Shown here one piece after another: positions 1-64,000 of a DNA stretch of 64,000 nt. The notes beneath the pieces were generated by a model. It did not search any database. It saw only the letters and a program-made list of their open reading frames with translations, and was not told the DNA's origin. Position 1 is the first letter of the stretch, and every line of letters starts with the position of its first letter. The position numbers were made by a program, and so were the translations under genes. The stretch spans positions 1 through 64,000 of the forward strand of contig NZ_BCYP01000010.1 of NCBI RefSeq assembly GCF_001598255.1. The letters run 5' to 3'. Origin of the DNA: Mitsuaria chitosanitabida ATCC BAA-476 = NBRC 102408. Its GTDB lineage: Bacteria > Pseudomonadota > Gammaproteobacteria > Burkholderiales > Burkholderiaceae_C.

Positions 1-30
1 GCGCCAAATGCAGGAACCAGCGCGTCTAAG

Positions 31-77
31 CCCCTCGCCCACGGAGTGGGAGAGGGGTTTGGGGTGAGGGCCGTCGC
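31..77 (-). repeat. REP-like palindromic element (copy A)
   Basis: Positions 31-57 form a near-perfect hairpin, CCCCTCGCCCAC-gga-GTGGGAGAGGGG, followed by a TTTGGGGTGAGGGCCGTCGC tail. The same stem and tail recur in opposite orientation at about 13910-13953, and related forms occur near 14140, 31021, 31106, 42965 and 43057. It lies upstream of the first gene and may be the 3' boundary of a gene outside the window. The first 208 bases hold no supported gene. Confidence 0.7.
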
Positions 78-208
78 ATGCCAGAGACGAAGTTGGGTCA
101 CCCGCGCAAGCCCACAAAGATTTTTATGAAGTTTTCGTGACCTCCGGTGGTTTCGGCCCGGCCAGCCCGTCTAGAGAGCAGGCAGTCACAGGGATTGAGG
201 AAAACAAG

Positions 209-1948
209 ATGAGGGAGAAGAAGATGTTCGGGAGCATTGGCGTGCCGCGTCGCGTGGTCTGCGCGACCTGCGCCGCCGCCGGCGTGCTCGGCGCCTCGCT
301 GGCGCAGGCGCAGGCCGCGCCAGCCGCGCAGGGCGTGCCGGCCGCGTCCGAGGCGCCCGCCAAGGCCGATGTCGCGCCCGCCAGGCAGGGCGCGCCGACC
401 ACGTCCGAAGCGCCCACCCAGGCCCCCGCCGACACCGCGCCGGCCGCCGACGACACCCGCCCCGTCGACGTCTACGAGTACCTGGTGCGCGGCAACACCG
501 TGCTGGACGCCCGCGCGATCGAGCGCGCGGTGCTGCCCTACCTCGGCCCGGCCCGCTCCCGCAAGGACATCGACGGCGCGCGCGAGGCGCTGGCCGCCGC
601 CTACCAGGCCGCCGGCTACCAGTCGATCTACGTCGACCTGCCCGAGCAGCAGGTCACCGACGGCGTCGTGATCCTGCAGGTCAGCGAGGTGCGCGTGGGC
701 CGCCTGCGCGTGACCGGCAGCGAGTACTCCTCGCTGACCGAGCTGCGCGACCAGGTCCCGTCCCTGCGCGAGGGCGAGGTGCCCAACTTCCAGCAGGCGC
801 AGACCGAGCTCAACGCGCTCAACCGCGGCGGCCAGCGCCAGGTCATGCCCCTGGTCCGCCAGGGCGCCATGCCCGGCACCATGGACGTGGACCTCAAGGT
901 CGACGACCGCAGCCCCTGGCGCGTGAGCGCCGGCCTGAACAACGACAAGAGCGCCGACACCCGCGCCCTGCGCGCCAGCCTGTCCGTCGGCCATGACAAC
1001 CTCTGGCAGGCGGGGCACAGCGCCTCGCTCAGCCTGTTCGCGACGCCGCAGGACTACCGCCAGACCAACGTCGTCTCCGGGTCCTACACCGCGCCGATCA
1101 AAGGCAGCCACTGGGCCGTCGAGGCCTCGGGCTACGTCTCCGACAGCCAGATCGCCACGCTGGGCGGCACCACCGTGCTGGGCAAGGGCCACGCGGCCGG
1201 CCTCAAGGCCACCTACACCGTGCCCGATGCCGGCGTGTGGTGGCACGCGCTGAGCCTGGGCCTGGACGTCAAGCGCAACCGCGAGGCCGTGCGCGTCGGC
1301 GTCACCGCCGACAACGTGCCGCTGGACTACGTCCCGCTGACGCTCAGCTACTCCGGCGTTCGCAGCGGCGAGGACAGCCAGCTCGCGCTGGGCGTGTCCG
1401 CCGTGGTCGGCACCCGCGGCCTGCTGGGCTACGGCAGCGACTGGCGCCAGTTCGACTACAAGCGCTACAAGGCCTCGCCCGGCTTCCTCGTGCTCAAGGG
1501 CGACCTCAACGGCAGCCACAACCTCTGGGGCGGCGCGCAGATCGCCACGCGCCTGGCGGTGCAGGCCAGCGACTCCGCGCTGGTGTCGGCCGAGCAGATG
1601 GCCGCCGGCGGCATGAACTCGGTGCGCGGCTACCTGTCGGCCGAGCGCGTCGGCGACGTGGGCGTGGTCGGCTCCTTCGAGCTGCGCAGCCCGGCGCTGA
1701 GCCTCTCGGCCATCGCGCTCGAGAACGCGCGCCTGTACGCCTTCTTCGACTTCGGCCATCTGCGCCTGCGCGACCCGCTGCCCGAGCAGCAGAGCCGCTT
1801 CACGCTGTATTCGAGAGGCCTGGGCGCGAGCTTCGCGCTGGGCCCGGGCCTCAGCGGCCGCCTGGACTACGGCTACCCGCTGCGCGCGGGGGAGCGCACC
1901 CGCCTCCACGACGCGCGCCTCACCTTCAATCTCAACGCCAGCTACTGA
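209..1948 (+). CDS. ShlB/FhaC/HecB-family two-partner secretion transporter (TpsB)
   Basis: Outer-membrane beta-barrel transporter of the Omp85/TpsB class, about 579 aa. The N-terminus has a signal peptide ending in an AQAQA stretch, then an Ala/Pro-rich linker. A POTRA-like domain follows at roughly residues 85-160 (VDVYEYLVRGNTVL...), a second conserved segment contains VRVGRLRVTGSEYSS, and the C-terminal half from about residue 215 is the ShlB/FhaC barrel, ending in the alternating pattern LTFNLNASY expected of an outer-membrane protein. I chose the ATG at 209 because GAGG lies 7-9 bases upstream; an ATG at 224 and an upstream frame from 137 are alternatives. It leads a tightly packed run of same-strand genes for Ton-type energisers. 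TpsB proteins usually sit next to their secreted TpsA substrate; none is visible downstream, so it would be upstream of the window or elsewhere. Confidence 0.88.
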   Translation: MREKKMFGSIGVPRRVVCATCAAAGVLGASLAQAQAAPAAQGVPAASEAPAKADVAPARQGAPTTSEAPTQAPADTAPAADDTRPVDVYEYLVRGNTVLDARAIERAVLPYLGPARSRKDIDGAREALAAAYQAAGYQSIYVDLPEQQVTDGVVILQVSEVRVGRLRVTGSEYSSLTELRDQVPSLREGEVPNFQQAQTELNALNRGGQRQVMPLVRQGAMPGTMDVDLKVDDRSPWRVSAGLNNDKSADTRALRASLSVGHDNLWQAGHSASLSLFATPQDYRQTNVVSGSYTAPIKGSHWAVEASGYVSDSQIATLGGTTVLGKGHAAGLKATYTVPDAGVWWHALSLGLDVKRNREAVRVGVTADNVPLDYVPLTLSYSGVRSGEDSQLALGVSAVVGTRGLLGYGSDWRQFDYKRYKASPGFLVLKGDLNGSHNLWGGAQIATRLAVQASDSALVSAEQMAAGGMNSVRGYLSAERVGDVGVVGSFELRSPALSLSAIALENARLYAFFDFGHLRLRDPLPEQQSRFTLYSRGLGASFALGPGLSGRLDYGYPLRAGERTRLHDARLTFNLNASY

Positions 1949-1969
1949 GCCGGCCAGGAGCACCCTGTC

Positions 1970-3745
1970 ATGCGACGCATCCTCTTTCTCGCGCTCTCCC
2001 TGATGGGCGCCTTGTGGCCGGGCCTGTCCCACGCCTGGTGGCAACCCGACTGGGCCTACCGCAAGCCCATCACGCTGGACGCCGGCCCGCAGGGCGCGGC
2101 CATCGGCGGCGACGCCGGCCGCGCGCCCGTGCTGGTGCGCCTGCACACCGGCAACTTCAGCTTCGAGGGCGTGTCCGAGAACGGCGCCGACCTGCGCTTC
2201 GTCGCGGCCGACGACAAGACCGTGCTCAACCACCAGATCGAGCAGTTCGACCCACTGCTGGGCATGGCCCTGGTGTGGGTGGACGTGCCGGCGCTGCCGG
2301 CCGGCACGCCGCAGCAGATCTGGATGTACTACGGGAACAAGAAGGCGGCGGCTTCCGGCAACGGCCAGCGCAGCTTCGACCCGGACTACACGCTGGTCTA
2401 CCACTTCGCCGAGGCCAACGCCCCGGCCCGCGACACCACCGCCTACGGGAACAACGCGCAGACCACCGTGGTCTCCGCCGAGGGCACCGTCATCGGCCGC
2501 GGCGCGCAGCTGGGCCGCGCGCCGCTGATGCTGCCGGCCTCGCCCTCGCTGGCGGTGGCCGCGGGCTCGCCCTTCACCTTCAGCGCCTGGATCCGTCCCG
2601 AGGCGCTGGGACCGCGCCAGATCGTCTACGCGCGCCATGACGGCAGTGCGCAGCTGATCCTCGGCGTCGACCAGGGCGTGCCCTTCGTCGAGGTCAACGG
2701 CCAGCGCAGCGCGCCGGGCCAGCCCGTGCAGGCCGGCCAGTGGTCGCACCTGGCGCTCAAGGCCACGGCCGACAGCGTCACGCTGCTGGTGGGCGGCCGC
2801 GTCGCCTCGCGCCTGAGCACCGGCCTGCCGGCGCTCGGCACCGCCGCCGCCGTCGGCGCGGACGGCCCGCAAGGGCAGGGCGCCTTCGCCGGCGCGATCG
2901 ACGAGCTGCGCCTGTCCAAGGTCGCGCGCCCCGACGCGCTGCTGCTGGCCGACGCGGTGTCGCAGGGCTCCGACTCCAAGCTGACGAAGTTCGGCGCCGA
3001 CGAGCAGCAGGCGGGCAAGAGCCACTTCGGCTTCATCCTGGCCGCGATGCCGCTGGACGCCTGGGTCGTGGTCGCGATCCTGGGCCTGATGATGGCCGTG
3101 TCCTGGATCATCATGATCGGCAAGGGCCGCGCCTTCGGCGCCATGGAGCGCGCCAACACGGACTTCATGACCCGCTTCCGCGAGACCGCCGGCAACCCGC
3201 TGGACTCGCTCGCCAGCGGCGACCGCGTCGCCGCGGCGGTGAAGGCCGATTCCCCGCTGTGGCGCCTGTATGCCGTCGCCATCGAGGAACTGCAGCGCCG
3301 CCATGAGCGCGGCTACGACGTGAACGCGGTGTCCGCCTCGACCATCGGCGCCATCCGCGCCGCGATGGACGGCGTGATGGTGCGCGAGTCCGAGAAGATG
3401 GCGCGCCGCATGAACTGGCTGTCCACCACCATCGAGGGCGCGCCCTACGTCGGCCTGTTCGGCACCGTGATCGGGATCATGCTGGTCTTCGTCGTGGCCG
3501 CGATGGCGGGCGCGGTGGACATCAACTCGGTCGCGCCGGGCATGGCCGCCGCGCTGCTGTGCACGGCCGCGGGCCTGGGCGTCGCGATCCCGGCGCTGTT
3601 CGGCTACAACTGGCTGGCCGCGCGCTCCGACGCGATCGGCGCCGACATGGCCGTCTTCGTCGACGAGTTCTCCACCCGCCTGGCCGAGGAGCAGGGCGAG
3701 GGCCGCCAGGCGCGCGCGCCGGTGACGACGATGCGGAGCGCCTGA
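1970..3745 (+). CDS. DUF2341/LamG-type domain fused to MotA/TolQ/ExbB proton channel
   Basis: A 591-aa fusion. Signal peptide (MRRILFLALSLMGALWPGLSHA) then a DUF2341 module starting WWQPDWAYRKPITL, then a concanavalin/laminin-G-like segment at about residues 135-320 (YTLVYHFAE..., FTFSAWIRPEALG). After it comes a first membrane helix (about 353-384), a cytoplasmic stretch, and the paired helices of an ExbB/TolQ channel (APYVGLFGTVIGIMLVF... MAAALLCTAAGLGVAIPALF). Family knowledge says ExbB/TolQ proteins work with ExbD to turn proton-motive force into movement of a TonB-like protein. Here the channel carries a large periplasmic beta-sandwich, which I infer could contact a substrate or the outer-membrane partner. 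The stop is 2 bases before the exbD ATG, so the two are co-transcribed. Confidence 0.88.
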   Translation: MRRILFLALSLMGALWPGLSHAWWQPDWAYRKPITLDAGPQGAAIGGDAGRAPVLVRLHTGNFSFEGVSENGADLRFVAADDKTVLNHQIEQFDPLLGMALVWVDVPALPAGTPQQIWMYYGNKKAAASGNGQRSFDPDYTLVYHFAEANAPARDTTAYGNNAQTTVVSAEGTVIGRGAQLGRAPLMLPASPSLAVAAGSPFTFSAWIRPEALGPRQIVYARHDGSAQLILGVDQGVPFVEVNGQRSAPGQPVQAGQWSHLALKATADSVTLLVGGRVASRLSTGLPALGTAAAVGADGPQGQGAFAGAIDELRLSKVARPDALLLADAVSQGSDSKLTKFGADEQQAGKSHFGFILAAMPLDAWVVVAILGLMMAVSWIIMIGKGRAFGAMERANTDFMTRFRETAGNPLDSLASGDRVAAAVKADSPLWRLYAVAIEELQRRHERGYDVNAVSASTIGAIRAAMDGVMVRESEKMARRMNWLSTTIEGAPYVGLFGTVIGIMLVFVVAAMAGAVDINSVAPGMAAALLCTAAGLGVAIPALFGYNWLAARSDAIGADMAVFVDEFSTRLAEEQGEGRQARAPVTTMRSA

Positions 3746-3747
3746 CC

Positions 3748-4158
3748 ATGGCCAGCGCAGCGAAGTTCGGCGTCAAGAAGCGCGCCGGCGGCATCAACAT
3801 CACGCCCTTCGTCGACGTGCTGCTGGTCGTGCTGGTCATCTTCATCCTGACCAGCAACGCCAGCATCCCCGGCATCAAGGTCGACCTGCCCAAGGCCAGC
3901 TCGTCCACGCCGCTGGAGAAGCCCAAGACCAAGGCCATCACCATCGACGCGGGCGGCCGCATCTTCCTGGACGCCTACCCGGTGTCGCTGGCGGAGCTCG
4001 AGGAGCGCCTGCGCACCGAGAAGGCGCTGACCCCGGACTTCCCGGTGATCGTGCGCGGCGAGTCCGCCGTGCAGTACGCCAAGGTGGTCGAGGTGCTGGA
4101 CCTGCTGCGTCGCATCGAGCTCAACCAGGTCGGCCTGGTCACGGGCAAGCCCAGCTGA
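3748..4158 (+). CDS. exbD: ExbD/TolR-family biopolymer transport protein
   Basis: 136 aa, the usual size. One N-terminal membrane helix carries the conserved proton-relay aspartate (INITPFVDVLLVVLVIFIL, Asp23), followed by a periplasmic TolR-like domain (ITIDAGGRIFLDAYPVSLAELEERL...). It is the expected stator partner of the ExbB module in the preceding gene and of the TonB-like protein that follows. The ATG at 3748 was chosen over the longer upstream frame because it directly follows the previous stop and gives a standard ExbD N-terminus. Confidence 0.93.
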   Translation: MASAAKFGVKKRAGGINITPFVDVLLVVLVIFILTSNASIPGIKVDLPKASSSTPLEKPKTKAITIDAGGRIFLDAYPVSLAELEERLRTEKALTPDFPVIVRGESAVQYAKVVEVLDLLRRIELNQVGLVTGKPS

Positions 4159-4167
4159 GGACGCGGC

Positions 4168-4887
4168 GTGGACTCGAACCGTCTTTCCCCCGGGCCGCTG
4201 CGCGCGCTCTGGCGCCGCTGGGGCGGCTGGGCCGTCGGCGCGGGCGTGCTGCTGCTGGCGGCGGGCCTGCTCTGGCACCTGCTGTCGGACACGGCCGCGC
4301 AGCGTCGCGAGGCGCCGCGCACCGCGCTGCTGACGCTGCCGCCGCCCCCGCCGCCTCCACCGCCGCCCGAGCCCGAGAAGCGCCCCGATCCGGAACCCGT
4401 GAAGCCCGAGAAGATCGTCGAGCCGACGCCCACGCCGGAGAAGCCGGCCGACAAGCCGATGGACGACGCCAAGGCGCCGGACGCGGCCAAGGACCTGGGC
4501 GACCCGGTGACCATCGCCGGCGACGCGCAGGCCGGCAACGACGCCTTCGGCATCCAGGCCGGACGTGGCGGCGGCTCGGCCGGCACCGGGACCGGCGGTG
4601 GCGGCCTGGGCGGCGCGAGCTATGCGCGCTACGTCTCCAGCCGGCTGCAGCAGGCGCTGTCGCGGGATCCGCGCACGCGTCAGCTGGCCTTCGAGGACCT
4701 GCGGCTGGACCTGTGGCTGGACGCCGCGGGCAAGCCCTCCCGCGTGGAGCTGGTGCAGGGCTCGGGCACCTCGCGCACCGACGGCCTGGTGCTGGCGGTG
4801 CTGCGCGAGCTGGAGGCGCTCGACGAGCGCCCGCCCGCGTCCATGCGCTACCCGATGCGTGTCTCCATGAAGGGCGTGCGGCCCTGA
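4168..4887 (+). CDS. TonB-like energy transducer
   Basis: 239 aa starting at GTG 4168, with GAGGA 8 bases upstream. Layout: short cytoplasmic N-terminus, one membrane helix (about 20-40), a long Pro/Glu/Lys-rich periplasmic arm containing an unbroken run of about nine prolines, a Gly-rich linker (GRGGGSAGTGTGGGG) and a TonB C-terminal domain (YARYVSSRLQQALSRDP... LDLWLDAAGKPSRVELVQGSG). This is the canonical plan for a protein that spans the periplasm and pulls on an outer-membrane partner. No TonB-dependent receptor is in the cluster; the nearby outer-membrane proteins are the TpsB and the porin, so its partner is uncertain. Confidence 0.9.
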   Translation: MDSNRLSPGPLRALWRRWGGWAVGAGVLLLAAGLLWHLLSDTAAQRREAPRTALLTLPPPPPPPPPPEPEKRPDPEPVKPEKIVEPTPTPEKPADKPMDDAKAPDAAKDLGDPVTIAGDAQAGNDAFGIQAGRGGGSAGTGTGGGGLGGASYARYVSSRLQQALSRDPRTRQLAFEDLRLDLWLDAAGKPSRVELVQGSGTSRTDGLVLAVLRELEALDERPPASMRYPMRVSMKGVRP

Positions 4888-4946
4888 GCCCGCGCGGCCG
4901 GCGAGCGGCCGCGACGCCCCCTCATTCCGACTTTCGAGAGTTCGTC

Positions 4947-6800
4947 ATGATCGTCATGAAACAAGTTGCTGAACGATTCCCCCTGGCCGGCGCGGTGGAC
5001 CGCGTCGACGCCGCCCCCGCGCCGCGACGCGCGCGGCCGCTGAACACCGTGGCCGTCGCGAGCCTGCTGTCGCTGGCCGCGCTGTGCGCGCCGGTGCTGG
5101 CGCACGCGCAGGCCGCGGGCGGCACGCCCGCCGGCGAGAGCACCATGGTCCAGCTGATCCGCGGCCTCATGAAGAGCGGCGCGCTGGCCAAGGACGTGGG
5201 CGAGGCACTGCTGGCGCAGGCCCAGGCCGAGGCCATGGCCAACCAGGCCGCGCAGCGCAAGGCCGCGACGGCCGGCGCGGGCGCCGGGGGGGCGGTCGCG
5301 GCCGCCGGTGGCGCGGTCACGCGGGCCGAGGGCGGCGACGTGCGCGTGACCTACGTGCCGCAGGTGGTCAAGGACCAGATCCGCGACGAGGTGCGCGCCG
5401 AGGTGATGGCACAGGCCAAGGCCGAGGGCTGGGCCGCGCCGAACGAGACGCCGGAGTGGTCCAAGCGCGTGCGCGTCGAGGGCGACGTGCGGCTGCGCAA
5501 CGAGTCGCGGCTCTACTCGGGCAACAACAGCAACCAGGAAGTCAACTTCGCCGCCATCAACGACGGCAACGCCTACGACGTCAACCCCAACACCGCCGCG
5601 GGCCTGCCGCCGCTGCTCAACACGCGCCAGAACCGCGACAATCTGTGGCGCGTGCGCGCCCGGCTGGGCGTCGTGGCCACCCTGTCCGACGAGACCCAGG
5701 CCGGCGTGCGCGTCGCCACCGGCAGCGACGCCAGCCCCGTCTCCACGACGCAGACGCTGGGCGGCGGGCTCGGCAAGAAGTCGATCTGGCTGGACCAGGC
5801 CTGGCTGTCCTACGCGCCGCTCAAGGGGCTGACGCTGACGGGCGGCCGCTTCGGCAACCCCTTCGTGTCGACCGACGTGCTGTTCTCGTCCGACCTGAAC
5901 TTCGACGGCGTCGCGGCGAAGGCGAGGTTCGTGCCGTCCAACAACCCGGGCGTGGAGCTCTTCGGCACCGGCGGCTTCATCCCGCTGGAGTACCTGGGCG
6001 CCGACTTCCCCAAGACGGCGCAGAACAAGACCGCCAGCAAGAACAAGTGGCTGCTGGGCCTGCAGGGCGGCGTGAAGTGGCAGCTCGACGCGTCCAACCG
6101 GGTCGAGGCCGCAGTGGCGGGCTACGACTTCCGCAACATCAGTGGCGTGCGCTCGGCCCCCTGCGCGCTGTACGCGGGCGAGGACCACTGCAGCACCGAC
6201 TGGTCGCGGCCGGTCTTCATGCAGCGCGGCAACACCATCATGGCGCTGCGCGACATCGCGCTGAATCCGGACAACCCGGCCAACACGCCGATGCCGCAGT
6301 ACTTCGGCCTGGCCTCGCGCTTCCGCCTGCTGGACGTGAACCTGCGCTGGGACACGCGCATCGCCGGCAGCTACGGCCTGCGCCTGGACGGCAACTACCT
6401 GCGCAACCTGGCCTACAAGGCCGACGAGATGTTCGCGCGCTCGGGCAACAACATCCTCAACAACTTCGACGGCTCGGGCGGCACGACGCGCGCGGCCTTC
6501 CGCAGCGGCGGCTCGGCCTACCTGCTCCAGGCCACCTTCGGCTGGCCGACGGTGCAGGCGCGCGGCGAATGGAACGTGCTGGCCGCCTACAAGCGCATCG
6601 AGCCCGACGCGCTGCCCGACGGCTACAACGACTCGACCTTCCACGGCGGCGGCACGAACGCGCGCGGCTTCATCGTGGGCGGCTCCTACGCCTTCGACAA
6701 GAACGCGTGGTTCACCGGCCGCTGGATCTCGTCGAAGGAGGTCTACGGCGCGCCGATGTCCATCGACACGCTGCAGATCGACTTCAACGCCCGCTTCTGA
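4947..6800 (+). CDS. putative outer-membrane porin
   Basis: 617 aa from the ATG at 4947; an ATG at 4956 is also possible. There is an extended signal sequence ending near APVLAHAQA, a helical/coiled periplasmic segment (about 50-150) rich in Ala, Gln and Lys, then a beta-barrel with aromatic-girdle strands such as RVRVEGDVRLRNESRLY and KNKWLLGLQGGVKWQLDA, ending in LQIDFNARF with the terminal Phe typical of outer-membrane proteins. The family is the generic 'putative porin' group found beside TonB/ExbBD genes in Xanthomonas-like and Burkholderiales genomes. I infer that it is the outer-membrane partner of the energiser complex. The pore substrate cannot be read from sequence. Confidence 0.82.
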   Translation: MIVMKQVAERFPLAGAVDRVDAAPAPRRARPLNTVAVASLLSLAALCAPVLAHAQAAGGTPAGESTMVQLIRGLMKSGALAKDVGEALLAQAQAEAMANQAAQRKAATAGAGAGGAVAAAGGAVTRAEGGDVRVTYVPQVVKDQIRDEVRAEVMAQAKAEGWAAPNETPEWSKRVRVEGDVRLRNESRLYSGNNSNQEVNFAAINDGNAYDVNPNTAAGLPPLLNTRQNRDNLWRVRARLGVVATLSDETQAGVRVATGSDASPVSTTQTLGGGLGKKSIWLDQAWLSYAPLKGLTLTGGRFGNPFVSTDVLFSSDLNFDGVAAKARFVPSNNPGVELFGTGGFIPLEYLGADFPKTAQNKTASKNKWLLGLQGGVKWQLDASNRVEAAVAGYDFRNISGVRSAPCALYAGEDHCSTDWSRPVFMQRGNTIMALRDIALNPDNPANTPMPQYFGLASRFRLLDVNLRWDTRIAGSYGLRLDGNYLRNLAYKADEMFARSGNNILNNFDGSGGTTRAAFRSGGSAYLLQATFGWPTVQARGEWNVLAAYKRIEPDALPDGYNDSTFHGGGTNARGFIVGGSYAFDKNAWFTGRWISSKEVYGAPMSIDTLQIDFNARF

Positions 6801-6811
6801 GGACGACGCCC

Positions 6812-7660
6812 ATGCCTTCCGAATCCCTGTCCCGCCACGGCCCGACGCGGTCGACGGCGATCCCGCCGTCGCCCTCCGCGACGCCCGTGGGCGCGCGATC
6901 GCCCCTGGCACGATCGGGCCCGCGGGCCGCCGTGGCCGCGATGCTCGCCGGACTGGCGCTGGCCGCGCCCTGGACGGCGCAGGCCCAGGGCGCGCAGCCA
7001 TCGATGGAGGAGCGTCTGCGCACGCAGCTGCGCGCCACCACGGCGCAGCTGCAGCAGGCCCAGAACGAGCTGGCCGCGCTGAAGAGCGCCGCGCCCGCGC
7101 CGGCCGCGCCGGCGGCCAGGCCGGCGGAGCTCGAGGCGCTGCGCCGCGAGCTGGCCGAGAGCCGCGCCGCGCTGGCCCGGGAGCGCGAGGCCCGCGGTCA
7201 GCGCGACGAGCGCGATCAGCAGCTGGCCGCCGCGCGCGACGCGGCGCAGGGCGCGTCGGAGCGCTCCACCGCGCAGGTGGCGCAGTTCCGGGCCGCCTAC
7301 GACCAACTGCTCAAGCTGGCCCGCGAGTCCGAGGCCGAGCGTCAACGCCTGGCGGCCGGCGCCGCCGCGCAGGACGCGGCGATCAAGCAATGCCAGGTGA
7401 AGAACCAGCAGCTGTACGAGGTGGGGCTGGACGTGCTCAAGGCCTACGAGACGCTGGGCCCGGGCACGATCCTCGCGACGCGCCTGCCCTTCGCCGCGAG
7501 GAGCCGCGTGCGCCTGGACGAGGTCGCCCAGCAGTACGGCGACAAGCTGTACGACGGTCGCTTCGACCCGCGCGCGGCGCAGGAGCCGGCGCCGGCCGCG
7601 CCCACCGCGACGCCGACGGGATCCGCCGCCACGCAGGCGCCGGCTGAGGGCGGGCGGTGA
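6812..7660 (+). CDS. exported coiled-coil protein of unknown function
   Basis: 282 aa. A long basic N-region leads into a signal or anchor helix (AAVAAMLAGLALAAPWTAQA), followed by a strongly predicted coiled coil at about 65-190 (ERLRTQLRATTAQLQQAQNE, ELEALRRELAESRAALARER) and a more conserved C-terminal segment (KQCQVKNQQLYEVGLDVLKAYETLGPG) with one cysteine. The tail is Pro/Ala-rich and disordered. It starts 12 bases after the porin stop, so it belongs to the same transcript. I do not recognise a named family. Periplasmic coiled-coil adaptors are a reasonable analogy, but this is inference. Confidence 0.72.
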   Translation: MPSESLSRHGPTRSTAIPPSPSATPVGARSPLARSGPRAAVAAMLAGLALAAPWTAQAQGAQPSMEERLRTQLRATTAQLQQAQNELAALKSAAPAPAAPAARPAELEALRRELAESRAALAREREARGQRDERDQQLAAARDAAQGASERSTAQVAQFRAAYDQLLKLARESEAERQRLAAGAAAQDAAIKQCQVKNQQLYEVGLDVLKAYETLGPGTILATRLPFAARSRVRLDEVAQQYGDKLYDGRFDPRAAQEPAPAAPTATPTGSAATQAPAEGGR

Positions 7661-7836
7661 ACCTCCCGGGGCAGCGCCCGCCGCGGCACCCGCGGTGGCG
7701 CCCCTTCGATCCGATGCGCGCGCGGTCTGGCGCGGACGACGGCACGCGCGTGATCGGTGCTTCGGCGATGTCAGCGATGTCGGCGATTGCCCCGAACGAG
7801 ACCCGCTGCGCGAGCAGCACGAACACGAATACGAGC

Positions 7837-8436
7837 ATGATGACCATGACGAACGAGCAACCGACCCCGAACGCCGCCGACGCGGCCCTGCTGACCGCGC
7901 TGGACGCCGGCGTCGTCGCCGCGGCGATCCAGGCCGCCGGCTGCGGCGTCACGCCGGTCGAGCAGGACGGCGTGGTGCTCCTGCACAGCGCCAGCCAGGG
8001 GATCGGCTTCCAGGTGTTGTGGGGGAACCCCGCGCCGGTGGTCGACGCGGGACCGGCCGCCGGCCAGCGTCGCTATGCGGACCTGACGCTGAGCTGCCCG
8101 CTGCGGGTGCAGGGCGGCACGCTGCCGGAGTCGCTGCTGTCGGACTGGCATCGCGCCAAGCGCTTCGCCCGCGTCGCGCGCCATGGCGAGCATGTGGTCC
8201 TGGAGATGGACGTGATCGCCGTGGGCGGCATCTCGCGCACGCATCTGGAGGTGCAGTTGCAGCTGTGGACGCAGATGATGGGCCAGTTCTTCAGCTTCCT
8301 CCGCAACTTCCGGCCGGAGGAGAGCACCACCGCGACGGCGTCGGCGGCGAGCGAGTCGACCGGGGCGTCGGCCTCGGCGCCCGTCATCGACGCGGCGGCC
8401 CCGACCCTCGCCGACGGCGCGGCCCAGCCCGCATGA
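7837..8436 (+). CDS. YbjN-domain protein
   Basis: 199 aa from the ATG at 7837. The frame is open from a GTG at 7657 that overlaps the preceding stop and has a good GAGGG site, but the extra 60 residues are low-complexity and unlike the family. The conserved core is a YbjN/T3SS-chaperone-like alpha-beta fold: VVAAAIQAAGCGVTPVEQDG, GIGFQVLWG, DWHRAKRFARVARHGEHVVL, MDVIAVGGISRTHLEVQLQL, QFFSFLRNF. The C-terminus is a disordered Ser/Ala/Thr tail. YbjN proteins are small cytoplasmic proteins of unclear role, some linked to motility or stress. It is the last gene of the envelope operon. Confidence 0.78.
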   Translation: MMTMTNEQPTPNAADAALLTALDAGVVAAAIQAAGCGVTPVEQDGVVLLHSASQGIGFQVLWGNPAPVVDAGPAAGQRRYADLTLSCPLRVQGGTLPESLLSDWHRAKRFARVARHGEHVVLEMDVIAVGGISRTHLEVQLQLWTQMMGQFFSFLRNFRPEESTTATASAASESTGASASAPVIDAAAPTLADGAAQPA

Positions 8437-8509
8437 CCTGACCCCGTTCAGGGGTGGGCGGCCTCGCCCGCGGCCGCCGCCCGCGTCATCGGGCGGCGCG
8501 CCACGCCGC

Positions 8510-9151
8510 TCACCACCGCAGCCAGCGCCGGCCGGCCCACGCGCCCAGGCCGGCCGACGCGGCCATCCCCAGCACGTACCAGACGGCGAGGAAGGGCGCG
8601 TCCATCTCCGGGCAGTGCAGCGAGTAGACGCAGGCCCCGACCGCGCCGGCGAGCCAGCCGGCCATCGCGCCGGTCAGCATCGGCCGCGTCGGCGCCAGCC
8701 CCCGCAGCGCCCAGAACAGACCGGCCCCGACCGGCAGCGCCGTCGCCACCACGTTGAACACGCACACGCGCCAGGTGCTGCCCAGCAGCAGGTCCGCGCG
8801 CGCGGCCGGGTCGGCCTGGAGCAGCACGGTCACGGCCCAGATCCAGAGCAGCAGCACCGGCAGGCCGGCGCCGATCCACCAGCCCCGCACCCGCGCGCCG
8901 GGATGGGCCAGGCGGAAGACCACGACCAGCCCGCTCGCGGCGACCGCCAGCGGCATCGCCACCTTCTCCCAGAACACCGGCATGAACACGATGCGCGACA
9001 GGTCCGCCCGCAGGCCGTAGGCGGCGGCCACCCAGGCCAGCGCGACCAGGGCGCCCGCCGCCAGCGCCAGCGCGAAGCGGCGCTCTCCCGCATGTCGGGG
9101 GACGGGGGCGGTGTCCGCCGCCAGCAGTCCGATCAGGTCGTCGGTCTTCAT
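8510..9151 (-). CDS. nrsF: DUF1109 / NrsF-type anti-sigma membrane protein
   Basis: 213 aa, six predicted membrane helices (for example LALAAGALVALAWVAAAYGL, VAMPLAVAASGLVVVFRLAH, CVFNVVATALPVGAGLFWAL), with a short cytoplasmic N-terminus (MKTDDLIGLLAADTAPV). It fits the DUF1109/NrsF family, which in Caulobacter holds an ECF sigma factor of the SigF type inactive until heavy metals or oxidants are sensed. Conserved cysteines (around CVYSLHCPEMDAPF) are available as sensors. Its ATG overlaps the sigma-factor stop by 4 bases (ATGA), showing tight co-translation, as expected for a sigma/anti-sigma pair. Confidence 0.9.
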   Translation of the reverse strand: MKTDDLIGLLAADTAPVPRHAGERRFALALAAGALVALAWVAAAYGLRADLSRIVFMPVFWEKVAMPLAVAASGLVVVFRLAHPGARVRGWWIGAGLPVLLLWIWAVTVLLQADPAARADLLLGSTWRVCVFNVVATALPVGAGLFWALRGLAPTRPMLTGAMAGWLAGAVGACVYSLHCPEMDAPFLAVWYVLGMAASAGLGAWAGRRWLRW

Positions 9152-9711
9152 GAGGATTCCTTCCATTGGCGCGCCAGCGCCTTGAGCCCGCGGTGCACGC
9201 CGACCTTCACCGCCGATTCGCTCATGCCGGTCAGGCGCGCGGTCTCCTGCACCGACAGCCCCTCCAGCTTGGTGTGCAGGATGGACAGCCGCTGGTGGCT
9301 GGGCAAGCCGTCCAGCAGCCGGTCCAGATCGCGCCGCGCGTCGCCGGCCTCGTGGTCCGCCTGCGCGAACACGGCCAGCTCCTCGTCCAGCGGCTCGTGC
9401 AGCGCCTCGTGCCGCTCGCGTCGTCGCCACAGGTCCACCAGCTTGTAGCGGGCCACCGCGTGCACCCAGGCCGTCAGCGGCTCGCCGCGACGGTAGGTCT
9501 GGCGCTGTGCGTGCACGGCCATCAGCGTCTCCTGGACCAGGTCCTCGACCTCGTCCGGCAGCTGCTGCAGGCGACGTCGGAAATAGCCGCGCAGCAGCGC
9601 GCCCAGCGTCTGCAGGAAGAGGTGGTAGGCCGCCCCGTCCCCGTCCAGTCCGGCCAGGAAGAGGGCGTGCAGCTCGGGTTCCGTCGCGATCACGGGATCT
9701 ATTCGCGTCAT
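9148..9711 (-). CDS. sigF: ECF RNA polymerase sigma factor, SigF-like
   Basis: 187 aa from the ATG at 9711. Region 2 (GYFRRRLQQLPDEVEDLVQETLMAVH... AWVHAVARYKLVDLWRRRER) and region 4 (LPSHQRLSILHTKLEGLSVQETARLTGMSESAVKVGVHRG) are intact. Co-transcribed with the NrsF-type protein and divergent from the bufferin genes. A GTAACC-N16-CGAA motif runs across the annotated ATG on this strand. If it is the autoregulatory promoter, translation would begin at the in-frame GTG at 9693 (codon 7), about 8 bases past CGAA, on a leaderless or near-leaderless mRNA; the first six codons are not needed for the fold. Confidence 0.9.
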   Translation of the reverse strand: MTRIDPVIATEPELHALFLAGLDGDGAAYHLFLQTLGALLRGYFRRRLQQLPDEVEDLVQETLMAVHAQRQTYRRGEPLTAWVHAVARYKLVDLWRRRERHEALHEPLDEELAVFAQADHEAGDARRDLDRLLDGLPSHQRLSILHTKLEGLSVQETARLTGMSESAVKVGVHRGLKALARQWKESS

Positions 9712-9727
9712 GGCCTGGAAAGGTTAC
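9702..9727 (-). promoter_or_regulatory. sigma-F-type promoter motif for sigF-nrsF
   Basis: On the minus strand GTAACC (9727-9722), a 16-base spacer, then CGAA (9705-9702). This is the -35/-10 pair I recall for Caulobacter SigF promoters. Its -10 lies inside the start of the annotated sigma gene, so the transcript would start near the GTG at 9693. The -35 forms a 10-base inverted repeat with the divergent promoter (GGTTACAGCG 9722-9731, CGCTGTAACC 9767-9776). Confidence 0.7.
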
Positions 9728-9770
9728 AGCGGGCCTCAAAAAAATAGTCGCGGGATTTCGAGGTGGCGCT

Positions 9771-9796
9771 GTAACCCGGCGGCCGCCCGCCGCGAA
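9771..9796 (+). promoter_or_regulatory. sigma-F-type promoter motif for bufABC-doxX
   Basis: GTAACC (9771-9776), exactly 16 bases, then CGAA (9793-9796), about 85 bases before the bufA1 ATG. Same spacing as the divergent copy, which supports joint control of both transcripts by the sigma factor encoded at 9148-9711. Confidence 0.75.
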
Positions 9797-9882
9797 TTAG
9801 CCATCGGAACGTCACCGCGGCGCCATCGGCGGGCGGGGCGTCCGACCCACAAGCGTCTTTCAACTTTCACCTGGAGTGCCTC

Positions 9883-10188
9883 ATGAACAGCACCAACACC
9901 TCGACTTCCGTCCGCTTCGTCCTGTCCGCGCTGGCCGCGCTGTCCGCCGGCGCCGCGCTGGCCCAGCAGCCGCAGATGCCCGACGCCAAGGCCGCCGACG
10001 CCAAGGAGAAGTGCTACGGCGTGGCGATGGCCGGCAAGAACGACTGCGCGGCCGGCCCCGGCACCACCTGCGCCGGCACGGCCAAGGCCGACTACCAGCC
10101 CAACAGCTGGAAGTACGTGCCGGCGGGCACCTGCACCAGCATCAAGACGCCCAAGGGCATGGGCTCGCTGACCCCGATGAAGGGCTGA
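9883..10188 (+). CDS. bufA1: BufA1-type periplasmic bufferin precursor (DUF2282)
   Basis: 101 aa: signal peptide ([18 protein letters not shown], cleaved before QQPQ) and a small mature part with four cysteines in [21 protein letters not shown]...[13 protein letters not shown]. This is the DUF2282 pattern. From published work on bufferins, such cysteines are modified by a MNIO enzyme (BufB) with BufC to make a copper-binding peptide. CTGGAG precedes the ATG at a normal distance. It sits 85 bases downstream of a sigma-F-like promoter and 4 bases ahead of bufB, so metal-responsive control is likely. Confidence 0.92.
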
Positions 10189-10192
10189 GGCC

Positions 10193-11122
10193 GTGAGCGG
10201 CGTCCTCGGCGCGGGCCTGGGCTTCAAGCCGGAATTCGCGGAGCACGCGCTGCGGGCGCGCGCGCCGGGGCTCTGGTTCGAGGTCCATCCCGAGAACTAC
10301 CTGGTGGCGGGCGGCCCGCGGCTGGCCTTGCTCGACGCGCTGCGCGACGCGCATCCGCTGTCGCTGCACGGCGTGTCGATGTCGCTGGCCGGGGACGAGC
10401 CGCCGGACGCCGATCACCTGGACCGCCTCGCCGCGCTGGTGCGGCGGGTGCGGCCCGCGCTGGTGTCGGAGCACCTGGCCTGGAGCCGCTCGGGCGGCGC
10501 CTACGCGCCGGACCTGCTGCCGGTGCCGCGCACCACCGAGGCCTTGCGCCGCGTGGCGGCCAATGTCTCGCGCATGCAGGACCGGCTCGGCTGCCGCGTG
10601 GCCATCGAGAACCCGTCCCACTACCTGCGCCTGGACGCGCACGAGTGGGACGAGGTCGACTTCCTGCACGAGCTCGCGCGCCGCAGCGGCTGCGGGCTGC
10701 TGGTCGACGTGAACAACGTGTTCGTGTCGGCGGCCAACGTCGGGGTCGACGCGGCGCGCTGGATCGATCGCGTCGACGGGGCGTTGGTGATGGAGATCCA
10801 TGTCGCGGGACATCAGGCGGATCCGGCGCTCGGCGACGGGCTGCTGATCGACAGCCATGACGCGCCCGTCGCGGCACCGGTCTGGGCCCTGCTGGAGTGC
10901 CTCACCGCGCGCATCGGGCCGCGGCCCACGCTGCTCGAGCGCGACGGCAAGCTGCCGGCCTTCGACGCGCTGATGGCGGAGCGCGCCATCGCCCACGCGC
11001 TCCACGCGCGGCAGGCTCAACAGCCGCAAGCACCGCAAGCACCGCAAGCACCGCAAGAACCGCAGCGGCCGCGAGCGCTTCAGCCGGCTCGAAACGCCGC
11101 GCCGCTGGAGGTCTCGCCATGA
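10193..11122 (+). CDS. bufB: BufB, MNIO-family (DUF692) bufferin-modifying enzyme
   Basis: 309 aa from a GTG with CTGAGG upstream. DUF692/MNIO multinuclear iron enzyme with a TIM-barrel pattern: GAGLGFKPEF, LHGVSMSLAG, LVSEHLAWSR, VAIENPSHYL, LLVDVNNVFVSAANVG, MEIHVAGHQ, with His, Glu and Asp residues at positions used for iron in the family. It would oxidise cysteines of the BufA1 precursor to thiooxazole-type groups. The C-terminus carries a repeat-derived QAPQAPQAPQEPQ tract (DNA about 11019-11065, copies of GCAAGCACC) that is probably disordered and dispensable. The stop overlaps the bufC ATG. Confidence 0.92.
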   Translation: MSGVLGAGLGFKPEFAEHALRARAPGLWFEVHPENYLVAGGPRLALLDALRDAHPLSLHGVSMSLAGDEPPDADHLDRLAALVRRVRPALVSEHLAWSRSGGAYAPDLLPVPRTTEALRRVAANVSRMQDRLGCRVAIENPSHYLRLDAHEWDEVDFLHELARRSGCGLLVDVNNVFVSAANVGVDAARWIDRVDGALVMEIHVAGHQADPALGDGLLIDSHDAPVAAPVWALLECLTARIGPRPTLLERDGKLPAFDALMAERAIAHALHARQAQQPQAPQAPQAPQEPQRPRALQPARNAAPLEVSP

Positions 11123-11880
11123 CGCTCGCCGAGTTCCAGCAGAGTTTCTGGCGCGAGCTGTGGGCCGAGCACGCCTCGTCGGTCTGGGCCGCGCAGCCCG
11201 GCCTGGCGGTCTATCGCAACACCGTGCTCCAGGGCTGCATCGACGCGCTGCGGTCCTTGTACCCGGCGGTGCGGCGGCTGGCGGGCGACGACTGGCTCGC
11301 CGCCACCGCACTGGCCTACGCGCGCGAGCAGCCGCCCTCGGACGGCGGTCTGCACGGCTACGGCGCGCGCTTCCCCGACTTCATCGCCCACGCGCTCGCC
11401 CAGGGCGAGCACGCCGACGACTGGCCCTGGCTGTCCGAGGTCGCGCGCCTGGACCGGCTCTGGAGCGAGAGCCATGTCGCGGCCGATGCCCCGGTGTTGT
11501 CGCTGGCCGCGCTCGCGGGGCCCGCCGGACCCGACGGCGAGGGGCTCGCGCGCCTGCGGCTGTGGCCGCATCCGGCCGCGCGCTGGCATCGCAGCGAGGA
11601 CTGGCCGGTCTTCAGCCTGTGGGAAGCGGCGCGATCGGCGAAGGACGATCCCAATCCGCCGCATTGGCACGGGCAGGCGGTCCTGATGACGCGCTCCGAG
11701 GGCGCGGTCGAGGCCGTCGAACTGGATGCCGGCGACCACGCGCTGCTCGTGGGCTGCGCGCGGGGACTGGTTCTCGGCGAGGCGCTCGACGCGGCGCTGC
11801 GCCATCACCCGATGACGGATCCCGGCGCCGCGCTGGCCCGTCTGATCACACGAGGCGCCTTCACGGCGATCACCGCATGA
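11119..11880 (+). CDS. bufC: BufC, DUF2063-type partner of the MNIO enzyme
   Basis: 253 aa, start ATG overlapping the bufB stop (ATGA). N-terminal DUF2063 helices ([15 protein letters not shown]..., [32 protein letters not shown]) and a C-terminal domain with a [23 protein letters not shown] segment. In characterised bufferin and related MNIO pathways the DUF2063 protein binds the precursor and presents it to BufB. Position and overlap agree with that role. No catalytic motif of its own is evident. Confidence 0.9.
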
Positions 11881-11978
11881 ACACCATCCATCCCCGCGAG
11901 GTCGAGTCCACCTCCGTCCCCCTCGTCGGCACGGCCGGCCCATCGCCACGCAGGGCGGGGCGGTGGACCGGTTCATGA
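11877..11978 (+). CDS. short ORF bridging bufC and doxX
   Basis: 33 codons (begins [11 protein letters not shown]) that start in the bufC stop (ATGA at 11877) and end in the doxX start (ATGA at 11975). It has no recognisable domain. It may be a translational-coupling leader, or it may be the original N-terminus of the DoxX protein put out of frame. I cannot tell which from one sequence. Confidence 0.3.
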
Positions 11979-12427
11979 GCCGCGTCGTCGATGGGCTCGA
12001 CGGTCTCGGCGAGCGGCTGCGCCGCGTGTTGCCCGACGACCTGCTGCTGCTGGCCTGCCGCTTCAGCATCGCGGGCGTTTTCTGGCTTTCCGGCCGCACC
12101 AAGGTGGAGGGCTGGTTCACGCTGACCGACACCACCTTCCTGCTCTTTCGCCAGGACTACGCGCTGCCGCTGATCCCGCCGGAGATCGCGGCCTATTTGG
12201 CCACGACGGCCGAGCACGCGCTGCCGATCCTGCTGGTGCTGGGCCTGGGGACGCGCTTCGCGGCGCTGGGCGTGCTGGGCATGACGGCGGTGATCCAGAC
12301 CTTCGTCTATCCCTCGGCCTGGCCCACCCACCTGAGCTGGGCCGCGCCGATGCTGGTGCTGCTCGGCCGGGGCGGCGGCCGCTGGTCGCTGGATCAGCTG
12401 ATCGCGCGGCGCTGGCGGACCAGGTAA
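11975..12427 (+). CDS. DoxX-family membrane protein
   Basis: 150 aa from the ATG at 11975 (a GTG at 11963 is in frame). Four membrane helices with a conserved DoxX core: [80 protein letters not shown]. DoxX members are standard companions of bufABC; they are thought to aid thiol or metal handling at the membrane, with no defined reaction. The 3' end overlaps the 3' end of the convergent aroP gene by 34 bases. Confidence 0.88.
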
Positions 12428-13752
12428 CCCAGCGACAGCACCCCCAGCCAGACGGGGATCAGGTAGACGGACAGGCGCAGGCCCGGGGTCATGTACATCA
12501 CCACCAGCATGCCGGCCATGAAGACCAGGCAGAACAGGTTGGTGAGCGGATAGCCCAGGCTCTTGAACCGGGTCTCCTGGCCCGCGGCGCGCTTGGCGGC
12601 GCGGAACTTCAGGTGGATCACGCTGATCAGCGCCCAGTTGATGACGACGGCCGAGACCACCAGGCCCATCAGGAACTCGAAGGCGCCGCCGGGCATCAGG
12701 TAGTTGATCAGCACGCAGACACCGGTGGCGGCGGCCGAGGCGGCCAGCGCCGCGACCGGGATGCCGCGCCGGTTCACCGCGAGCAGCGCCTGGGGCGCGT
12801 TGCCCTGCTGCGCGAGGCCGAAGAGCATGCGGCTGTTGCAGTACACGCCGCTGTTGTAGACGGACAGGGCCGCCGTCAGCACGACGATGTTGAGCACCGT
12901 CGCGACCGCGTCGCTGCCCAGGGCCTGGAAGATCAGCACGAAGGGGCTGCCGCCGCCGGCCACCTTCTGCCAGGGGTACAGCGCCAGCAGGATGGCCAGC
13001 GCGCCGATGTAGAAGATCAGGATGCGGTAGATGACCTGGTTGGTCGCGCGCGGGATGCTGTGGCCGGGGTCGTCGGCCTCGGCGGCGGTGATGCCCACCA
13101 GCTCGAGACCCCCGTAGGAGAACATGATCCCCGCCATGGCCATCGCCAGGCCGGTCACGCCGTTGGGGAAGAAGCCGCCGTGCTGCCAGAGGTTGGCGAC
13201 GGTGGCCTCGGGACCGCCGTGGCCGCTGATCAGCAGCCACAGGCCGAAGCCGATCATCCCGATGATCGCGAGCACCTTGACGATGGAGAACCAGAACTCG
13301 GTCTCGCCATAGGACTTCACGCTGGCCAGGTTGATCAGGTTGATGACCGCGAAGAAGACCAGGGCCGAGACCCAGTGCGGCATGTCGGGCCACCAGTAGC
13401 GCACGTAGACGCCGACGGCGGAGAGCTCGGCCATGCCGACGAGGATGTAGAGGAACCAGTAGTTCCAGCCCGACAGGAAGCCGGCGAAGTGGCCGAGGTA
13501 TTTGTTGGCGAAGTGGCTGAAGGAGCCGGCGACCGGCTCGTCCACGACCATCTCGCCGAGCTGCCGCATGATGAAGAAGGCGACCAGACCGGCGAGGCCG
13601 TAGCCCAGCAGGACCGAGGGGCCGGCGAGCTGGATGGTCTGGGCGATGCCCAGGAACAGGCCGGTGCCGATGGCGCCGCCGAGCGCGATGAGCTGGATGT
13701 GGCGGTTCTTCAGACCACGCTGGAGGTGGTTGTCTGGCGGGGAGGACTGCAT
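12394..13752 (-). CDS. aroP: aromatic amino-acid permease, AroP-like (APC family)
   Basis: 452 aa, twelve membrane helices. It follows E. coli AroP closely from memory: [94 protein letters not shown]. It imports phenylalanine, tyrosine and tryptophan with protons in the reference; substrate choice here is inferred and AnsP/CycA-like use cannot be ruled out. The start at 13752 gives the standard AroP N-terminus ([14 protein letters not shown]); a longer upstream frame runs through repeat DNA and is rejected. Its upstream region is packed with inverted repeat elements. Confidence 0.88.
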
Positions 13753-13824
13753 TCTCTTGAGGCGACGGCCGTGGGGCACGTCACCGACTGCTGCGGAGAA
13801 GCGGGCATTTTCCTCGATCGGACA

Positions 13825-14262
13825 AATGCCTCGCGCCAGGGCGCGAGGGGTCATTGGACGCCCTCTTCCGCTGCGCGGGCGAGGGAGCAATGCAGGCTCG
13901 CTGACTTCGACGGCCCTCACCCCAAACCCCTCTCCCACTCCGTGGGCGAGGGGCCGCGATGCGCTCAGCATCTCGGGATGGGTTCGTCGCCCAGCATCTC
14001 AGGATGGGGTCGTCGCTCAGCATCTCAGGATGGGGTCGTCGCTCAACATCTCAGGATGGGTGCGTCGCTCACCATCTCGGGGTGGGGGTATGTCTTGCTT
14101 GGCCTGTCTGCCCCGCGAGTGCCTGAGCGCTGGCGACTCCCTCTCCCGCTGCGCGGGAGAGGGCGGGGGTGAGGGCCGTCGCACACCAGAGCCTTAATCG
14201 CTCCCGCGCCCGCGCAGCGGGAGAGGGAGTCCAATGACCCCTCGCGCCGTGGCGCGAGGCAC
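13825..14262. repeat. composite inverted-repeat island of REP-like elements
   Basis: Non-coding 440-base stretch upstream of aroP and downstream of the ferritin-like gene. The outer arms are inverted copies of about 60 bases: GCCTCGCGCC-ag-GGCGCGAGGGGTCATTGGAC near 13828 and its reverse complement near 14230. Inside are REP-like hairpins at 13927-13953 (CCCCTCTCCCAC-tcc-GTGGGCGAGGGG), about 14137-14181 and 14201-14232, and a 26-base tandem repeat (separate entry). It looks like a nested MITE/BIME-type insertion, with no ORF of its own. Confidence 0.7.
13966..14089 (+). repeat. 26-bp tandem repeat, about 4.8 copies
   Basis: Units starting CAGCATCTC at 13966, 13992, 14018, 14044 and a partial unit at 14070. 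Copies two and three are identical; the others differ at one to four positions. There are no spacers, so it is not CRISPR. It lies inside the composite REP island. A small copy-number polymorphic locus is likely. Confidence 0.85.
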
Positions 14263-14265
14263 TTC

Positions 14266-15105
14266 TCAGCGCAGCAACACACGCCGCCCCAGCGCCGCCA
14301 GCGGCCGGATCACCGCGCGCTGCACGCCCGGGCGCAGCGCCAGCGGCTTGATGGCCATGCGGATGGCCAGTTCCATCGGCAGGTGCGCGCCCACCAGGTC
14401 GATGGCGCGCTGGGCCAGCGCCTCGGCGTCGGCGATCGGCGCGGGCCCGCCGTCGATCGCGCCGCTCCTGAGCCGCCAGGCCACCGCATGCCGCAGCGCG
14501 ATCGTGGCGTCCTCCCGCCGCAGTTCCAGCGCGCGACGCACCAGCGCCGCCAGCACCTGGCCGCGATGCAGCTTCTCGCGCTCGCGGTACTTCTGGAAGT
14601 AGGCGTAGAAATGCTTGTAGTGCTGGACCTCGTCGCCGCGGATGCGCCAGAACAGGTCGCGCAGCACCGGCTCGTCGCAGGCCTCGTGCAGGGCCTGGTA
14701 GTAGGTGGTGGTGCCCATCTCGACGATGCAGCGCGCCGCCATCTCCTGGCCGCGCGTGGGCTCGAGCTCGTCCATGGTGCACAGCCGGGCGTACTCGACG
14801 AAGAAGTCCGCGTAGGCGGCCTCCCAGTCGAAGCCGGGCCAGACCCGCTGGACATAGGCGCGCAGCGCGCGGCCGTGCTGCAGCTCCTCGGGCTCCCACT
14901 GGCGGTCGAGCCAGCCGGCGACCTCCTCGTCGTCCTCGAAGCGCTCGATCAGGTTGCGGGTGTAGGTGTCGCTGCCGCTCTCGACGAAGGAGGCGCTGCA
15001 CACCAGCAGAAACAGCGAGTCGTTGTGGCGAATCCGGTCGACGTCGATGTCGTTGAGCGCCAGGTCCTCGATCGACCAGTGCGCCGCGGTCTGAAGTTCG
15101 GTCAT
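14266..15105 (-). CDS. ferritin-like di-iron domain protein
   Basis: 279 aa, mostly helical. Two carboxylate/histidine metal motifs are spaced as in ferritin-like di-iron proteins: RQWEPEELQHGRAL (EExxH-like) and WRIRGDEVQHYKHFYAYFQK (DExxH), with further acidic residues in SASFVESGSDTYTRNLIERF and IVEMGTTTYYQALHEA. It probably binds two irons and performs oxygen chemistry, hydroxylase- or desaturase-like; the substrate is unknown. It stands alone between a repeat island and the phosphoesterase gene. Bases 15106-15292 upstream and downstream hold no supported feature. Confidence 0.75.
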   Translation of the reverse strand: MTELQTAAHWSIEDLALNDIDVDRIRHNDSLFLLVCSASFVESGSDTYTRNLIERFEDDEEVAGWLDRQWEPEELQHGRALRAYVQRVWPGFDWEAAYADFFVEYARLCTMDELEPTRGQEMAARCIVEMGTTTYYQALHEACDEPVLRDLFWRIRGDEVQHYKHFYAYFQKYREREKLHRGQVLAALVRRALELRREDATIALRHAVAWRLRSGAIDGGPAPIADAEALAQRAIDLVGAHLPMELAIRMAIKPLALRPGVQRAVIRPLAALGRRVLLR

Positions 15106-15292
15106 GGAGGTTCAGCCGGCAATCGGCATGCGGAGACCTGGCCATGCTGCCCGCGCACTGTGTTCCGGGTGTGAACCCGCCTGGGGAGGCTGTGTCGGAA
15201 GGTGAACGAAGAACGCGGACGGCGACGTCCGGGTTCCGGTCAGTCCCGACCGCGCGCGGCGCCCGCCAGCGGACGACGCACGCGGCCCGCGC

Positions 15293-16996
15293 TCACTGCA
15301 GGTTCAGCGCGTTCGTCAGGTCGCCCATGGGTTGACCGCCGGCGGCCTTGAGCGCGTCGTCGCGCTTCTGCAGGCCGGGCAGCGTCGTCAGGCCGAAGCG
15401 GCGCGTGATCAGGCGCAGCACCGAGGCGGTGTCGTACTGGGTGTGGTCCACCGTGCCCATCTTCGAGAAGGGCGAGATCACCAGCGCCGGGATGCGCGTG
15501 CCCGGGCCCACCTTGTCGCCCTTGGGCGGCGCGACGTGGTCCCACTGGCCGCCGTTCTCGTCGTACGTGACGACGATCACCATGTTCTTCCACTGCGGGC
15601 TGGCCTGCAGCTTGGCCACCAGGTCGGCGATCTTCTGGTCCGCGTTGGCGATGTTGGTGTAGCCCGGGTGCTGGTTGTACAGGCCTTCCGGCTTGTAGAA
15701 GGTCACCGCCGGCAGCGTGCCCGCGGCCGCGTCCTTGACCAGGTCGTCGTAGTCCTTCAGGTGGGCCGCGCGGTCCGAGGCGTGGGTCACCGGGTCCATG
15801 TTGGCGTAGTAGTTGAAGGGCTGGTGATGTGGCTGGAAGTCCACCGCGTCCGCCGCCGCCACGCCGTTGGCGTTGCCCGCGTAGATCACCGTGCGCTTGG
15901 CCGTGGCCACCTGCTGGCCGTCCTTGGACGCGTTGTTCCAGGAGCCGCCATACCAGGCCCAGTTCACGCTCTTGGCCGTGAGCAGGTCGCCGATGTTCTG
16001 CTGCGTCTGCACCGGCAGCGTGGTGCTCTTGGAGGCGTCCGCGTACAGCGCGTCGTTGCCGTTGAGGTCGGCCGGGCCGTTGCCCGAGGGCTGGAAGGCC
16101 GGCTGCATGGTGTTGACGGCGTAGAACTTGTTGTCGCCGAAGTAGTTGGCCGGCGTGATGTTGCCGCTGCCCGCGAAGGTCGGCGCGCCGTCCAGGGCCG
16201 AGGCCTTGCTCGTGCCGGCCAGCGTCAGGTTGCTCGTGTACGAGCCGTCGGCGTTCTTGTCCAGGACCTGGATCGTGGGCTTGGCGGCGGCCGTGTCGGC
16301 GTTCGGGTACTCCGGCGCGCAGGCGCAGATCAGGTACTGGTGGTTCAGGAAGGAACCGCCGAACGCGCCCTGGAAGAAGTTGTCGGCCAGGGTGAATTGC
16401 TGCGCCAGCTTGTACAGCGGCGAGGCGCTGTAGTCGAAGTAGCCCATCACCAGGCCGCCCGAATCGCCGAAGGCGGCGAACATGTCGTTCTTGCCGCCGT
16501 TGATCTGCATCTGGTTCTCGAAGAAGCGGTGATACAGGTCGCGCGTGATGACGCTGCCGTCGATGGTGGCGTTGGCGCTGGCCTGGAAGGCGGTGCCGAC
16601 GTTGAAGGGCGCGTTGGCCAGGCCGGCGCTCTGCGCCTGCGTCACGTTGACGGTGCTGCCCGGCGCGGTCACGCCGCCCCAGACCGGCGGCAAGGTGGCC
16701 AGCACGGTGCCGTTGCGGTCCTTCTGCGCGATGTAGGCGGCGGTGACCTTGCCGGTCGCGTCGACCACCGTGCTCAGGCCGTTGGCGCCCGGGAAGTTCC
16801 CGTACAGGTTGTCGAAGGCGCGGTTCTCCGCATAGATCACGACGATGTTCTGGACCTTGTTCTGCAGCGCGGTGGTCGTGTCCACCGGCGCGTCGTTGCT
16901 GTCGCTGCCGAAGCAGCCGCCCAGGGTCAGCAGCGCGCCCAGCGCGATCGGGGTCAGGACGTGCTTCAGGCGCGGGGTACGGAATGCAATCTTCAT
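15293..16996 (-). CDS. exported phosphoesterase (acid phosphatase/phospholipase C superfamily, lipoprotein)
   Basis: 567 aa. The start at 16996 has GGAG upstream and gives a lipoprotein signal (VLTPIALGALLTLGGC, lipid-modified Cys). The PF04185 phosphoesterase core begins IVVIYAENRAFDNLYG; later conserved blocks are GYFDYSASPLYKLAQQFTLA, FGGSFLNHQYLICACAPEYP, VIVVTYDENGGQWDHVAPP and GPGTRIPALVISPFS, with Asp, Glu, Asn and His metal ligands. This matches the AcpA-like acid phosphatase group paired with a cytochrome-c peroxidase gene in Burkholderia-type genomes; here the peroxidase is divergent. Likely periplasmic or surface hydrolysis of phosphate esters. I found no convincing tandem Pho box. 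Confidence 0.85.
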   Translation of the reverse strand: MKIAFRTPRLKHVLTPIALGALLTLGGCFGSDSNDAPVDTTTALQNKVQNIVVIYAENRAFDNLYGNFPGANGLSTVVDATGKVTAAYIAQKDRNGTVLATLPPVWGGVTAPGSTVNVTQAQSAGLANAPFNVGTAFQASANATIDGSVITRDLYHRFFENQMQINGGKNDMFAAFGDSGGLVMGYFDYSASPLYKLAQQFTLADNFFQGAFGGSFLNHQYLICACAPEYPNADTAAAKPTIQVLDKNADGSYTSNLTLAGTSKASALDGAPTFAGSGNITPANYFGDNKFYAVNTMQPAFQPSGNGPADLNGNDALYADASKSTTLPVQTQQNIGDLLTAKSVNWAWYGGSWNNASKDGQQVATAKRTVIYAGNANGVAAADAVDFQPHHQPFNYYANMDPVTHASDRAAHLKDYDDLVKDAAAGTLPAVTFYKPEGLYNQHPGYTNIANADQKIADLVAKLQASPQWKNMVIVVTYDENGGQWDHVAPPKGDKVGPGTRIPALVISPFSKMGTVDHTQYDTASVLRLITRRFGLTTLPGLQKRDDALKAAGGQPMGDLTNALNLQ

Positions 16997-17050
16997 GAGC
17001 GGACTCCAGCAAGGAGAAATGGCGAACGGCGCGCAGCTTCGTGTCGGCAC

Positions 17051-17068
17051 ATGACATGTCCGTGTCAT
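17051..17068. promoter_or_regulatory. dyad in the phosphoesterase/peroxidase intergenic region
   Basis: ATGACA-N6-TGTCAT, a perfect 6-base inverted repeat, 55 bases upstream of the phosphoesterase ATG and 98 bases before the divergent peroxidase frame. It could be an operator for both genes. The half-site resembles the TGTCAT of Pho boxes, but the direct-repeat spacing is missing. Confidence 0.4.
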
Positions 17069-17165
17069 TCGTTGCCGGTACACCGTGGTTTGCGCACAGT
17101 TCCTGCGCGATGCGTGAGGATGTCGTTAAGAACCTTTCGCGACACCGTTAATCTGTGCGAATTCC

Positions 17166-18572
17166 TTGCTGTTCCCCGTTCCCGTTGCCTGCCGTACCGC
17201 CGTGACCGTCCTGCCTGACTCCCGATCCGTGACCGCCCCCATTCAGGTGCTCCAGAATTCGCCCGCGCGGGCATCCCGGTGGCGCCGCCCCGTCCCGGTG
17301 CTCGCGATGGGCGCGGTCTGCGTCGCGGTCGACGCGTTCGTGGGCCAGGCGTTGGGCGGTGGCGCCGCGCGGGCGGCGACGGCCGGATCCGCGGCATCGG
17401 CGCCCGCGGCGCCCAAGCCCTTCTACGCGACCGCCTTCGAGCGCCGTCCCGGCGCCAACGAGCTCACCGAGATCGGCCGCAAGCTCTTCTTCGACAAGAC
17501 GCTGTCGGCCTCGGGGGTCATGTCTTGCGCGTCCTGCCATGACCCGGCCCATGCCTACGGACCACCGAACGCGCTGCCCGTGCAACTGGGCGGCCCGACG
17601 GGTGCCGTGCCAGGCCTGAGGGCGGTGCCCTCGCTGAAGTATCGGCAGACGACGCCGCAGTTCTCCGAGCACTTCTTCGACAACGACGGCGACGACAGCC
17701 TGGACCAGGGCCCCACCGGCGGCTTCGCGTGGGACGGCCGCGCCGCGTCGGCGCACGAGCAGGCCGAGGCGCCCTTGCTCTCGCCCTTCGAGATGGCCAA
17801 CGCGGACCGGGCGGGCGTCGTGGCGCGGATGCGGGGCTCGGCCAACGCGGCGCTGCTGCGGCAGGCCTTCGGCCCCCATGTGCTCGACGACCCGGGTCTG
17901 GCCTGGAACGCGCTGGTACTGGCGCTGGAGGTCTTCCAGCAGAGCCCCCGGGACTTCGCCCCCTTCAGCAGCCGCTACGACGCCTACCTGCGCGGCAAGG
18001 GCGTGCTGACGCCGGCCGAGGCGCGCGGGCTGGCGCTCTTCGAGGCCAAGGACAAGGGGAACTGCGCGTCCTGCCATCCCAGCGTGATCAAGCGCGGCGC
18101 GATGCCGGTCTTCACCGACATGGGCCACATCGCCATCGGCGTGCCGCGCAACGCCGCCATCCCGGCCAACCGCGACGCCGCCTTCCACGACCTGGGCACC
18201 TGCGGTCCGCTGCGCACCGACCTGAAGGACCACCCCGAGTACTGCGGGCTGTTCAAGACCCCGTCGTTGCGCAACGTGGCGACGCGGCGGGTGTTCTTCC
18301 ACAACGGGGTCATGCATTCGCTGGAGGAGGCGGTGCGCTTCTACGCGCAGCGCGACACGAACCCGGAGCGCTTCTATCCCCGCGATGGCCGGGGCCACGT
18401 GAAGGTCTTCGACGACCTGCCGGCGAAGTACCGCGACAACCTCAACGACGAGGCGCCGTTCGGCGGCAAGCGCGGCGGCAAGCCCGCGCTGAGCGAGCCC
18501 GAGATCCGCGACATCGTCGCCTTCCTGAAGACCCTGGACGACGCCGCGCCGGCGCCCGCGGCCGGGCGCTGA
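17166..18572 (+). CDS. di-haem cytochrome-c peroxidase (CCP/MauG family)
   Basis: Up to 468 aa. Two haem-binding motifs are present: CASCHDPAHAYG (N-terminal domain) and CASCHPSVIKRG (C-terminal domain), with family blocks LGRKLFFD-like IGRKLFFDKTLSASG, FFDNDGDDSL, GAMPVFTDMGHIAIGVPRN, FKTPSLRNVATRRVFFHNGVM. The enzyme would reduce hydrogen peroxide or oxidise a partner in the periplasm. The start is unclear: the frame opens at a TTG at 17166, with GTGs at 17202 and 17229 and an ATG at 17307, and none has a good ribosome site. An N-terminal hydrophobic segment (VPVLAMGAVCVAVDAFVG) is the likely signal or anchor. Divergent from the phosphoesterase. Confidence 0.85.
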   Translation: MLFPVPVACRTAVTVLPDSRSVTAPIQVLQNSPARASRWRRPVPVLAMGAVCVAVDAFVGQALGGGAARAATAGSAASAPAAPKPFYATAFERRPGANELTEIGRKLFFDKTLSASGVMSCASCHDPAHAYGPPNALPVQLGGPTGAVPGLRAVPSLKYRQTTPQFSEHFFDNDGDDSLDQGPTGGFAWDGRAASAHEQAEAPLLSPFEMANADRAGVVARMRGSANAALLRQAFGPHVLDDPGLAWNALVLALEVFQQSPRDFAPFSSRYDAYLRGKGVLTPAEARGLALFEAKDKGNCASCHPSVIKRGAMPVFTDMGHIAIGVPRNAAIPANRDAAFHDLGTCGPLRTDLKDHPEYCGLFKTPSLRNVATRRVFFHNGVMHSLEEAVRFYAQRDTNPERFYPRDGRGHVKVFDDLPAKYRDNLNDEAPFGGKRGGKPALSEPEIRDIVAFLKTLDDAAPAPAAGR

Positions 18573-18710
18573 GCGCCCCCGGTGGCGACCCCGTTTGCGG
18601 CGCCGGCACGACGCCGGGACGCAGGCTCCGGGTCTGTCAGGTTGACGCCAGCGATGGGGTGGTTAATCCTGCCTTCGCTCATCAAACCAACAAGCCCAAC
18701 AGGAGACTTC

Positions 18711-19796
18711 ATGGAGCGTCGTTCGTTCGTCAAGCAGGCGGGTCTGGCCGGGGTGCTGGCCGCCGGGGCGGCTCCGGCCGTGGTGCATGCGCAGGCCAAT
18801 CTGCGCTGGCGCATGGCATCGAGCTTCCCCAAGCAGCTCGACACCATCTACGGCGCCGGCGAGGTCTTCGCCAAGAAGGTGAGCGAGCTCAGCGGCGGCA
18901 AGTTCCAGATCAGCGTCCATGCGGGCGGCGAGCTGATGCCGGCCTTCGGCGTGGTGGACGGCGTGCAGAACGGCACCGTCGAGATCGCCCACACCGTCCC
19001 CTACTACTTCTTCGGCAAGGACGAGACCTTCGCCATCGGCAGCGCCATCCCATTCGGGCTGAACTCGCGCCAGATGACCGCGTGGACCTATCACGGCAAC
19101 GGCCTGAAGCTGATGCGCGAGTTCTACCGGAACTACAACATCATCAACTTCCCCGGCGGCAACACCGGCGCGCAGATGGCGGGCTGGTATCGCAAGGAGA
19201 TCAAGTCGGCGGCCGACTTCAAGGGCCTGAAGTTCCGCATCGGCGGCTTCGCCGGCCGCGTGATCGAGCGCATGGGCGGCGTGCCGCAGAACCTGCCGGG
19301 CGGGGAGCTCTATTCCGCGCTGGAGAAGGGCACCATCGACGCGGCCGAGTGGGTGGGCCCGTACGACGACCTGAAGCTGGGCTTCGACAAGGTCGCCCCG
19401 TACTACTACTACCCGGGCTGGTGGGAGGGCGGTCCGCAGGTGGACTTCTACCTGAACATCAAGGCCTACAACGCGCTGAGCCCGGAATACAAGGCCATCG
19501 TGGAAGCGGCCTCGGCCTACACCCACGTGGACATGCAGGCCAAGTACGACGTCGTGAACCCGCAGGCGCTCAAGCAGCTGGTGGGCGGCGGCAAGACCAA
19601 GCTGATGCGCTTCCCCAAGGACGCGATGGACCTGGCGTTCAAGGAGTCGATGCAGCTGTACGCCGAGCTGTCGGCCAAGAACCCCAACTGGAAGAAGGTC
19701 TACGAGGACTACGCCAACTTCCGCCGCGACCAGAACCTGTGGTTCCGCTTCGCCGAGGCGGGCTTCGACGACTACATGCAGTCGCAGCGCTTCTGA
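18711..19796 (+). CDS. TRAP transporter solute-binding protein (DctP family)
   Basis: 361 aa. The ATG at 18711 has AGGAG 6 bases upstream and gives a twin-arginine signal (MERRSFVKQAGLAGVLAAGA). Mature protein shows DctP features: LRWRMASSFPKQLDTIYGAG, FAKKVSELSGGKFQI, GWYRKEIKSAADFKGLKFRI (with the conserved Arg that binds a carboxylate), and GTIDAAEWVGPYDDLKLGF. Closest in style to TakP-type receptors for 2-oxo acids or other monocarboxylates. No DctQ/DctM membrane genes are adjacent, so it is an orphan receptor using permeases encoded elsewhere. Confidence 0.9.
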   Translation: MERRSFVKQAGLAGVLAAGAAPAVVHAQANLRWRMASSFPKQLDTIYGAGEVFAKKVSELSGGKFQISVHAGGELMPAFGVVDGVQNGTVEIAHTVPYYFFGKDETFAIGSAIPFGLNSRQMTAWTYHGNGLKLMREFYRNYNIINFPGGNTGAQMAGWYRKEIKSAADFKGLKFRIGGFAGRVIERMGGVPQNLPGGELYSALEKGTIDAAEWVGPYDDLKLGFDKVAPYYYYPGWWEGGPQVDFYLNIKAYNALSPEYKAIVEAASAYTHVDMQAKYDVVNPQALKQLVGGGKTKLMRFPKDAMDLAFKESMQLYAELSAKNPNWKKVYEDYANFRRDQNLWFRFAEAGFDDYMQSQRF

Positions 19797-19850
19797 GCCT
19801 CCCGCGGGACGGGCCGCGCGACGGGAGTCGCCGCGGCCACCCCGACGTGA

Positions 19851-19887
19851 ATCGAGCCGGCGCTCCCGCGAGGGAGCCCGGCTCGAT
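19851..19887. terminator. strong hairpin between convergent genes
   Basis: ATCGAGCCGG (19851-19860) pairs perfectly with CCGGCTCGAT (19878-19887), and the loop holds an inner CTCCC/GGGAG stem. It lies between the TRAP receptor (+) and the GAF gene (-). There is no clear T-tract, so it may act as a factor-assisted or bidirectional terminator. Confidence 0.55.
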
Positions 19888-19924
19888 GTCCATGGGCGGG
19901 CGCCAAGCGGCGCCCAGGGGCGGA

Positions 19925-20467
19925 TCAGTCGTTCAGGAAGGGCAGGGTGTCCTGGAAGTCCTGGGCCTCGACCTTGCGGGCGACCAGGCGGGCGCAGCCC
20001 TTCAGGCGGGAGAGATCCTCGGAGACCAGCGCGGGATTGGCCTGCAGGCTGAAGCAGCACACGGTGCCGAAGATGCGGCCGTCGGACAGCACCACCGGCG
20101 TGCTCAGGTGGGCGCCGATGGGCACCGGGGTGGCGGGGAGCTCGTACTGCCGGGCGACCTGGGACGCGTCGGTCATGAGTTCGGGGGCGCGACCCTCGAC
20201 GATGCGCTGGCAGTAGCTCTGTTCCAGCGGGGCGGCGTCGCCCACGGCCACCTCGATCGCGGAATGGCCGTCGACGAAGCGGAAGACCCGCTCACCGTCG
20301 AGGAACTCCGAGACGAAGACCACGTCCATGTGGAGCTGCTCGCGCAGGCCCTTGAGGACGTCGCTGATGCGGGCGTCGAGATCGGTGTCGAAGGTGTCCG
20401 AGGTGGCGGCCAGCAGTTCGGAGATGGCCACGTCGAGGGAATGAGCGGTGAACGGGCGGTCGTACAT
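19925..20467 (-). CDS. GAF-domain protein
   Basis: 180 aa, essentially one GAF domain (about 20-170): DARISDVLKGLREQLHMDVVF, VFRFVDGHSAIEVAVGDAAP, SYCQRIVEGRAPELMTDASQ, GAHLSTPVVLSDGRIFGTVCC. No output domain is attached, so it could be a stand-alone sensor, or act with a kinase or cyclase encoded elsewhere. The cysteines (SYCQR, TVCCF) are candidates for redox or ligand binding. It ends at the hairpin shared with the TRAP receptor gene. Confidence 0.82.
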   Translation of the reverse strand: MYDRPFTAHSLDVAISELLAATSDTFDTDLDARISDVLKGLREQLHMDVVFVSEFLDGERVFRFVDGHSAIEVAVGDAAPLEQSYCQRIVEGRAPELMTDASQVARQYELPATPVPIGAHLSTPVVLSDGRIFGTVCCFSLQANPALVSEDLSRLKGCARLVARKVEAQDFQDTLPFLND

Positions 20468-20764
20468 CTGATGCGAGACGGCGGATGGGTGAAGCTCAAG
20501 CTACCACCGGCGCAGGGCCGGATGGCGCTCCGACGAAGGGCTCAAGGTTACAGCCTGTAGGGGCCGGGCGGACCTTCGGAAACTGGGGGACGGGCTCTAT
20601 GCGAATGCCGATCGCGAGCCTAGACTTCCGGGCGTTTCCTGCCATTCGCCCCTTGTCGCCGGAGAAGCTCCACGGGTGTCGCGTCGCGCGATGCGAACCC
20701 CAGTGACGGCCACGCGCACAAGGAGGCCCGAACCACACGCCGACACGGCGACAGGAGGGTGGTC

Positions 20765-20992
20765 ATGTGGGAACGATGGTTGACGAGCGCCCCCAACATC
20801 GCGGGCACGCTGTCCATTTCCGCGGGGCTGGCGCTGATTCCGGCGTCGGGCCTGCTCGACGATTCGAAGTTCAGGGAGAAATGCGAGCGCGCCGCGCAGG
20901 CGACGGCGGAGCGCATGGCCCGAGCGACGCCGCAGGCCACCGCGCCCACGCCCGCGCGGGCGGCCAGCGCGACGCGCCTCCCGGTCCGCTGA
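20765..20992 (+). CDS. small hypothetical protein
   Basis: 75 aa. An exact AGGAGG lies 7 bases before the ATG at 20765, which is the main reason to call it. The sequence has a weakly hydrophobic N-terminal third (SAPNIAGTLSISAGLALIPASGLL), then a charged helix (DDSKFREKCERAAQATAERM) and an Ala/Thr/Pro-rich tail. No family recognised. It might be a small membrane-associated protein. It could be chance coding in G+C-rich DNA. Confidence 0.45.
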   Translation: MWERWLTSAPNIAGTLSISAGLALIPASGLLDDSKFREKCERAAQATAERMARATPQATAPTPARAASATRLPVR

Positions 20993-21146
20993 GCGAGACG
21001 CCGGCACGCGCCCGGCACGCGCCCGACATCCGGGCTTCACCTCCCGTTCACCGACCTTCAGCGGATCCTCAGGTGCCGGACAGGCTTCCGACGGCCTGCG
21101 CTGGCATCCTGGGCGGCATCGGGGCGCGCCGCCACGGGCGCGCGGG

Positions 21147-21857
21147 ATGTCGACCATGGACCTGCCGACGATGGATCTGGACGAGCCTCAGGCGCAGCGG
21201 CCCGCGCAGACGGAGTTCATCGCGCTGGCCCTGGGGCTGCTGCTCGTGCTGGCCTGGTCCGCGAGCGGTCTGGATCTCGTCGTGGCGCGGCATTTCGGGT
21301 CGGCGCGCGGTTTCGACTGGCGCGATGCCTGGCTCACCCGGCGCCTGATCCACGACGGCTCGACCGGGGTCGCCTGCGCCGCGATGGCGCTGCTGGCCGG
21401 CTCCCTCCTGTTTTCCGTCCCCCTCCTGCGAGACGTGCCGCGCGCATGGCGCTGGCGCTGGATCGCGACCACGCTGGCCAGCATCCTGCTCGTCGTGGTG
21501 CTGCGCCAGCAGAGCGGCGTGAGCTGCCCCTGGTCCCTCAAGGAGTTCGGGGGCGTCGCCGCCGCCTGGACCTCCTGGACCTGGCTGGGCGGCAGCGACG
21601 GCGGCCCCGGTCAGTGCTTCCCGTCGGCGCATGCGGCGATCGGCTTCGCCTTCCTCTGCGGCTGGCACGCGCTGCGACCCCATGCGCCGCGCGCGGCCAC
21701 GGTGTGGCTGATCGCGAGCCTGGTCTTCGGCCTGGCGCTCAGCGCGACGCAGGTCGTGCGCGGGGCCCACTTCGTGAGCCACTGCCTGTGGTCGGCCTGG
21801 CTCTGCTGGGCGACCGCGGTCGTCGCCTTCCGCGTGATGCCGCTTCGCGGGCGGTGA
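21147..21857 (+). CDS. PAP2-family phosphatase
   Basis: 236 aa, about six membrane helices. Phosphatase motif 2 is CFPSAHAAIGFAF (PSxH) and motif 3 is VVRGAHFVSHCLWSAWLCW with the catalytic His; a KEFGG segment stands where motif 1 would be. This is the membrane PAP2 group that removes phosphate from lipid phosphates such as undecaprenyl pyrophosphate or lipid A; the substrate cannot be assigned. The ATG at 21147 or the one at 21156 may be used. Not linked to the neighbouring operons. Confidence 0.82.
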   Translation: MSTMDLPTMDLDEPQAQRPAQTEFIALALGLLLVLAWSASGLDLVVARHFGSARGFDWRDAWLTRRLIHDGSTGVACAAMALLAGSLLFSVPLLRDVPRAWRWRWIATTLASILLVVVLRQQSGVSCPWSLKEFGGVAAAWTSWTWLGGSDGGPGQCFPSAHAAIGFAFLCGWHALRPHAPRAATVWLIASLVFGLALSATQVVRGAHFVSHCLWSAWLCWATAVVAFRVMPLRGR

Positions 21858-21919
21858 GACGCCGTCGCGCCACGCGACGCGATACGGCCCGCGCCGCGTG
21901 ACCGGTCGCGCACGAGCGC

Positions 21920-22813
21920 TCAGAACATCGTCGAGCGATGCGCGCCGAGCGCCGCCATCACGCCGTCGGCCACCGCCAGCGTCACGTTCCCGGCCGCGCG
22001 CGCGGCGTCGCCGCAGGCGAACACGTTCTTGAGGCTGGTCTCCTGCGTCGGTCCGACCTGGATGAAGGGCCCCATCGGCCCGTCCTCCATCGCGCAGCCG
22101 AGTTGCGCCGCGATCGGGCTGCTCGGCGAGGTGCGCGGCTGCGTGAACAGCCCGTTCATCGACAGCCTGCGGCCGTCCTGCAGCACGACCTCGGCGAGAC
22201 CCTCGATGCGGACGATGGGCGTGGGCTCCACGACCGTCCCGCGGCGGGCGAGGGCGTCGAACTCCTCGTCGCTCGGCGTGAAGGCGCCGTTGAGGAACAA
22301 GGTCGGCGAGCCCCAGTCGGGCAGCATGAGCCCGTGGTGCTGCGCCATCGCGGAGCTGGCGATGATGCCGATGCGGCCGGCGTCCATCTCGTAGCCATGG
22401 CAGTAGGGGCAGTGGAAGACGCTGCGTCCCCAGCGCTCGGCAAGACCTGGCACCGGCGGCAGCTCGTCGCGCACGCCGGTGGCCAGGATCAGACGGCCGG
22501 CGTCGACGGTCAGCGCGCCGACGCGGAACTCGAAGCGGCCGTCGTCCCGCGTGCGGGCCTGGTCGGCGAGGCCCTCCAGCCAATGGACCGTGGGATAGCG
22601 GAGCAACTGCCGGCGCGCCTCGGCGGCGATGGCGGCGGGGGCGCGGCCGTCCTGGGTGAGGAAGCCGTGCGATTCGCCGTCCGCCTCGTCCACGAAGCGG
22701 TTGCGGCGCTGGCCGGCGTCGACGACCAGGACCTGGCGGCGGGCGCGCGCCAGTTGCAGCGCGGCGGACAGGCCGGCATAGCTGCCGCCGATGATGGCGA
22801 AATCAGTCTTCAT
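21920..22813 (-). CDS. thioredoxin-reductase-like FAD oxidoreductase, possibly a GliT/HlmI-type thiol oxidase
   Basis: 297 aa. The N-terminal FAD site is IIGGSYAGLSAALQLARARRQ and the C-terminal FAD site is VFACGDAARAAGNVTLAVADG. The redox centre is CPYCHGYE. The second nucleotide site, where a reductase has GxGxxA/G for NADPH, reads GIIASSAMAQHHGLMLPDWG and lacks the glycine pattern. Together C-x-x-C-H-G-x-E and the lost NADPH motif match what I recall of FAD-dependent dithiol oxidases (GliT, HlmI, DepH) better than true thioredoxin reductase. Last gene of the CPBP-Rrf2-oxidoreductase run; its ATG overlaps the Rrf2 gene by 11 bases. Confidence 0.82.
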   Translation of the reverse strand: MKTDFAIIGGSYAGLSAALQLARARRQVLVVDAGQRRNRFVDEADGESHGFLTQDGRAPAAIAAEARRQLLRYPTVHWLEGLADQARTRDDGRFEFRVGALTVDAGRLILATGVRDELPPVPGLAERWGRSVFHCPYCHGYEMDAGRIGIIASSAMAQHHGLMLPDWGSPTLFLNGAFTPSDEEFDALARRGTVVEPTPIVRIEGLAEVVLQDGRRLSMNGLFTQPRTSPSSPIAAQLGCAMEDGPMGPFIQVGPTQETSLKNVFACGDAARAAGNVTLAVADGVMAALGAHRSTMF

Positions 22814-23285
22814 GGCGGTGCTCCTCGAGTCGGTGATGCCCGTCGCCGCCGGCCTGGTGGTGCCGGGCCAGGCGGTGATGGAAGTCGCGGGACAGGGCGG
22901 CCAGTGTCACCGTGCCCAGGCGCTTGAGCAGGGCGGCCTCGGCCTCCTGCACCGCGGCGCCGAGCGACTCGTTCACCGCCTGCGCGACCAGGCACTCGGG
23001 CCGGTCCTCGCGGAAGCCGAGCGACACGAGCGCCGGCGCGCCGAGGGCCTCATGGACGTCGCGCAGGGTGATGCGGTCGAGCGGGCAACTGATCACCCAG
23101 CCGCCGCCATGGCCCTTGGCCGACGCCACGAAGCCGGCCTCGCGCAGGCCGGTCATCAGGCGGCGCAGGACGACCGGGTTGGTCGACATCGCGGCGGCGA
23201 GGGACTCCGAGGTCGAGGGGCCGTCCCCCTCCGCCATGTGGAGGAGGACGTGCAGGACATCCGACAGCTGGCTGCTTGGTTTCAT
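22803..23285 (-). CDS. Rrf2-family transcriptional regulator
   Basis: 160 aa. Winged helix at about 5-80 (SDVLHVLLHMAEGDGPSTSE, NPVVLRRLMTGLREAGFVAS, GHGGGWVISCPLDRITLRDV). It lacks the three-cysteine Fe-S cluster signature of IscR/NsrR and has only two cysteines (ISCPLD and PECLVA), so thiol-based or ligand sensing of the YwnA type is more likely. The C-terminus is His-rich (FHHRLARHHQAGGDGHHRLE), which could bind metal. It overlaps the oxidoreductase gene downstream and its ATG overlaps the CPBP stop (ATGA). A dyad covering its start codon suggests autoregulation. Confidence 0.88.
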   Translation of the reverse strand: MKPSSQLSDVLHVLLHMAEGDGPSTSESLAAAMSTNPVVLRRLMTGLREAGFVASAKGHGGGWVISCPLDRITLRDVHEALGAPALVSLGFREDRPECLVAQAVNESLGAAVQEAEAALLKRLGTVTLAALSRDFHHRLARHHQAGGDGHHRLEEHRHED

Positions 23286-24190
23286 GCAACATTATGAGTT
23301 GCATGAGAAAGACCTTGTGACGGAACGGGAGAAGCCGGGCGGGCGGCGAGGGCGCGCCGACCGGTGGCGACGAGCAGGACGATCAGCGCGGCCTGCAGCA
23401 CCAGCGCGAAGATCGAGGCCTCGAGCCCGAACTCCCCGCCGCTGAGCCAGGTGGGCTGCTGGCCGAAGTGGACCTGGAACCAGGCCTGGTGCGAGGAGAT
23501 GCCGCTCACGCCGAAGCCCAGCGATTGCTGCAGCAGGTTCCAGCCGAAGTGCAGGCCGATGGGCAGCGCGAGCGAGCCGGTGCGCAGGTAGAGGACGGTC
23601 TGGAGGACGCCGTTGGCGAAGAGGTTGGCCATTGCCGTGGCCAGCAGCGCGGGACCGACCTCGAGGTTGCCCGGCAGGTGGGCGATGCAGAAGAGCAGCC
23701 CGAAGAGCACGGTCGCCGGCCAGACGCCCATGCCGCGCAGGGCGCGCTGGAAGGCGAAGCCGCGGAACAGCAGTTCCTCGAAGAGCGCGCCGCCGAGGAA
23801 GGTGGCGACGAGCTTGAGCTCGACGGCCCAGGTGGGGCCGGCCATGGGGCTGAGCCGCACGTCGGCCCACAGCATCACGGCCGCGGCGCTGACGCCGATC
23901 ATGGCGGCGCCGGCCAGGACGCCCAGGACGGATTCACGCAGGAAGCGGCCGTCCAGCCGCAGGCCGAGATCGGCGACGCGGGACCCCTCCAGCCGGGTGG
24001 CCCCGTAGGTGATGGCCAGGCCCATGACGGTGATCAGGATGGCGCTGGGCGCGAAGGGTTTGACGGAGGCGGGGAGGCTGTGACCGACGACGCCGACGAT
24101 CACGAAGCAGGCCATGGCCGCCAGGATGAAGAAGAGGCTTTTCCAGCCGTCACGGACCTGGGCCCGTTCGTTGCGCAGGGAGAGTGTCAA
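23282..24190 (-). CDS. CPBP-family intramembrane glutamic protease
   Basis: 302 aa from a TTG at 24190; GGAGGAG stands 6 bases upstream and no ATG/GTG is available before the first helix, so TTG is convincing. Eight or so membrane helices. The CPBP/Abi signature is present: GGALFEELLFRGFAFQRALR (EExxxR), FCIAHLPGNLEVG (His) and IGLHFGWNLLQQSLGFG (HxxxN). Bacterial members include maturation and immunity proteases; none is assigned to this subgroup. First gene of the operon, with a 4-base overlap into the Rrf2 gene. The stretch 24191-24330 upstream holds nothing I can name. Confidence 0.85.
   Translation of the reverse strand: MTLSLRNERAQVRDGWKSLFFILAAMACFVIVGVVGHSLPASVKPFAPSAILITVMGLAITYGATRLEGSRVADLGLRLDGRFLRESVLGVLAGAAMIGVSAAAVMLWADVRLSPMAGPTWAVELKLVATFLGGALFEELLFRGFAFQRALRGMGVWPATVLFGLLFCIAHLPGNLEVGPALLATAMANLFANGVLQTVLYLRTGSLALPIGLHFGWNLLQQSLGFGVSGISSHQAWFQVHFGQQPTWLSGGEFGLEASIFALVLQAALIVLLVATGRRALAARPASPVPSQGLSHATHNVA
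23284..23304 (-). promoter_or_regulatory. Rrf2 operator over a predicted leaderless promoter
   Basis: ATGCAAC-N7-GTTGCAT, a perfect 7-base inverted repeat. On the coding (minus) strand the centre reads CATAAT (23296-23291), a 5/6 match to a -10 box, and the Rrf2 ATG begins 5 bases later. Transcription would start at or next to the A of the ATG, giving a leaderless mRNA that Rrf2 bound here would block. The element lies in the last codons of the CPBP gene. Confidence 0.6.
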
Positions 24191-24330
24191 GGTCGCTCCT
24201 CCGGAGGGGTGTGGTGGATCAAGGCGGGCGCATGATCTCCACTCGCCGTCCGGCGGGCGACCGCGCGCCGCCGCAACGACGTCGCGCATTGACGAACTGC
24301 AGGGGCGGGCGACGAACGGGAAGGGCGTCG

Positions 24331-24807
24331 CTATCTCAGGCGCTGGTCGTAGCGCCAGGCGCGGACCTTCGCGGCACTGATCTGTCTTGCGTCGGCGTGC
24401 ACGGGATTCAACAGGACGTTGAACTCCTCGGGGACCAGCACCGAGGGCACGACCAGCAGCGCGCTCTCTCCTTGGGCGAGCCAGCCATCGCCGAGATCGA
24501 GCGAGATTCGTCCGACAGGGATGGCGTCCCAGCCGGGGTTGATGGTCTCCGTGAGCAGGGCCTGCTTGCGGGCCCAGATCTCGTCGGGGATGTCGACGCG
24601 AACGAGGTATCGATTCAGCGGCAGCGCGCCGCCGCCGAGATGGACCATGGTTTCGAGGCAGGCCAGCGCGGCGGTCGTGGACAGGTAGACGACGGCGCGT
24701 CCGGGGCGGTTCCAGCGGCCGCCGGTGATCTCGGCGCCGCGTCCCTTGAGGTCCTCGGCGACGTCGTCCGGCGTGTCCGTTCCAATGCGCCAGAGATGCA
24801 CCGTCAC
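24331..24807 (-). CDS. RES-domain toxin
   Basis: 158 aa starting at a GTG that overlaps the antitoxin stop (GTGA). RES family: VHLWRIG (Arg), GAEITGGRWNRPGRAVVYLS (Arg, Tyr), STTAALACLETMVHLGGGAL (catalytic Glu), and a late Ser near the C-terminus. Characterised RES toxins degrade NAD+ by phosphorolysis or hydrolysis and stop growth when the antitoxin is lost. All expected core residues look intact, so it should be active. The upstream extension of the frame (to 24939) lies inside the antitoxin gene and is rejected. Confidence 0.9.
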   Translation of the reverse strand: MTVHLWRIGTDTPDDVAEDLKGRGAEITGGRWNRPGRAVVYLSTTAALACLETMVHLGGGALPLNRYLVRVDIPDEIWARKQALLTETINPGWDAIPVGRISLDLGDGWLAQGESALLVVPSVLVPEEFNVLLNPVHADARQISAAKVRAWRYDQRLR

Positions 24808-25355
24808 GCGTAGGCCCCGCTCTGCATCTGGGCGACCAGTCCGGACACCAGGAGCTGACCTTCCGCGGTGTCCATGTACTCGGCGGGGCGCCGCCCGGCC
24901 AATGCGGGGACCGGGCCATCCAACCACGACCAGGTCCACGCGGCCGCGTCGAAGCCACTGGGGTCGCCCGACTCGTCGACCATGGTCTGGACCTGACCGA
25001 TCAATCGGATCAGGCCCATGATCCGGGAACTCTCGTCGGGGGAGAGCATGCGGCCCTCACGCGCCTTGCGCTCGATCGTGGCGCGTGCCAGTCCGAGGGC
25101 GCCGAGCAGCCGTTCCTTGGAGAGCCCCATCCGGCCGGCAAGCGTCTCGACGATGCCGGGGGGCAAGCCTTGCTTCACCAGGGACACACGCTCCAGGGGA
25201 TCGGACTTGTGGAAGGCGACGAAGTCCTCGCCGCGCCACTGACCCGACTCCGCGAACCTGGCCAATGCGGCGCCGGCAGCCGAAGGGGGCTGGGCCGTCG
25301 GGCGCGCTCGAGCGAGGCCGCGCGACGACGGGGGCGGCGGAGAGGTCTTGGACAT
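24804..25355 (-). CDS. Xre/ParS-type antitoxin (DUF2384)
   Basis: 183 aa from the ATG at 25355, with AAGGAG 7 bases upstream. A Pro/Ser-rich N-terminus (about 1-35) precedes a helix-turn-helix-like region (LVKQGLPPGIVETLAGRMGL, SKERLLGALGLARATIERKA) and the C-terminal toxin-binding domain (AAAWTWSWLDGPVPALAGRR, PAEYMDTAEGQLLVSGLVAQ). This is the standard partner of RES toxins: it binds the toxin and represses the pair from repeated sites upstream. Those sites are visible at 25368-25395. Confidence 0.9.
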   Translation of the reverse strand: MSKTSPPPPSSRGLARARPTAQPPSAAGAALARFAESGQWRGEDFVAFHKSDPLERVSLVKQGLPPGIVETLAGRMGLSKERLLGALGLARATIERKAREGRMLSPDESSRIMGLIRLIGQVQTMVDESGDPSGFDAAAWTWSWLDGPVPALAGRRPAEYMDTAEGQLLVSGLVAQMQSGAYA

Positions 25356-25367
25356 GAAGCGCTCCTT

Positions 25368-25395
25368 TGAGCGCTGAGTATCGCTCGATTGAGCG
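25368..25395 (-). promoter_or_regulatory. operator/promoter of the RES-Xre pair
   Basis: TTGAGCG occurs at 25368-25374 and 25389-25395, with an inverted CGCTC at 25382-25386 (dyad CGCTC-gatt-GAGCG). On the minus strand GATACT between them is a 4/6 -10 box and TTGCCA 15 bases upstream a 5/6 -35 box. Antitoxin bound to these repeats would cover the promoter. Confidence 0.5.
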
Positions 25396-25639
25396 TATGG
25401 CAAAGCGGCATGCATCGAGATCCTCGCTGGGCGGTTCGGCCGTTGGAGGAGGCGAGTCTCGGCGACGCTGGGCGAGCGCGCGATCCGCTGAACCAGTCGT
25501 TGTGAGGTCCCGGACAGCATGGATGCGGGGATCCCGCCCCTGGAGTAGGGGAGAGCAGGCCGGCGGCGTGCCTGCTCGCGGCCCGGTCGGGGACTGACGA
25601 TCATTCGGGCAGCGGCGATCAGTCGGACGAGGGTTGGCG

Positions 25640-27610
25640 TCAGGCCCGCGCCAGCACCTCCCGGATCGCCCGCGTCAGCGTCCCCAGCTCGATGGGCTTG
25701 GCGACGTAGGCCTGGAAGCCGGCCGCCAGGCCTTCCTGCCGGTCCGCGACCATGGCGAAGGCGGTCAGCGCCACCGCCGGCAGCGCCTCCGGGCCGCCGC
25801 CGGGCAGTTGCCGCACCGCGCGGATCAGCGATCGACCGTCCATCTCCGGCATCCCGATGTCCGAGACCAGCAGGTCGAAGCGATCGGGGGCCTCGCGCAG
25901 CAGGTCAAGCGCCTCCCTCGCGCTCGCGGCCACGAACACCTTCGCGCCCAGCCGGCTCAGCGCCACCTGGCCGACATCGCGTGCATCCTCCTCGTCGTCC
26001 ACCAGCAGCACCCGCACGCCCGCCAGGCTGTCCTCCGACAGGTCCACCGGCTCGGTCGAGGGCGGCGGGGGCAGGGCACAGTCCGGCAGCGGTGGCAGGC
26101 GCAGCTCGAAGGTCGCGCCGCCGCCCGGGCCGGGGCTGTCCGCGGCGATCCGGCCCTGATGCAGCGTCGCGATCGCCCGGGCGATGGCCAGCCCCAGACC
26201 CAGCCCGCCGGCCTTGCGCGTCGAGGACCCGTCCTCCTGCCGCAGCCGATCGAAGACATAGGGCAGGAACGCCGGCGAGATGCCGCGCCCCGTGTCCCTG
26301 ACCCGCAGCACCGCGCCGTCCTCGTCCAGCGCCACCTCGACGTCCACGCGGCCGCCGCTCTCGGTGAACTTGATCGCGTTGCCGATCAGGTTGGTCATCA
26401 CCTGCGACAGGCGTTGCGCGTCGCCGGAGACCCACACCGCGTCGGGCGCGCGGCAGTTCAGCGCCACGCCCTTGCCCTGGGCCTCGTGCAGCGCGCCCAG
26501 CACCGACTCCGACGCCAGCGCCGCCAGGTCCAGCGGCGCCGGTTGCAGCACCAGCTTGCCGGCCACCACCGCGCTCATGTCCAGCAGGTCGTTGATCATC
26601 CGCGCCTGCAGCTGGGCGTTGCGGCGGATCACCGCCGCGGCCTTGCCCAGCAGCGGATGGGCGTCGGCGAAGTTGCCAAGGATGTCCGCCCAGCCGGTGA
26701 TCGCGCTCAGCGGCGAGCGCAGCTCGTGCGACAGCACCGCCAGGAACTGGTCCTTGAGCTCGTTGGCGCGCTCCGCCGCCGCCTTGCCCTCGCGCAGCGC
26801 CTGCTGCGCCTCGTAGGCCGGCGTGGCGTCGCGGATGATCTTGGAGTAGCCCGTCAGGTCGCCCGCGGCATTGAAGTGCGGCGTCACCACGCCCTCGGCG
26901 CGGAAGCGCGATCCGTCCCGCCGCATCAGCCAGCGGTCGTCGCGCGCCGCGCCCTGGGTCGAGGCCATCGCCAGCTCGTTCTCCAGCACGTCGGCCGCCC
27001 GGTCCTCCGGCGTCAGCAGGAGCTCCGCCGACAGGCCGCGCACGGCATCCAGCGCGTGGCCGAAGATCGTGCTCGCCGCGCGGTTCCAGTCGCGGATGCG
27101 GCCCTCGGTGTCCAGCAGCACCACCGCGTAATCGTGCAGCGAGTCCACCACCCGCGCATACAGCGCGTCGGCCTCGCGCAGCTGGGCCTCGACCTGGCGC
27201 TGGGCCTCGCGCTGACGCACCTCGCGCAGCGCGCGGTCGATGGCCACGGGGAGCCGCGCCAGCCGGCCCTTCATGACGTAGTCGGTGGCACCGCGCTTGA
27301 GCAGCTCCACCGTGTTCTCCTCGCCGATCACGCCGGACACGAAGATGAAGGGCGTGCCCGGCACCGCGTGCTGCGCGAGCGCAAGCGCCTCCGCGCCGGT
27401 GAAGCCGGGCAGCTGGTAGTCCGACAGGATCAGGTCGAAGCGCTGCGTCTCCAGCGCGCCCAGCAGCCCGGGCTCGTCCTTGACCCAGGTCACCCGCGCG
27501 CGCGGATGGGTGGTCTCGAGCGAGGCCTGCAGCAGCTCGGCATCGAAGGTCGAGTCCTCCAGCAGCAGGATCTCGAGCGGCGGCTCGGGCTCGGACACGC
27601 GTTCAGTCAT
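25640..27610 (-). CDS. hybrid sensor histidine kinase (REC-PAS-HisKA-HATPase-REC)
   Basis: 656 aa, soluble. The N-terminal receiver (about 12-125) has phospho-Asp in FDLILSDYQLPGFTG; PAS at about 145-250 (VDSLHDYAVVLLDTEGRIRD); HisKA with LKDQFLAVLSHELRSPLSAI; HATPase with VMTNLIGNAIKFTESGG and VRDTGRGISPAFLPYVF; C-terminal receiver VRVLLVDDEEDARDVGQVAL with SDIGMPEMDG. No membrane segment, so it takes signals from an upstream phosphodonor or a PAS ligand. It is the third gene of the phytochrome run, 3 bases after the response regulator, and probably takes phosphate from that chain. Confidence 0.9.
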   Translation of the reverse strand: MTERVSEPEPPLEILLLEDSTFDAELLQASLETTHPRARVTWVKDEPGLLGALETQRFDLILSDYQLPGFTGAEALALAQHAVPGTPFIFVSGVIGEENTVELLKRGATDYVMKGRLARLPVAIDRALREVRQREAQRQVEAQLREADALYARVVDSLHDYAVVLLDTEGRIRDWNRAASTIFGHALDAVRGLSAELLLTPEDRAADVLENELAMASTQGAARDDRWLMRRDGSRFRAEGVVTPHFNAAGDLTGYSKIIRDATPAYEAQQALREGKAAAERANELKDQFLAVLSHELRSPLSAITGWADILGNFADAHPLLGKAAAVIRRNAQLQARMINDLLDMSAVVAGKLVLQPAPLDLAALASESVLGALHEAQGKGVALNCRAPDAVWVSGDAQRLSQVMTNLIGNAIKFTESGGRVDVEVALDEDGAVLRVRDTGRGISPAFLPYVFDRLRQEDGSSTRKAGGLGLGLAIARAIATLHQGRIAADSPGPGGGATFELRLPPLPDCALPPPPSTEPVDLSEDSLAGVRVLLVDDEEDARDVGQVALSRLGAKVFVAASAREALDLLREAPDRFDLLVSDIGMPEMDGRSLIRAVRQLPGGGPEALPAVALTAFAMVADRQEGLAAGFQAYVAKPIELGTLTRAIREVLARA

Positions 27611-27613
27611 GGG

Positions 27614-28108
27614 TCATTCGTAGCGTCGCGTGGCGCGCAGCGAGCCCGGTGGCGGCTCGTTGAGCACGGCCCAGAACACGCCCAGGTCGGCGATCGCCGA
27701 GACGAACTGCTGGAAGTCCACCGGCTTGACCACGTAGGCGTTGACGCCCAGTTCGTAGCTCTGCACCACGTCCGACTCCGTCTGCGACGAGGTCAGCATC
27801 ACCACCGGGATGCTCTTGAGCGGCTCGGTGCCGCGCACCGCCTTGAGCACCTCCAGGCCGTTCACCTTGGGCAGCTTCAGGTCCAGCAGGATCACGGCGG
27901 GATTGCCCTCCGAGCGGCCGCCGTGCGCGCCCTCGCGGTTCAGGTAGTCCAGCGCCTCGGCGCCGTCGCGCACCACGACCACCTCGTTGGCCAGCTGGCT
28001 GCGCGCCAGCGCGACCAGGGTGAGCTCCAGGTCGCGGGCGTCGTCCTCGACGAGCAGGATAGGCTTGAGCATGTCGGTGCGGGTCGTGGGTGTCGTCATC
28101 GTCGTCAT
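27614..28108 (-). CDS. Rcp1-type response regulator
   Basis: 164 aa; the ATG at 28108 or the one at 28072 (MLKPILLVEDDARDLE) may be used, and the second fits the family better. Single receiver: acidic pocket VEDDARD, phospho-Asp in VILLDLKLPKVNG, VVMLTSS, and Lys in AYVVKPVDFQQF. The extended form with REGAHGG... between strands is the type that partners with phytochrome kinases (cyanobacterial Rcp1-like). No output domain. Located directly downstream of the phytochrome gene. A run of GTCGTC/GTTG-rich bases fills the gap 28109-28144. Confidence 0.9.
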   Translation of the reverse strand: MTTMTTPTTRTDMLKPILLVEDDARDLELTLVALARSQLANEVVVVRDGAEALDYLNREGAHGGRSEGNPAVILLDLKLPKVNGLEVLKAVRGTEPLKSIPVVMLTSSQTESDVVQSYELGVNAYVVKPVDFQQFVSAIADLGVFWAVLNEPPPGSLRATRRYE

Positions 28109-28144
28109 CGTTGTTGGCGTCGTCTTCGTCCTTGTCGGTGGGGG

Positions 28145-30472
28145 TCAGGCCTTGCGCTCGCCGTCGATCTCGGCCGTCGCCGTCATCGCCGCGTCGCGCA
28201 GCGCGCCATCGAGGGCCGCCTCACCGGACTGGGCCTCCTGCATCTCGCGCGTGGGCAGCGTGAAGCCGAAGCGCGCGCCGTGGTCCGGCGCGCCCCAGGC
28301 CTCGACCTGACCGCCGTGGCGCTCGACGATGCGGCGCACGCTGGCCAGGCCGATGCCGGTGCCCTCGAAGGATTCGGTCTGGTGCAGCCGCTGGAACACG
28401 CCGAACAGCTTGCCCACGTACTTCATCTGGAAGCCCACGCCGTTGTCCGTCACCCGCAGGCCCGCGCCCTGAGGGCCGGCGATGCCTTCGATCTCGATGC
28501 GGGCGGGGTCGCGCGGCCGCGTGTACTTCACGGCGTTGCCGATGAGGTTGCGCACGGCCACCTGCAGCAGCACCGGATCGCCCCACAGCGCCGGCAGCGG
28601 CCGCTGGACGCGCCATTCGATGCGGCGGTCCTGGAGCTGGGTGTTCTGCTCGTCGATCAGGTCGTCGACGAGGTGCTCGGTGTGGATGGCGGACGGCTTG
28701 AGCGCCGAGCGCCCCATGCGCGAGAAGTCCAGCAGCGCGTCCACGAGCTGGCCCGCATGGGCCGAGGCCTCCTTCACATGGGCCAGATAGCGGCGCGAAC
28801 GCTCGGAGAGGCCGGCGCCTTCCATCTCCAGCACCAGGTCGACGAAGCCGGCGATGTGGCGCATGGGGGCGCGCAGGTCATGGGACACGGTGTAGGAGAA
28901 GGCTTCCAGCTCCTTGTTGACGCGGCCCAGCTCCATCGCCACCTCGGCCATCTCCTCGGCGCGGCGCAGCACGATGCCGATCAGCGCCTGGCGCAGTTCC
29001 TGCACCGCGTTGACCTCGCCGGGCGTCCAGGGCAGGGAGCGGCCGCCGACCTGTTCCCGCCAGCTGTCGAAGCTGAGCCGCGGATGCAGGCGCTGGCGCG
29101 CGTCGGCGGCGAGCTCCTTGCGCGGATCGCCGGCCCACACGATGGTCTGCACGATCTCCGGCCGGAACCACACGATGTAGTGGCGGTGCAGCTTGGAGAT
29201 CGAGATCGCCAGCAGGCCCGCGGTCGTGCCGAGCTCGGCGGCCAGCGCCGGCGCCTCCAGGGGCAGCCGGTCGCCGTGCCAGACCTCGTCGATGCGGTTG
29301 CCCAGCCACTGGCCCAGCTGGACCAGCGTGCCGTGGGACGGGGTCTCGCCCACCGACCAGCATTGGTCGTTGAGGATCACCGCGGCGCCCGTCGCGCGGC
29401 CCAGGCGCAGCAGCGGGCCGGGCTCGTCCATCAGGCGCTGCAGCGTCGCGTCGCTGTCCGCCAGGTGGGCGACGATGGCCAGCGTCAGCTGCCGCAGGCG
29501 CAGCTGCTCGGTGACCTGCTCGTTCTCCTCCTTGGCCTCGATCTGCAGCGACAGCAGCTGGCCCAGGTGCTCGCAGGCCATGCGGGTCTGCCACGACAGG
29601 TGCCGGGGGGCGTGGTCGTGGCAGGACACCAGGCCCCACAGCCGGCCGCCGACCATGATGGACACCGACATCGAGGCCAGCGTCCCCATGTTGCGCATGT
29701 ACTCGAGGTGCACCGGCGACACGCTGCGCAGCGCGGCCTGGGAGAGGTCGAGCGCCGTGCCGTCGCGGCCGTCGACGAAGCGCACGGGGACCGGCTGGTA
29801 GTGCGCGTCGGCGATCAGCCGGATGTGGTTGACGCGGTAGAGCTCGCGCGCCTGGGGCGGGATGTCCGCGGCGGGGAAGTGGTGGCCGGCGTAGCTGGCG
29901 TAGCCGCGGTCCAGGACCTCGGCCAGCACCTCGCCGTGGCCGTCGGCGTCGAAGCGGTAGGCCAGGCAGCGGCCGAATCCGGTGAGCCGCTTCATCTCGG
30001 CGACCACGACGCGGCAGAGCTCGTCCACCGCGCTGGTGCGCTGCATCAGGGGCACGAGGTGACGCGCCAGGCTGTAGATCGGGGCGCGGGTGCCGGCGTC
30101 GGCGGCGTCCGGGAGCTCGGGTTCCAGCTCGACATAGACGAGGTCGCCGAGGCGGTGACCGGTCGCATGGAGCCGGCGGCCGCCAAGTGCCAGCGGCCCG
30201 CAGGACACCGGCCCCTCGCCGTCGCGCAGGGCGTGGCGCGTGTCGAGCACCGGGCCCAGCGCGTCCTCGATGTAGGCGGCGAGCAGGCCGTCCGGCGCGT
30301 CGAGCAGGGCGGCCCAGTTCTCGCTGCGGGCTGTCAGGCGACCCTCGCGCAGGTCGAAGACCGCCAGCCAGCCATGGGGCTGGATCGCGCCGGGAATGCG
30401 GATCGGCTCGCTGGCGCAATGGGCCAACTGGGCGTCGGACAGCGAGGAGACGGGCGGCGGCGTCTGCGTCAT
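28145..30472 (-). CDS. bphP: bacteriophytochrome histidine kinase
   Basis: 775 aa from the ATG at 30472. N-terminal PAS with the biliverdin-attaching cysteine (Cys19) in AHCASEPIRIPGAIQPHGWL; GAF with a HHFPAADIPPQARELYRVNH segment equivalent to the PASDIP motif; PHY domain; HisKA (LEAFSYTVSHDLRAPMRHIA); HATPase (VRNLIGNAVKYT, VTDNGVGFQMKYVGKLFGVF). It should switch between red- and far-red-absorbing states and phosphorylate the regulators beside it. The residues for chromophore binding look intact, but no haem oxygenase gene is in the window, so biliverdin must come from elsewhere. Divergent from another receiver protein at 30645. Confidence 0.93.
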   Translation of the reverse strand: MTQTPPPVSSLSDAQLAHCASEPIRIPGAIQPHGWLAVFDLREGRLTARSENWAALLDAPDGLLAAYIEDALGPVLDTRHALRDGEGPVSCGPLALGGRRLHATGHRLGDLVYVELEPELPDAADAGTRAPIYSLARHLVPLMQRTSAVDELCRVVVAEMKRLTGFGRCLAYRFDADGHGEVLAEVLDRGYASYAGHHFPAADIPPQARELYRVNHIRLIADAHYQPVPVRFVDGRDGTALDLSQAALRSVSPVHLEYMRNMGTLASMSVSIMVGGRLWGLVSCHDHAPRHLSWQTRMACEHLGQLLSLQIEAKEENEQVTEQLRLRQLTLAIVAHLADSDATLQRLMDEPGPLLRLGRATGAAVILNDQCWSVGETPSHGTLVQLGQWLGNRIDEVWHGDRLPLEAPALAAELGTTAGLLAISISKLHRHYIVWFRPEIVQTIVWAGDPRKELAADARQRLHPRLSFDSWREQVGGRSLPWTPGEVNAVQELRQALIGIVLRRAEEMAEVAMELGRVNKELEAFSYTVSHDLRAPMRHIAGFVDLVLEMEGAGLSERSRRYLAHVKEASAHAGQLVDALLDFSRMGRSALKPSAIHTEHLVDDLIDEQNTQLQDRRIEWRVQRPLPALWGDPVLLQVAVRNLIGNAVKYTRPRDPARIEIEGIAGPQGAGLRVTDNGVGFQMKYVGKLFGVFQRLHQTESFEGTGIGLASVRRIVERHGGQVEAWGAPDHGARFGFTLPTREMQEAQSGEAALDGALRDAAMTATAEIDGERKA

Positions 30473-30644
30473 GGACAAGGGCGGGGCGAGGAGCGGCAAG
30501 TGGAGGGGATCGTCGCCCGGGCAAATGCCGTTCCCGGGGGATGATGCGGGCTCGCAGACGGGCGGTGGGAGCGGGATTTGCCGAACCGTCCCGATGCCCG
30601 TCCCCCGTGGACGCCCCCTTGGACCTCTTGCCGCAGGGTTTGCC

Positions 30645-31004
30645 ATGCCGCACGCCGTCATCGTCGACGACAACCTCGAATCCAGCGAGACGCTGGCCAT
30701 CCTCCTGGAAATGGAGGGCTACTCCGCCGCCACGGCGGCCTCGCTCCGCGACGCCCGCCAGCAGATCGCGGACCATCGGCCCGACGTCATGGTGCTCGAC
30801 CGGGCGCTGCCGGACGGGCAGGGGATGGACTTCATCGTGGAGGCGTTGAAGGGCGGGCCGATGACGGTGGTCATGCTCACGGGGACCTCGGATCCGGGGG
30901 ACGCGGCGGAAGCGATCCGGCGGGGGGCGGCGGCCTACCTGGTGAAGCCGGCGACGATCGATCAGCTCAAGGCGGTGCTGGATCGGGCGCCGTTGTCGGC
31001 GTAG
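30645..31004 (+). CDS. single-domain response regulator
   Basis: 119 aa, receiver only: VIVDDNLESSET (acidic pocket), phospho-Asp in DVMVLDRALPDGQG, VVMLTGTSDP, Lys in AYLVKPATIDQL. Divergently placed from bphP with a shared 172-base intergenic region, so joint control is plausible. The ATG at 30645 begins exactly at the receiver. Its 3' end runs into a pair of inverted REP-like elements. Confidence 0.9.
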   Translation: MPHAVIVDDNLESSETLAILLEMEGYSAATAASLRDARQQIADHRPDVMVLDRALPDGQGMDFIVEALKGGPMTVVMLTGTSDPGDAAEAIRRGAAAYLVKPATIDQLKAVLDRAPLSA

Positions 31005-31018
31005 GGGTGGGGAGGGGC

Positions 31019-31150
31019 CCGAAGACCCTCACCCCAACCCTCTCCCGCAAGCGGGAGAGGGGGCACACCGCGCACTGTCAATCGCGGGGGCGCGGTCCCT
31101 GTGCGCTCCCTCTCCCGCTTGCGGGAGAGGGCAGGGGTGAGGGTCTTCGG
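31019..31150. repeat. inverted pair of REP-like elements
   Basis: Left copy 31021-31062 (GAAGACCCTCACCCCAACC.., stem CCCTCTCCCGCaaGCGGGAGAGGG) and right copy about 31106-31150 in reverse orientation, ending GGGGTGAGGGTCTTCGG. The two can pair over more than 40 bases. They lie between the convergent 3' ends of the response regulator (30645-31004) and the sigma-54 activator (31177-32517), where they may serve as a two-way terminator. Confidence 0.8.
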
Positions 31151-31176
31151 CCTCCGCAGGCCTCGGTCCCGTGTTC

Positions 31177-32517
31177 TCAGCGGAACTCGTCCAGCTGAAT
31201 CCCGTGACGGTGGAGCTTGTCGTACAGCGTCTTGCGTGGCGTCCCCAGCAATTCCATCGCGGCGGGGACCTTGCCGCCCGAGCGGCGCAGCGCCTGCTCG
31301 ATCAGCGCCTTCTCGACCATCTCCATCTGGCGAGCCAGCCCCAGCGTCGGCACGGCCTGCAGCGCCTCGCTGCTGTCCAGGTCGTCCAGCGCCAGCACGA
31401 AGCGGTCCGCGGCGTTGCGGATCTCCCGGACGTTGCCCGGCCAGTCATGCGCCATCAACTCGCGCAGCTTCTCCGGCGTCAGCTCCGGTGCCTCGCGCTC
31501 GTAGCGCTTGCAGGCCTGCGCGACGAAGTGCTCGAACAGCAGCGGAATGTCCTCGCGCCGCTCCCGCAGCGGGGGCAGCGTCAGGGTCGCGATGTTCAGG
31601 CGGTAGTAGAGGTCGCTGCGGAACTGGCCGCGCTCGCCCAGCTCCTTCAGGTCGGCCTTGCTCGCGGCGATGAAGCGCACGTTGATCGGCTGTTCCTCGT
31701 TCGAGCCCAGGCGCTCGACGCGACGCTCCTGCAGCACGCGCAGCAGCTTGATCTGCAGCGGGATCGGCATGGTCTCGATCTCGTCGAGCAGCAGCGTGCC
31801 GCCGTTGGCGTGCTCCAGCTTGCCGATGCGGCGCTTGCCCGCCGAGGTGAACGCGCCGGACTCGTGACCGAAAAGCTCGCTCTCGAAAAGCGCCTCGGGC
31901 AGACCGCCGCAGTTGATCGCCACGAAGTGGCGGTCGCGGCGCGGGCTCTGGTCGTGCAGGCAGCGGGCGACCAGCTCCTTGCCGGTCCCCGTCTCGCCCA
32001 GGATCATCACGTCGGCCGAGGTCGACGCCAGGTTCAGCACCTGGCGACGCAGCTGCTGCATCGAGGCCGACTTGCCCAGCAGCGCGGCCTCGATGCCGCT
32101 GGCCGCCTGCAGCTGCGAGCGCAGCTCGTCCGCCGAATGGCGCAGCATCCGCAGGTCCAGCGCGCGGCGCGTCGTGTCCAGCAGGCGCTCGGGCGCGAAA
32201 GGCTTCTCGATGAAGTCGTAGGCGCCGGTGCGCATGGCCTGCACCGCCATCTGCACGTCGCCGTGCGCGGTGATCAGGATCACCGGGATGCCGGGATCCG
32301 TGCTCTGCACGTGCGCCAGCAGCGCGCGGCCGTCCATGCCGGGCAGCCGCACGTCGGTGATCAGGATCACCTGCGCGCCGGGCTGCAGATGCGGCAGCGC
32401 CTCCTCCGCCGTGCGGCACGGCACCACGCTCAAGCCCTCGAGCTCCAGCGTCTGGGTCAGGCTGACCCGCACCGGCAGGTCGTCCTCGACGAACACGACC
32501 TTGTAGCCCTCAAACAT
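31177..32517 (-). CDS. DctD-like sigma-54-dependent response regulator
   Basis: 446 aa. Receiver at about 1-120 (VVFVEDDLPVRVSLTQTLEL, phospho-Asp in ILITDVRLPGMDG), AAA+ domain at about 145-375 (Walker A GETGTGKELVARCLH, Walker B GGTLLLDEIETMP, arginine finger region FRSDLYYRL), and a Fis-type HTH (GKVPAAMELLGTPRKTLYDK). The sigma-54 contact loop reads GAFTSA instead of the usual GAFTGA. It overlaps the kinase gene by 8 bases. By family it answers C4-dicarboxylates or other organic acids; here the divergent neighbour with a perfect sigma-54 promoter is a Liv-type ABC transporter, which I infer is its target. Confidence 0.92.
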   Translation of the reverse strand: MFEGYKVVFVEDDLPVRVSLTQTLELEGLSVVPCRTAEEALPHLQPGAQVILITDVRLPGMDGRALLAHVQSTDPGIPVILITAHGDVQMAVQAMRTGAYDFIEKPFAPERLLDTTRRALDLRMLRHSADELRSQLQAASGIEAALLGKSASMQQLRRQVLNLASTSADVMILGETGTGKELVARCLHDQSPRRDRHFVAINCGGLPEALFESELFGHESGAFTSAGKRRIGKLEHANGGTLLLDEIETMPIPLQIKLLRVLQERRVERLGSNEEQPINVRFIAASKADLKELGERGQFRSDLYYRLNIATLTLPPLRERREDIPLLFEHFVAQACKRYEREAPELTPEKLRELMAHDWPGNVREIRNAADRFVLALDDLDSSEALQAVPTLGLARQMEMVEKALIEQALRRSGGKVPAAMELLGTPRKTLYDKLHRHGIQLDEFR

Positions 32518-34384
32518 ACTGACCCTCCTCGGCCTGCCAGGTCTCGACCGCGAGGTCGAACTCGAAACTCATGCCCTGATCGAGCCGGTGCGCCCGCAAG
32601 GCGCCGCCGAACTCGTGAACGATCTTCGACGAGATCACCAGTCCCAACCCCAGACCCTCGCCCGCGGGCTTGGTCGTGAAGAAGGGCTCGAAGAGGCGAG
32701 GCAGCAAGGCCTCGCCCAAGCCCGGTCCGCTGTCCTGGACCTGCACCAGCACGCGCTGGCCGTCCTCCAGCGGCACCGCCGCCACGCGCAGGCGCCGCTC
32801 GGCGCCGTCGTGCGGCGGCTCCGACGCGATCGCGTCGATGGCGTTGGCGAACAGGTTCACCAGCACCTGCTCCAGCCGGTTGGACTCGGCCCGCACCCGC
32901 AGCCCCTCGGGCACCTCGACCTCGAAGCGCAGGTCCAGCGCGCGGGTCCGGTGCTCCAGCAGCAGCTTGGCGTTGTTGACGCAGCTCAGCAGCGACACGG
33001 CCATGCTCACCCGCTCCGCCTTGCGGGCGAAGCTCTTGAGCTGGCGCGTGATCTGCCCCATGCGTTCGACCATCTCGTCCATCGTCTGCAGGTTGTCCGC
33101 GACCGCTTGCGTGCGGCCGGCCTCCAGCAACCTTTGCGAATTCCGTGCCAGCGCGCGCAAGGCGGTCAGCGGCTGATTCACTTCGTGCGACAGACCGGCC
33201 GACATCTGCCCCAGCACCGCCAGCTTGCTGGTCTGCAGCAGCTCGCCCTCGGCCTGTTCGCGCTGCGCGATCTGCTCCAGCAGCTCCTCGTTGGTCTGGC
33301 GCAGCTCGGCCGTGCGCTCGTCCACCGTGCGCTCGAGCTGGGCGTGCGCGTCCTGCAACTGGCCCTTGGCGTGGAAGAGCTGCCGCAGCGCCCGCCGCCG
33401 CGAGGCCAGGTACAGCAGCAGCATGCCGATGGCCGCGCCGAAGGCCGCGCCGCTCCAGGCGGCGAGCCGCGCCTGGCGCCGCACCTCGGACAGGTCGGAC
33501 AGCGCCAGCAGCCGCAGGCCCAGCGGCAGCAGCTGCCGCTCCTGCGCCAGCAGCGTGGCGCTGGCGGGGGCGGGCGCCCGCACCAGCAGGCTGTTGTAGG
33601 CCTCCAGCGCGCCGGGCAGGCCCAGGTCCGGACCCACCTTGGGGTAGCGCGCGCTGGCCTGCAGCCGGTCGCGCTCGGCCGCGTCGGCGTGGTTGAGCAC
33701 CGCGTAGCGCCAGTCCTCCACCGAGCTCATGATCACCACGCCCTGGTCGTCCGACACCAGGATGCGCTCCCCCTGCGAGCGCAGCCCCAGGTCCACCCAG
33801 GTCGCCTCCAGCGGGGCGAGGTTGAGCTTGACCACGATCACGCCCTGCAGGGTCTGGTTGCGGCGCAACGGATGCAGCAGGAAGAAGTTGGTGCTGCCGG
33901 TGGCGCCGGCCTGGCCCGCGTCGGCGGCGAAGAAGTGGTGGCGGTCCTGCGCGATCGCCTGCTGCAGGCGCAGCGGCGGGGTCAGCGGCTCGCTGGACGC
34001 CAGCACGCGGCCCTCGGGGTCGGCGACGAAGATCTGGGTCGTGCCCGCCCGGACGTTCACCCGCGCCAGCGCCAGGCTGGCGGCCCGCCGCAGCGACTCG
34101 TCCTCGGGCTGCTCCATCAGCCGGGTGACGCTGTCGTCGATGGCCAACAGGCTGGGCAGGTAGGCGTGGCGGCCCAGCTCGGTCTGCAGGTTGGAGGCGT
34201 AGAGCTCCAGCCGCTCCGTCGCCAGCGCGCTGAGCTGGTCCAGGCTGGCGCGCTCGCTCAACCGGTGGCCCAGCAGCAGGCCGGCCAGCATCAGCACCCC
34301 GGTGAGATACAGGTAGAAGCTGGGCCGGCCGAGTTGTTGCGTCAGCCGCTGCTGCAGGGTGGGGGTGGGGGCTGCCGAATCCAT
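32510..34384 (-). CDS. DctB-like membrane sensor histidine kinase
   Basis: 624 aa from the ATG at 34384. An N-terminal helix (FYLYLTGVLMLAGLLLG), a periplasmic double-PDC-type sensor (about 60-290), a second helix (AAWSGAAFGAAIGMLLLYLA), a coiled coil (LQDAHAQLERTVDERTAELR), HisKA with SAGLSHEVNQPLTALRALAR, and HATPase with LVNLFANAIDAI and VQDSGPGLGEALLPRLFEPF. This is the DctB plan. In relatives the periplasmic part senses C4-dicarboxylates or amino acids; the ligand here is unknown. It phosphorylates the overlapping DctD-like regulator. Confidence 0.92.
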   Translation of the reverse strand: MDSAAPTPTLQQRLTQQLGRPSFYLYLTGVLMLAGLLLGHRLSERASLDQLSALATERLELYASNLQTELGRHAYLPSLLAIDDSVTRLMEQPEDESLRRAASLALARVNVRAGTTQIFVADPEGRVLASSEPLTPPLRLQQAIAQDRHHFFAADAGQAGATGSTNFFLLHPLRRNQTLQGVIVVKLNLAPLEATWVDLGLRSQGERILVSDDQGVVIMSSVEDWRYAVLNHADAAERDRLQASARYPKVGPDLGLPGALEAYNSLLVRAPAPASATLLAQERQLLPLGLRLLALSDLSEVRRQARLAAWSGAAFGAAIGMLLLYLASRRRALRQLFHAKGQLQDAHAQLERTVDERTAELRQTNEELLEQIAQREQAEGELLQTSKLAVLGQMSAGLSHEVNQPLTALRALARNSQRLLEAGRTQAVADNLQTMDEMVERMGQITRQLKSFARKAERVSMAVSLLSCVNNAKLLLEHRTRALDLRFEVEVPEGLRVRAESNRLEQVLVNLFANAIDAIASEPPHDGAERRLRVAAVPLEDGQRVLVQVQDSGPGLGEALLPRLFEPFFTTKPAGEGLGLGLVISSKIVHEFGGALRAHRLDQGMSFEFDLAVETWQAEEGQYV

Positions 34385-34418
34385 GGGGGGCGAAAAACGA
34401 CGCCTAGTGTGCCCAAGT

Positions 34419-34434
34419 TGGCACGGGCGGTGCA
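34419..34434 (+). promoter_or_regulatory. second sigma-54-like site
   Basis: TGGCACG-N4-GTGCA has GG and GC exactly 12 bases apart, one mismatch from consensus (TTGCA). It lies upstream of the UAS dyad on the same strand as livH. It may be an alternative promoter or a decoy; nothing obvious would be gained by starting here. Confidence 0.4.
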
Positions 34435-34492
34435 TGGCACGCCCCCGTTTTTTCTCCTCTGGCGACTATTCGCCCGGCTGGCTAGGCGGTTT

Positions 34493-34508
34493 GTGCGGAT
34501 TTCCGCAC
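34493..34508. promoter_or_regulatory. upstream activator dyad (DctD-type UAS)
   Basis: GTGCGGATTTCCGCAC: perfect 7-base arms around TT. It is centred about 97 bases before the -24 element of the sigma-54 promoter, a usual enhancer distance. A weaker tandem dyad CGGAC-gct-GTCCG follows at 34542-34554, about 47 bases away. The sequence resembles what I recall of DctD-family binding sites, which also occur as tandem pairs. Confidence 0.65.
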
Positions 34509-34596
34509 CCCGTTGCGTGGCCGAGACTGGAAGCACAGTGCCGGACGCTGTCCGCGAAGCGTGACACGTCGGTGAATACCCTCGAAACGAGCGGGC

Positions 34597-34612
34597 TGGC
34601 ACGGGGGTTGCA
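34597..34612 (+). promoter_or_regulatory. sigma-54 promoter of livHMGF
   Basis: TGGCACG-N4-TTGCA is an exact match to the -24/-12 consensus, with GG at 34598-34599 and GC at 34610-34611. Start of transcription is expected near 34623, about 43 bases before the livH ATG. Together with the dyads upstream and the DctD-like activator divergently encoded, this is strong evidence of sigma-54 control. Confidence 0.85.
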
Positions 34613-34665
34613 CCCCTCGGCCCGTCACGCGGCGCAAGCCGTGTCCAACAACATGCTGGGGCCCT

Positions 34666-35589
34666 ATGGAGATACTTTTTCAGCAGATCATCAACGGACT
34701 GGTGCTGGGGAGCATGTATGCCCTCGTCGCGCTGGGATACACGATGGTCTACGGGATCATCAACCTCATCAACTTCGCGCACGGCGAGGTGCTGATGGTC
34801 GGCGCGATGGTGAGCTGGACGGTCGTGACCGCGCTGGCGCCGCTGGGCCTGCCCGGCTGGATGCTCATGATCATCGCGCTGTGCTGCGCGATCGTCGTCT
34901 GCACGCTGCTCAACTTCGCGATCGAGAAGATCGCCTACCGGCCGCTGCGCAACGCGCCGCGCCTGGCCCCGCTGATCACCGCCATGGGCATGTCGCTGCT
35001 GCTGCAGACCCTGGCCATGATCATCTGGAAGCCGAACCCCAAGCCCTTCCCGCAGCTGCTGCCCGCTGACCCGATCATGATCGGCGGCGCGGTGATCACG
35101 GTCACCCAGATCCTGATCCTGGTGTCGACGGTGGTGATCCTGGGCGGCCTGATGTTCCTGGTGAATCACACCAAGATGGGCCGCGCGATGCGCGCCACCG
35201 CCGAGAACCCGCGCGTGGCCGCGCTGATGGGCGTCAAGCCCGACTTCGTCATCTCGATGACCTTCGTGATCGGCGCCTCGCTGGCCGCGGTGGCCGGCAT
35301 GATGTGGGCGGCCAACTACGGCACGGTGCAGCACTCGATGGGCTTCATGCCCGGCCTGAAGGCCTTCACCGCCGCGGTGCTGGGCGGCATCGGCAACCTC
35401 GCCGGCGCCATGGTCGGCGGCGTGCTGCTGGGCCTGATCGAGGCGATCGGCGCCGGCTACCTGGGCGACCTGACCGGCGGCGTGCTGGGCAGCAACTACG
35501 CCGACATCTTCGCGTTCATCGCGCTGATCCTCGTCCTGACGCTGCGCCCCTCCGGCCTGCTCGGCGAGCGCGTCGCGGACCGCGCCTGA
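34666..35589 (+). CDS. livH: branched-chain amino-acid-type ABC permease LivH
   Basis: 307 aa, about eight membrane helices. LivH signature: QIINGLVLGSMYALVALGYT, MVYGIINLINFAHGEVLMVG, VLGGIGNLAGAMVGGVLLGL. It pairs with LivM to form the inner-membrane channel of a hydrophobic-amino-acid-type (HAAT) ABC importer. First gene of a four-gene operon driven by the sigma-54 promoter just upstream. The substrate might be leucine/isoleucine/valine, but HAAT systems also carry amides, urea and aromatic compounds. No periplasmic binding-protein gene accompanies it. Confidence 0.93.
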   Translation: MEILFQQIINGLVLGSMYALVALGYTMVYGIINLINFAHGEVLMVGAMVSWTVVTALAPLGLPGWMLMIIALCCAIVVCTLLNFAIEKIAYRPLRNAPRLAPLITAMGMSLLLQTLAMIIWKPNPKPFPQLLPADPIMIGGAVITVTQILILVSTVVILGGLMFLVNHTKMGRAMRATAENPRVAALMGVKPDFVISMTFVIGASLAAVAGMMWAANYGTVQHSMGFMPGLKAFTAAVLGGIGNLAGAMVGGVLLGLIEAIGAGYLGDLTGGVLGSNYADIFAFIALILVLTLRPSGLLGERVADRA

Positions 35590-35599
35590 GGAGCCTCAC

Positions 35600-36724
35600 A
35601 TGCAGAACAACAAGTCCACCAAACTCATCGCCTTCCTGATCGCCGGCGTGCTGCTGCTGGCGCTCCCGCTGTTCGCGCAGTCCTTCGGCAACGGCCCGGT
35701 GCGGATCATCGACCTGGCGCTGCTGTACGTGCTGCTGGCCCTGGGCCTGAACATCGTCGTCGGCTACGCCGGCCTGCTCGACCTGGGCTACGTCGCGTTC
35801 TACGCGGTCGGGGCCTACATGGCGGCGCTGCTCAGCAGTCCGCACCTGGCCGAGAACTTCGAGAACATCGCGGCGAGCTTCCCCAACGGGCTGCACCTCC
35901 CGCTGATCCTCACGATCCTGGCCGCGGCGGCGCTGGCCGGCTTCTTCGGCATGCTGCTGGGCGCGCCCACGCTGAAGCTGCGCGGCGACTACCTGGCCAT
36001 CGTGACGCTGGGCTTCGGCGAGATCATCCGGGTGTTCCTGAACAACATGGAGTACCCGCTGAACATCACCAACGGTCCGCGCGGCATCGGTCAGATCGAC
36101 GGCGTGCGCTTCCTGGGCTTCGAGTTCAACCAGGCGCACGAGTTCTTCGGCTTCACCGTCAACTCGGTGACGATGTACTACTACCTGTTCCTGGCGCTGG
36201 TGGTGGGCTCGGTGCTGGTGTGCTACCGCCTGGAGACCTCCCGCATCGGTCGCGCCTGGATGGCCATCCGCGAGGACGAGATCGCCGCCAAGGCCATGGG
36301 CATCAACACCCGCAACATGAAGCTGCTGGCCTTCGGCATGGGCGCCACCTTCGGCGGCGTGGCCGGCTCGATGTTCGCGTCCTTCCAGGGCTTCGTCTCG
36401 CCGGAATCCTTCAGCCTGCAGGAGTCCGTGATGATCGTCGCCATGGTGGTCCTGGGCGGCATCGGCCATATCCCGGGCGTGATCCTGGGCGCGCTGCTGC
36501 TGGCCGCGCTTCCCGAAGTGCTGCGCTACGTCGCCGGTCCGCTGCAGGAGCTGACCGACGGCCGGCTGGACGCCGCCATCCTGCGCCAGCTGCTGATCGC
36601 GCTGGCCATGATCGTGATCATGCTGATGCGCCCGCGCGGCCTGTGGCCGTCGCCCGAGCACGGCAAGTCGCGGCCGCAGCCGGCCGACGGCAAGTCCGCC
36701 AAGCCCGCCGCCAAGGCGGCCTGA
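35600..36724 (+). CDS. livM: branched-chain amino-acid-type ABC permease LivM
   Basis: 374 aa, ten or so helices. Signature blocks: ALLYVLLALGLNIVVGYAGL, LDLGYVAFYAVGAYMAALLS, PTLKLRGDYLAIVTLGFGEI, FGGVAGSMFASFQGFVSPES, VVLGGIGHIPGVILGALLLA. The C-terminus has a Lys/Pro/Ala-rich tail (KPAAKAA). It begins 10 bases after livH and partners with it. Confidence 0.93.
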   Translation: MQNNKSTKLIAFLIAGVLLLALPLFAQSFGNGPVRIIDLALLYVLLALGLNIVVGYAGLLDLGYVAFYAVGAYMAALLSSPHLAENFENIAASFPNGLHLPLILTILAAAALAGFFGMLLGAPTLKLRGDYLAIVTLGFGEIIRVFLNNMEYPLNITNGPRGIGQIDGVRFLGFEFNQAHEFFGFTVNSVTMYYYLFLALVVGSVLVCYRLETSRIGRAWMAIREDEIAAKAMGINTRNMKLLAFGMGATFGGVAGSMFASFQGFVSPESFSLQESVMIVAMVVLGGIGHIPGVILGALLLAALPEVLRYVAGPLQELTDGRLDAAILRQLLIALAMIVIMLMRPRGLWPSPEHGKSRPQPADGKSAKPAAKAA

Positions 36725-36743
36725 CCGGCAGGAGCAAGAACGA

Positions 36744-37535
<792 letters not shown>

Positions 37536-37557
37536 CCGGCACAAGGAAAGCAAGACG

Positions 37558-38274
<717 letters not shown>

Positions 38275-38296
38275 GCCCGGCGGAAGCAGCAACGAG

Positions 38297-38319
38297 AAAG
38301 GGCCGCGAGGCCCTTTTTT
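38297..38319 (+). terminator. intrinsic terminator of livHMGF
   Basis: AAAGGGCC-gcga-GGCCCTTT followed by TTT, an 8-base perfect stem with a U-tract, starting 22 bases after the livF stop. Confidence 0.93.
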
Positions 38320-38494
38320 CATGGTCCCGCGACTGCCGTGACCTGGCGTCGCGAGACGCCCGCTGCGACGGCGTCCGCCAAACCCGCGGGCCAGCGCCTG
38401 AGCGCGCCACCGCTGCAGCCGCGGCGCGTCACGCTTTGTCAGGAGCGGCGTTTGCAGCGATTGGAAATCGCTCCGGCAGCCTCATCATTGCCCG

Positions 38495-43012
<4,518 letters not shown>

Positions 43013-43056
43013 GCCGGGCCGTGCGATCGGGGCGTGGGGGCGAGTGGCGGGGTGCC

Positions 43057-43104
43057 GGAAGACCCTCACCCCGACCCTCTCCCGCAGAGCGGGAGAGGGA
43101 GTGA
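43057..43104 (+). repeat. REP-like element, direct repeat of the lhr 3' copy
   Basis: Same 48-base unit as at 42965-43012, in the same orientation, 92 bases later. The unit plus intervening DNA looks duplicated. It lies in the gap between lhr and the convergent SDR gene and can act as a hairpin terminator for both. Confidence 0.85.
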
Positions 43105-43161
43105 CCCGGTCCGGGCGATCGAGTCGTTGGGGCGAGTGGGCCAGTGGGCGAGTGGCCGGGG

Positions 43162-43935
43162 TCAGGCGGCGAAGCCGCCGTCGATCAGCAGGTCGCCGCC
43201 GGTGACGAAGCCGGCTTCGGGACCGGCCAGGTAGGCCACCATCGCGGCGATCTCGTCGGCCTTGCCGTGGCGGCGCAGCGCCATCAGGTCATGCAGGCCG
43301 GCGCCGAACTCGGTGTTCTCCGGGTTCATGTCGGTGTCGACCGGGCCCGGGGCCACGTTGTTCACCGTGATGCCGCGCGGACCCAGGTCCCGCGCCAGGC
43401 CCTTGACCAGGCCGACCAGCGCCGACTTGCTCATCGCGTAGGTCGCGCCGCCGGCGAAGGGCATGCGCTGCGCGTTGGTGCTGCCGATGTTGATGATCCG
43501 GCCGCCTTCCTTCATGTGCCTGGCCGCCGCCTGCGAGGCGACGAAGACCGAGCGCACGTTCACCGCCACGGTCTGGTCGAAGTCGGCCAGGGTGAAGCTC
43601 TCCAGCGGGCCGACCTTCAGCACGCCGGCGCTGTTGACCAGGATGTCCAGGCGGCCGAACTGCTCGGCCACGCTGTCGATCGCCAGCGTCAGCGCCGCGG
43701 CGTCGGTCGCGTCGGCCTTGATCGCGAGGGCGCGGCCACCGGTGGCCTTGATCTCCTCGACCAGCGCCTCGGCGGCGATGGCCGACGCGGCGTAGCCGAT
43801 GGCGACGGTCGCGCCTTCGCGGGCCAGGCGGCGGGCAGTGGCGGCGCCGATGCCGCGCGAGCCGCCGTGGATGAAGGCGACCTTGCCGTTCAGCGTGCCG
43901 GTGGCGGTCTTGGAGGTGGTGTTCAGGGTGCTCAT
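43162..43935 (-). CDS. short-chain dehydrogenase/reductase
   Basis: 257 aa, classical SDR. Nucleotide site AFIHGGSRGIGAATARRLAR, NNAG-equivalent LVNSAGVLKVG, catalytic Ser region IINIGSTNAQRMPFAGGATY and YAMSK (Tyr, Lys). Acidic or basic residue choice after strand 2 (AIGYAASAIAAEALVEEIKA) suggests NADP use but is not decisive. The call '3-oxoacyl-ACP reductase-like' is family-level only. Divergent from a LysR regulator with a 115-base shared gap, the usual layout for a LysR-controlled target. Confidence 0.9.
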   Translation of the reverse strand: MSTLNTTSKTATGTLNGKVAFIHGGSRGIGAATARRLAREGATVAIGYAASAIAAEALVEEIKATGGRALAIKADATDAAALTLAIDSVAEQFGRLDILVNSAGVLKVGPLESFTLADFDQTVAVNVRSVFVASQAAARHMKEGGRIINIGSTNAQRMPFAGGATYAMSKSALVGLVKGLARDLGPRGITVNNVAPGPVDTDMNPENTEFGAGLHDLMALRRHGKADEIAAMVAYLAGPEAGFVTGGDLLIDGGFAA

Positions 43936-44050
43936 GACGGGTTCCTTGTCGGAAGTGGAGGTTGGTGAAGCGAAGTTTGGGCGTCCGGACCTGATCCCGG
44001 TAGTCGATAAACGTCGCTTTCAGCTTCAACCATTGGTATAAGGTCGCCCC

Positions 44051-44980
44051 ATGTTGACCGAACTCCGCAGCTACCTGGACGCCTTCATCGCCGCCGCCGA
44101 CGAGGGCAGCTTCTCGGCCGCGGCGCGCCGGTTGGGGCTCACGCCGGCGGCGGTCAGCAAGAGCGTCGGCCAGTTCGAGGCCCGTCTGGGCGTGCGGCTC
44201 TTCCAGCGCAGCACCCGGCGCCTGGCGCTCACCACCGACGGCGAGCGCCTGTATGGCCAGGTGCGCCTGCCCTGGGGCGAGATCGGCGACGCGCTGACCG
44301 ATCTGCGCCAGGGCGCCGGCAAGCCCGCCGGGACGCTGAAGGTCGCGCTGGCCCACACCGTGGGCCGCGAGTACTTCGTCCCGTTGATGGGCGAGTTCGT
44401 GCGCCGCTATCCGGACGTCGTGCCCGACCTGCATTTCGACAACCGCCAGGTCGACCTCATCGCCGAGGGCTTCGATGTCGCCATCGGCGGCGGCATCGAG
44501 CTCACCGACGCCCTGATCGCGCGCGAGCTCGCACGGCTGCGCATCGTGCTGGTGGCCGCGCCGGCCTATCTCCAGGCCCATCCCGCGCCGGGCCACCCGT
44601 CCGAGCTCGCGCGGCATCGCGGCCTGCTGCGGCGACAGCTGAGCTCGGGCCGACTCGCGCCCTGGGCCCTGAAGAGCGAGGCGGGCGAGGAGGTCGTCGC
44701 CAGCGTGCGGCCCGTGATGGTGCTGGACGACCCCGAGGCGATCGCCCGCGCGGCCGCCACCGGCATGGGCATCGCGATGCTGCCGCGACCGCACGCCTTG
44801 CCGCTGCTGGAGCGCGGCGATCTGGTGCGCGTGCTGCCCGACTGGTACGCCGAGGCCCGCCCGCTGTCGATCTACTACACCAGCCGCAAGCTGGTGCCGG
44901 CCAAGGTCCGGGTCTTCGTCGACTACATCGTCAAGGAATTCCAGGCCAGCGGGCAGGCCGCGCGCTTCAGCGCGCGCTGA
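44051..44980 (+). CDS. LysR-family transcriptional regulator
   Basis: 309 aa. N-terminal winged HTH (LDAFIAAADEGSFSAAARRL, GLTPAAVSKSVGQFEARLGV, RLFQRSTRRLALTTDGERLY) and a periplasmic-binding-protein-like effector domain (TLKVALAHTVGREYFVPLMG..., GFDVAIGGGIELTDALIARE). Residues match the group that regulates neighbouring oxidoreductases (SDR here). AAGG precedes the ATG. The shared upstream region 43936-44050 contains an A+T-richer TAGTCGATAAACG stretch that could hold the T-N11-A box. Confidence 0.9.
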   Translation: MLTELRSYLDAFIAAADEGSFSAAARRLGLTPAAVSKSVGQFEARLGVRLFQRSTRRLALTTDGERLYGQVRLPWGEIGDALTDLRQGAGKPAGTLKVALAHTVGREYFVPLMGEFVRRYPDVVPDLHFDNRQVDLIAEGFDVAIGGGIELTDALIARELARLRIVLVAAPAYLQAHPAPGHPSELARHRGLLRRQLSSGRLAPWALKSEAGEEVVASVRPVMVLDDPEAIARAAATGMGIAMLPRPHALPLLERGDLVRVLPDWYAEARPLSIYYTSRKLVPAKVRVFVDYIVKEFQASGQAARFSAR

Positions 44981-45024
44981 GCCACCGCGGCGTCCCGACG
45001 CGCCGCGGACCGCGCACCGTGGTC

Positions 45025-45059
45025 CGAGACCCGAGACCCGAGACCCGAGACCCGAGACC
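45025..45059 (+). repeat. 7-bp tandem repeat (CGAGACC x5)
   Basis: Five perfect copies of CGAGACC between the LysR gene and the XRE regulator, non-coding, about 25 bases before the XRE promoter. A slippage-prone tract; it could change the spacing of any upstream site but not the promoter itself. Confidence 0.9.
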
Positions 45060-45081
45060 CACCTGACGCAGTCATGAATTC

Positions 45082-45111
45082 TTGAATGCTGGAAATCACA
45101 TCCAGTATGAT
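45082..45111 (+). promoter_or_regulatory. promoter and operator of the XRE-cupin regulator
   Basis: TTGAAT (45082-45087) -35, an 18-base spacer, TATGAT (45106-45111) -10. The spacer contains the dyad CTGGA-aatcaca-TCCAG (45089-45105), a likely self-operator. The predicted start falls on or next to the ATGs at 45115/45118, so the mRNA would be leaderless. Confidence 0.6.
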
Positions 45112-45117
45112 GGAATG

Positions 45118-45696
45118 ATGGATGTCGACCAACACGTGGCGCGGCGCATCCGCGACCTGCGCGCCCACAGCCAATGGACGCTCGAGCGTCTGGCCGAGCT
45201 CAGCGGCGTGAGCCGCTCCACCATCTCCGCGATCGAGCGCGCCGAGACCAGTCCCACCGCCACCGTGCTGCACAAGCTGGCCACGGCCTTCGGCATTCCG
45301 CTGGCGGCGCTGTTCTCCGAGGATGCGGAGGACGCCGAGCCCTCGCCGCTGGCGCGTTTCGCGGACCAGCAGACCTGGACCGATCCCGCCTCCGGCTATG
45401 TGCGCCGGCAGGTGTCGCCCACCGGCGCCGATCCGGCGATCGAGCTGGCCGAAGTCGTGTTCCCCGCCGGCAAGACGGTGGACTTCAACAGCCCGTCGCG
45501 CCGCGTCGTCCATCACCAGCTGGTGTGGATGCTGGAGGGCGAGATGGAGGTCACCGTCGGCGACGAGGCCTGGCGCCTGAAGCCCGGCGACTGCCTGGCC
45601 GTGGTGCTGGACCGGCGCATCGCCTTCCGCAATCCCACCCGCAAGGCCGCGCGCTACGCGGTCGCCCTGACCCAGAGAACCCCGAGGACCTCCTGA
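45118..45696 (+). CDS. XRE-cupin transcriptional regulator
   Basis: 192 aa from the ATG at 45118; an ATG at 45115 precedes it directly, and an upstream frame from 45082 would run through the promoter. HTH at about 8-65 (VARRIRDLRAHSQWTLERLA, GVSRSTISAIERAETSPTAT) and a C-terminal cupin (VVFPAGKTVDFNSPSRRVVH, VWMLEGEMEVTVGDEAWRLK, PGDCLAVVLDRRIAFRNPTR). Such proteins sense a small molecule or metal in the cupin pocket. The stop overlaps the start of the acetyltransferase (TGATG), which is its probable target or partner. Confidence 0.9.
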   Translation: MDVDQHVARRIRDLRAHSQWTLERLAELSGVSRSTISAIERAETSPTATVLHKLATAFGIPLAALFSEDAEDAEPSPLARFADQQTWTDPASGYVRRQVSPTGADPAIELAEVVFPAGKTVDFNSPSRRVVHHQLVWMLEGEMEVTVGDEAWRLKPGDCLAVVLDRRIAFRNPTRKAARYAVALTQRTPRTS

Positions 45697-46247
45697 TGAA
45701 CGCCCCCAAGACCGTCCCTCCGCTCGTGCCTTGCAGCTTCGAGCGCCATGCGCCCGCGATCCTCGAGATCCTCAACGACGCGATCCTGACCTCGACCGCG
45801 CTGTACGACTACCAGGCCCGGACGATGGACCACATGGTCACCTGGTTCGACGTCAAGGCCCGGGGCGGCTTCCCGGTGCTGGGCATCGAGGATCCGGACG
45901 GCCCGGCGGGCGCGCTGCTGGCCTTCGGCAGCTTCGGCGCCTTCCGGCCGTTTCCGGCCAACAAGTACACGGTCGAGCACTCGGTCTACGTGCGCAAGGA
46001 CCAGCGCGGGAAGGGCCTGGGCCGCGTGGTGCTGGAGGCCCTCGTCGCGGCCGCGACCGAGCGTCAGCTGCACTGCATGATCGGTGGCATCGACGCGACC
46101 AACGCCGGCAGCATCGCGCTGCACGAGCGGCTGGGCTTCCGGCATGTGGGCACGCTGCCGCAGGTGGGCTTCAAGTTCTCGAAATGGCTGGACCTGGCCT
46201 TCTACCAACTGATCCTGCCCACGCCCGCCGAACCCGTCGACGGTTGA
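45696..46247 (+). CDS. GNAT N-acetyltransferase, phosphinothricin/methionine-sulfone acetyltransferase-like
   Basis: 183 aa. The pattern is that of YncA/Pat acetyltransferases: LEILNDAILTSTALYDYQAR, MVTWFDVKARGGFPVLGIED, acetyl-CoA loop VRKDQRGKGLGRVVLEALVA, CMIGGIDATNAGSIALHERL, GFRHVGTLPQVGFKFSKWLD. Likely substrates are amino-acid-like compounds such as phosphinothricin or methionine sulfoximine; that is family knowledge only. It overlaps the XRE-cupin gene by 1 base, so one mRNA. Confidence 0.9.
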   Translation: MNAPKTVPPLVPCSFERHAPAILEILNDAILTSTALYDYQARTMDHMVTWFDVKARGGFPVLGIEDPDGPAGALLAFGSFGAFRPFPANKYTVEHSVYVRKDQRGKGLGRVVLEALVAAATERQLHCMIGGIDATNAGSIALHERLGFRHVGTLPQVGFKFSKWLDLAFYQLILPTPAEPVDG

Positions 46248-46350
46248 CGTCGAGATCGGACCCCCGAGGCAGAATCCGGACGTTCGGGGCGGGACCAGGC
46301 CGGCGTCAGGCCTGCTGGGACGCCTGGTTTTGAGGAATGGAGCGGCATCA

Positions 46351-46791
46351 ATGGCACTGACGAAGAAGGGTGAGTTCTGGTACGGGACCACGTCCGGCGA
46401 CACCCAGGCGGAACTGCGCAGCTACAGCATTGCGAATCGTCACGAGGCCGTCAGGTTCGCCTCGTCCAAATGCGATTGCGGATGCCGGACCTTCGCGCTG
46501 CAGACGGATGAGGAGGCCGGGGTGGCCATCCGCACCTGCACCGACTGCGGGCAGGAGCACCTGATGGGCGACAGTGGGGACCACGTCGCGGACGCCGCGC
46601 CCGAGACGCACGAATGCGTGTGCGAGAACGAGGTGTTCGAGCTGGTGTCCGGCGTCTCCGTGTACGAGGGCACCCATGACGTGCGCTGGTACTACATCGC
46701 GTGCCGCTGCGTGGAATGCAATCTGGTCGGGGTCTTCGCGGACTGGAAGTGCGAAGCCGGTGATGCGGCGGCCTTCCTCGCGAAGGTCTGA
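46351..46791 (+). CDS. small Cys-rich hypothetical protein, probable zinc binder
   Basis: 146 aa from the ATG at 46351 with GGAG 8 bases upstream; a TTG at 46330 would add 7 residues. Four clusters of paired cysteines: SSKCDCGCRTF, IRTCTDCGQEH, THECVCENEVF and ACRCVECNLVG. They are spaced as two zinc-ribbon halves flanking a beta-rich segment (FELVSGVSVYEGTHDVRWYY). I do not recognise the family by name. First gene of the accessory stretch, with a 103-base gap on its 5' side. Confidence 0.65.
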   Translation: MALTKKGEFWYGTTSGDTQAELRSYSIANRHEAVRFASSKCDCGCRTFALQTDEEAGVAIRTCTDCGQEHLMGDSGDHVADAAPETHECVCENEVFELVSGVSVYEGTHDVRWYYIACRCVECNLVGVFADWKCEAGDAAAFLAKV

Positions 46792-46885
46792 GCGGGACGT
46801 CATCGATGGGCGTGACGGGCTCCATGACCCGCGGCGCTGCGATGCTGCCGGGGATCTAGGCTGGGAGCGGACGCACCTGGTGCGC

Positions 46886-47281
46886 TCAAACGAGCACGAA
46901 CTTGAACGCTCGAATATGCGGGATCGCCCCGCCATCGCGGCGCAACTGCAAGGTGTGCACGCCAGCGGCGACGCCTATCGAGCCCTGCCGCATGAATTGA
47001 AATGCCTCCCAGCCGCCCGTCGTCGCCGCACAGGTTCCGGCAAGCAACTCCATGTCCATTTGGAACTCGGTCGGGCGCGACTCCAAGGCAGCGTACTCGA
47101 CGTAGAAGTCATAGTTGCCGGTGGCGGGGAATGCGATCTGATACTTCGCCATGCATTCGAACGGCGGTTCTCCCGATGATCGCGGTTGCGTATAGATGAC
47201 TCCTTCGCCGACGGGTCCTCCGACGAGGATATGAGCCGACGAGTTGAAGTCTGAAGCCCTACGGAGAATGATCGTTTCCAT
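46886..47281 (-). CDS. hypothetical beta-sandwich protein
   Basis: 131 aa from the ATG at 47281 (AAGGA 5 bases upstream); an ATG at 47287 adds two residues. Predicted beta-rich, with a carbohydrate-binding or jelly-roll look: KYQIAFPATGNYDFYVEYAA, EFQMDMELLAGTCAATTGGW, GVHTLQLRRDGGAIPHIRAF. Lacks a signal peptide. G+C is lower than the core genome, and it stands in reverse orientation at the end of a convergent pair. Could be a CBM6/galactose-binding-like module used on its own. Confidence 0.6.
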   Translation of the reverse strand: METIILRRASDFNSSAHILVGGPVGEGVIYTQPRSSGEPPFECMAKYQIAFPATGNYDFYVEYAALESRPTEFQMDMELLAGTCAATTGGWEAFQFMRQGSIGVAAGVHTLQLRRDGGAIPHIRAFKFVLV

Positions 47282-47287
47282 GCTCAT

Positions 47288-47850
47288 CCTTGAGTCACAC
47301 CTCCGGCACGATGATCGAGAGAAGGGGGAGACGCATCCCCAACGTTGATGAGACGGACTCGAGGCGAATCGCCTGATTTTCAGCTGGAGGACACCGTGCT
47401 CCCATACGCTGGTCGGTGCCGGTGCTGCATCCCCGTGAACGTGATGCCGGCCGTACCTGCACCAGCGCCTACCGACCTTGACTGCTGCTCATGAGGGGCG
47501 CCATGGAACTTCGTTGCGAGCCAGGAGCCGCAGCGACACAGCGTGTACGCCACTTCGATACTGATCAGCGGCCACTAGTTGAGACTGTTTGCGGCAGCAC
47601 TGCGGCCAGGCCGAGGACTGCTTCAGGCTGGTGTGAGACGTTCGTCGCTGAAGGCCTAAACAGCGGGAGCTGTCAACACCGGTCATCGAGCGCCGGCAGC
47701 TTCGACCGACCACTTCACGGCCGATTCCCGCCCCCCGAACACGGCCAGCGAGCGGGAGGCGGCGCCAAACGACCGCTCCCGCAGACCCCATCCGGCTCAA
47801 TGCGACCCGTTGCGACCGCAGCGTCTTCGTCCCGGCCGGCAGCTATGTGT
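47288..47850. other. non-coding accessory stretch
   Basis: About 560 bases without a frame I can support. Frames of 100-120 codons exist on both strands but are Arg/Ala/Pro-rich and unlike proteins. The stretch is probably decayed cassette DNA preceding the attC-like site at 47898. Confidence 0.5.
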
Positions 47851-47904
47851 CCATAGCGGAAGTGCAGTTAGGCCAGGTGCGCCGCCAAGAACCGGACGTT
47901 CAAC
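47851..47904 (-). repeat. left copy of a 54-bp inverted repeat
   Basis: On the minus strand it begins GTTGAACGTCCGGTTC and ends CTGCACTTCCGCTATGG. It matches 50010-50063 (plus strand) at about 47 of 54 positions. The two copies face each other and enclose the TIR operon and both attC-like sites. Confidence 0.85.
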
Positions 47905-48014
47905 GTTCGAGCTAAGCTGCCGCTAGGCAGATGGCTTCCGACCGCCCGGAAGGCAGAATGCCACAGGCCCATGAAGTGGCCAAGCGACGCCCGCCGTAGC
48001 GAGTCATGTTGAGC
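47898..48014 (+). other. integron attC-like recombination site 1
   Basis: RYYYAAC box GTTCAAC (47898-47904) and GTTRRRY box GTTGAGC (48008-48014), 117 bases end to end, complementary at 6 of 7 positions. Inner L-type boxes AGCTAAG and, in reverse, CGCTACG match at 5 of 7. The internal stem is weaker than in site 2. If real, its GTTRRRY end is the recombination point that opens the TIR cassette. Confidence 0.45.
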
Positions 48015-48075
48015 CATTGGTTTGGCGTGATTCGAGAACGCGCGCTCTTCTGCTATCTGGGAGGATAAGACCAAC

Positions 48076-49023
48076 ATGCCGACAAGGAAGATCCCTGCAG
48101 CCAAGAAGCAAAGTGGCAAACAGCCAGCTAGTACTTCAATCCATCGATTTGAGCCGGCAAAGCTGGACTCACTATTCGTGGCGCTCGATGCAATCGCTTG
48201 GCTGGATACGCCCAGCACTGCGCAGGTTGCTCAGTTCGCGGGCATTGACCCTCGTACCGCTGGAAAGCTACTAAAGAACGCATGCCAAATCGGCCTCGCC
48301 GATGCCGTAGGGTCTGGCTACGCCTTGACCCTGCCGTACCCTTACAAAGGGTCAAAGGAACAAAAGGAAGCCGTAGTTAAGGAGGCCTTGGTTCGGCTGC
48401 CGTTGCTTACTGGAGTTCGGCAGTTCCTACGGTTGGGCGATAGGACCGAAGTAGCGCTTCGTAAAGCTGCAACGATTGCAGGCGTCACACCCTTTGTCCC
48501 AACCGACCTTAATCCGCTCTTGGAGTGGGCGCAGACGTTGGGGGCGCTGCAACCCAGTCTAGTTGCCGAAGATCTAGTTGAGGCGGCCGCGATTGGTAAG
48601 GAGGAGCGCCACCGGCAAGAAAAGGACCGCCGAATCGCATTTCTTTCTCATAGCTCCAAAGACAAGCCGTTCATTCGTCAACTCGCCGCCGACCTCACCG
48701 CAAATGGCATAGATGTATGGCTTGATGAGCAGCGAATACGAGTTGGAGACTCCATTCCGGAAAAGCTGGCACAAGGGCTTGCCGGATCAGACTTCTTCTT
48801 GATCGCCATGAGCGAGCACTCAGCTGGTTCGGCGTGGGTTCAGAAAGAGCTGAACAATGCCCTAGTCCATGAGGTTCAGAGGCGCAACGTACACATTCTT
48901 CCATTGCGACTGGACGACACGCCAATGCCCACGATCATCAGTGACAAGAAGTACGCCGACTTCTCGAAGTCTTATAAATCGGGGTTGGACGAGCTGCTTG
49001 CAGCTTTGAAGGGGAGCGTATGA
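48076..49023 (+). CDS. winged-helix-TIR domain protein, putative NADase
   Basis: 315 aa, GGGAGGA upstream of the ATG. The Lys-rich N-terminus (PTRKIPAAKKQSGKQP) precedes one or two winged-helix-like domains at about 20-160 (STAQVAQFAGIDPRTAGKLL, TEVALRKAATIAGVTPFVPT) and a C-terminal TIR domain at about 185-315: RIAFLSHSSKDKPFIRQLAA, GIDVWLDEQRIRVGDSIPEK, SAWVQKELNNAL with Glu258 at the catalytic position of NAD-hydrolysing TIRs. Bacterial TIR proteins mostly act in phage defence by depleting NAD+ or making a signal molecule. It overlaps the next gene by 4 bases. Its base composition is far lower in G+C than flanking core genes, a sign of transfer, and it lies between attC-like sites. Confidence 0.85.
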   Translation: MPTRKIPAAKKQSGKQPASTSIHRFEPAKLDSLFVALDAIAWLDTPSTAQVAQFAGIDPRTAGKLLKNACQIGLADAVGSGYALTLPYPYKGSKEQKEAVVKEALVRLPLLTGVRQFLRLGDRTEVALRKAATIAGVTPFVPTDLNPLLEWAQTLGALQPSLVAEDLVEAAAIGKEERHRQEKDRRIAFLSHSSKDKPFIRQLAADLTANGIDVWLDEQRIRVGDSIPEKLAQGLAGSDFFLIAMSEHSAGSAWVQKELNNALVHEVQRRNVHILPLRLDDTPMPTIISDKKYADFSKSYKSGLDELLAALKGSV

Positions 49024-49844
49024 CTGCGACACCAGCGAAGAAGGTTCGGCAAATGCCGAAGGGCGGAAGAAAAGGAGGCTCAGTTTTTCCGCGGGTGGCA
49101 CTTGCTGATGCCCTCGGTTACGCGAAGAAGTTGGTGAGTAAGACTCATACTGGCCCGCAGACGAGGGACGTGATCCTAATGGGAGTGATCGGCTCGAAGC
49201 ACGAGAAGGGGGAGGTTGGCATGTCCGCCCTCAAGCAGTACGGCCTCATGACCGGCGACACCAAATCTAACTTCTCCGCAGACGATCTAGCCAAGAAAAT
49301 CTCAGCGGCACCGCCAGAGGAACTTATCCCGCTGTATCGCAGGGCTGCGCTGAAGCCGGCAATCTTTAGGGCGCTCTTCGAGACGTATCACGGTGACACT
49401 GTCTCCAAGGCCAAGTTAAAGCAGCGAGCGGCTGACCTCAAGGTCCACCCCGACGAAACAGGAAACTGTGTAGACCTGTATTCCGCAAGTATGGTCACCG
49501 CGCAACTGGTGACCATTGCAGGGGATCAAGTCGCCCATCTCGCCTCTGCCGAAGCATCGGCACCGTCCGTACAACTTAATGATGAAGTAGATTGCAATGC
49601 CTCGGAGGCTGAGGCGCTTGCGAGCGACAAATCCGCCGCCAGCGGCAAGTTGGATGGCGTCGTGGCGGCTCCACAAGAAGGCACCACAATGTCCACCAAA
49701 GGCGACGGTGCATCGGCACGTGAGATTGATGGGGGAACCGCTCCCCGTGCCGTCTTTAATGTCCACGTGACTCTCGATGCTAGTTTGGATGTCGAGAAGT
49801 TGGAAAAACAGTTGGCTTTGCTGCGTCGGTACGGAGCGCTCTAA
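49020..49844 (+). CDS. unrecognised partner of the TIR protein
   Basis: 274 aa, start ATG in the TIR gene's stop (ATGA). The N-terminus is basic (KKVRQMPKGGRKGGSVFPRV), followed by two segments with winged-helix or SAM-like character: ALADALGYAKKLVSKTHTGP, GEVGMSALKQYGLMTGDTKS and RAALKPAIFRALFETYHGDT. A variable Ser/Ala/Glu-rich linker (about 185-240) leads to a short C-terminal segment FNVHVTLDASLDVEKLEKQL. I know no family for it. The co-translation and shared low G+C imply that it works with the TIR protein, perhaps as sensor, DNA binder or regulator. Confidence 0.78.
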   Translation: MTATPAKKVRQMPKGGRKGGSVFPRVALADALGYAKKLVSKTHTGPQTRDVILMGVIGSKHEKGEVGMSALKQYGLMTGDTKSNFSADDLAKKISAAPPEELIPLYRRAALKPAIFRALFETYHGDTVSKAKLKQRAADLKVHPDETGNCVDLYSASMVTAQLVTIAGDQVAHLASAEASAPSVQLNDEVDCNASEAEALASDKSAASGKLDGVVAAPQEGTTMSTKGDGASAREIDGGTAPRAVFNVHVTLDASLDVEKLEKQLALLRRYGAL

Positions 49845-49890
49845 TTGCTTGCTGAGCACGAGCGTTTAGCGTCAGGTGCCCTGGGCTGAT

Positions 49891-50016
49891 GCCCAACCGC
49901 CTCGCTCAAGCGTAGCGCCAGCGGCAAGCGGCCACCCCGAGCGGCCCTTTGGTCCACGATGCACTGCGCGGGACGGGCCGTTTGCCGCTGTCGCCCGCTT
50001 CGCTCGACAGTTGAAC
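49891..50016 (+). other. integron attC-like recombination site 2
   Basis: GCCCAAC (RYYYAAC, 49891-49897) and GTTGAAC (GTTRRRY, 50010-50016), 126 bases. Left side GCCCAAC-CGCCTC-GCTCAAGC has the R''-spacer-L'' layout of classic attC sites; the right side reversed reads GTTCAAC-TGTCG-AGCGAAGC, so L'' has one unpaired extra base, as in real attC sites. The stem CAGCGGCAAGCGGCC (49919-49933) pairs with GGCCGTTTGCCGCTG (49976-49990) at 14 of 15 positions. It starts 47 bases after the partner gene's stop. Confidence 0.65.
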
Positions 50017-50063
50017 GTCCGGTTCGCGGCGGCGCACTTGGCGTGGCTGTACTTCCGCTATGG
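50010..50063 (+). repeat. right copy of the 54-bp inverted repeat
   Basis: Begins with the GTTGAAC of attC-like site 2 and ends CTGTACTTCCGCTATGG. It matches the left copy at 47851-47904 in reverse orientation with about seven differences. Confidence 0.85.
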
Positions 50064-50414
50064 GTTGAATGCGCCGGCTCGTCCGTCATTGCAGCGGTCA
50101 TTCCTGTCTACATGAAACAGTGGGCGGCGACCGGACGGCCTGGGCGGCCGCTTCGCTCACGACAGCCGTCATAGCGGCTGGCTGGTTGACGGCTGTGGCG
50201 ATGGCGGCTCTGGGGCCGAGACCGTAAGGCCGCCTACTTGCCGCAGAGGACCGCAACCGCTGCAAAGCCGACGCCTTCCCCAAGCTGAAGTCGCCCCGGC
50301 ATCGCCGCGGAAACGGACCTTAGACTTGGCGAGCCAATCGATCGCCCCAGTCCGAGACCATCTTTCCGGCGGGTCGGCGAAGAGCACCCGAAGCGAACTC
50401 AACCCAGGGACGAA
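50064..50414. other. non-coding accessory stretch
   Basis: About 350 bases downstream of attC-like site 2. Short inverted motifs are present, but no frame, hairpin terminator or further clear attC. An ACTCAAC at 50396-50402 fits RYYYAAC but has no partner box. Confidence 0.4.
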
Positions 50415-50693
50415 GTGAATCGAGCCAGCGCTTACGCGTTGCTTGCAAGCGAGCTGGAGGCATGCCGCCGACTGCCTTGGCTCAGGCTCGTCGACCTGAT
50501 TGGGCAGAAGCCAGTCGAGAAGCTTGTTGTCGTCGACGGCGAGGAACTTCTGCTTGAGGTTCAGGCCACGTGGGCTTCGGCCAAGAGGTCGTCGGTCCAT
50601 GTGACCGCCATTGCCTATGGTCCCAGCCACCTGACGATGGAACGTCTCGAGGAGCGTCTGACGATTGCCATGAGTGGCTCCCGTGCCGCATGA
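50415..50693 (+). CDS. small conserved-type hypothetical protein
   Basis: 92 aa from a GTG with AGGGA just upstream. The N-terminus MNRASAYALLASELEACRRL and the beta-hairpin EKLVVVDGEELLLEVQATWA resemble a widespread small-protein group found as stand-alone genes in accessory DNA; I cannot name it. The C-terminal part (TMERLEERLTIAMSGSRAA) may be diverged or truncated. It lies after attC-like site 2 and could be the next cassette's gene. Confidence 0.55.
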   Translation: MNRASAYALLASELEACRRLPWLRLVDLIGQKPVEKLVVVDGEELLLEVQATWASAKRSSVHVTAIAYGPSHLTMERLEERLTIAMSGSRAA

Positions 50694-50786
50694 CTCGAAC
50701 GACGTCCCGCGCCCCTCATGTGAGGGTCGCCGGCCGGCAACGCCGGACGCGCCGCTGCGGGACACTTGCCGGATGGGGGCAAGTTC

Positions 50787-51431
50787 ATGAATGTCGAGTG
50801 GCTGGTGATCCTGGCGATGGCCGTCTGCATCGCGATGCTGCTCTCGCGGCTGTCGCAGCAGGGGCGGCGGCACGACCGCGCGCGCCGTCGCGCCGATCGC
50901 CTGACGCAGGTCCTGCTCACGCTGTCGCGCGCGAATCGCATGGTGCTGCGCATCGACGACGAGCACGAGCTCTTCCGCGAGGCCTGCCGGATCTGCATCG
51001 ACGCGGGCCATGCCGTGCTGGCCACGGTCTACCTGAAGGAGGGCCACCTGGCGCATCGCGTCGCCAGCGCCGGCCCCGCCGCCGAGGTGCTGCGCAATGT
51101 GCCGAATCCGCTGGACCTCAGCGCGCCCGAATTCCAGTCCACCTACACCGCCCGCGTGCTGCGCGAGGGCGTCAGCGCGCTCAGCAACAACTACGGGCTG
51201 GACGCCACCGGCGGACGCTGGCGCACCGAGGCCGTGGCCGAGGGCATCCGCGCGATCGCCTGGATCCCGGTGCGTCGTGGGGACGCGACCGTGGCCGTTC
51301 TGATGCTCTGCGCCGGCGAGCTCGACTTCTTCGACGCCGAGCTCATGGGCTTGCTGGAGGAGTTGGGCGCCGACCTGTCCTACGCGCTCAACCTCATCGA
51401 CGAACGGCGGCATGCGCACAAACGTGCATGA
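50787..51431 (+). CDS. membrane-anchored GAF-domain protein
   Basis: 214 aa. One N-terminal membrane helix (VEWLVILAMAVCIAMLLSRL), a basic linker (RRHDRARRRADRLTQ), then a GAF domain at about 45-205 (LFREACRICIDAGHAVLATV, GVSALSNNYGLDATGGRWRT, AIAWIPVRRGDATVAVLMLC). It ends right after the GAF domain (LIDERRHAHKRA), where related proteins continue into a GGDEF, EAL or kinase domain, so it may be a shortened sensor. First core-like gene after the accessory stretch. Its start at 50787 follows a G-rich site. Confidence 0.75.
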   Translation: MNVEWLVILAMAVCIAMLLSRLSQQGRRHDRARRRADRLTQVLLTLSRANRMVLRIDDEHELFREACRICIDAGHAVLATVYLKEGHLAHRVASAGPAAEVLRNVPNPLDLSAPEFQSTYTARVLREGVSALSNNYGLDATGGRWRTEAVAEGIRAIAWIPVRRGDATVAVLMLCAGELDFFDAELMGLLEELGADLSYALNLIDERRHAHKRA

Positions 51432-51459
51432 ACGTGCGAAAGCAAGAATAAACGTGCAT
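51419..51459 (+). promoter_or_regulatory. repeated operator-like motif upstream of the DeoR gene
   Basis: AACGTGCAT at 51421-51429 and 51451-51459, with a shorter AACGTGC at 51431-51437. Direct repeats of this kind upstream of a DeoR-family gene suggest self-regulation. The first copy lies in the last codons of the GAF gene. Confidence 0.55.
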
Positions 51460-51487
51460 ACTCGCGGCTCTTCATCCGAGAGCCGCC

Positions 51488-52264
51488 ATGTCGACCATCG
51501 ATCTGCCGCAAGCCCGCCGCCAGCTCATCGCCGAGCGGCTGGCCGCCGGCCACGCCGTCATCGCCGCCGATCTGGCGGCTGAGTTCGGGCTGTCCGAGGA
51601 CGCCATCCGGCGCGACCTGCGGGCGCTCGCCGCCGAGGGGCTGTGCCGCCGCGTCTACGGCGGCGCGGTGCCGGTCACCGCGGGCGATCCGCCGCTGGCG
51701 GCGCGTCTGCGCGAGGCGCCGGATCGCAAGTCGGCCCTGGCCCGCGCCGGCGCCGCGACGGTGCAGCCGGGCGAGCTCGTCTTCATCGACACCGGCAGCA
51801 CCAACCTGGCCCTGGTGGACTTCCTGCCCGAGGACGCCGGCCTGACCGTCGCCACCAACGGCGTGGACGTGGCGGCGGCGGTGCTGCATCGGCAGGACCT
51901 GCGCCTGATCGTGATCGGCGGGGAGGTCGATCCGCATCTGGGCGGTTGCGTCGATGCCGCCGCGGTCGAGTCGCTGCGCGACCTGCGCATCGACCGCTGC
52001 TTCGTCGGCGCCTGCGCGCTGAGCACGCAGGGCCTGATGACGCCGCAGTTCAACGAGGCCACCTTCAAGCGCACCGTGATCCGCAACAGCCGGCATCGCG
52101 TCGCGCTGATCACCTCGGACAAGGTCGCCGCCCAGGCGCCGCACCGCATCGCCGAGCTGTCGGCGCTGCAGACGGTGGTGCTGGAGCAGGGCGCCGATGC
52201 GGGCGTCATCGACGCGCTGCGCGAGGCCGGCGTCGCGGTGATCCAGGTGGAGGCGGCGCGATGA
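51488..52264 (+). CDS. DeoR/GlpR-family transcriptional regulator
   Basis: 258 aa. N-terminal DeoR helix-turn-helix (RRQLIAERLAAGHAVIAADL, GLSEDAIRRDLRALAAEGLC, RRVYGGAVPV) and the sugar-phosphate-binding DeoR C-terminal domain (LVFIDTGSTNLALVDFLPED, LIVIGGEVDPHLGGCVDAAA, DRCFVGACALSTQGLMTPQF). Effector unknown, usually a phosphorylated sugar. Overlaps the MFS gene by 4 bases and probably controls it from the AACGTGCAT repeats. Confidence 0.92.
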   Translation: MSTIDLPQARRQLIAERLAAGHAVIAADLAAEFGLSEDAIRRDLRALAAEGLCRRVYGGAVPVTAGDPPLAARLREAPDRKSALARAGAATVQPGELVFIDTGSTNLALVDFLPEDAGLTVATNGVDVAAAVLHRQDLRLIVIGGEVDPHLGGCVDAAAVESLRDLRIDRCFVGACALSTQGLMTPQFNEATFKRTVIRNSRHRVALITSDKVAAQAPHRIAELSALQTVVLEQGADAGVIDALREAGVAVIQVEAAR

Positions 52265-53424
52265 GCGCGTCCGTCCCGACCCTCGCGCCGGCGACCGCCG
52301 CCGTGGACCGCCCCGAGCACCGGCTGGCCGTGCGGCTGGCCTTCCTGGTGGCGGGCTTCGGCATCGCCTGCTGGGCACCGCTGGTGCCCTTCGCCCGCGA
52401 GCGCCTGGGCATCGACGACGGCGCGCTCGGCGCGCTGCTGCTGTGCCTGGGCCTGGGCTCGGTCGCGGCGATGGTGGCGGCCGGCGCGCTGAGCACGCGC
52501 TTCGGCACGCGGCCGGTGATCGTCGGCAGCGGGCTCGGACTCGCGCTCGTGCTGCCGTGGCTGGTGGTCGCCGCTTCGCCGTGGACGCTTGGCCTGGCGC
52601 TGATGGCCTTCGGCGCCTGCCTCGGGTCGCTCGACGTCGCGATGAACATCAATGCGCTGGAGGTGGAACGCGGCGCGGGCCGGCCGATGATGTCCGGCTT
52701 CCACGCGCTGTACAGCGTCGGTGGCTTCATCGGCGCGGGCGTCATGACGCTGCTGCTGTCGACCGGCTTCGAACCCTTGCATGCGGTGCTGCTCGCCGCC
52801 GCGCCGATGGTGGTGGCGATGGTCGTCGCCTGGCCCTACGTGCTGGCGACAGGCCGGTCCGCCGAGGGGCCGCTGTTCGTGCGGCCGCGCGGTGTCGTCT
52901 GGCTGATGGCGCTGCTGGCCGCCGCGACCTTCCTGGCCGAGGGCGCCGTCCTGGATTGGGGCGCGCTGCTGATCACCGGCGCCGGCCTGGTGCCCGAGGC
53001 GCAGGGCGGGCTGGGCTTCATGCTGTTCTCGGTGGCGATGACCGCGGGCCGCTTCGCGGGCGATGCGATCGTGTCACGGCTCGGCGACCGCGCGACGCTG
53101 CGCGTCGGCGGCCTGGTCGCGGTGGCGGGCGTCGCGGCGCTGCTGCTCGCGTCATCACCGATCGTGGCCTTCGTCGGCTTCGTGCTGATCGGCCTGGGCG
53201 CGTCGAATCTGGTGCCGGTGCTGTTCCGCCGCGCCGGCCAGCAGAGCGTGATGCCCGCGGCCTTCGCCGTGTCGGCGGTCACGACCGCCGGCTATGCCGG
53301 CGTGCTGCTGGGGCCGGCGCTGATCGGCTTCCTGGCGCAGGCGATCGGGCTGGCCTCCGCGTTCTGGCTGCTCGCCGCGCTGCTGGTGCTGGTGCCGCTG
53401 AGCGCCGGTCGTCTGACGCGATAG
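52261..53424 (+). CDS. MFS transporter (YbjJ-like)
   Basis: 387 aa, twelve membrane helices. MFS loop GALSTRFGTRPVIVGSG after helix 2, and the conserved block AFGACLGSLDVAMNINALEV, ERGAGRPMMSGFHALYSVGG typical of the YbjJ/fucose-permease-like group. Substrate unknown; a sugar or sugar acid would suit the DeoR-type regulator it is coupled to (ATGA overlap at 52261). Confidence 0.88.
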   Translation: MSASVPTLAPATAAVDRPEHRLAVRLAFLVAGFGIACWAPLVPFARERLGIDDGALGALLLCLGLGSVAAMVAAGALSTRFGTRPVIVGSGLGLALVLPWLVVAASPWTLGLALMAFGACLGSLDVAMNINALEVERGAGRPMMSGFHALYSVGGFIGAGVMTLLLSTGFEPLHAVLLAAAPMVVAMVVAWPYVLATGRSAEGPLFVRPRGVVWLMALLAAATFLAEGAVLDWGALLITGAGLVPEAQGGLGFMLFSVAMTAGRFAGDAIVSRLGDRATLRVGGLVAVAGVAALLLASSPIVAFVGFVLIGLGASNLVPVLFRRAGQQSVMPAAFAVSAVTTAGYAGVLLGPALIGFLAQAIGLASAFWLLAALLVLVPLSAGRLTR

Positions 53425-53444
53425 GGCGGGCGTCGCGCCGCGCT

Positions 53445-54860
<1,416 letters not shown>

Positions 54861-55071
54861 CGTGTCGCCGGGTGGGTACGGGGCAAACCTGGTCGATGAA
54901 GGCTCGAGGCGAACGCCCACAAAGCCCCGGTCTCCCAGGACGTTGTAGGCATCATCAGCGTCACGTCGGGCGGGGCCCGGCCGTGAGGCGGTTCGCGGAG
55001 GCATGCCATCTCCGAAGCGGCGCAGTGTAGCCGAGCCCCCCGGCCGTCGGGTCGTGCGCCGTGCCGGCGCG

Positions 55072-56574
55072 TCAGCCGGCGAGCAGCGCCGGCAGCCGCC
55101 CCAGCGCCGCCGCCAGCGCCTCGTCCTGCATCGCGCTGTCGCCGACCAGCACGGCCGGCGGCAGGTCGCTCCGATGGCACAGCGCGCCCAGCCCCTGGAA
55201 GCGCAGCCCCACGCGGGCGGCCCGATCGAGGAAGGCCGCTTCGGTGAGGCCGGGCGGCAGCCACCAGGCGAAATGGAAACCCCCTTGCTCGCCGGTGAGG
55301 TGGAGCTGCTCGCGCGGGACCACGGCCTGCAGCGCCTCGACGACCCGCGCGCGCCGCTGCGCATAGACCGCCCGTGAGCGCCGCACGTGGCGCGCGAAGG
55401 CGCCGCTTTCCAGGAAGCGGGCCAGCGCCGCCTGCTCCAGCACGCTGATCGAGCGGCCTGTCGCGTACCGGCCGTCCAGGAAGCGCGAGGCCAGCACCCG
55501 CGGCACCACCGCATAGCCGATCCGCAGGCCGGCGAACAGGGTCTTGTTGAAGCTGCCGCAGTGAATGACGCGGTCGCCCTGGTCCAGGCTCTTGAGCGCC
55601 GGCAGTGGCGCGGCCTGGTAGTTGAACTCGCTGTCGTAGTCGTCCTCGATGAGCCACGCGCCCTGGGCCTGCGCCCAGGCCAGCAGCTCCAGCCGCCGCG
55701 AGATCGGCATCGTGACGCCCGTCGGCGACTGGTGCGCCGGCGTGACGTGGACCAGCCTCGCCGCCTCGTGCCGCCGGGCCTCGGTCACCGAGAAGCCGTG
55801 CGCGTCGATGGGCAGCGGGATCACGCGATCGGTGTAGCCGCGGAAGATCGTGCTGGCGGTGGGATAGCAGGGATCCTCGACCAGCGTGGTGTCGCCGGGG
55901 CCGACCAGCACCCGCGCGCAGAGGTCGATGGCATGGCGGATGCCCGAGACCACCAGGAGCTGGTCCGGGTCGCAGGCGATGCCGCGCGCCGCGCCCAGGT
56001 AGCGCGCGATCTGCTCGCGCAACGCGCGCGAGCCGCGCGGGTCCTCGTCGGCCAGGGCCTGGACCGGCGTCGTCCGCAGCGCGTGTGCGAGGCAGCGCTT
56101 CCATTCGGCCATCGGAAAGAGGCCGGGATCGGCCACGCGCGCGATGAAGCCGGCGTTCAGGCGACCGGTGTCGGTGGGGGGCGTCGAGGGGCCAGGTCTT
56201 GCCGCGATCGAGGCGGGCCGTTCAGGATCGAGGAAGCGATCCGGCACCTGCGCGCAGACATAGGTGCCGGAGCCGGGGACGCCGACCACGTAGCCCTCGG
56301 CGCGCAACTGGTCGTAGGCCCATTCGACGGTGGAGCGCGACACGCCCATGCGCTGCGCCAGGCTGCGCGTCGACGGCACCCGGGCTTGCGCGGCGAGCGC
56401 GCCGCCCAGGATCTGGCCGCGCAGGGTCTCGTAGACCCAGGCCTGCTTGCCGTTCTCGGCGACGGGCGGCGACATGGCGAGATCGAGGCTCGATTCACGC
56501 TTGCCGCGATGGCCGCGTGCGCCGCCTTTGCCAGACGCGCCGTGGTCGCTGAAGGATTCAAGTGGCTGGGTCAT
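55072..56574 (-). CDS. MocR-family (GntR-aminotransferase) regulator
   Basis: 500 aa. A basic, Gly-rich start leads to a GntR winged helix (QAWVYETLRGQILGGALAAQ, VPSTRSLAQRMGVSRSTVEW, AYDQLRAEGYVVGVPGSGTY), then a fold-type-I aminotransferase domain with PLP-binding Lys in HCGSFNKTLFAGLRIGYAVV, and DYDSEFNYQ, HVTPAHQSPTGVTMPISRRL. MocR proteins usually control a divergent neighbour; here the gene facing it is the ferredoxin-M24 fusion (109 bases away). The upstream gap 54861-55071 (beyond its stop) separates it from the CLC gene and holds nothing I can name. Confidence 0.92.
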   Translation of the reverse strand: MTQPLESFSDHGASGKGGARGHRGKRESSLDLAMSPPVAENGKQAWVYETLRGQILGGALAAQARVPSTRSLAQRMGVSRSTVEWAYDQLRAEGYVVGVPGSGTYVCAQVPDRFLDPERPASIAARPGPSTPPTDTGRLNAGFIARVADPGLFPMAEWKRCLAHALRTTPVQALADEDPRGSRALREQIARYLGAARGIACDPDQLLVVSGIRHAIDLCARVLVGPGDTTLVEDPCYPTASTIFRGYTDRVIPLPIDAHGFSVTEARRHEAARLVHVTPAHQSPTGVTMPISRRLELLAWAQAQGAWLIEDDYDSEFNYQAAPLPALKSLDQGDRVIHCGSFNKTLFAGLRIGYAVVPRVLASRFLDGRYATGRSISVLEQAALARFLESGAFARHVRRSRAVYAQRRARVVEALQAVVPREQLHLTGEQGGFHFAWWLPPGLTEAAFLDRAARVGLRFQGLGALCHRSDLPPAVLVGDSAMQDEALAAALGRLPALLAG

Positions 56575-56683
56575 CTGTCGAGAAATGGCTCTTGGAGGCC
56601 ATCCAGTCGGAACGTAGATTCTGCGCTCATCGGGCGACGTTTCCCTGTCGGAGCGCGCCCCGACTCACGCCTGAACCCACGCC

Positions 56684-57808
56684 ATGGACACCGCCCCGAC
56701 CTCGCCGAACCCCGCCAATCCCGCCAATCCCGCCAATCCCGCCAATCCCGCCAATCCCGCGAATCCCGCCAATCCCGCGAATCCCGCCAACTCCGCGCTC
56801 GCCGACAAGCTCGCGAGCCCCGTCGACGCATCGACCGCCCGCCACATCGCCCTGAACACCGGTGCCTTCAGCGTCAAGCCCGGCCAGACGCTGCTCCATG
56901 CCGCGCTGGCGGCTGGGGTCTCGGTGCCGTACTCGTGCCAGCGCGGGGCCTGCGGTTCCTGCCGCGTGCGGGTGGTGTCCGGCTCGCACGAGCGCATCCG
57001 GCCCGCGACCGCGGACGGCTTCCGCGTCGCCGAGGACGAGCTGCTGATGTGCCAGTGCCGACCCACCTCGGACATGCGGCTGCATGTGCCCGACTGGACG
57101 CCCAAGCCCGTGCCGAGGATCGACCTGAGCGCCGCCGACGCGCCGGCCTGGGAGCAGGTGGGGGAGGGCTTCGACCTGCGCGGCGTGCTGGAGGCCCGGC
57201 GTCTGAGCATCGAGGCCGTGGAGCGCATCGGGCGCCTGATGACACCCGGCATGACCACGCAGCAGGGCCTGGACGCGGCGGAACGCTGCCTGCGCGAGAT
57301 GGGTTCGATCCGGACTTGGCACCCGACCTACATCCGCTTCGGCGCGGATGCGCAGTTCCCGTGGAACCGGCCGCTGGACCGGGCGCGCGTGCTGCGGGAG
57401 CGGGACGTGATCGTGGTGGACATCGGCCCCGTGTGGGGCGAGTACGAGGGCGATTACGGCGACACCTTTGTCGTCGGCGACGATCCGGAGCACCAGGCCT
57501 GCGCGCGGGCCGCGCGCGAGATCCACGCCGAGACCCGTGCCGAATGGGCGCGCGGCCTCACGGGCGTCGAGCTCTACGATTTCGCCGCCGCCCGGGCGAG
57601 CGCGCGTGGCTATGAACTGGTGCCCGAGGTGGCGGGACATCGGATCGCGGACTTCCCGCACGCGCTGTACGGAAAGCAGGACCTGGCCAAGGCCGGCTTC
57701 GCGCCGGCCCACGGCTTGTGGGTGCTGGAGATCCAGATCCGGCAACCGGAACGGCAGATCGGGGCGTTCTACGAGGATGTGCTGCTGGGGGAAGAGGCCT
57801 TGGCCTGA
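56684..57808 (+). CDS. 2Fe-2S ferredoxin domain fused to M24-type metallopeptidase
   Basis: 374 aa. After a (Asn-Pro-Ala)n N-terminus (about 10-40, from a 9-base tandem repeat) comes a plant-type 2Fe-2S domain at about 48-130: SCQRGACGSCRVRV (C-x4-C-x2-C) with the fourth Cys in ELLMCQCRP. Residues about 150-370 are an M24/pita-bread domain: RVLRERDVIVVDIGPVWGEY, GDYGDTFVVGDDPEHQACAR, EVAGHRIADFPH, LWVLEIQIR, GAFYEDVLL, giving the Asp, Asp, His, Glu, Glu set. The two modules together are unusual. It could be a redox-gated peptidase or a hydrolase/lyase with electron input. Divergent from its MocR gene. Confidence 0.82.
   Translation: MDTAPTSPNPANPANPANPANPANPANPANPANPANSALADKLASPVDASTARHIALNTGAFSVKPGQTLLHAALAAGVSVPYSCQRGACGSCRVRVVSGSHERIRPATADGFRVAEDELLMCQCRPTSDMRLHVPDWTPKPVPRIDLSAADAPAWEQVGEGFDLRGVLEARRLSIEAVERIGRLMTPGMTTQQGLDAAERCLREMGSIRTWHPTYIRFGADAQFPWNRPLDRARVLRERDVIVVDIGPVWGEYEGDYGDTFVVGDDPEHQACARAAREIHAETRAEWARGLTGVELYDFAAARASARGYELVPEVAGHRIADFPHALYGKQDLAKAGFAPAHGLWVLEIQIRQPERQIGAFYEDVLLGEEALA
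56705..56790 (+). repeat. 9-bp tandem repeat encoding (Asn-Pro-Ala)n
   Basis: About nine copies of AAYCCCGCC near the 5' end of the ferredoxin-M24 gene. Copies differ only by C/T or C/G changes. It keeps the reading frame at any copy number, so protein length may vary between strains. Confidence 0.88.
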
Positions 57809-57997
57809 GGTTCGCCCCCCGGGGCGTCAAGGAGGACTGTTCCCTGCGCAATCGCGAAGTCCTCGGTGCGGTCGGCCGCGGCCAGGCCGGATTCGCGATC
57901 GATCCGCGGACCGGCCAGCACTTGCCTCCCCCATGGGACGGTATTGCGGCCGATCGATTCGGAGAGACACTGCGCCGTCATTCAAAGGGAGAACAAC

Positions 57998-58549
57998 TTG
58001 ACAGCTCGCATCTTGTCGATGGCCGCCGGCCTGCTCATGGCCGGCACCCTGTTGACCGCTCATGCCGCGGAGGTGGATTACAAGCTGCTGCCGAACTTCG
58101 GCGTCTCGGTCGGAGAGCCGTTCCCGCTCGATGCGCTCGTCGATCCGGAGGGCAAGGCGACCGGGCGAGATCGATGGCTCGGCAAGCGGGTGCTGATCAA
58201 CTTCTATACGCGGCATTGCGCGCCCTGCATCAAGGAAGTCCCAAAGCTCAATGAAGTGATGAAGCGCCGCGGCGACATCCACGTCCTCGCCATCACGCCC
58301 GATTCGGGCGTCGAGGCGGCCAAGTATGCGAAGCAGCACGGACTGAACTGGCCGGTGGCGGCCGATGCGGAGTCATTGCTCTTCAAGCAGTTGAAGGTCA
58401 TGGCCTTCCCCGCGTTCGCGCTGCTCGACGACAAGGGCCGGCTGATGGCGACCGTCCAGGCCAACCAGCTCGGCGGCGAGGATGGCCACGCCACCGTGGC
58501 CGGCATCGAGACCTGGTTGGACACGCAGCTGGCCAAGGCGGCGAACTGA
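57998..58549 (+). CDS. TlpA/thioredoxin-like exported protein
   Basis: 183 aa from a TTG at 57998 preceded by AGGGAG; no in-frame ATG fits a signal peptide start before the hydrophobic core (ILSMAAGLLMAGTLLTAHA). The mature part is a thioredoxin-like fold with active site RHCAPCIKEVPKLNEVM (CAPC), and TYPQ-like features PAFALLDDKGRLMATVQANQ with the cis-Pro in AFPAFALL. Likely periplasmic disulfide reduction, TlpA/ResA-like. Its gene stands alone between the M24 gene and a hairpin terminator. Confidence 0.82.
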   Translation: MTARILSMAAGLLMAGTLLTAHAAEVDYKLLPNFGVSVGEPFPLDALVDPEGKATGRDRWLGKRVLINFYTRHCAPCIKEVPKLNEVMKRRGDIHVLAITPDSGVEAAKYAKQHGLNWPVAADAESLLFKQLKVMAFPAFALLDDKGRLMATVQANQLGGEDGHATVAGIETWLDTQLAKAAN

Positions 58550-58635
58550 GCGGGGCGGCGTCGCCGCTCCGGCGGCACTGGGCCCCGCCGACAGGGGCCC
58601 CGTGGACAGGGGGGCGCGATGTCGCCATGAAGCAG

Positions 58636-58657
58636 AAGGGGCCCTCGCGGGCCCCTT
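58636..58657. terminator. bidirectional intrinsic terminator
   Basis: AAGGGGCCC-tcgc-GGGCCCCTT, a perfect 9-base stem followed on the plus strand by GTCTTCTTCT. It separates the convergent thioredoxin-like and dehydrogenase genes. Confidence 0.8.
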
Positions 58658-58702
58658 GTCTTCTTCTGGCGGCCGAAGCCGCGAGCCCGGTGGCAGCTTC
58701 GA

Positions 58703-59809
58703 TCAGGCCGGCTTGACCAGCAGCGAACGCGCCCAGGCGTCGGCTTCACGGGCCGGCGTCAGACCGCTGACCTTCACGCGGTCCAGCAGCTCGGCCACGC
58801 GGCCGCGGATCTGGCCGACCTCGGCCATCACGGCCGCTTCCTCGCCTTCGCCGCGGAACTCGCGCGCGACGCTGATGATGCCGCCGGCGTTCACCAGGTA
58901 GTCCGGCAGGTAGGCGATGCCGCGGGCCTGCAGCGCGTCGCCATCCGCGGCGGTGGCCAGCTGGTTGTTGGCCGCGCCGGCGATCAGGCGGGCCTTCAGC
59001 GCCGGGATGGACACCGCGTTCAGCGTCGCGCCCAGCGCGCAGGGCGCTACCACGTCGACGTCCGCCGCCAGGATCTCGCCCACGCCCACCGCCTGCGCGC
59101 CCAGCTCGGCCACCGCGCGGGCGACCTTCTCGCCGTTGACGTCGGCGACGACCAGCTTGGCACCGGCCTGGTGCAGGAACTCGGCCAGATGCCAGCCCAC
59201 CGCGCCCAGACCCTGCAGCGCCACGCGCACGCCGTCCAGCGATTCGCGGCCCAGCACGCGCTTGACGCCTTCATCGATGGAGACGAACACGCCCCAGGCC
59301 GTCTTCGGGCTGGGGTCGCCACCGAAGGCGCCGTCGCGCGGGATGCCCGACACGTACTGGGTGTGGGCCATCATGCCCTTCATGTCGGCGGTGGTCGTGC
59401 CCACGTCCTCGGCGGTGATGTAGGCGCCGTCCAGCGACTGCACCGCGCGGCCGAAGGCCGCGAACAGCGCGGCGCGGTCGAACTCGCCCTGCGGCTTGAT
59501 GATCACGGCCTTGCCGCCGCCGAAGGGCAGGTTGGCCAGGGCGTTCTTGTGGCTCATGCCCTGCGACAGGCGCAGCGCGTCGTTCAGCGCGGCCAGCTCG
59601 TTGTCGTAGCTCCAGAAGCGGCAGCCGCCGAAGGCCGGGCCGCGCGCGGTGCTGTGCACCGCCAGGATCGCCTTCAGACCGGTCACGGGATCGGCGGCCA
59701 GCAGCACGCGCTCGTGCGGGGCCTGGTCCGGGAGACCGAAGAGCGAGGAGGGGAGGGAGTCGGACGAGCCGGCGGCCAGCGCGCGGGCGATGTCGGTGAG
59801 GGCGTTCAT
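58703..59809 (-). CDS. Glu/Leu/Phe/Val dehydrogenase family protein
   Basis: 368 aa, the leucine/valine/phenylalanine dehydrogenase length. Catalytic-lysine block MSHKNALANLPFGGGKAVII, substrate block RGPAFGGCRFWSY, and NAD site ALQGLGAVGWHLAEFLHQAG. It would interconvert a branched or aromatic amino acid and its 2-oxo acid with NAD(H). Lacks the longer N-terminus of glutamate dehydrogenase. Monocistronic, with terminator at its 3' end and a 239-base divergent gap (59810-60048) from the PAS kinase that holds no other feature I can name. Confidence 0.92.
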   Translation of the reverse strand: MNALTDIARALAAGSSDSLPSSLFGLPDQAPHERVLLAADPVTGLKAILAVHSTARGPAFGGCRFWSYDNELAALNDALRLSQGMSHKNALANLPFGGGKAVIIKPQGEFDRAALFAAFGRAVQSLDGAYITAEDVGTTTADMKGMMAHTQYVSGIPRDGAFGGDPSPKTAWGVFVSIDEGVKRVLGRESLDGVRVALQGLGAVGWHLAEFLHQAGAKLVVADVNGEKVARAVAELGAQAVGVGEILAADVDVVAPCALGATLNAVSIPALKARLIAGAANNQLATAADGDALQARGIAYLPDYLVNAGGIISVAREFRGEGEEAAVMAEVGQIRGRVAELLDRVKVSGLTPAREADAWARSLLVKPA

Positions 59810-60048
59810 GGATGAGCCTGCACTTGTGATGCTTGAAGAGAAACCGGCGCCGTGAGCGGCGCCGATGCGACCCGCACGCGCTTGTGACGCATGGGGGGCC
59901 GCCAGTGTAAGCGGAGCGCCCCGGGCGACCGCCCACCCGGGCCCGTCGCCCCGTCCAGGGGACGGCCTCTCCTTGGCGTACAGCCCACGCCCGTGATACA
60001 CCCTGGGTTCGGAGTCGTGCGTAGTGCGCACGTTTTCAGGGAGGCTCC

Positions 60049-61497
<1,449 letters not shown>

Positions 61498-61501
61498 GCC
61501 C

Positions 61502-61927
61502 ATGAGCCAACCGCTGAACATCCTCCTCATCGAGGACAACCCCGGTGACGCCGACCTGGTGGCGGAGACCCTGGAGCAGAGCCGGCTGCGGCTGGACATC
61601 GCCGTGGCGGTCGACGGGGCGCAGGCGCTGTCGCGGCTGCTGCGCGAGCCGCCCTACGAGGACACCGCCCGGCCCGACCTGATCCTGCTCGACCTGAACC
61701 TGCCCAAGGTCGGCGGCCGCGAGGTGCTGGCCCGCATCAAGACCGAGCCCGAGCTCAAGGAGATTCCAGTGGTGGTGCTGACCTCCTCGGACGCGGAGCA
61801 CGACATCGTCAAGAGCTACCAGCTGGGCGCCAACTGCTACGTGACCAAGCCGGTGGGGCTGGTGGCCTTCCAGTCCATCGTGAAGGCGGTGGAGGGCTTC
61901 TGGTTCACGGTGGTGAAGCTGCCATGA
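61502..61927 (+). CDS. Rcp1-type response regulator
   Basis: 141 aa, receiver only: LLIEDNPGDADLV, phospho-Asp in LILLDLNLPKVGGRE, VVVLTSSDAEHD, Lys in CYVTKPVGLVAF. The same class as the regulator at 27614. It starts 4 bases after the kinase and overlaps the next gene by 4 bases, so it is the obvious phosphate relay between the two kinases. Confidence 0.93.
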   Translation: MSQPLNILLIEDNPGDADLVAETLEQSRLRLDIAVAVDGAQALSRLLREPPYEDTARPDLILLDLNLPKVGGREVLARIKTEPELKEIPVVVLTSSDAEHDIVKSYQLGANCYVTKPVGLVAFQSIVKAVEGFWFTVVKLP

Positions 61928-63162
61928 GCGCGCTGCCCGACGATCTCGCCGTGCCGGCCGCCGCCCGTCGCCCGGTCCTGCCCATCCTGCTGGTCGAGGA
62001 CAACGACGGCGACGCCGACCTCATCACCGAACTGCTGGCCGAGGCCGCGCCGTCGCCGCCGCGTCCGGTGGTGCGCGCCACCCGGCTGTCCGAGGCCGTG
62101 GCCTTGCTGGAGCGCCACCGGGTGGCCGCCGTGCTCCTGGACCTGCACCTGCCCGACGCCGCCGGCATCGAATGCGTCAGCGCCGTGCGGGCCCAGGCGC
62201 GGGACACGCCCATCGTGGTGCTCACCGGCATGGAGGACGATGCCCTGGCCTTGTCCTGCATGACCGCCGGCGCCCAGGACTACCTGTCCAAGCAGGATGT
62301 GCGGCCGCGCACGCTGGTGCGCGCGATCGACTACGCCGAGGCGCGCACCCGCGAGGCCCGCGTGCGGATGCGGGCCCAGGCCCTGCGCCTGCGCAGCGCC
62401 GAGCTCGAGCTGGAGAACAAGCGCATCCTCGAGGTCAGCCGCCACAAGGGCCGTCTGCTGGCCAACATGTCGCACGAGCTGCGCACCCCGTTGAACGCCG
62501 TGATCGGGTTCTCGCAGTTGCTGGCCGACGGCGCGGCCGCGTTGCCGCCGGACCGCGTGCGCAACTACGCCGGCCACATCCTCTCGAGCGGGCGGCACCT
62601 GCTGGGCCTGATCAACGATGTCCTGGACTTGGCCCGGCTGGAAGCCGGCGGGATGGAGCTGCATCCGGGCGAGACCAATGTCGCCGACGTGGCGAGAGAG
62701 GTCCTCGACGTGGTCACCGGCAGCTTCGCCGACAAGCCGCTCGCGGTGGACCTGGAGATCGACGACCACCTGGGACTGGTCTGGACCGATGCGTTGCGTT
62801 TGCGCCAGGTGCTCTACAACTACCTCTCGAACGCCTGGAAGTTCACGCCCGAGGGCGGTCACCTGACGGTACGCGCCGGACCCTGTGGCGATCACCGCTT
62901 CCGCGTCGAGGTCGAGGACACCGGGCCGGGCATCGCCGAGGAGGACCTGGCGCGGCTGTTTACCGAGTTCACGCAGTTGCCGGGCGCCTCGCGTTCGCCC
63001 TATCCCGGGACGGGACTGGGGCTGGCCCTGACCAAGCGCATCGTGGAGGCCCAGGGCGGCCGCGTGGGCGCGCGCAGCGAGCTCGGGCGAGGCTCCACCT
63101 TCTTCGCGGAGCTGCCCGATCCCGAGGAGCATGGCCTGGCGGACCCGCCCCGTCCGTCCTGA
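61924..63162 (+). CDS. receiver-histidine kinase hybrid
   Basis: 412 aa. Receiver at about 15-145 (ILLVEDNDGDADLITELLAE, AVLLDLHLPDAAGIE), HisKA (RLLANMSHELRTPLNAVIGF), HATPase (VLYNYLSNAWKFTPEGG, VEDTGPGIAEEDLARLFTEF, GTGLGLALTKRIVEAQGGRV). No input sensor domain, so input is phosphorylation of its receiver by the upstream kinase or regulator. Overlaps the preceding gene (ATGA). Confidence 0.92.
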   Translation: MSALPDDLAVPAAARRPVLPILLVEDNDGDADLITELLAEAAPSPPRPVVRATRLSEAVALLERHRVAAVLLDLHLPDAAGIECVSAVRAQARDTPIVVLTGMEDDALALSCMTAGAQDYLSKQDVRPRTLVRAIDYAEARTREARVRMRAQALRLRSAELELENKRILEVSRHKGRLLANMSHELRTPLNAVIGFSQLLADGAAALPPDRVRNYAGHILSSGRHLLGLINDVLDLARLEAGGMELHPGETNVADVAREVLDVVTGSFADKPLAVDLEIDDHLGLVWTDALRLRQVLYNYLSNAWKFTPEGGHLTVRAGPCGDHRFRVEVEDTGPGIAEEDLARLFTEFTQLPGASRSPYPGTGLGLALTKRIVEAQGGRVGARSELGRGSTFFAELPDPEEHGLADPPRPS

Positions 63163-63195
63163 GCGCGCGTCGGAGAACGCCGCGCCCCCGGCGCC

Positions 63196-63942
63196 TCAGC
63201 GCCCCATGAACGCGTCGGCGCGCAGGGTCACGACCAGCGTGTCGCGGTGACCGGGATGGGTCGGGTCGACGGGCTGGATGGGTGTGGTCTCGTGGATGAC
63301 GCGCTCGTCGTCGAGCAGCAGCAGCGTCCAGGGCTCCATCATCGTGAAGCGCTGGCCGCGCGGGCCGTCCGCCTCGAAGACGCGGGACTCGCCGCCCTTG
63401 ATGCCCTGACGGGCCAGCATGAACACCGCCACCAGGTCGACGCCGTCGCGGTGCGCGCCCTCGGGCGTGGGTCGGCCGATGCCGCCGGCCGTGTCGATGC
63501 GGAACTGATGCGCCTCGACGAACCAGGGGCGCGCGCCCTTGAGCCGGTCCGCGACCCCGGCCAGGCCCAGCAGCAGACGCGGCCAGATCGGCAGGTCGAC
63601 AGCGGCCGGCTCCATGGGCTCGAACCAGCGCTCGATGCCGCCGTGCAGGGCGTTGTAGTCCACCGGCTGCCAGTGCGCGCGGTGCGGCGCCAGGCGCACC
63701 GCCGGATCGGCCTGCGCGTCGACGACAAAGCTCGCGTGGCGGCGGAAGCGGTAGCGACCGCCGTCGCGCAGGTAGGCGTCGGGCGGCAGGTCGTTCCAGA
63801 AGGATTGCAGCGCGCGCAGGTCCGTGGCCTGGCAGTGCAGCCAATGCGTGAGGCTCTCCGGCGCGATGACCGTGTGGCCGAGGTCCTGCAGTTGCTGCTC
63901 GAACTGCGCGGCGCTGGAGTAGGGCGGCGGGAAGTGCTTCAT
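63196..63942 (-). CDS. 2OG-Fe(II) dioxygenase (PF10014-type)
   Basis: 248 aa from the ATG at 63942 with GGGGA just upstream; a frame to 63981 exists but is less likely. Iron ligands H-x-D in EGAHRDGVDLVAVFMLARQG and the distal His in DDERVIHETTPIQPV, followed by an Arg for 2-oxoglutarate (HPGHRDTLVVTLRADAF). This family includes L-isoleucine and other amino-acid hydroxylases; the substrate here is unknown. Convergent to the kinase operon with a 33-base gap, which is the only free DNA at that end. Confidence 0.85.
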   Translation of the reverse strand: MKHFPPPYSSAAQFEQQLQDLGHTVIAPESLTHWLHCQATDLRALQSFWNDLPPDAYLRDGGRYRFRRHASFVVDAQADPAVRLAPHRAHWQPVDYNALHGGIERWFEPMEPAAVDLPIWPRLLLGLAGVADRLKGARPWFVEAHQFRIDTAGGIGRPTPEGAHRDGVDLVAVFMLARQGIKGGESRVFEADGPRGQRFTMMEPWTLLLLDDERVIHETTPIQPVDPTHPGHRDTLVVTLRADAFMGR

Positions 63943-64000
63943 GTCCCCAAGTATCGGACGGCCCCGCCTGCCCTGGCACATGTCACGCCCCCGACGCGGG

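Follow-up and report, generated by a model that had tools for sequence, protein, structure and literature searches.

Darracq 2025, Getz 2025 and Kieffer 2025 reportedly describe integron cassettes that carry anti-phage systems, and the two-gene locus analyzed here, in a 64,000-nt stretch of Mitsuaria chitosanitabida DNA (hereafter the window), likewise has defense-type genes beside attC sites, although without an integrase. It differs from such cassettes in the opposed orientation of its two attC sites, of which the left one is part of a different, truncated cassette. Among defense systems, Thoeris (the TIR protein ThsB with ThsA) also places a TIR domain in a two-gene unit, and several PADLOC ThsB models match our TIR protein (best E 1.6e-10); however, the curated ThsB cut-offs are not reached (PF08937, 19.6 bits against 21.2; NF058526, 40.7 against 220), whereas the TIR piece of a relative from a Syntrophus contig passes PF08937 at 23.4 bits. 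The locus departs from Thoeris further in its partner protein, which has no SIR2, SLOG or Macro match and so is not ThsA-like, and in the 185-aa N-terminal region that the TIR protein has of its own. The best PADLOC match of the TIR protein is the candidate PDC-S66 (E 2.9e-22, residues 175–277), which we take to be a one-gene candidate; the match is confined to the TIR domain and the residues close to it. The TIR retron effector NF042941 (RT-TIR) matches the TIR domain at 77.1 bits, far below its 600-bit cut-off, and the pair has no reverse transcriptase. Finally, distant relatives of the partner adjoin the genes of PDC-M21, a two-gene candidate with one AbiEii-like member, but here the effector is a TIR protein and the partner family has no PADLOC model match. 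No published description of the TIR/partner pair was found in the literature searched, which does not prove the pair unpublished. The features of the locus are as follows, from left to right.

47620–47862, minus strand: noncoding element of ~240 bp
47851–47917, minus strand: left arm of an inverted repeat, comprising the R' half of an attC site plus 47 bp outside it
47898–48026, minus strand: left attC site
48027–48053, minus strand: 3' stump of a foreign cassette gene
48054–48075, plus strand: leader (22 bp) preceding the TIR gene and containing GGGAGG, a ribosome-binding-type motif
48076–49023, plus strand: gene for a 315-aa TIR-domain protein (an N-terminal region of ~185 aa without a named family, then the TIR domain at 189–308, with Glu258)
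49020–49844, plus strand: gene for the 274-aa partner protein (conserved module at about residues 20–176, variable linker, short conserved C-terminus)
49891–50016, plus strand: right attC site, 46 bp past the partner stop
49997–50063, plus strand: right arm of the same inverted repeat (67 bp)

The original prediction described a TIR gene and an unrecognized partner gene that overlap by 4 bases and stand out by low G+C, and the coordinates above and the base composition bear this out: G+C is 0.55 and 0.57 in the two genes versus 0.65 and 0.70 in the two neighbor genes measured (0.71 in the window), and GC3 is 0.59 and 0.62 versus 0.85 and 0.91. The partner also proved to belong to no named family: searches of Pfam (best E 0.27), NCBIfam, PHROGs and PADLOC gave it nothing credible, and at E ≤5 the PDB held no match. 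A search for sigma-70 promoter-like sites in 47700–50200 found 0 versus 0.6 expected, and an Rfam search of the two-gene unit returned nothing credible. Elsewhere in the window, at 54939–55022 on the minus strand, the fluoride riboswitch model RF01734 matches with 36.7 bits, above its gathering score of 34.

On the TIR protein, Pfam TIR_2 matches residues 189–308 well above its cut-off (E 1.5e-28, 100.1 bits against 28). Glu258, predicted to be intact, lies within SAWVQKELNN, where the W..xEL motif is present; it is invariant in all three aligned sequences (window, Syntrophus, Achromobacter) and faces a Glu in the three PDB alignments inspected, out of 18 PDB sequences matched, the solved-structure relatives including the NAD hydrolase AbTIR. 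We take Glu258 to be the catalytic Glu of TIR NADases. The protein is thus a predicted NADase, with NAD+ cleavage suggested by the TIR domain and the catalytic-type Glu; TIR domains can also act as scaffolds or virulence factors. A winged helix, claimed for the N-terminal region, found no support in Pfam, NCBIfam, PHROGs or PDB sequence comparison and was dropped. AlphaFold runs from three-sequence alignments gave poor models (pLDDT 38.1 and 51.9), the latter, which bears on the winged helix, being unusably poor. Similarity between this N-terminal region and the partner module was not significant by hhalign.

To find close relatives, 84,980 genomes, one per species, were scanned with six peptide patterns from the window partner. 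Of 58 stretches matched, two were confirmed as partner relatives, 58–59% identical in the best segment: one on a Syntrophus MAG contig (L015) and one in Achromobacter animicus (L016). In both, the partner lies directly behind the same TIR gene, so that the same gene pair, in the same order, does recur in other genomes; the 4-base overlap is also present in the Syntrophus copy, and the TIR protein is 77% identical to that of Achromobacter and 80% to the Syntrophus piece. The Syntrophus TIR frame contains a stop, and the first part of the Achromobacter partner is out of frame with the remainder; sequencing error is a possible cause of both. Substitution counts, taken from the open pieces of these two loci only, gave pS 0.80–0.87 versus pN 0.08–0.16 in three TIR comparisons, and pS 0.81 and 0.85 with pN 0.26 and 0.27 for the whole partner against Syntrophus and Achromobacter; within the partner, pN against Syntrophus was 0.20 in the module and 0.39 in the linker plus C-terminus, and pS across all seven comparisons was 0.77–0.87, i.e., near saturation. 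These counts indicate that both genes are under strong purifying selection between distant copies, a statement that applies to the family rather than to this one copy.

Beyond these relatives the partner was seldom encountered. No plasmid or phage record matched it at E ≤1e-5, and neither the partner (query A1) nor the TIR protein (query A2) had a confirmed match in viral contigs. Among 299 genomes of the bacterial family, with at most the best 8 candidates per genome scored, the partner gave only its own full match and three weak ones. The TIR protein matched 162 plasmid records, although in no record did 80% of the query align at a single location, and two phage records, in the domain only; at E ≤1e-40 it was found only in its own genome among 369 (best 6 candidates per genome scored). 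The two best plasmid matches, both Salmonella, are 71% identical fragments in two pieces; on one of these plasmids (L021, 5990–6340) the fragments lie near fimbrial genes, where the plasmid's incomplete gene table is blank. The Achromobacter DNA of the pair had no match in E. coli genomes. By these sequence comparisons, the pair is a rare, conserved two-gene unit.

For distant relatives of the partner, a profile of three sequences (window, Syntrophus and Achromobacter) was run against 4155 stop-to-stop ORFs from the collected loci. Its best new matches were in genomes G495 (E 2.2e-9), G085 (1.5e-8), G666 (7.9e-6) and G311 (1e-4), and weak ones in G636 (locus L148, 0.025) and at locus L019 (0.035). 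The G636 match became significant only with a wider profile (A4) that already contained loci L018 and L020; in 369 genomes of the class, with the best 6 candidates per genome scored, A4 matched four, the window's own included. The L019 ORF, one of the three weak matches within the family and by its appearance an amino-acid enzyme, was dropped: its single-sequence E of 7.6e-5 was similar to that of L020 (6.4e-5), yet the three-sequence profile gave it 0.035 and L020 1e-4. The G495 protein (L149:1875-2942, minus strand) carries the partner module followed by an effector-type domain in one chain; this C-terminal domain matches the PADLOC model 'Effector TIR' (E 7e-9) and, below cut-off, Nuc_deoxyrib_tr (PF05014, E 1.1e-4). 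Neither window protein had a tblastn match in the 55-kb G495 contig at E ≤1e-3, so the relation is remote and rests on profile and phmmer scores. At two further loci (L144 and L020, from G666 and G311) the partner relative adjoins PDC-M21A (E 3.8e-40 and 4.5e-38) and PDC-M21B (2.4e-67 and 2e-69), the PDC-M21B genes being AbiEii-like (19.2 and 22.8 bits against a Pfam cut-off of 22.5, one over). There the relatives are divergent to PDC-M21A/B and could be a third component of that candidate system. By eye, no effector-type ORF was seen beside the G085 relative. The new TIR-based pair of the original prediction thus gains support from co-occurrence in both close relatives and from a distant partner relative fused to a TIR-like effector.

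To call attC sites, we built a covariance model, R1, from attC sites of other members of the bacterial family; 32 distinct sites were gathered, of which 23 were aligned. The source sites had been found by similarity to the window's own sites and by a word pattern, which calls for caution over circularity, and the window sites themselves were excluded from the model; its E-values are rough, the calibration being short. R1 called one site on each side of the pair. The right site, as predicted, was called on the plus strand (58.5 bits, against 20.3 on the minus strand) and resembles attC sites of other arrays. The left site scored 52.4 bits on the minus strand, with no plus-strand match listed at E ≤10, and is homologous to attC sites in L066 and G232:C13. 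In the whole 5.8-Mb genome, with the best 150 of 12,463 first-look candidates scored, only these two sites were found at E ≤0.001. A second model, R2, built from 16 short attC sites, listed neither of them at E ≤1 in the window.

The claim that the pair lies between two attC sites of the same orientation therefore held for the two flanking sites and failed for their orientation, the right one being plus and the left one minus. The box at 48008–48014, taken to open the unit, corresponds in the alignment with G003 to the inner L'' box rather than to a terminal core box, within a left site that spans 47898–48026 on the minus strand. A same-orientation cassette is ruled out by the strand of the covariance matches together with homology to arrays. 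As a yardstick, the better strand of all matches at E ≤0.001 was uniform (hand count) in four array loci, L133 (15/15), L134 (11/11), L135 (8/8) and L136 (20/20); with strand uniform at 54/54 sites, the opposite orientation in the window is real and unusual. Genomes G232, G310 and G324 carry homologues of the right site (as plus) and the left site (as minus) on one strand of one contig, in searches that scored the best 2 candidates per genome; gene direction and attC orientation were compared only in L066. Dense, uniform cassette arrays occur in L133, L134 and L136 (G324, G163), with 15, 11 and 20 attC sites in 20, 20 and 14 kb, and are a source for the screening of unknown cassettes.

The left junction accounts for the inverted site. 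Window 47895–48053 aligns locally to a G003 attC (128/162 columns identical) that, in this congener, stands behind a codirectional ORF of 144 aa (L066:9118-9552). Because the homology extends beyond the site into the last codons of that open frame, the left site must be the end of a cassette on the minus strand; all that is left of the gene in that cassette is the stump, which meets the TIR leader at about 48053/48054. Inspection of the leader by eye found no attI or attC cut site; the pair's 5' boundary lies at neither an attI nor a same-orientation attC cut point, while the right attC stands directly behind the genes in their own orientation. Since the two sites face outward, the pair is not an intact excisable cassette; recombination between oppositely oriented sites would flip the intervening DNA instead of releasing it. 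What remains of the predicted integron cassette is integron carriage in general, the intact present-day cassette being contradicted by an inverted left attC joined to a foreign stump.

No integron integrase was found in the genome: the best TIGR02249 match in its 56 contigs, with all 5 candidates scored, reached E 3.2e-23 and 84.1 bits against a cut-off of 265, a level that we regard as background because all 14 control genomes also match below cut-off. That cut-off is passed in 3 of 16 genomes of the genus, the window's own among the 16. With respect to CALIN elements (at least two attC sites without an integrase), the locus has two sites and no integrase found, but the sites are on opposite strands. 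The R' ends of both attC sites share the outer 47 bp in inverted orientation (second copy E 2.4e-12); terminal inverted repeats of a transposon were rejected, as the arms overlap the attC R' halves and no transposase was seen by eye among the ORFs between them. Weak matches to the outer 47 bp at E ≤0.01 occurred in 9 genomes besides the window's own, of 120 searched, and the 12 loci used for the attC model gave nothing better than E 0.56. The ~240-bp noncoding element at 47620–47862 shares 75% identity with the sequence that immediately follows intI in congener G001, and 85% with a G006 locus at which no attC was called; of 16 genomes of the genus, 3 carry it at E ≤1e-6, counting the window's own. 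It could place the locus in integron-associated DNA, and a dispersed noncoding element explains these matches equally well. No empty site was found, since blastn of window 42000–58000 against the GAF-gene neighborhood of four congeners matched only the GAF gene.

The relatives of the pair bear on its origin as well. An attC-like site lies 75 bp past the partner stop in the Syntrophus copy; it is degenerate, with 21.2 bits by R1 and 20.5 bits by R2 (E 0.039 over nine sources, 7.3e-4 over 2.7 kb). At the Achromobacter copy neither model found an attC. In G495, an attC of 43.1 bits lies 25 bp ahead of the start of the fusion gene; two more same-strand attC sites follow (19.7 and 32.3 bits), and a fourth, weak one stands directly behind the fusion gene (9.2 bits, E 0.43). 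In this 55-kb contig, tblastn with one IntI query found no IntI. This small array (L149, G495:C9, 438–3613, minus strand) also holds a PIN-like ORF (by eye, no Pfam match) and a T5orf172 ORF. Given the degenerate attC behind the Syntrophus copy and the partner-family fusion inside an attC array, an integron origin of the pair is likely. Its history may then have been as follows: the pair would have come in as a cassette with the right-hand site as its attC; its 5' end would later have been joined, at a junction not formed by attC, to the stump that an inverted cassette had left, and it would now be trapped in a host whose genome yielded no integrase.

Our preferred reading, to which we give about an even chance, is that of an immune module of two proteins that spreads horizontally in association with integrons, with the TIR protein as effector and the partner as sensor or regulator. 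We infer a role in anti-phage defense from sequence, and the functional link between the two proteins from the catalytic-type Glu, the co-conservation and the fusion. Once assembled, the TIR protein would cleave NAD+ or make a cyclic ADP-ribose signal and so stop the infected cell, with destruction of NAD upon the trigger amounting to abortive infection. The conserved module of the partner would sense an infection cue, or hold and release the TIR protein, acting as trigger or brake; this role is proposed in view of the G495 protein, in which the module is joined to a TIR-like/deoxyribosyltransferase effector, and of the loci at which it adjoins an AbiEii-like nucleotidyltransferase pair. Against the immune module speak the broken-looking frame in each of the two other copies, the fragmentary TIR matches on the Salmonella plasmids, the Achromobacter copy with no attC, the negative promoter search and the remoteness of the G495 relative. 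More tentatively, and as the less probable part of our reading, the partner family may be an undescribed one whose module, as a sensor or adaptor, can be swapped among several lethal effectors, with integrons spreading some versions as ready-made immune cassettes. Under such exchange, the module would work with a TIR protein in trans in the window pair, with a TIR-like/deoxyribosyltransferase N-glycosidase in cis in G495, and beside AbiEii-type nucleotidyltransferase pairs at the PDC-M21 loci.

Three other accounts were weighed against this module. A toxin-antitoxin-like addiction cassette, with the TIR protein as toxin and the partner as antitoxin or autorepressor, would persist by stabilizing arrays rather than by fighting phages; the overlapping genes, the cassette setting and the AbiEii-like genes (a type IV toxin-antitoxin toxin class) adjoining two partner relatives, one over the Pfam cut-off, agree with it, but a free antitoxin would not be expected to share a single chain with an effector, as the module does in G495, and no known antitoxin family was matched in Pfam, PADLOC, NCBIfam or PHROGs, and we consider it rather unlikely. 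Slightly less credit goes to a TIR protein that acts alone, with the partner as a mere DNA-binding operon regulator. PDC-S66 as the best PADLOC match would suit this, as would a partner relative (L018/L150) that has no recognizable effector-type neighbor; both genes nevertheless keep the same order in the two close relatives, and the fusion protein joins module and effector in a single chain.

Equally improbable, in our estimate, is that the pair is dead cargo, left behind as an integron decayed and now without function in its host. No integrase exceeds the family cut-off, there is no promoter-like site, the stump of another cassette adjoins the pair, and the frames of its relatives look broken; yet both frames are open in the window copy, and selection between distant copies has been purifying, though that speaks for the family and not for this copy.

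For the biology of integrons, the locus indicates that a cassette may come to lie between attC sites that both face outward, and that reading attC sites box by box can yield a wrong orientation. TIR proteins are common to bacterial, plant and animal immunity, and only a minority of bacterial TIR architectures have a known trigger. The partner, being conserved and also fused to, or adjoining, other likely effectors, is a concrete candidate for a TIR trigger.
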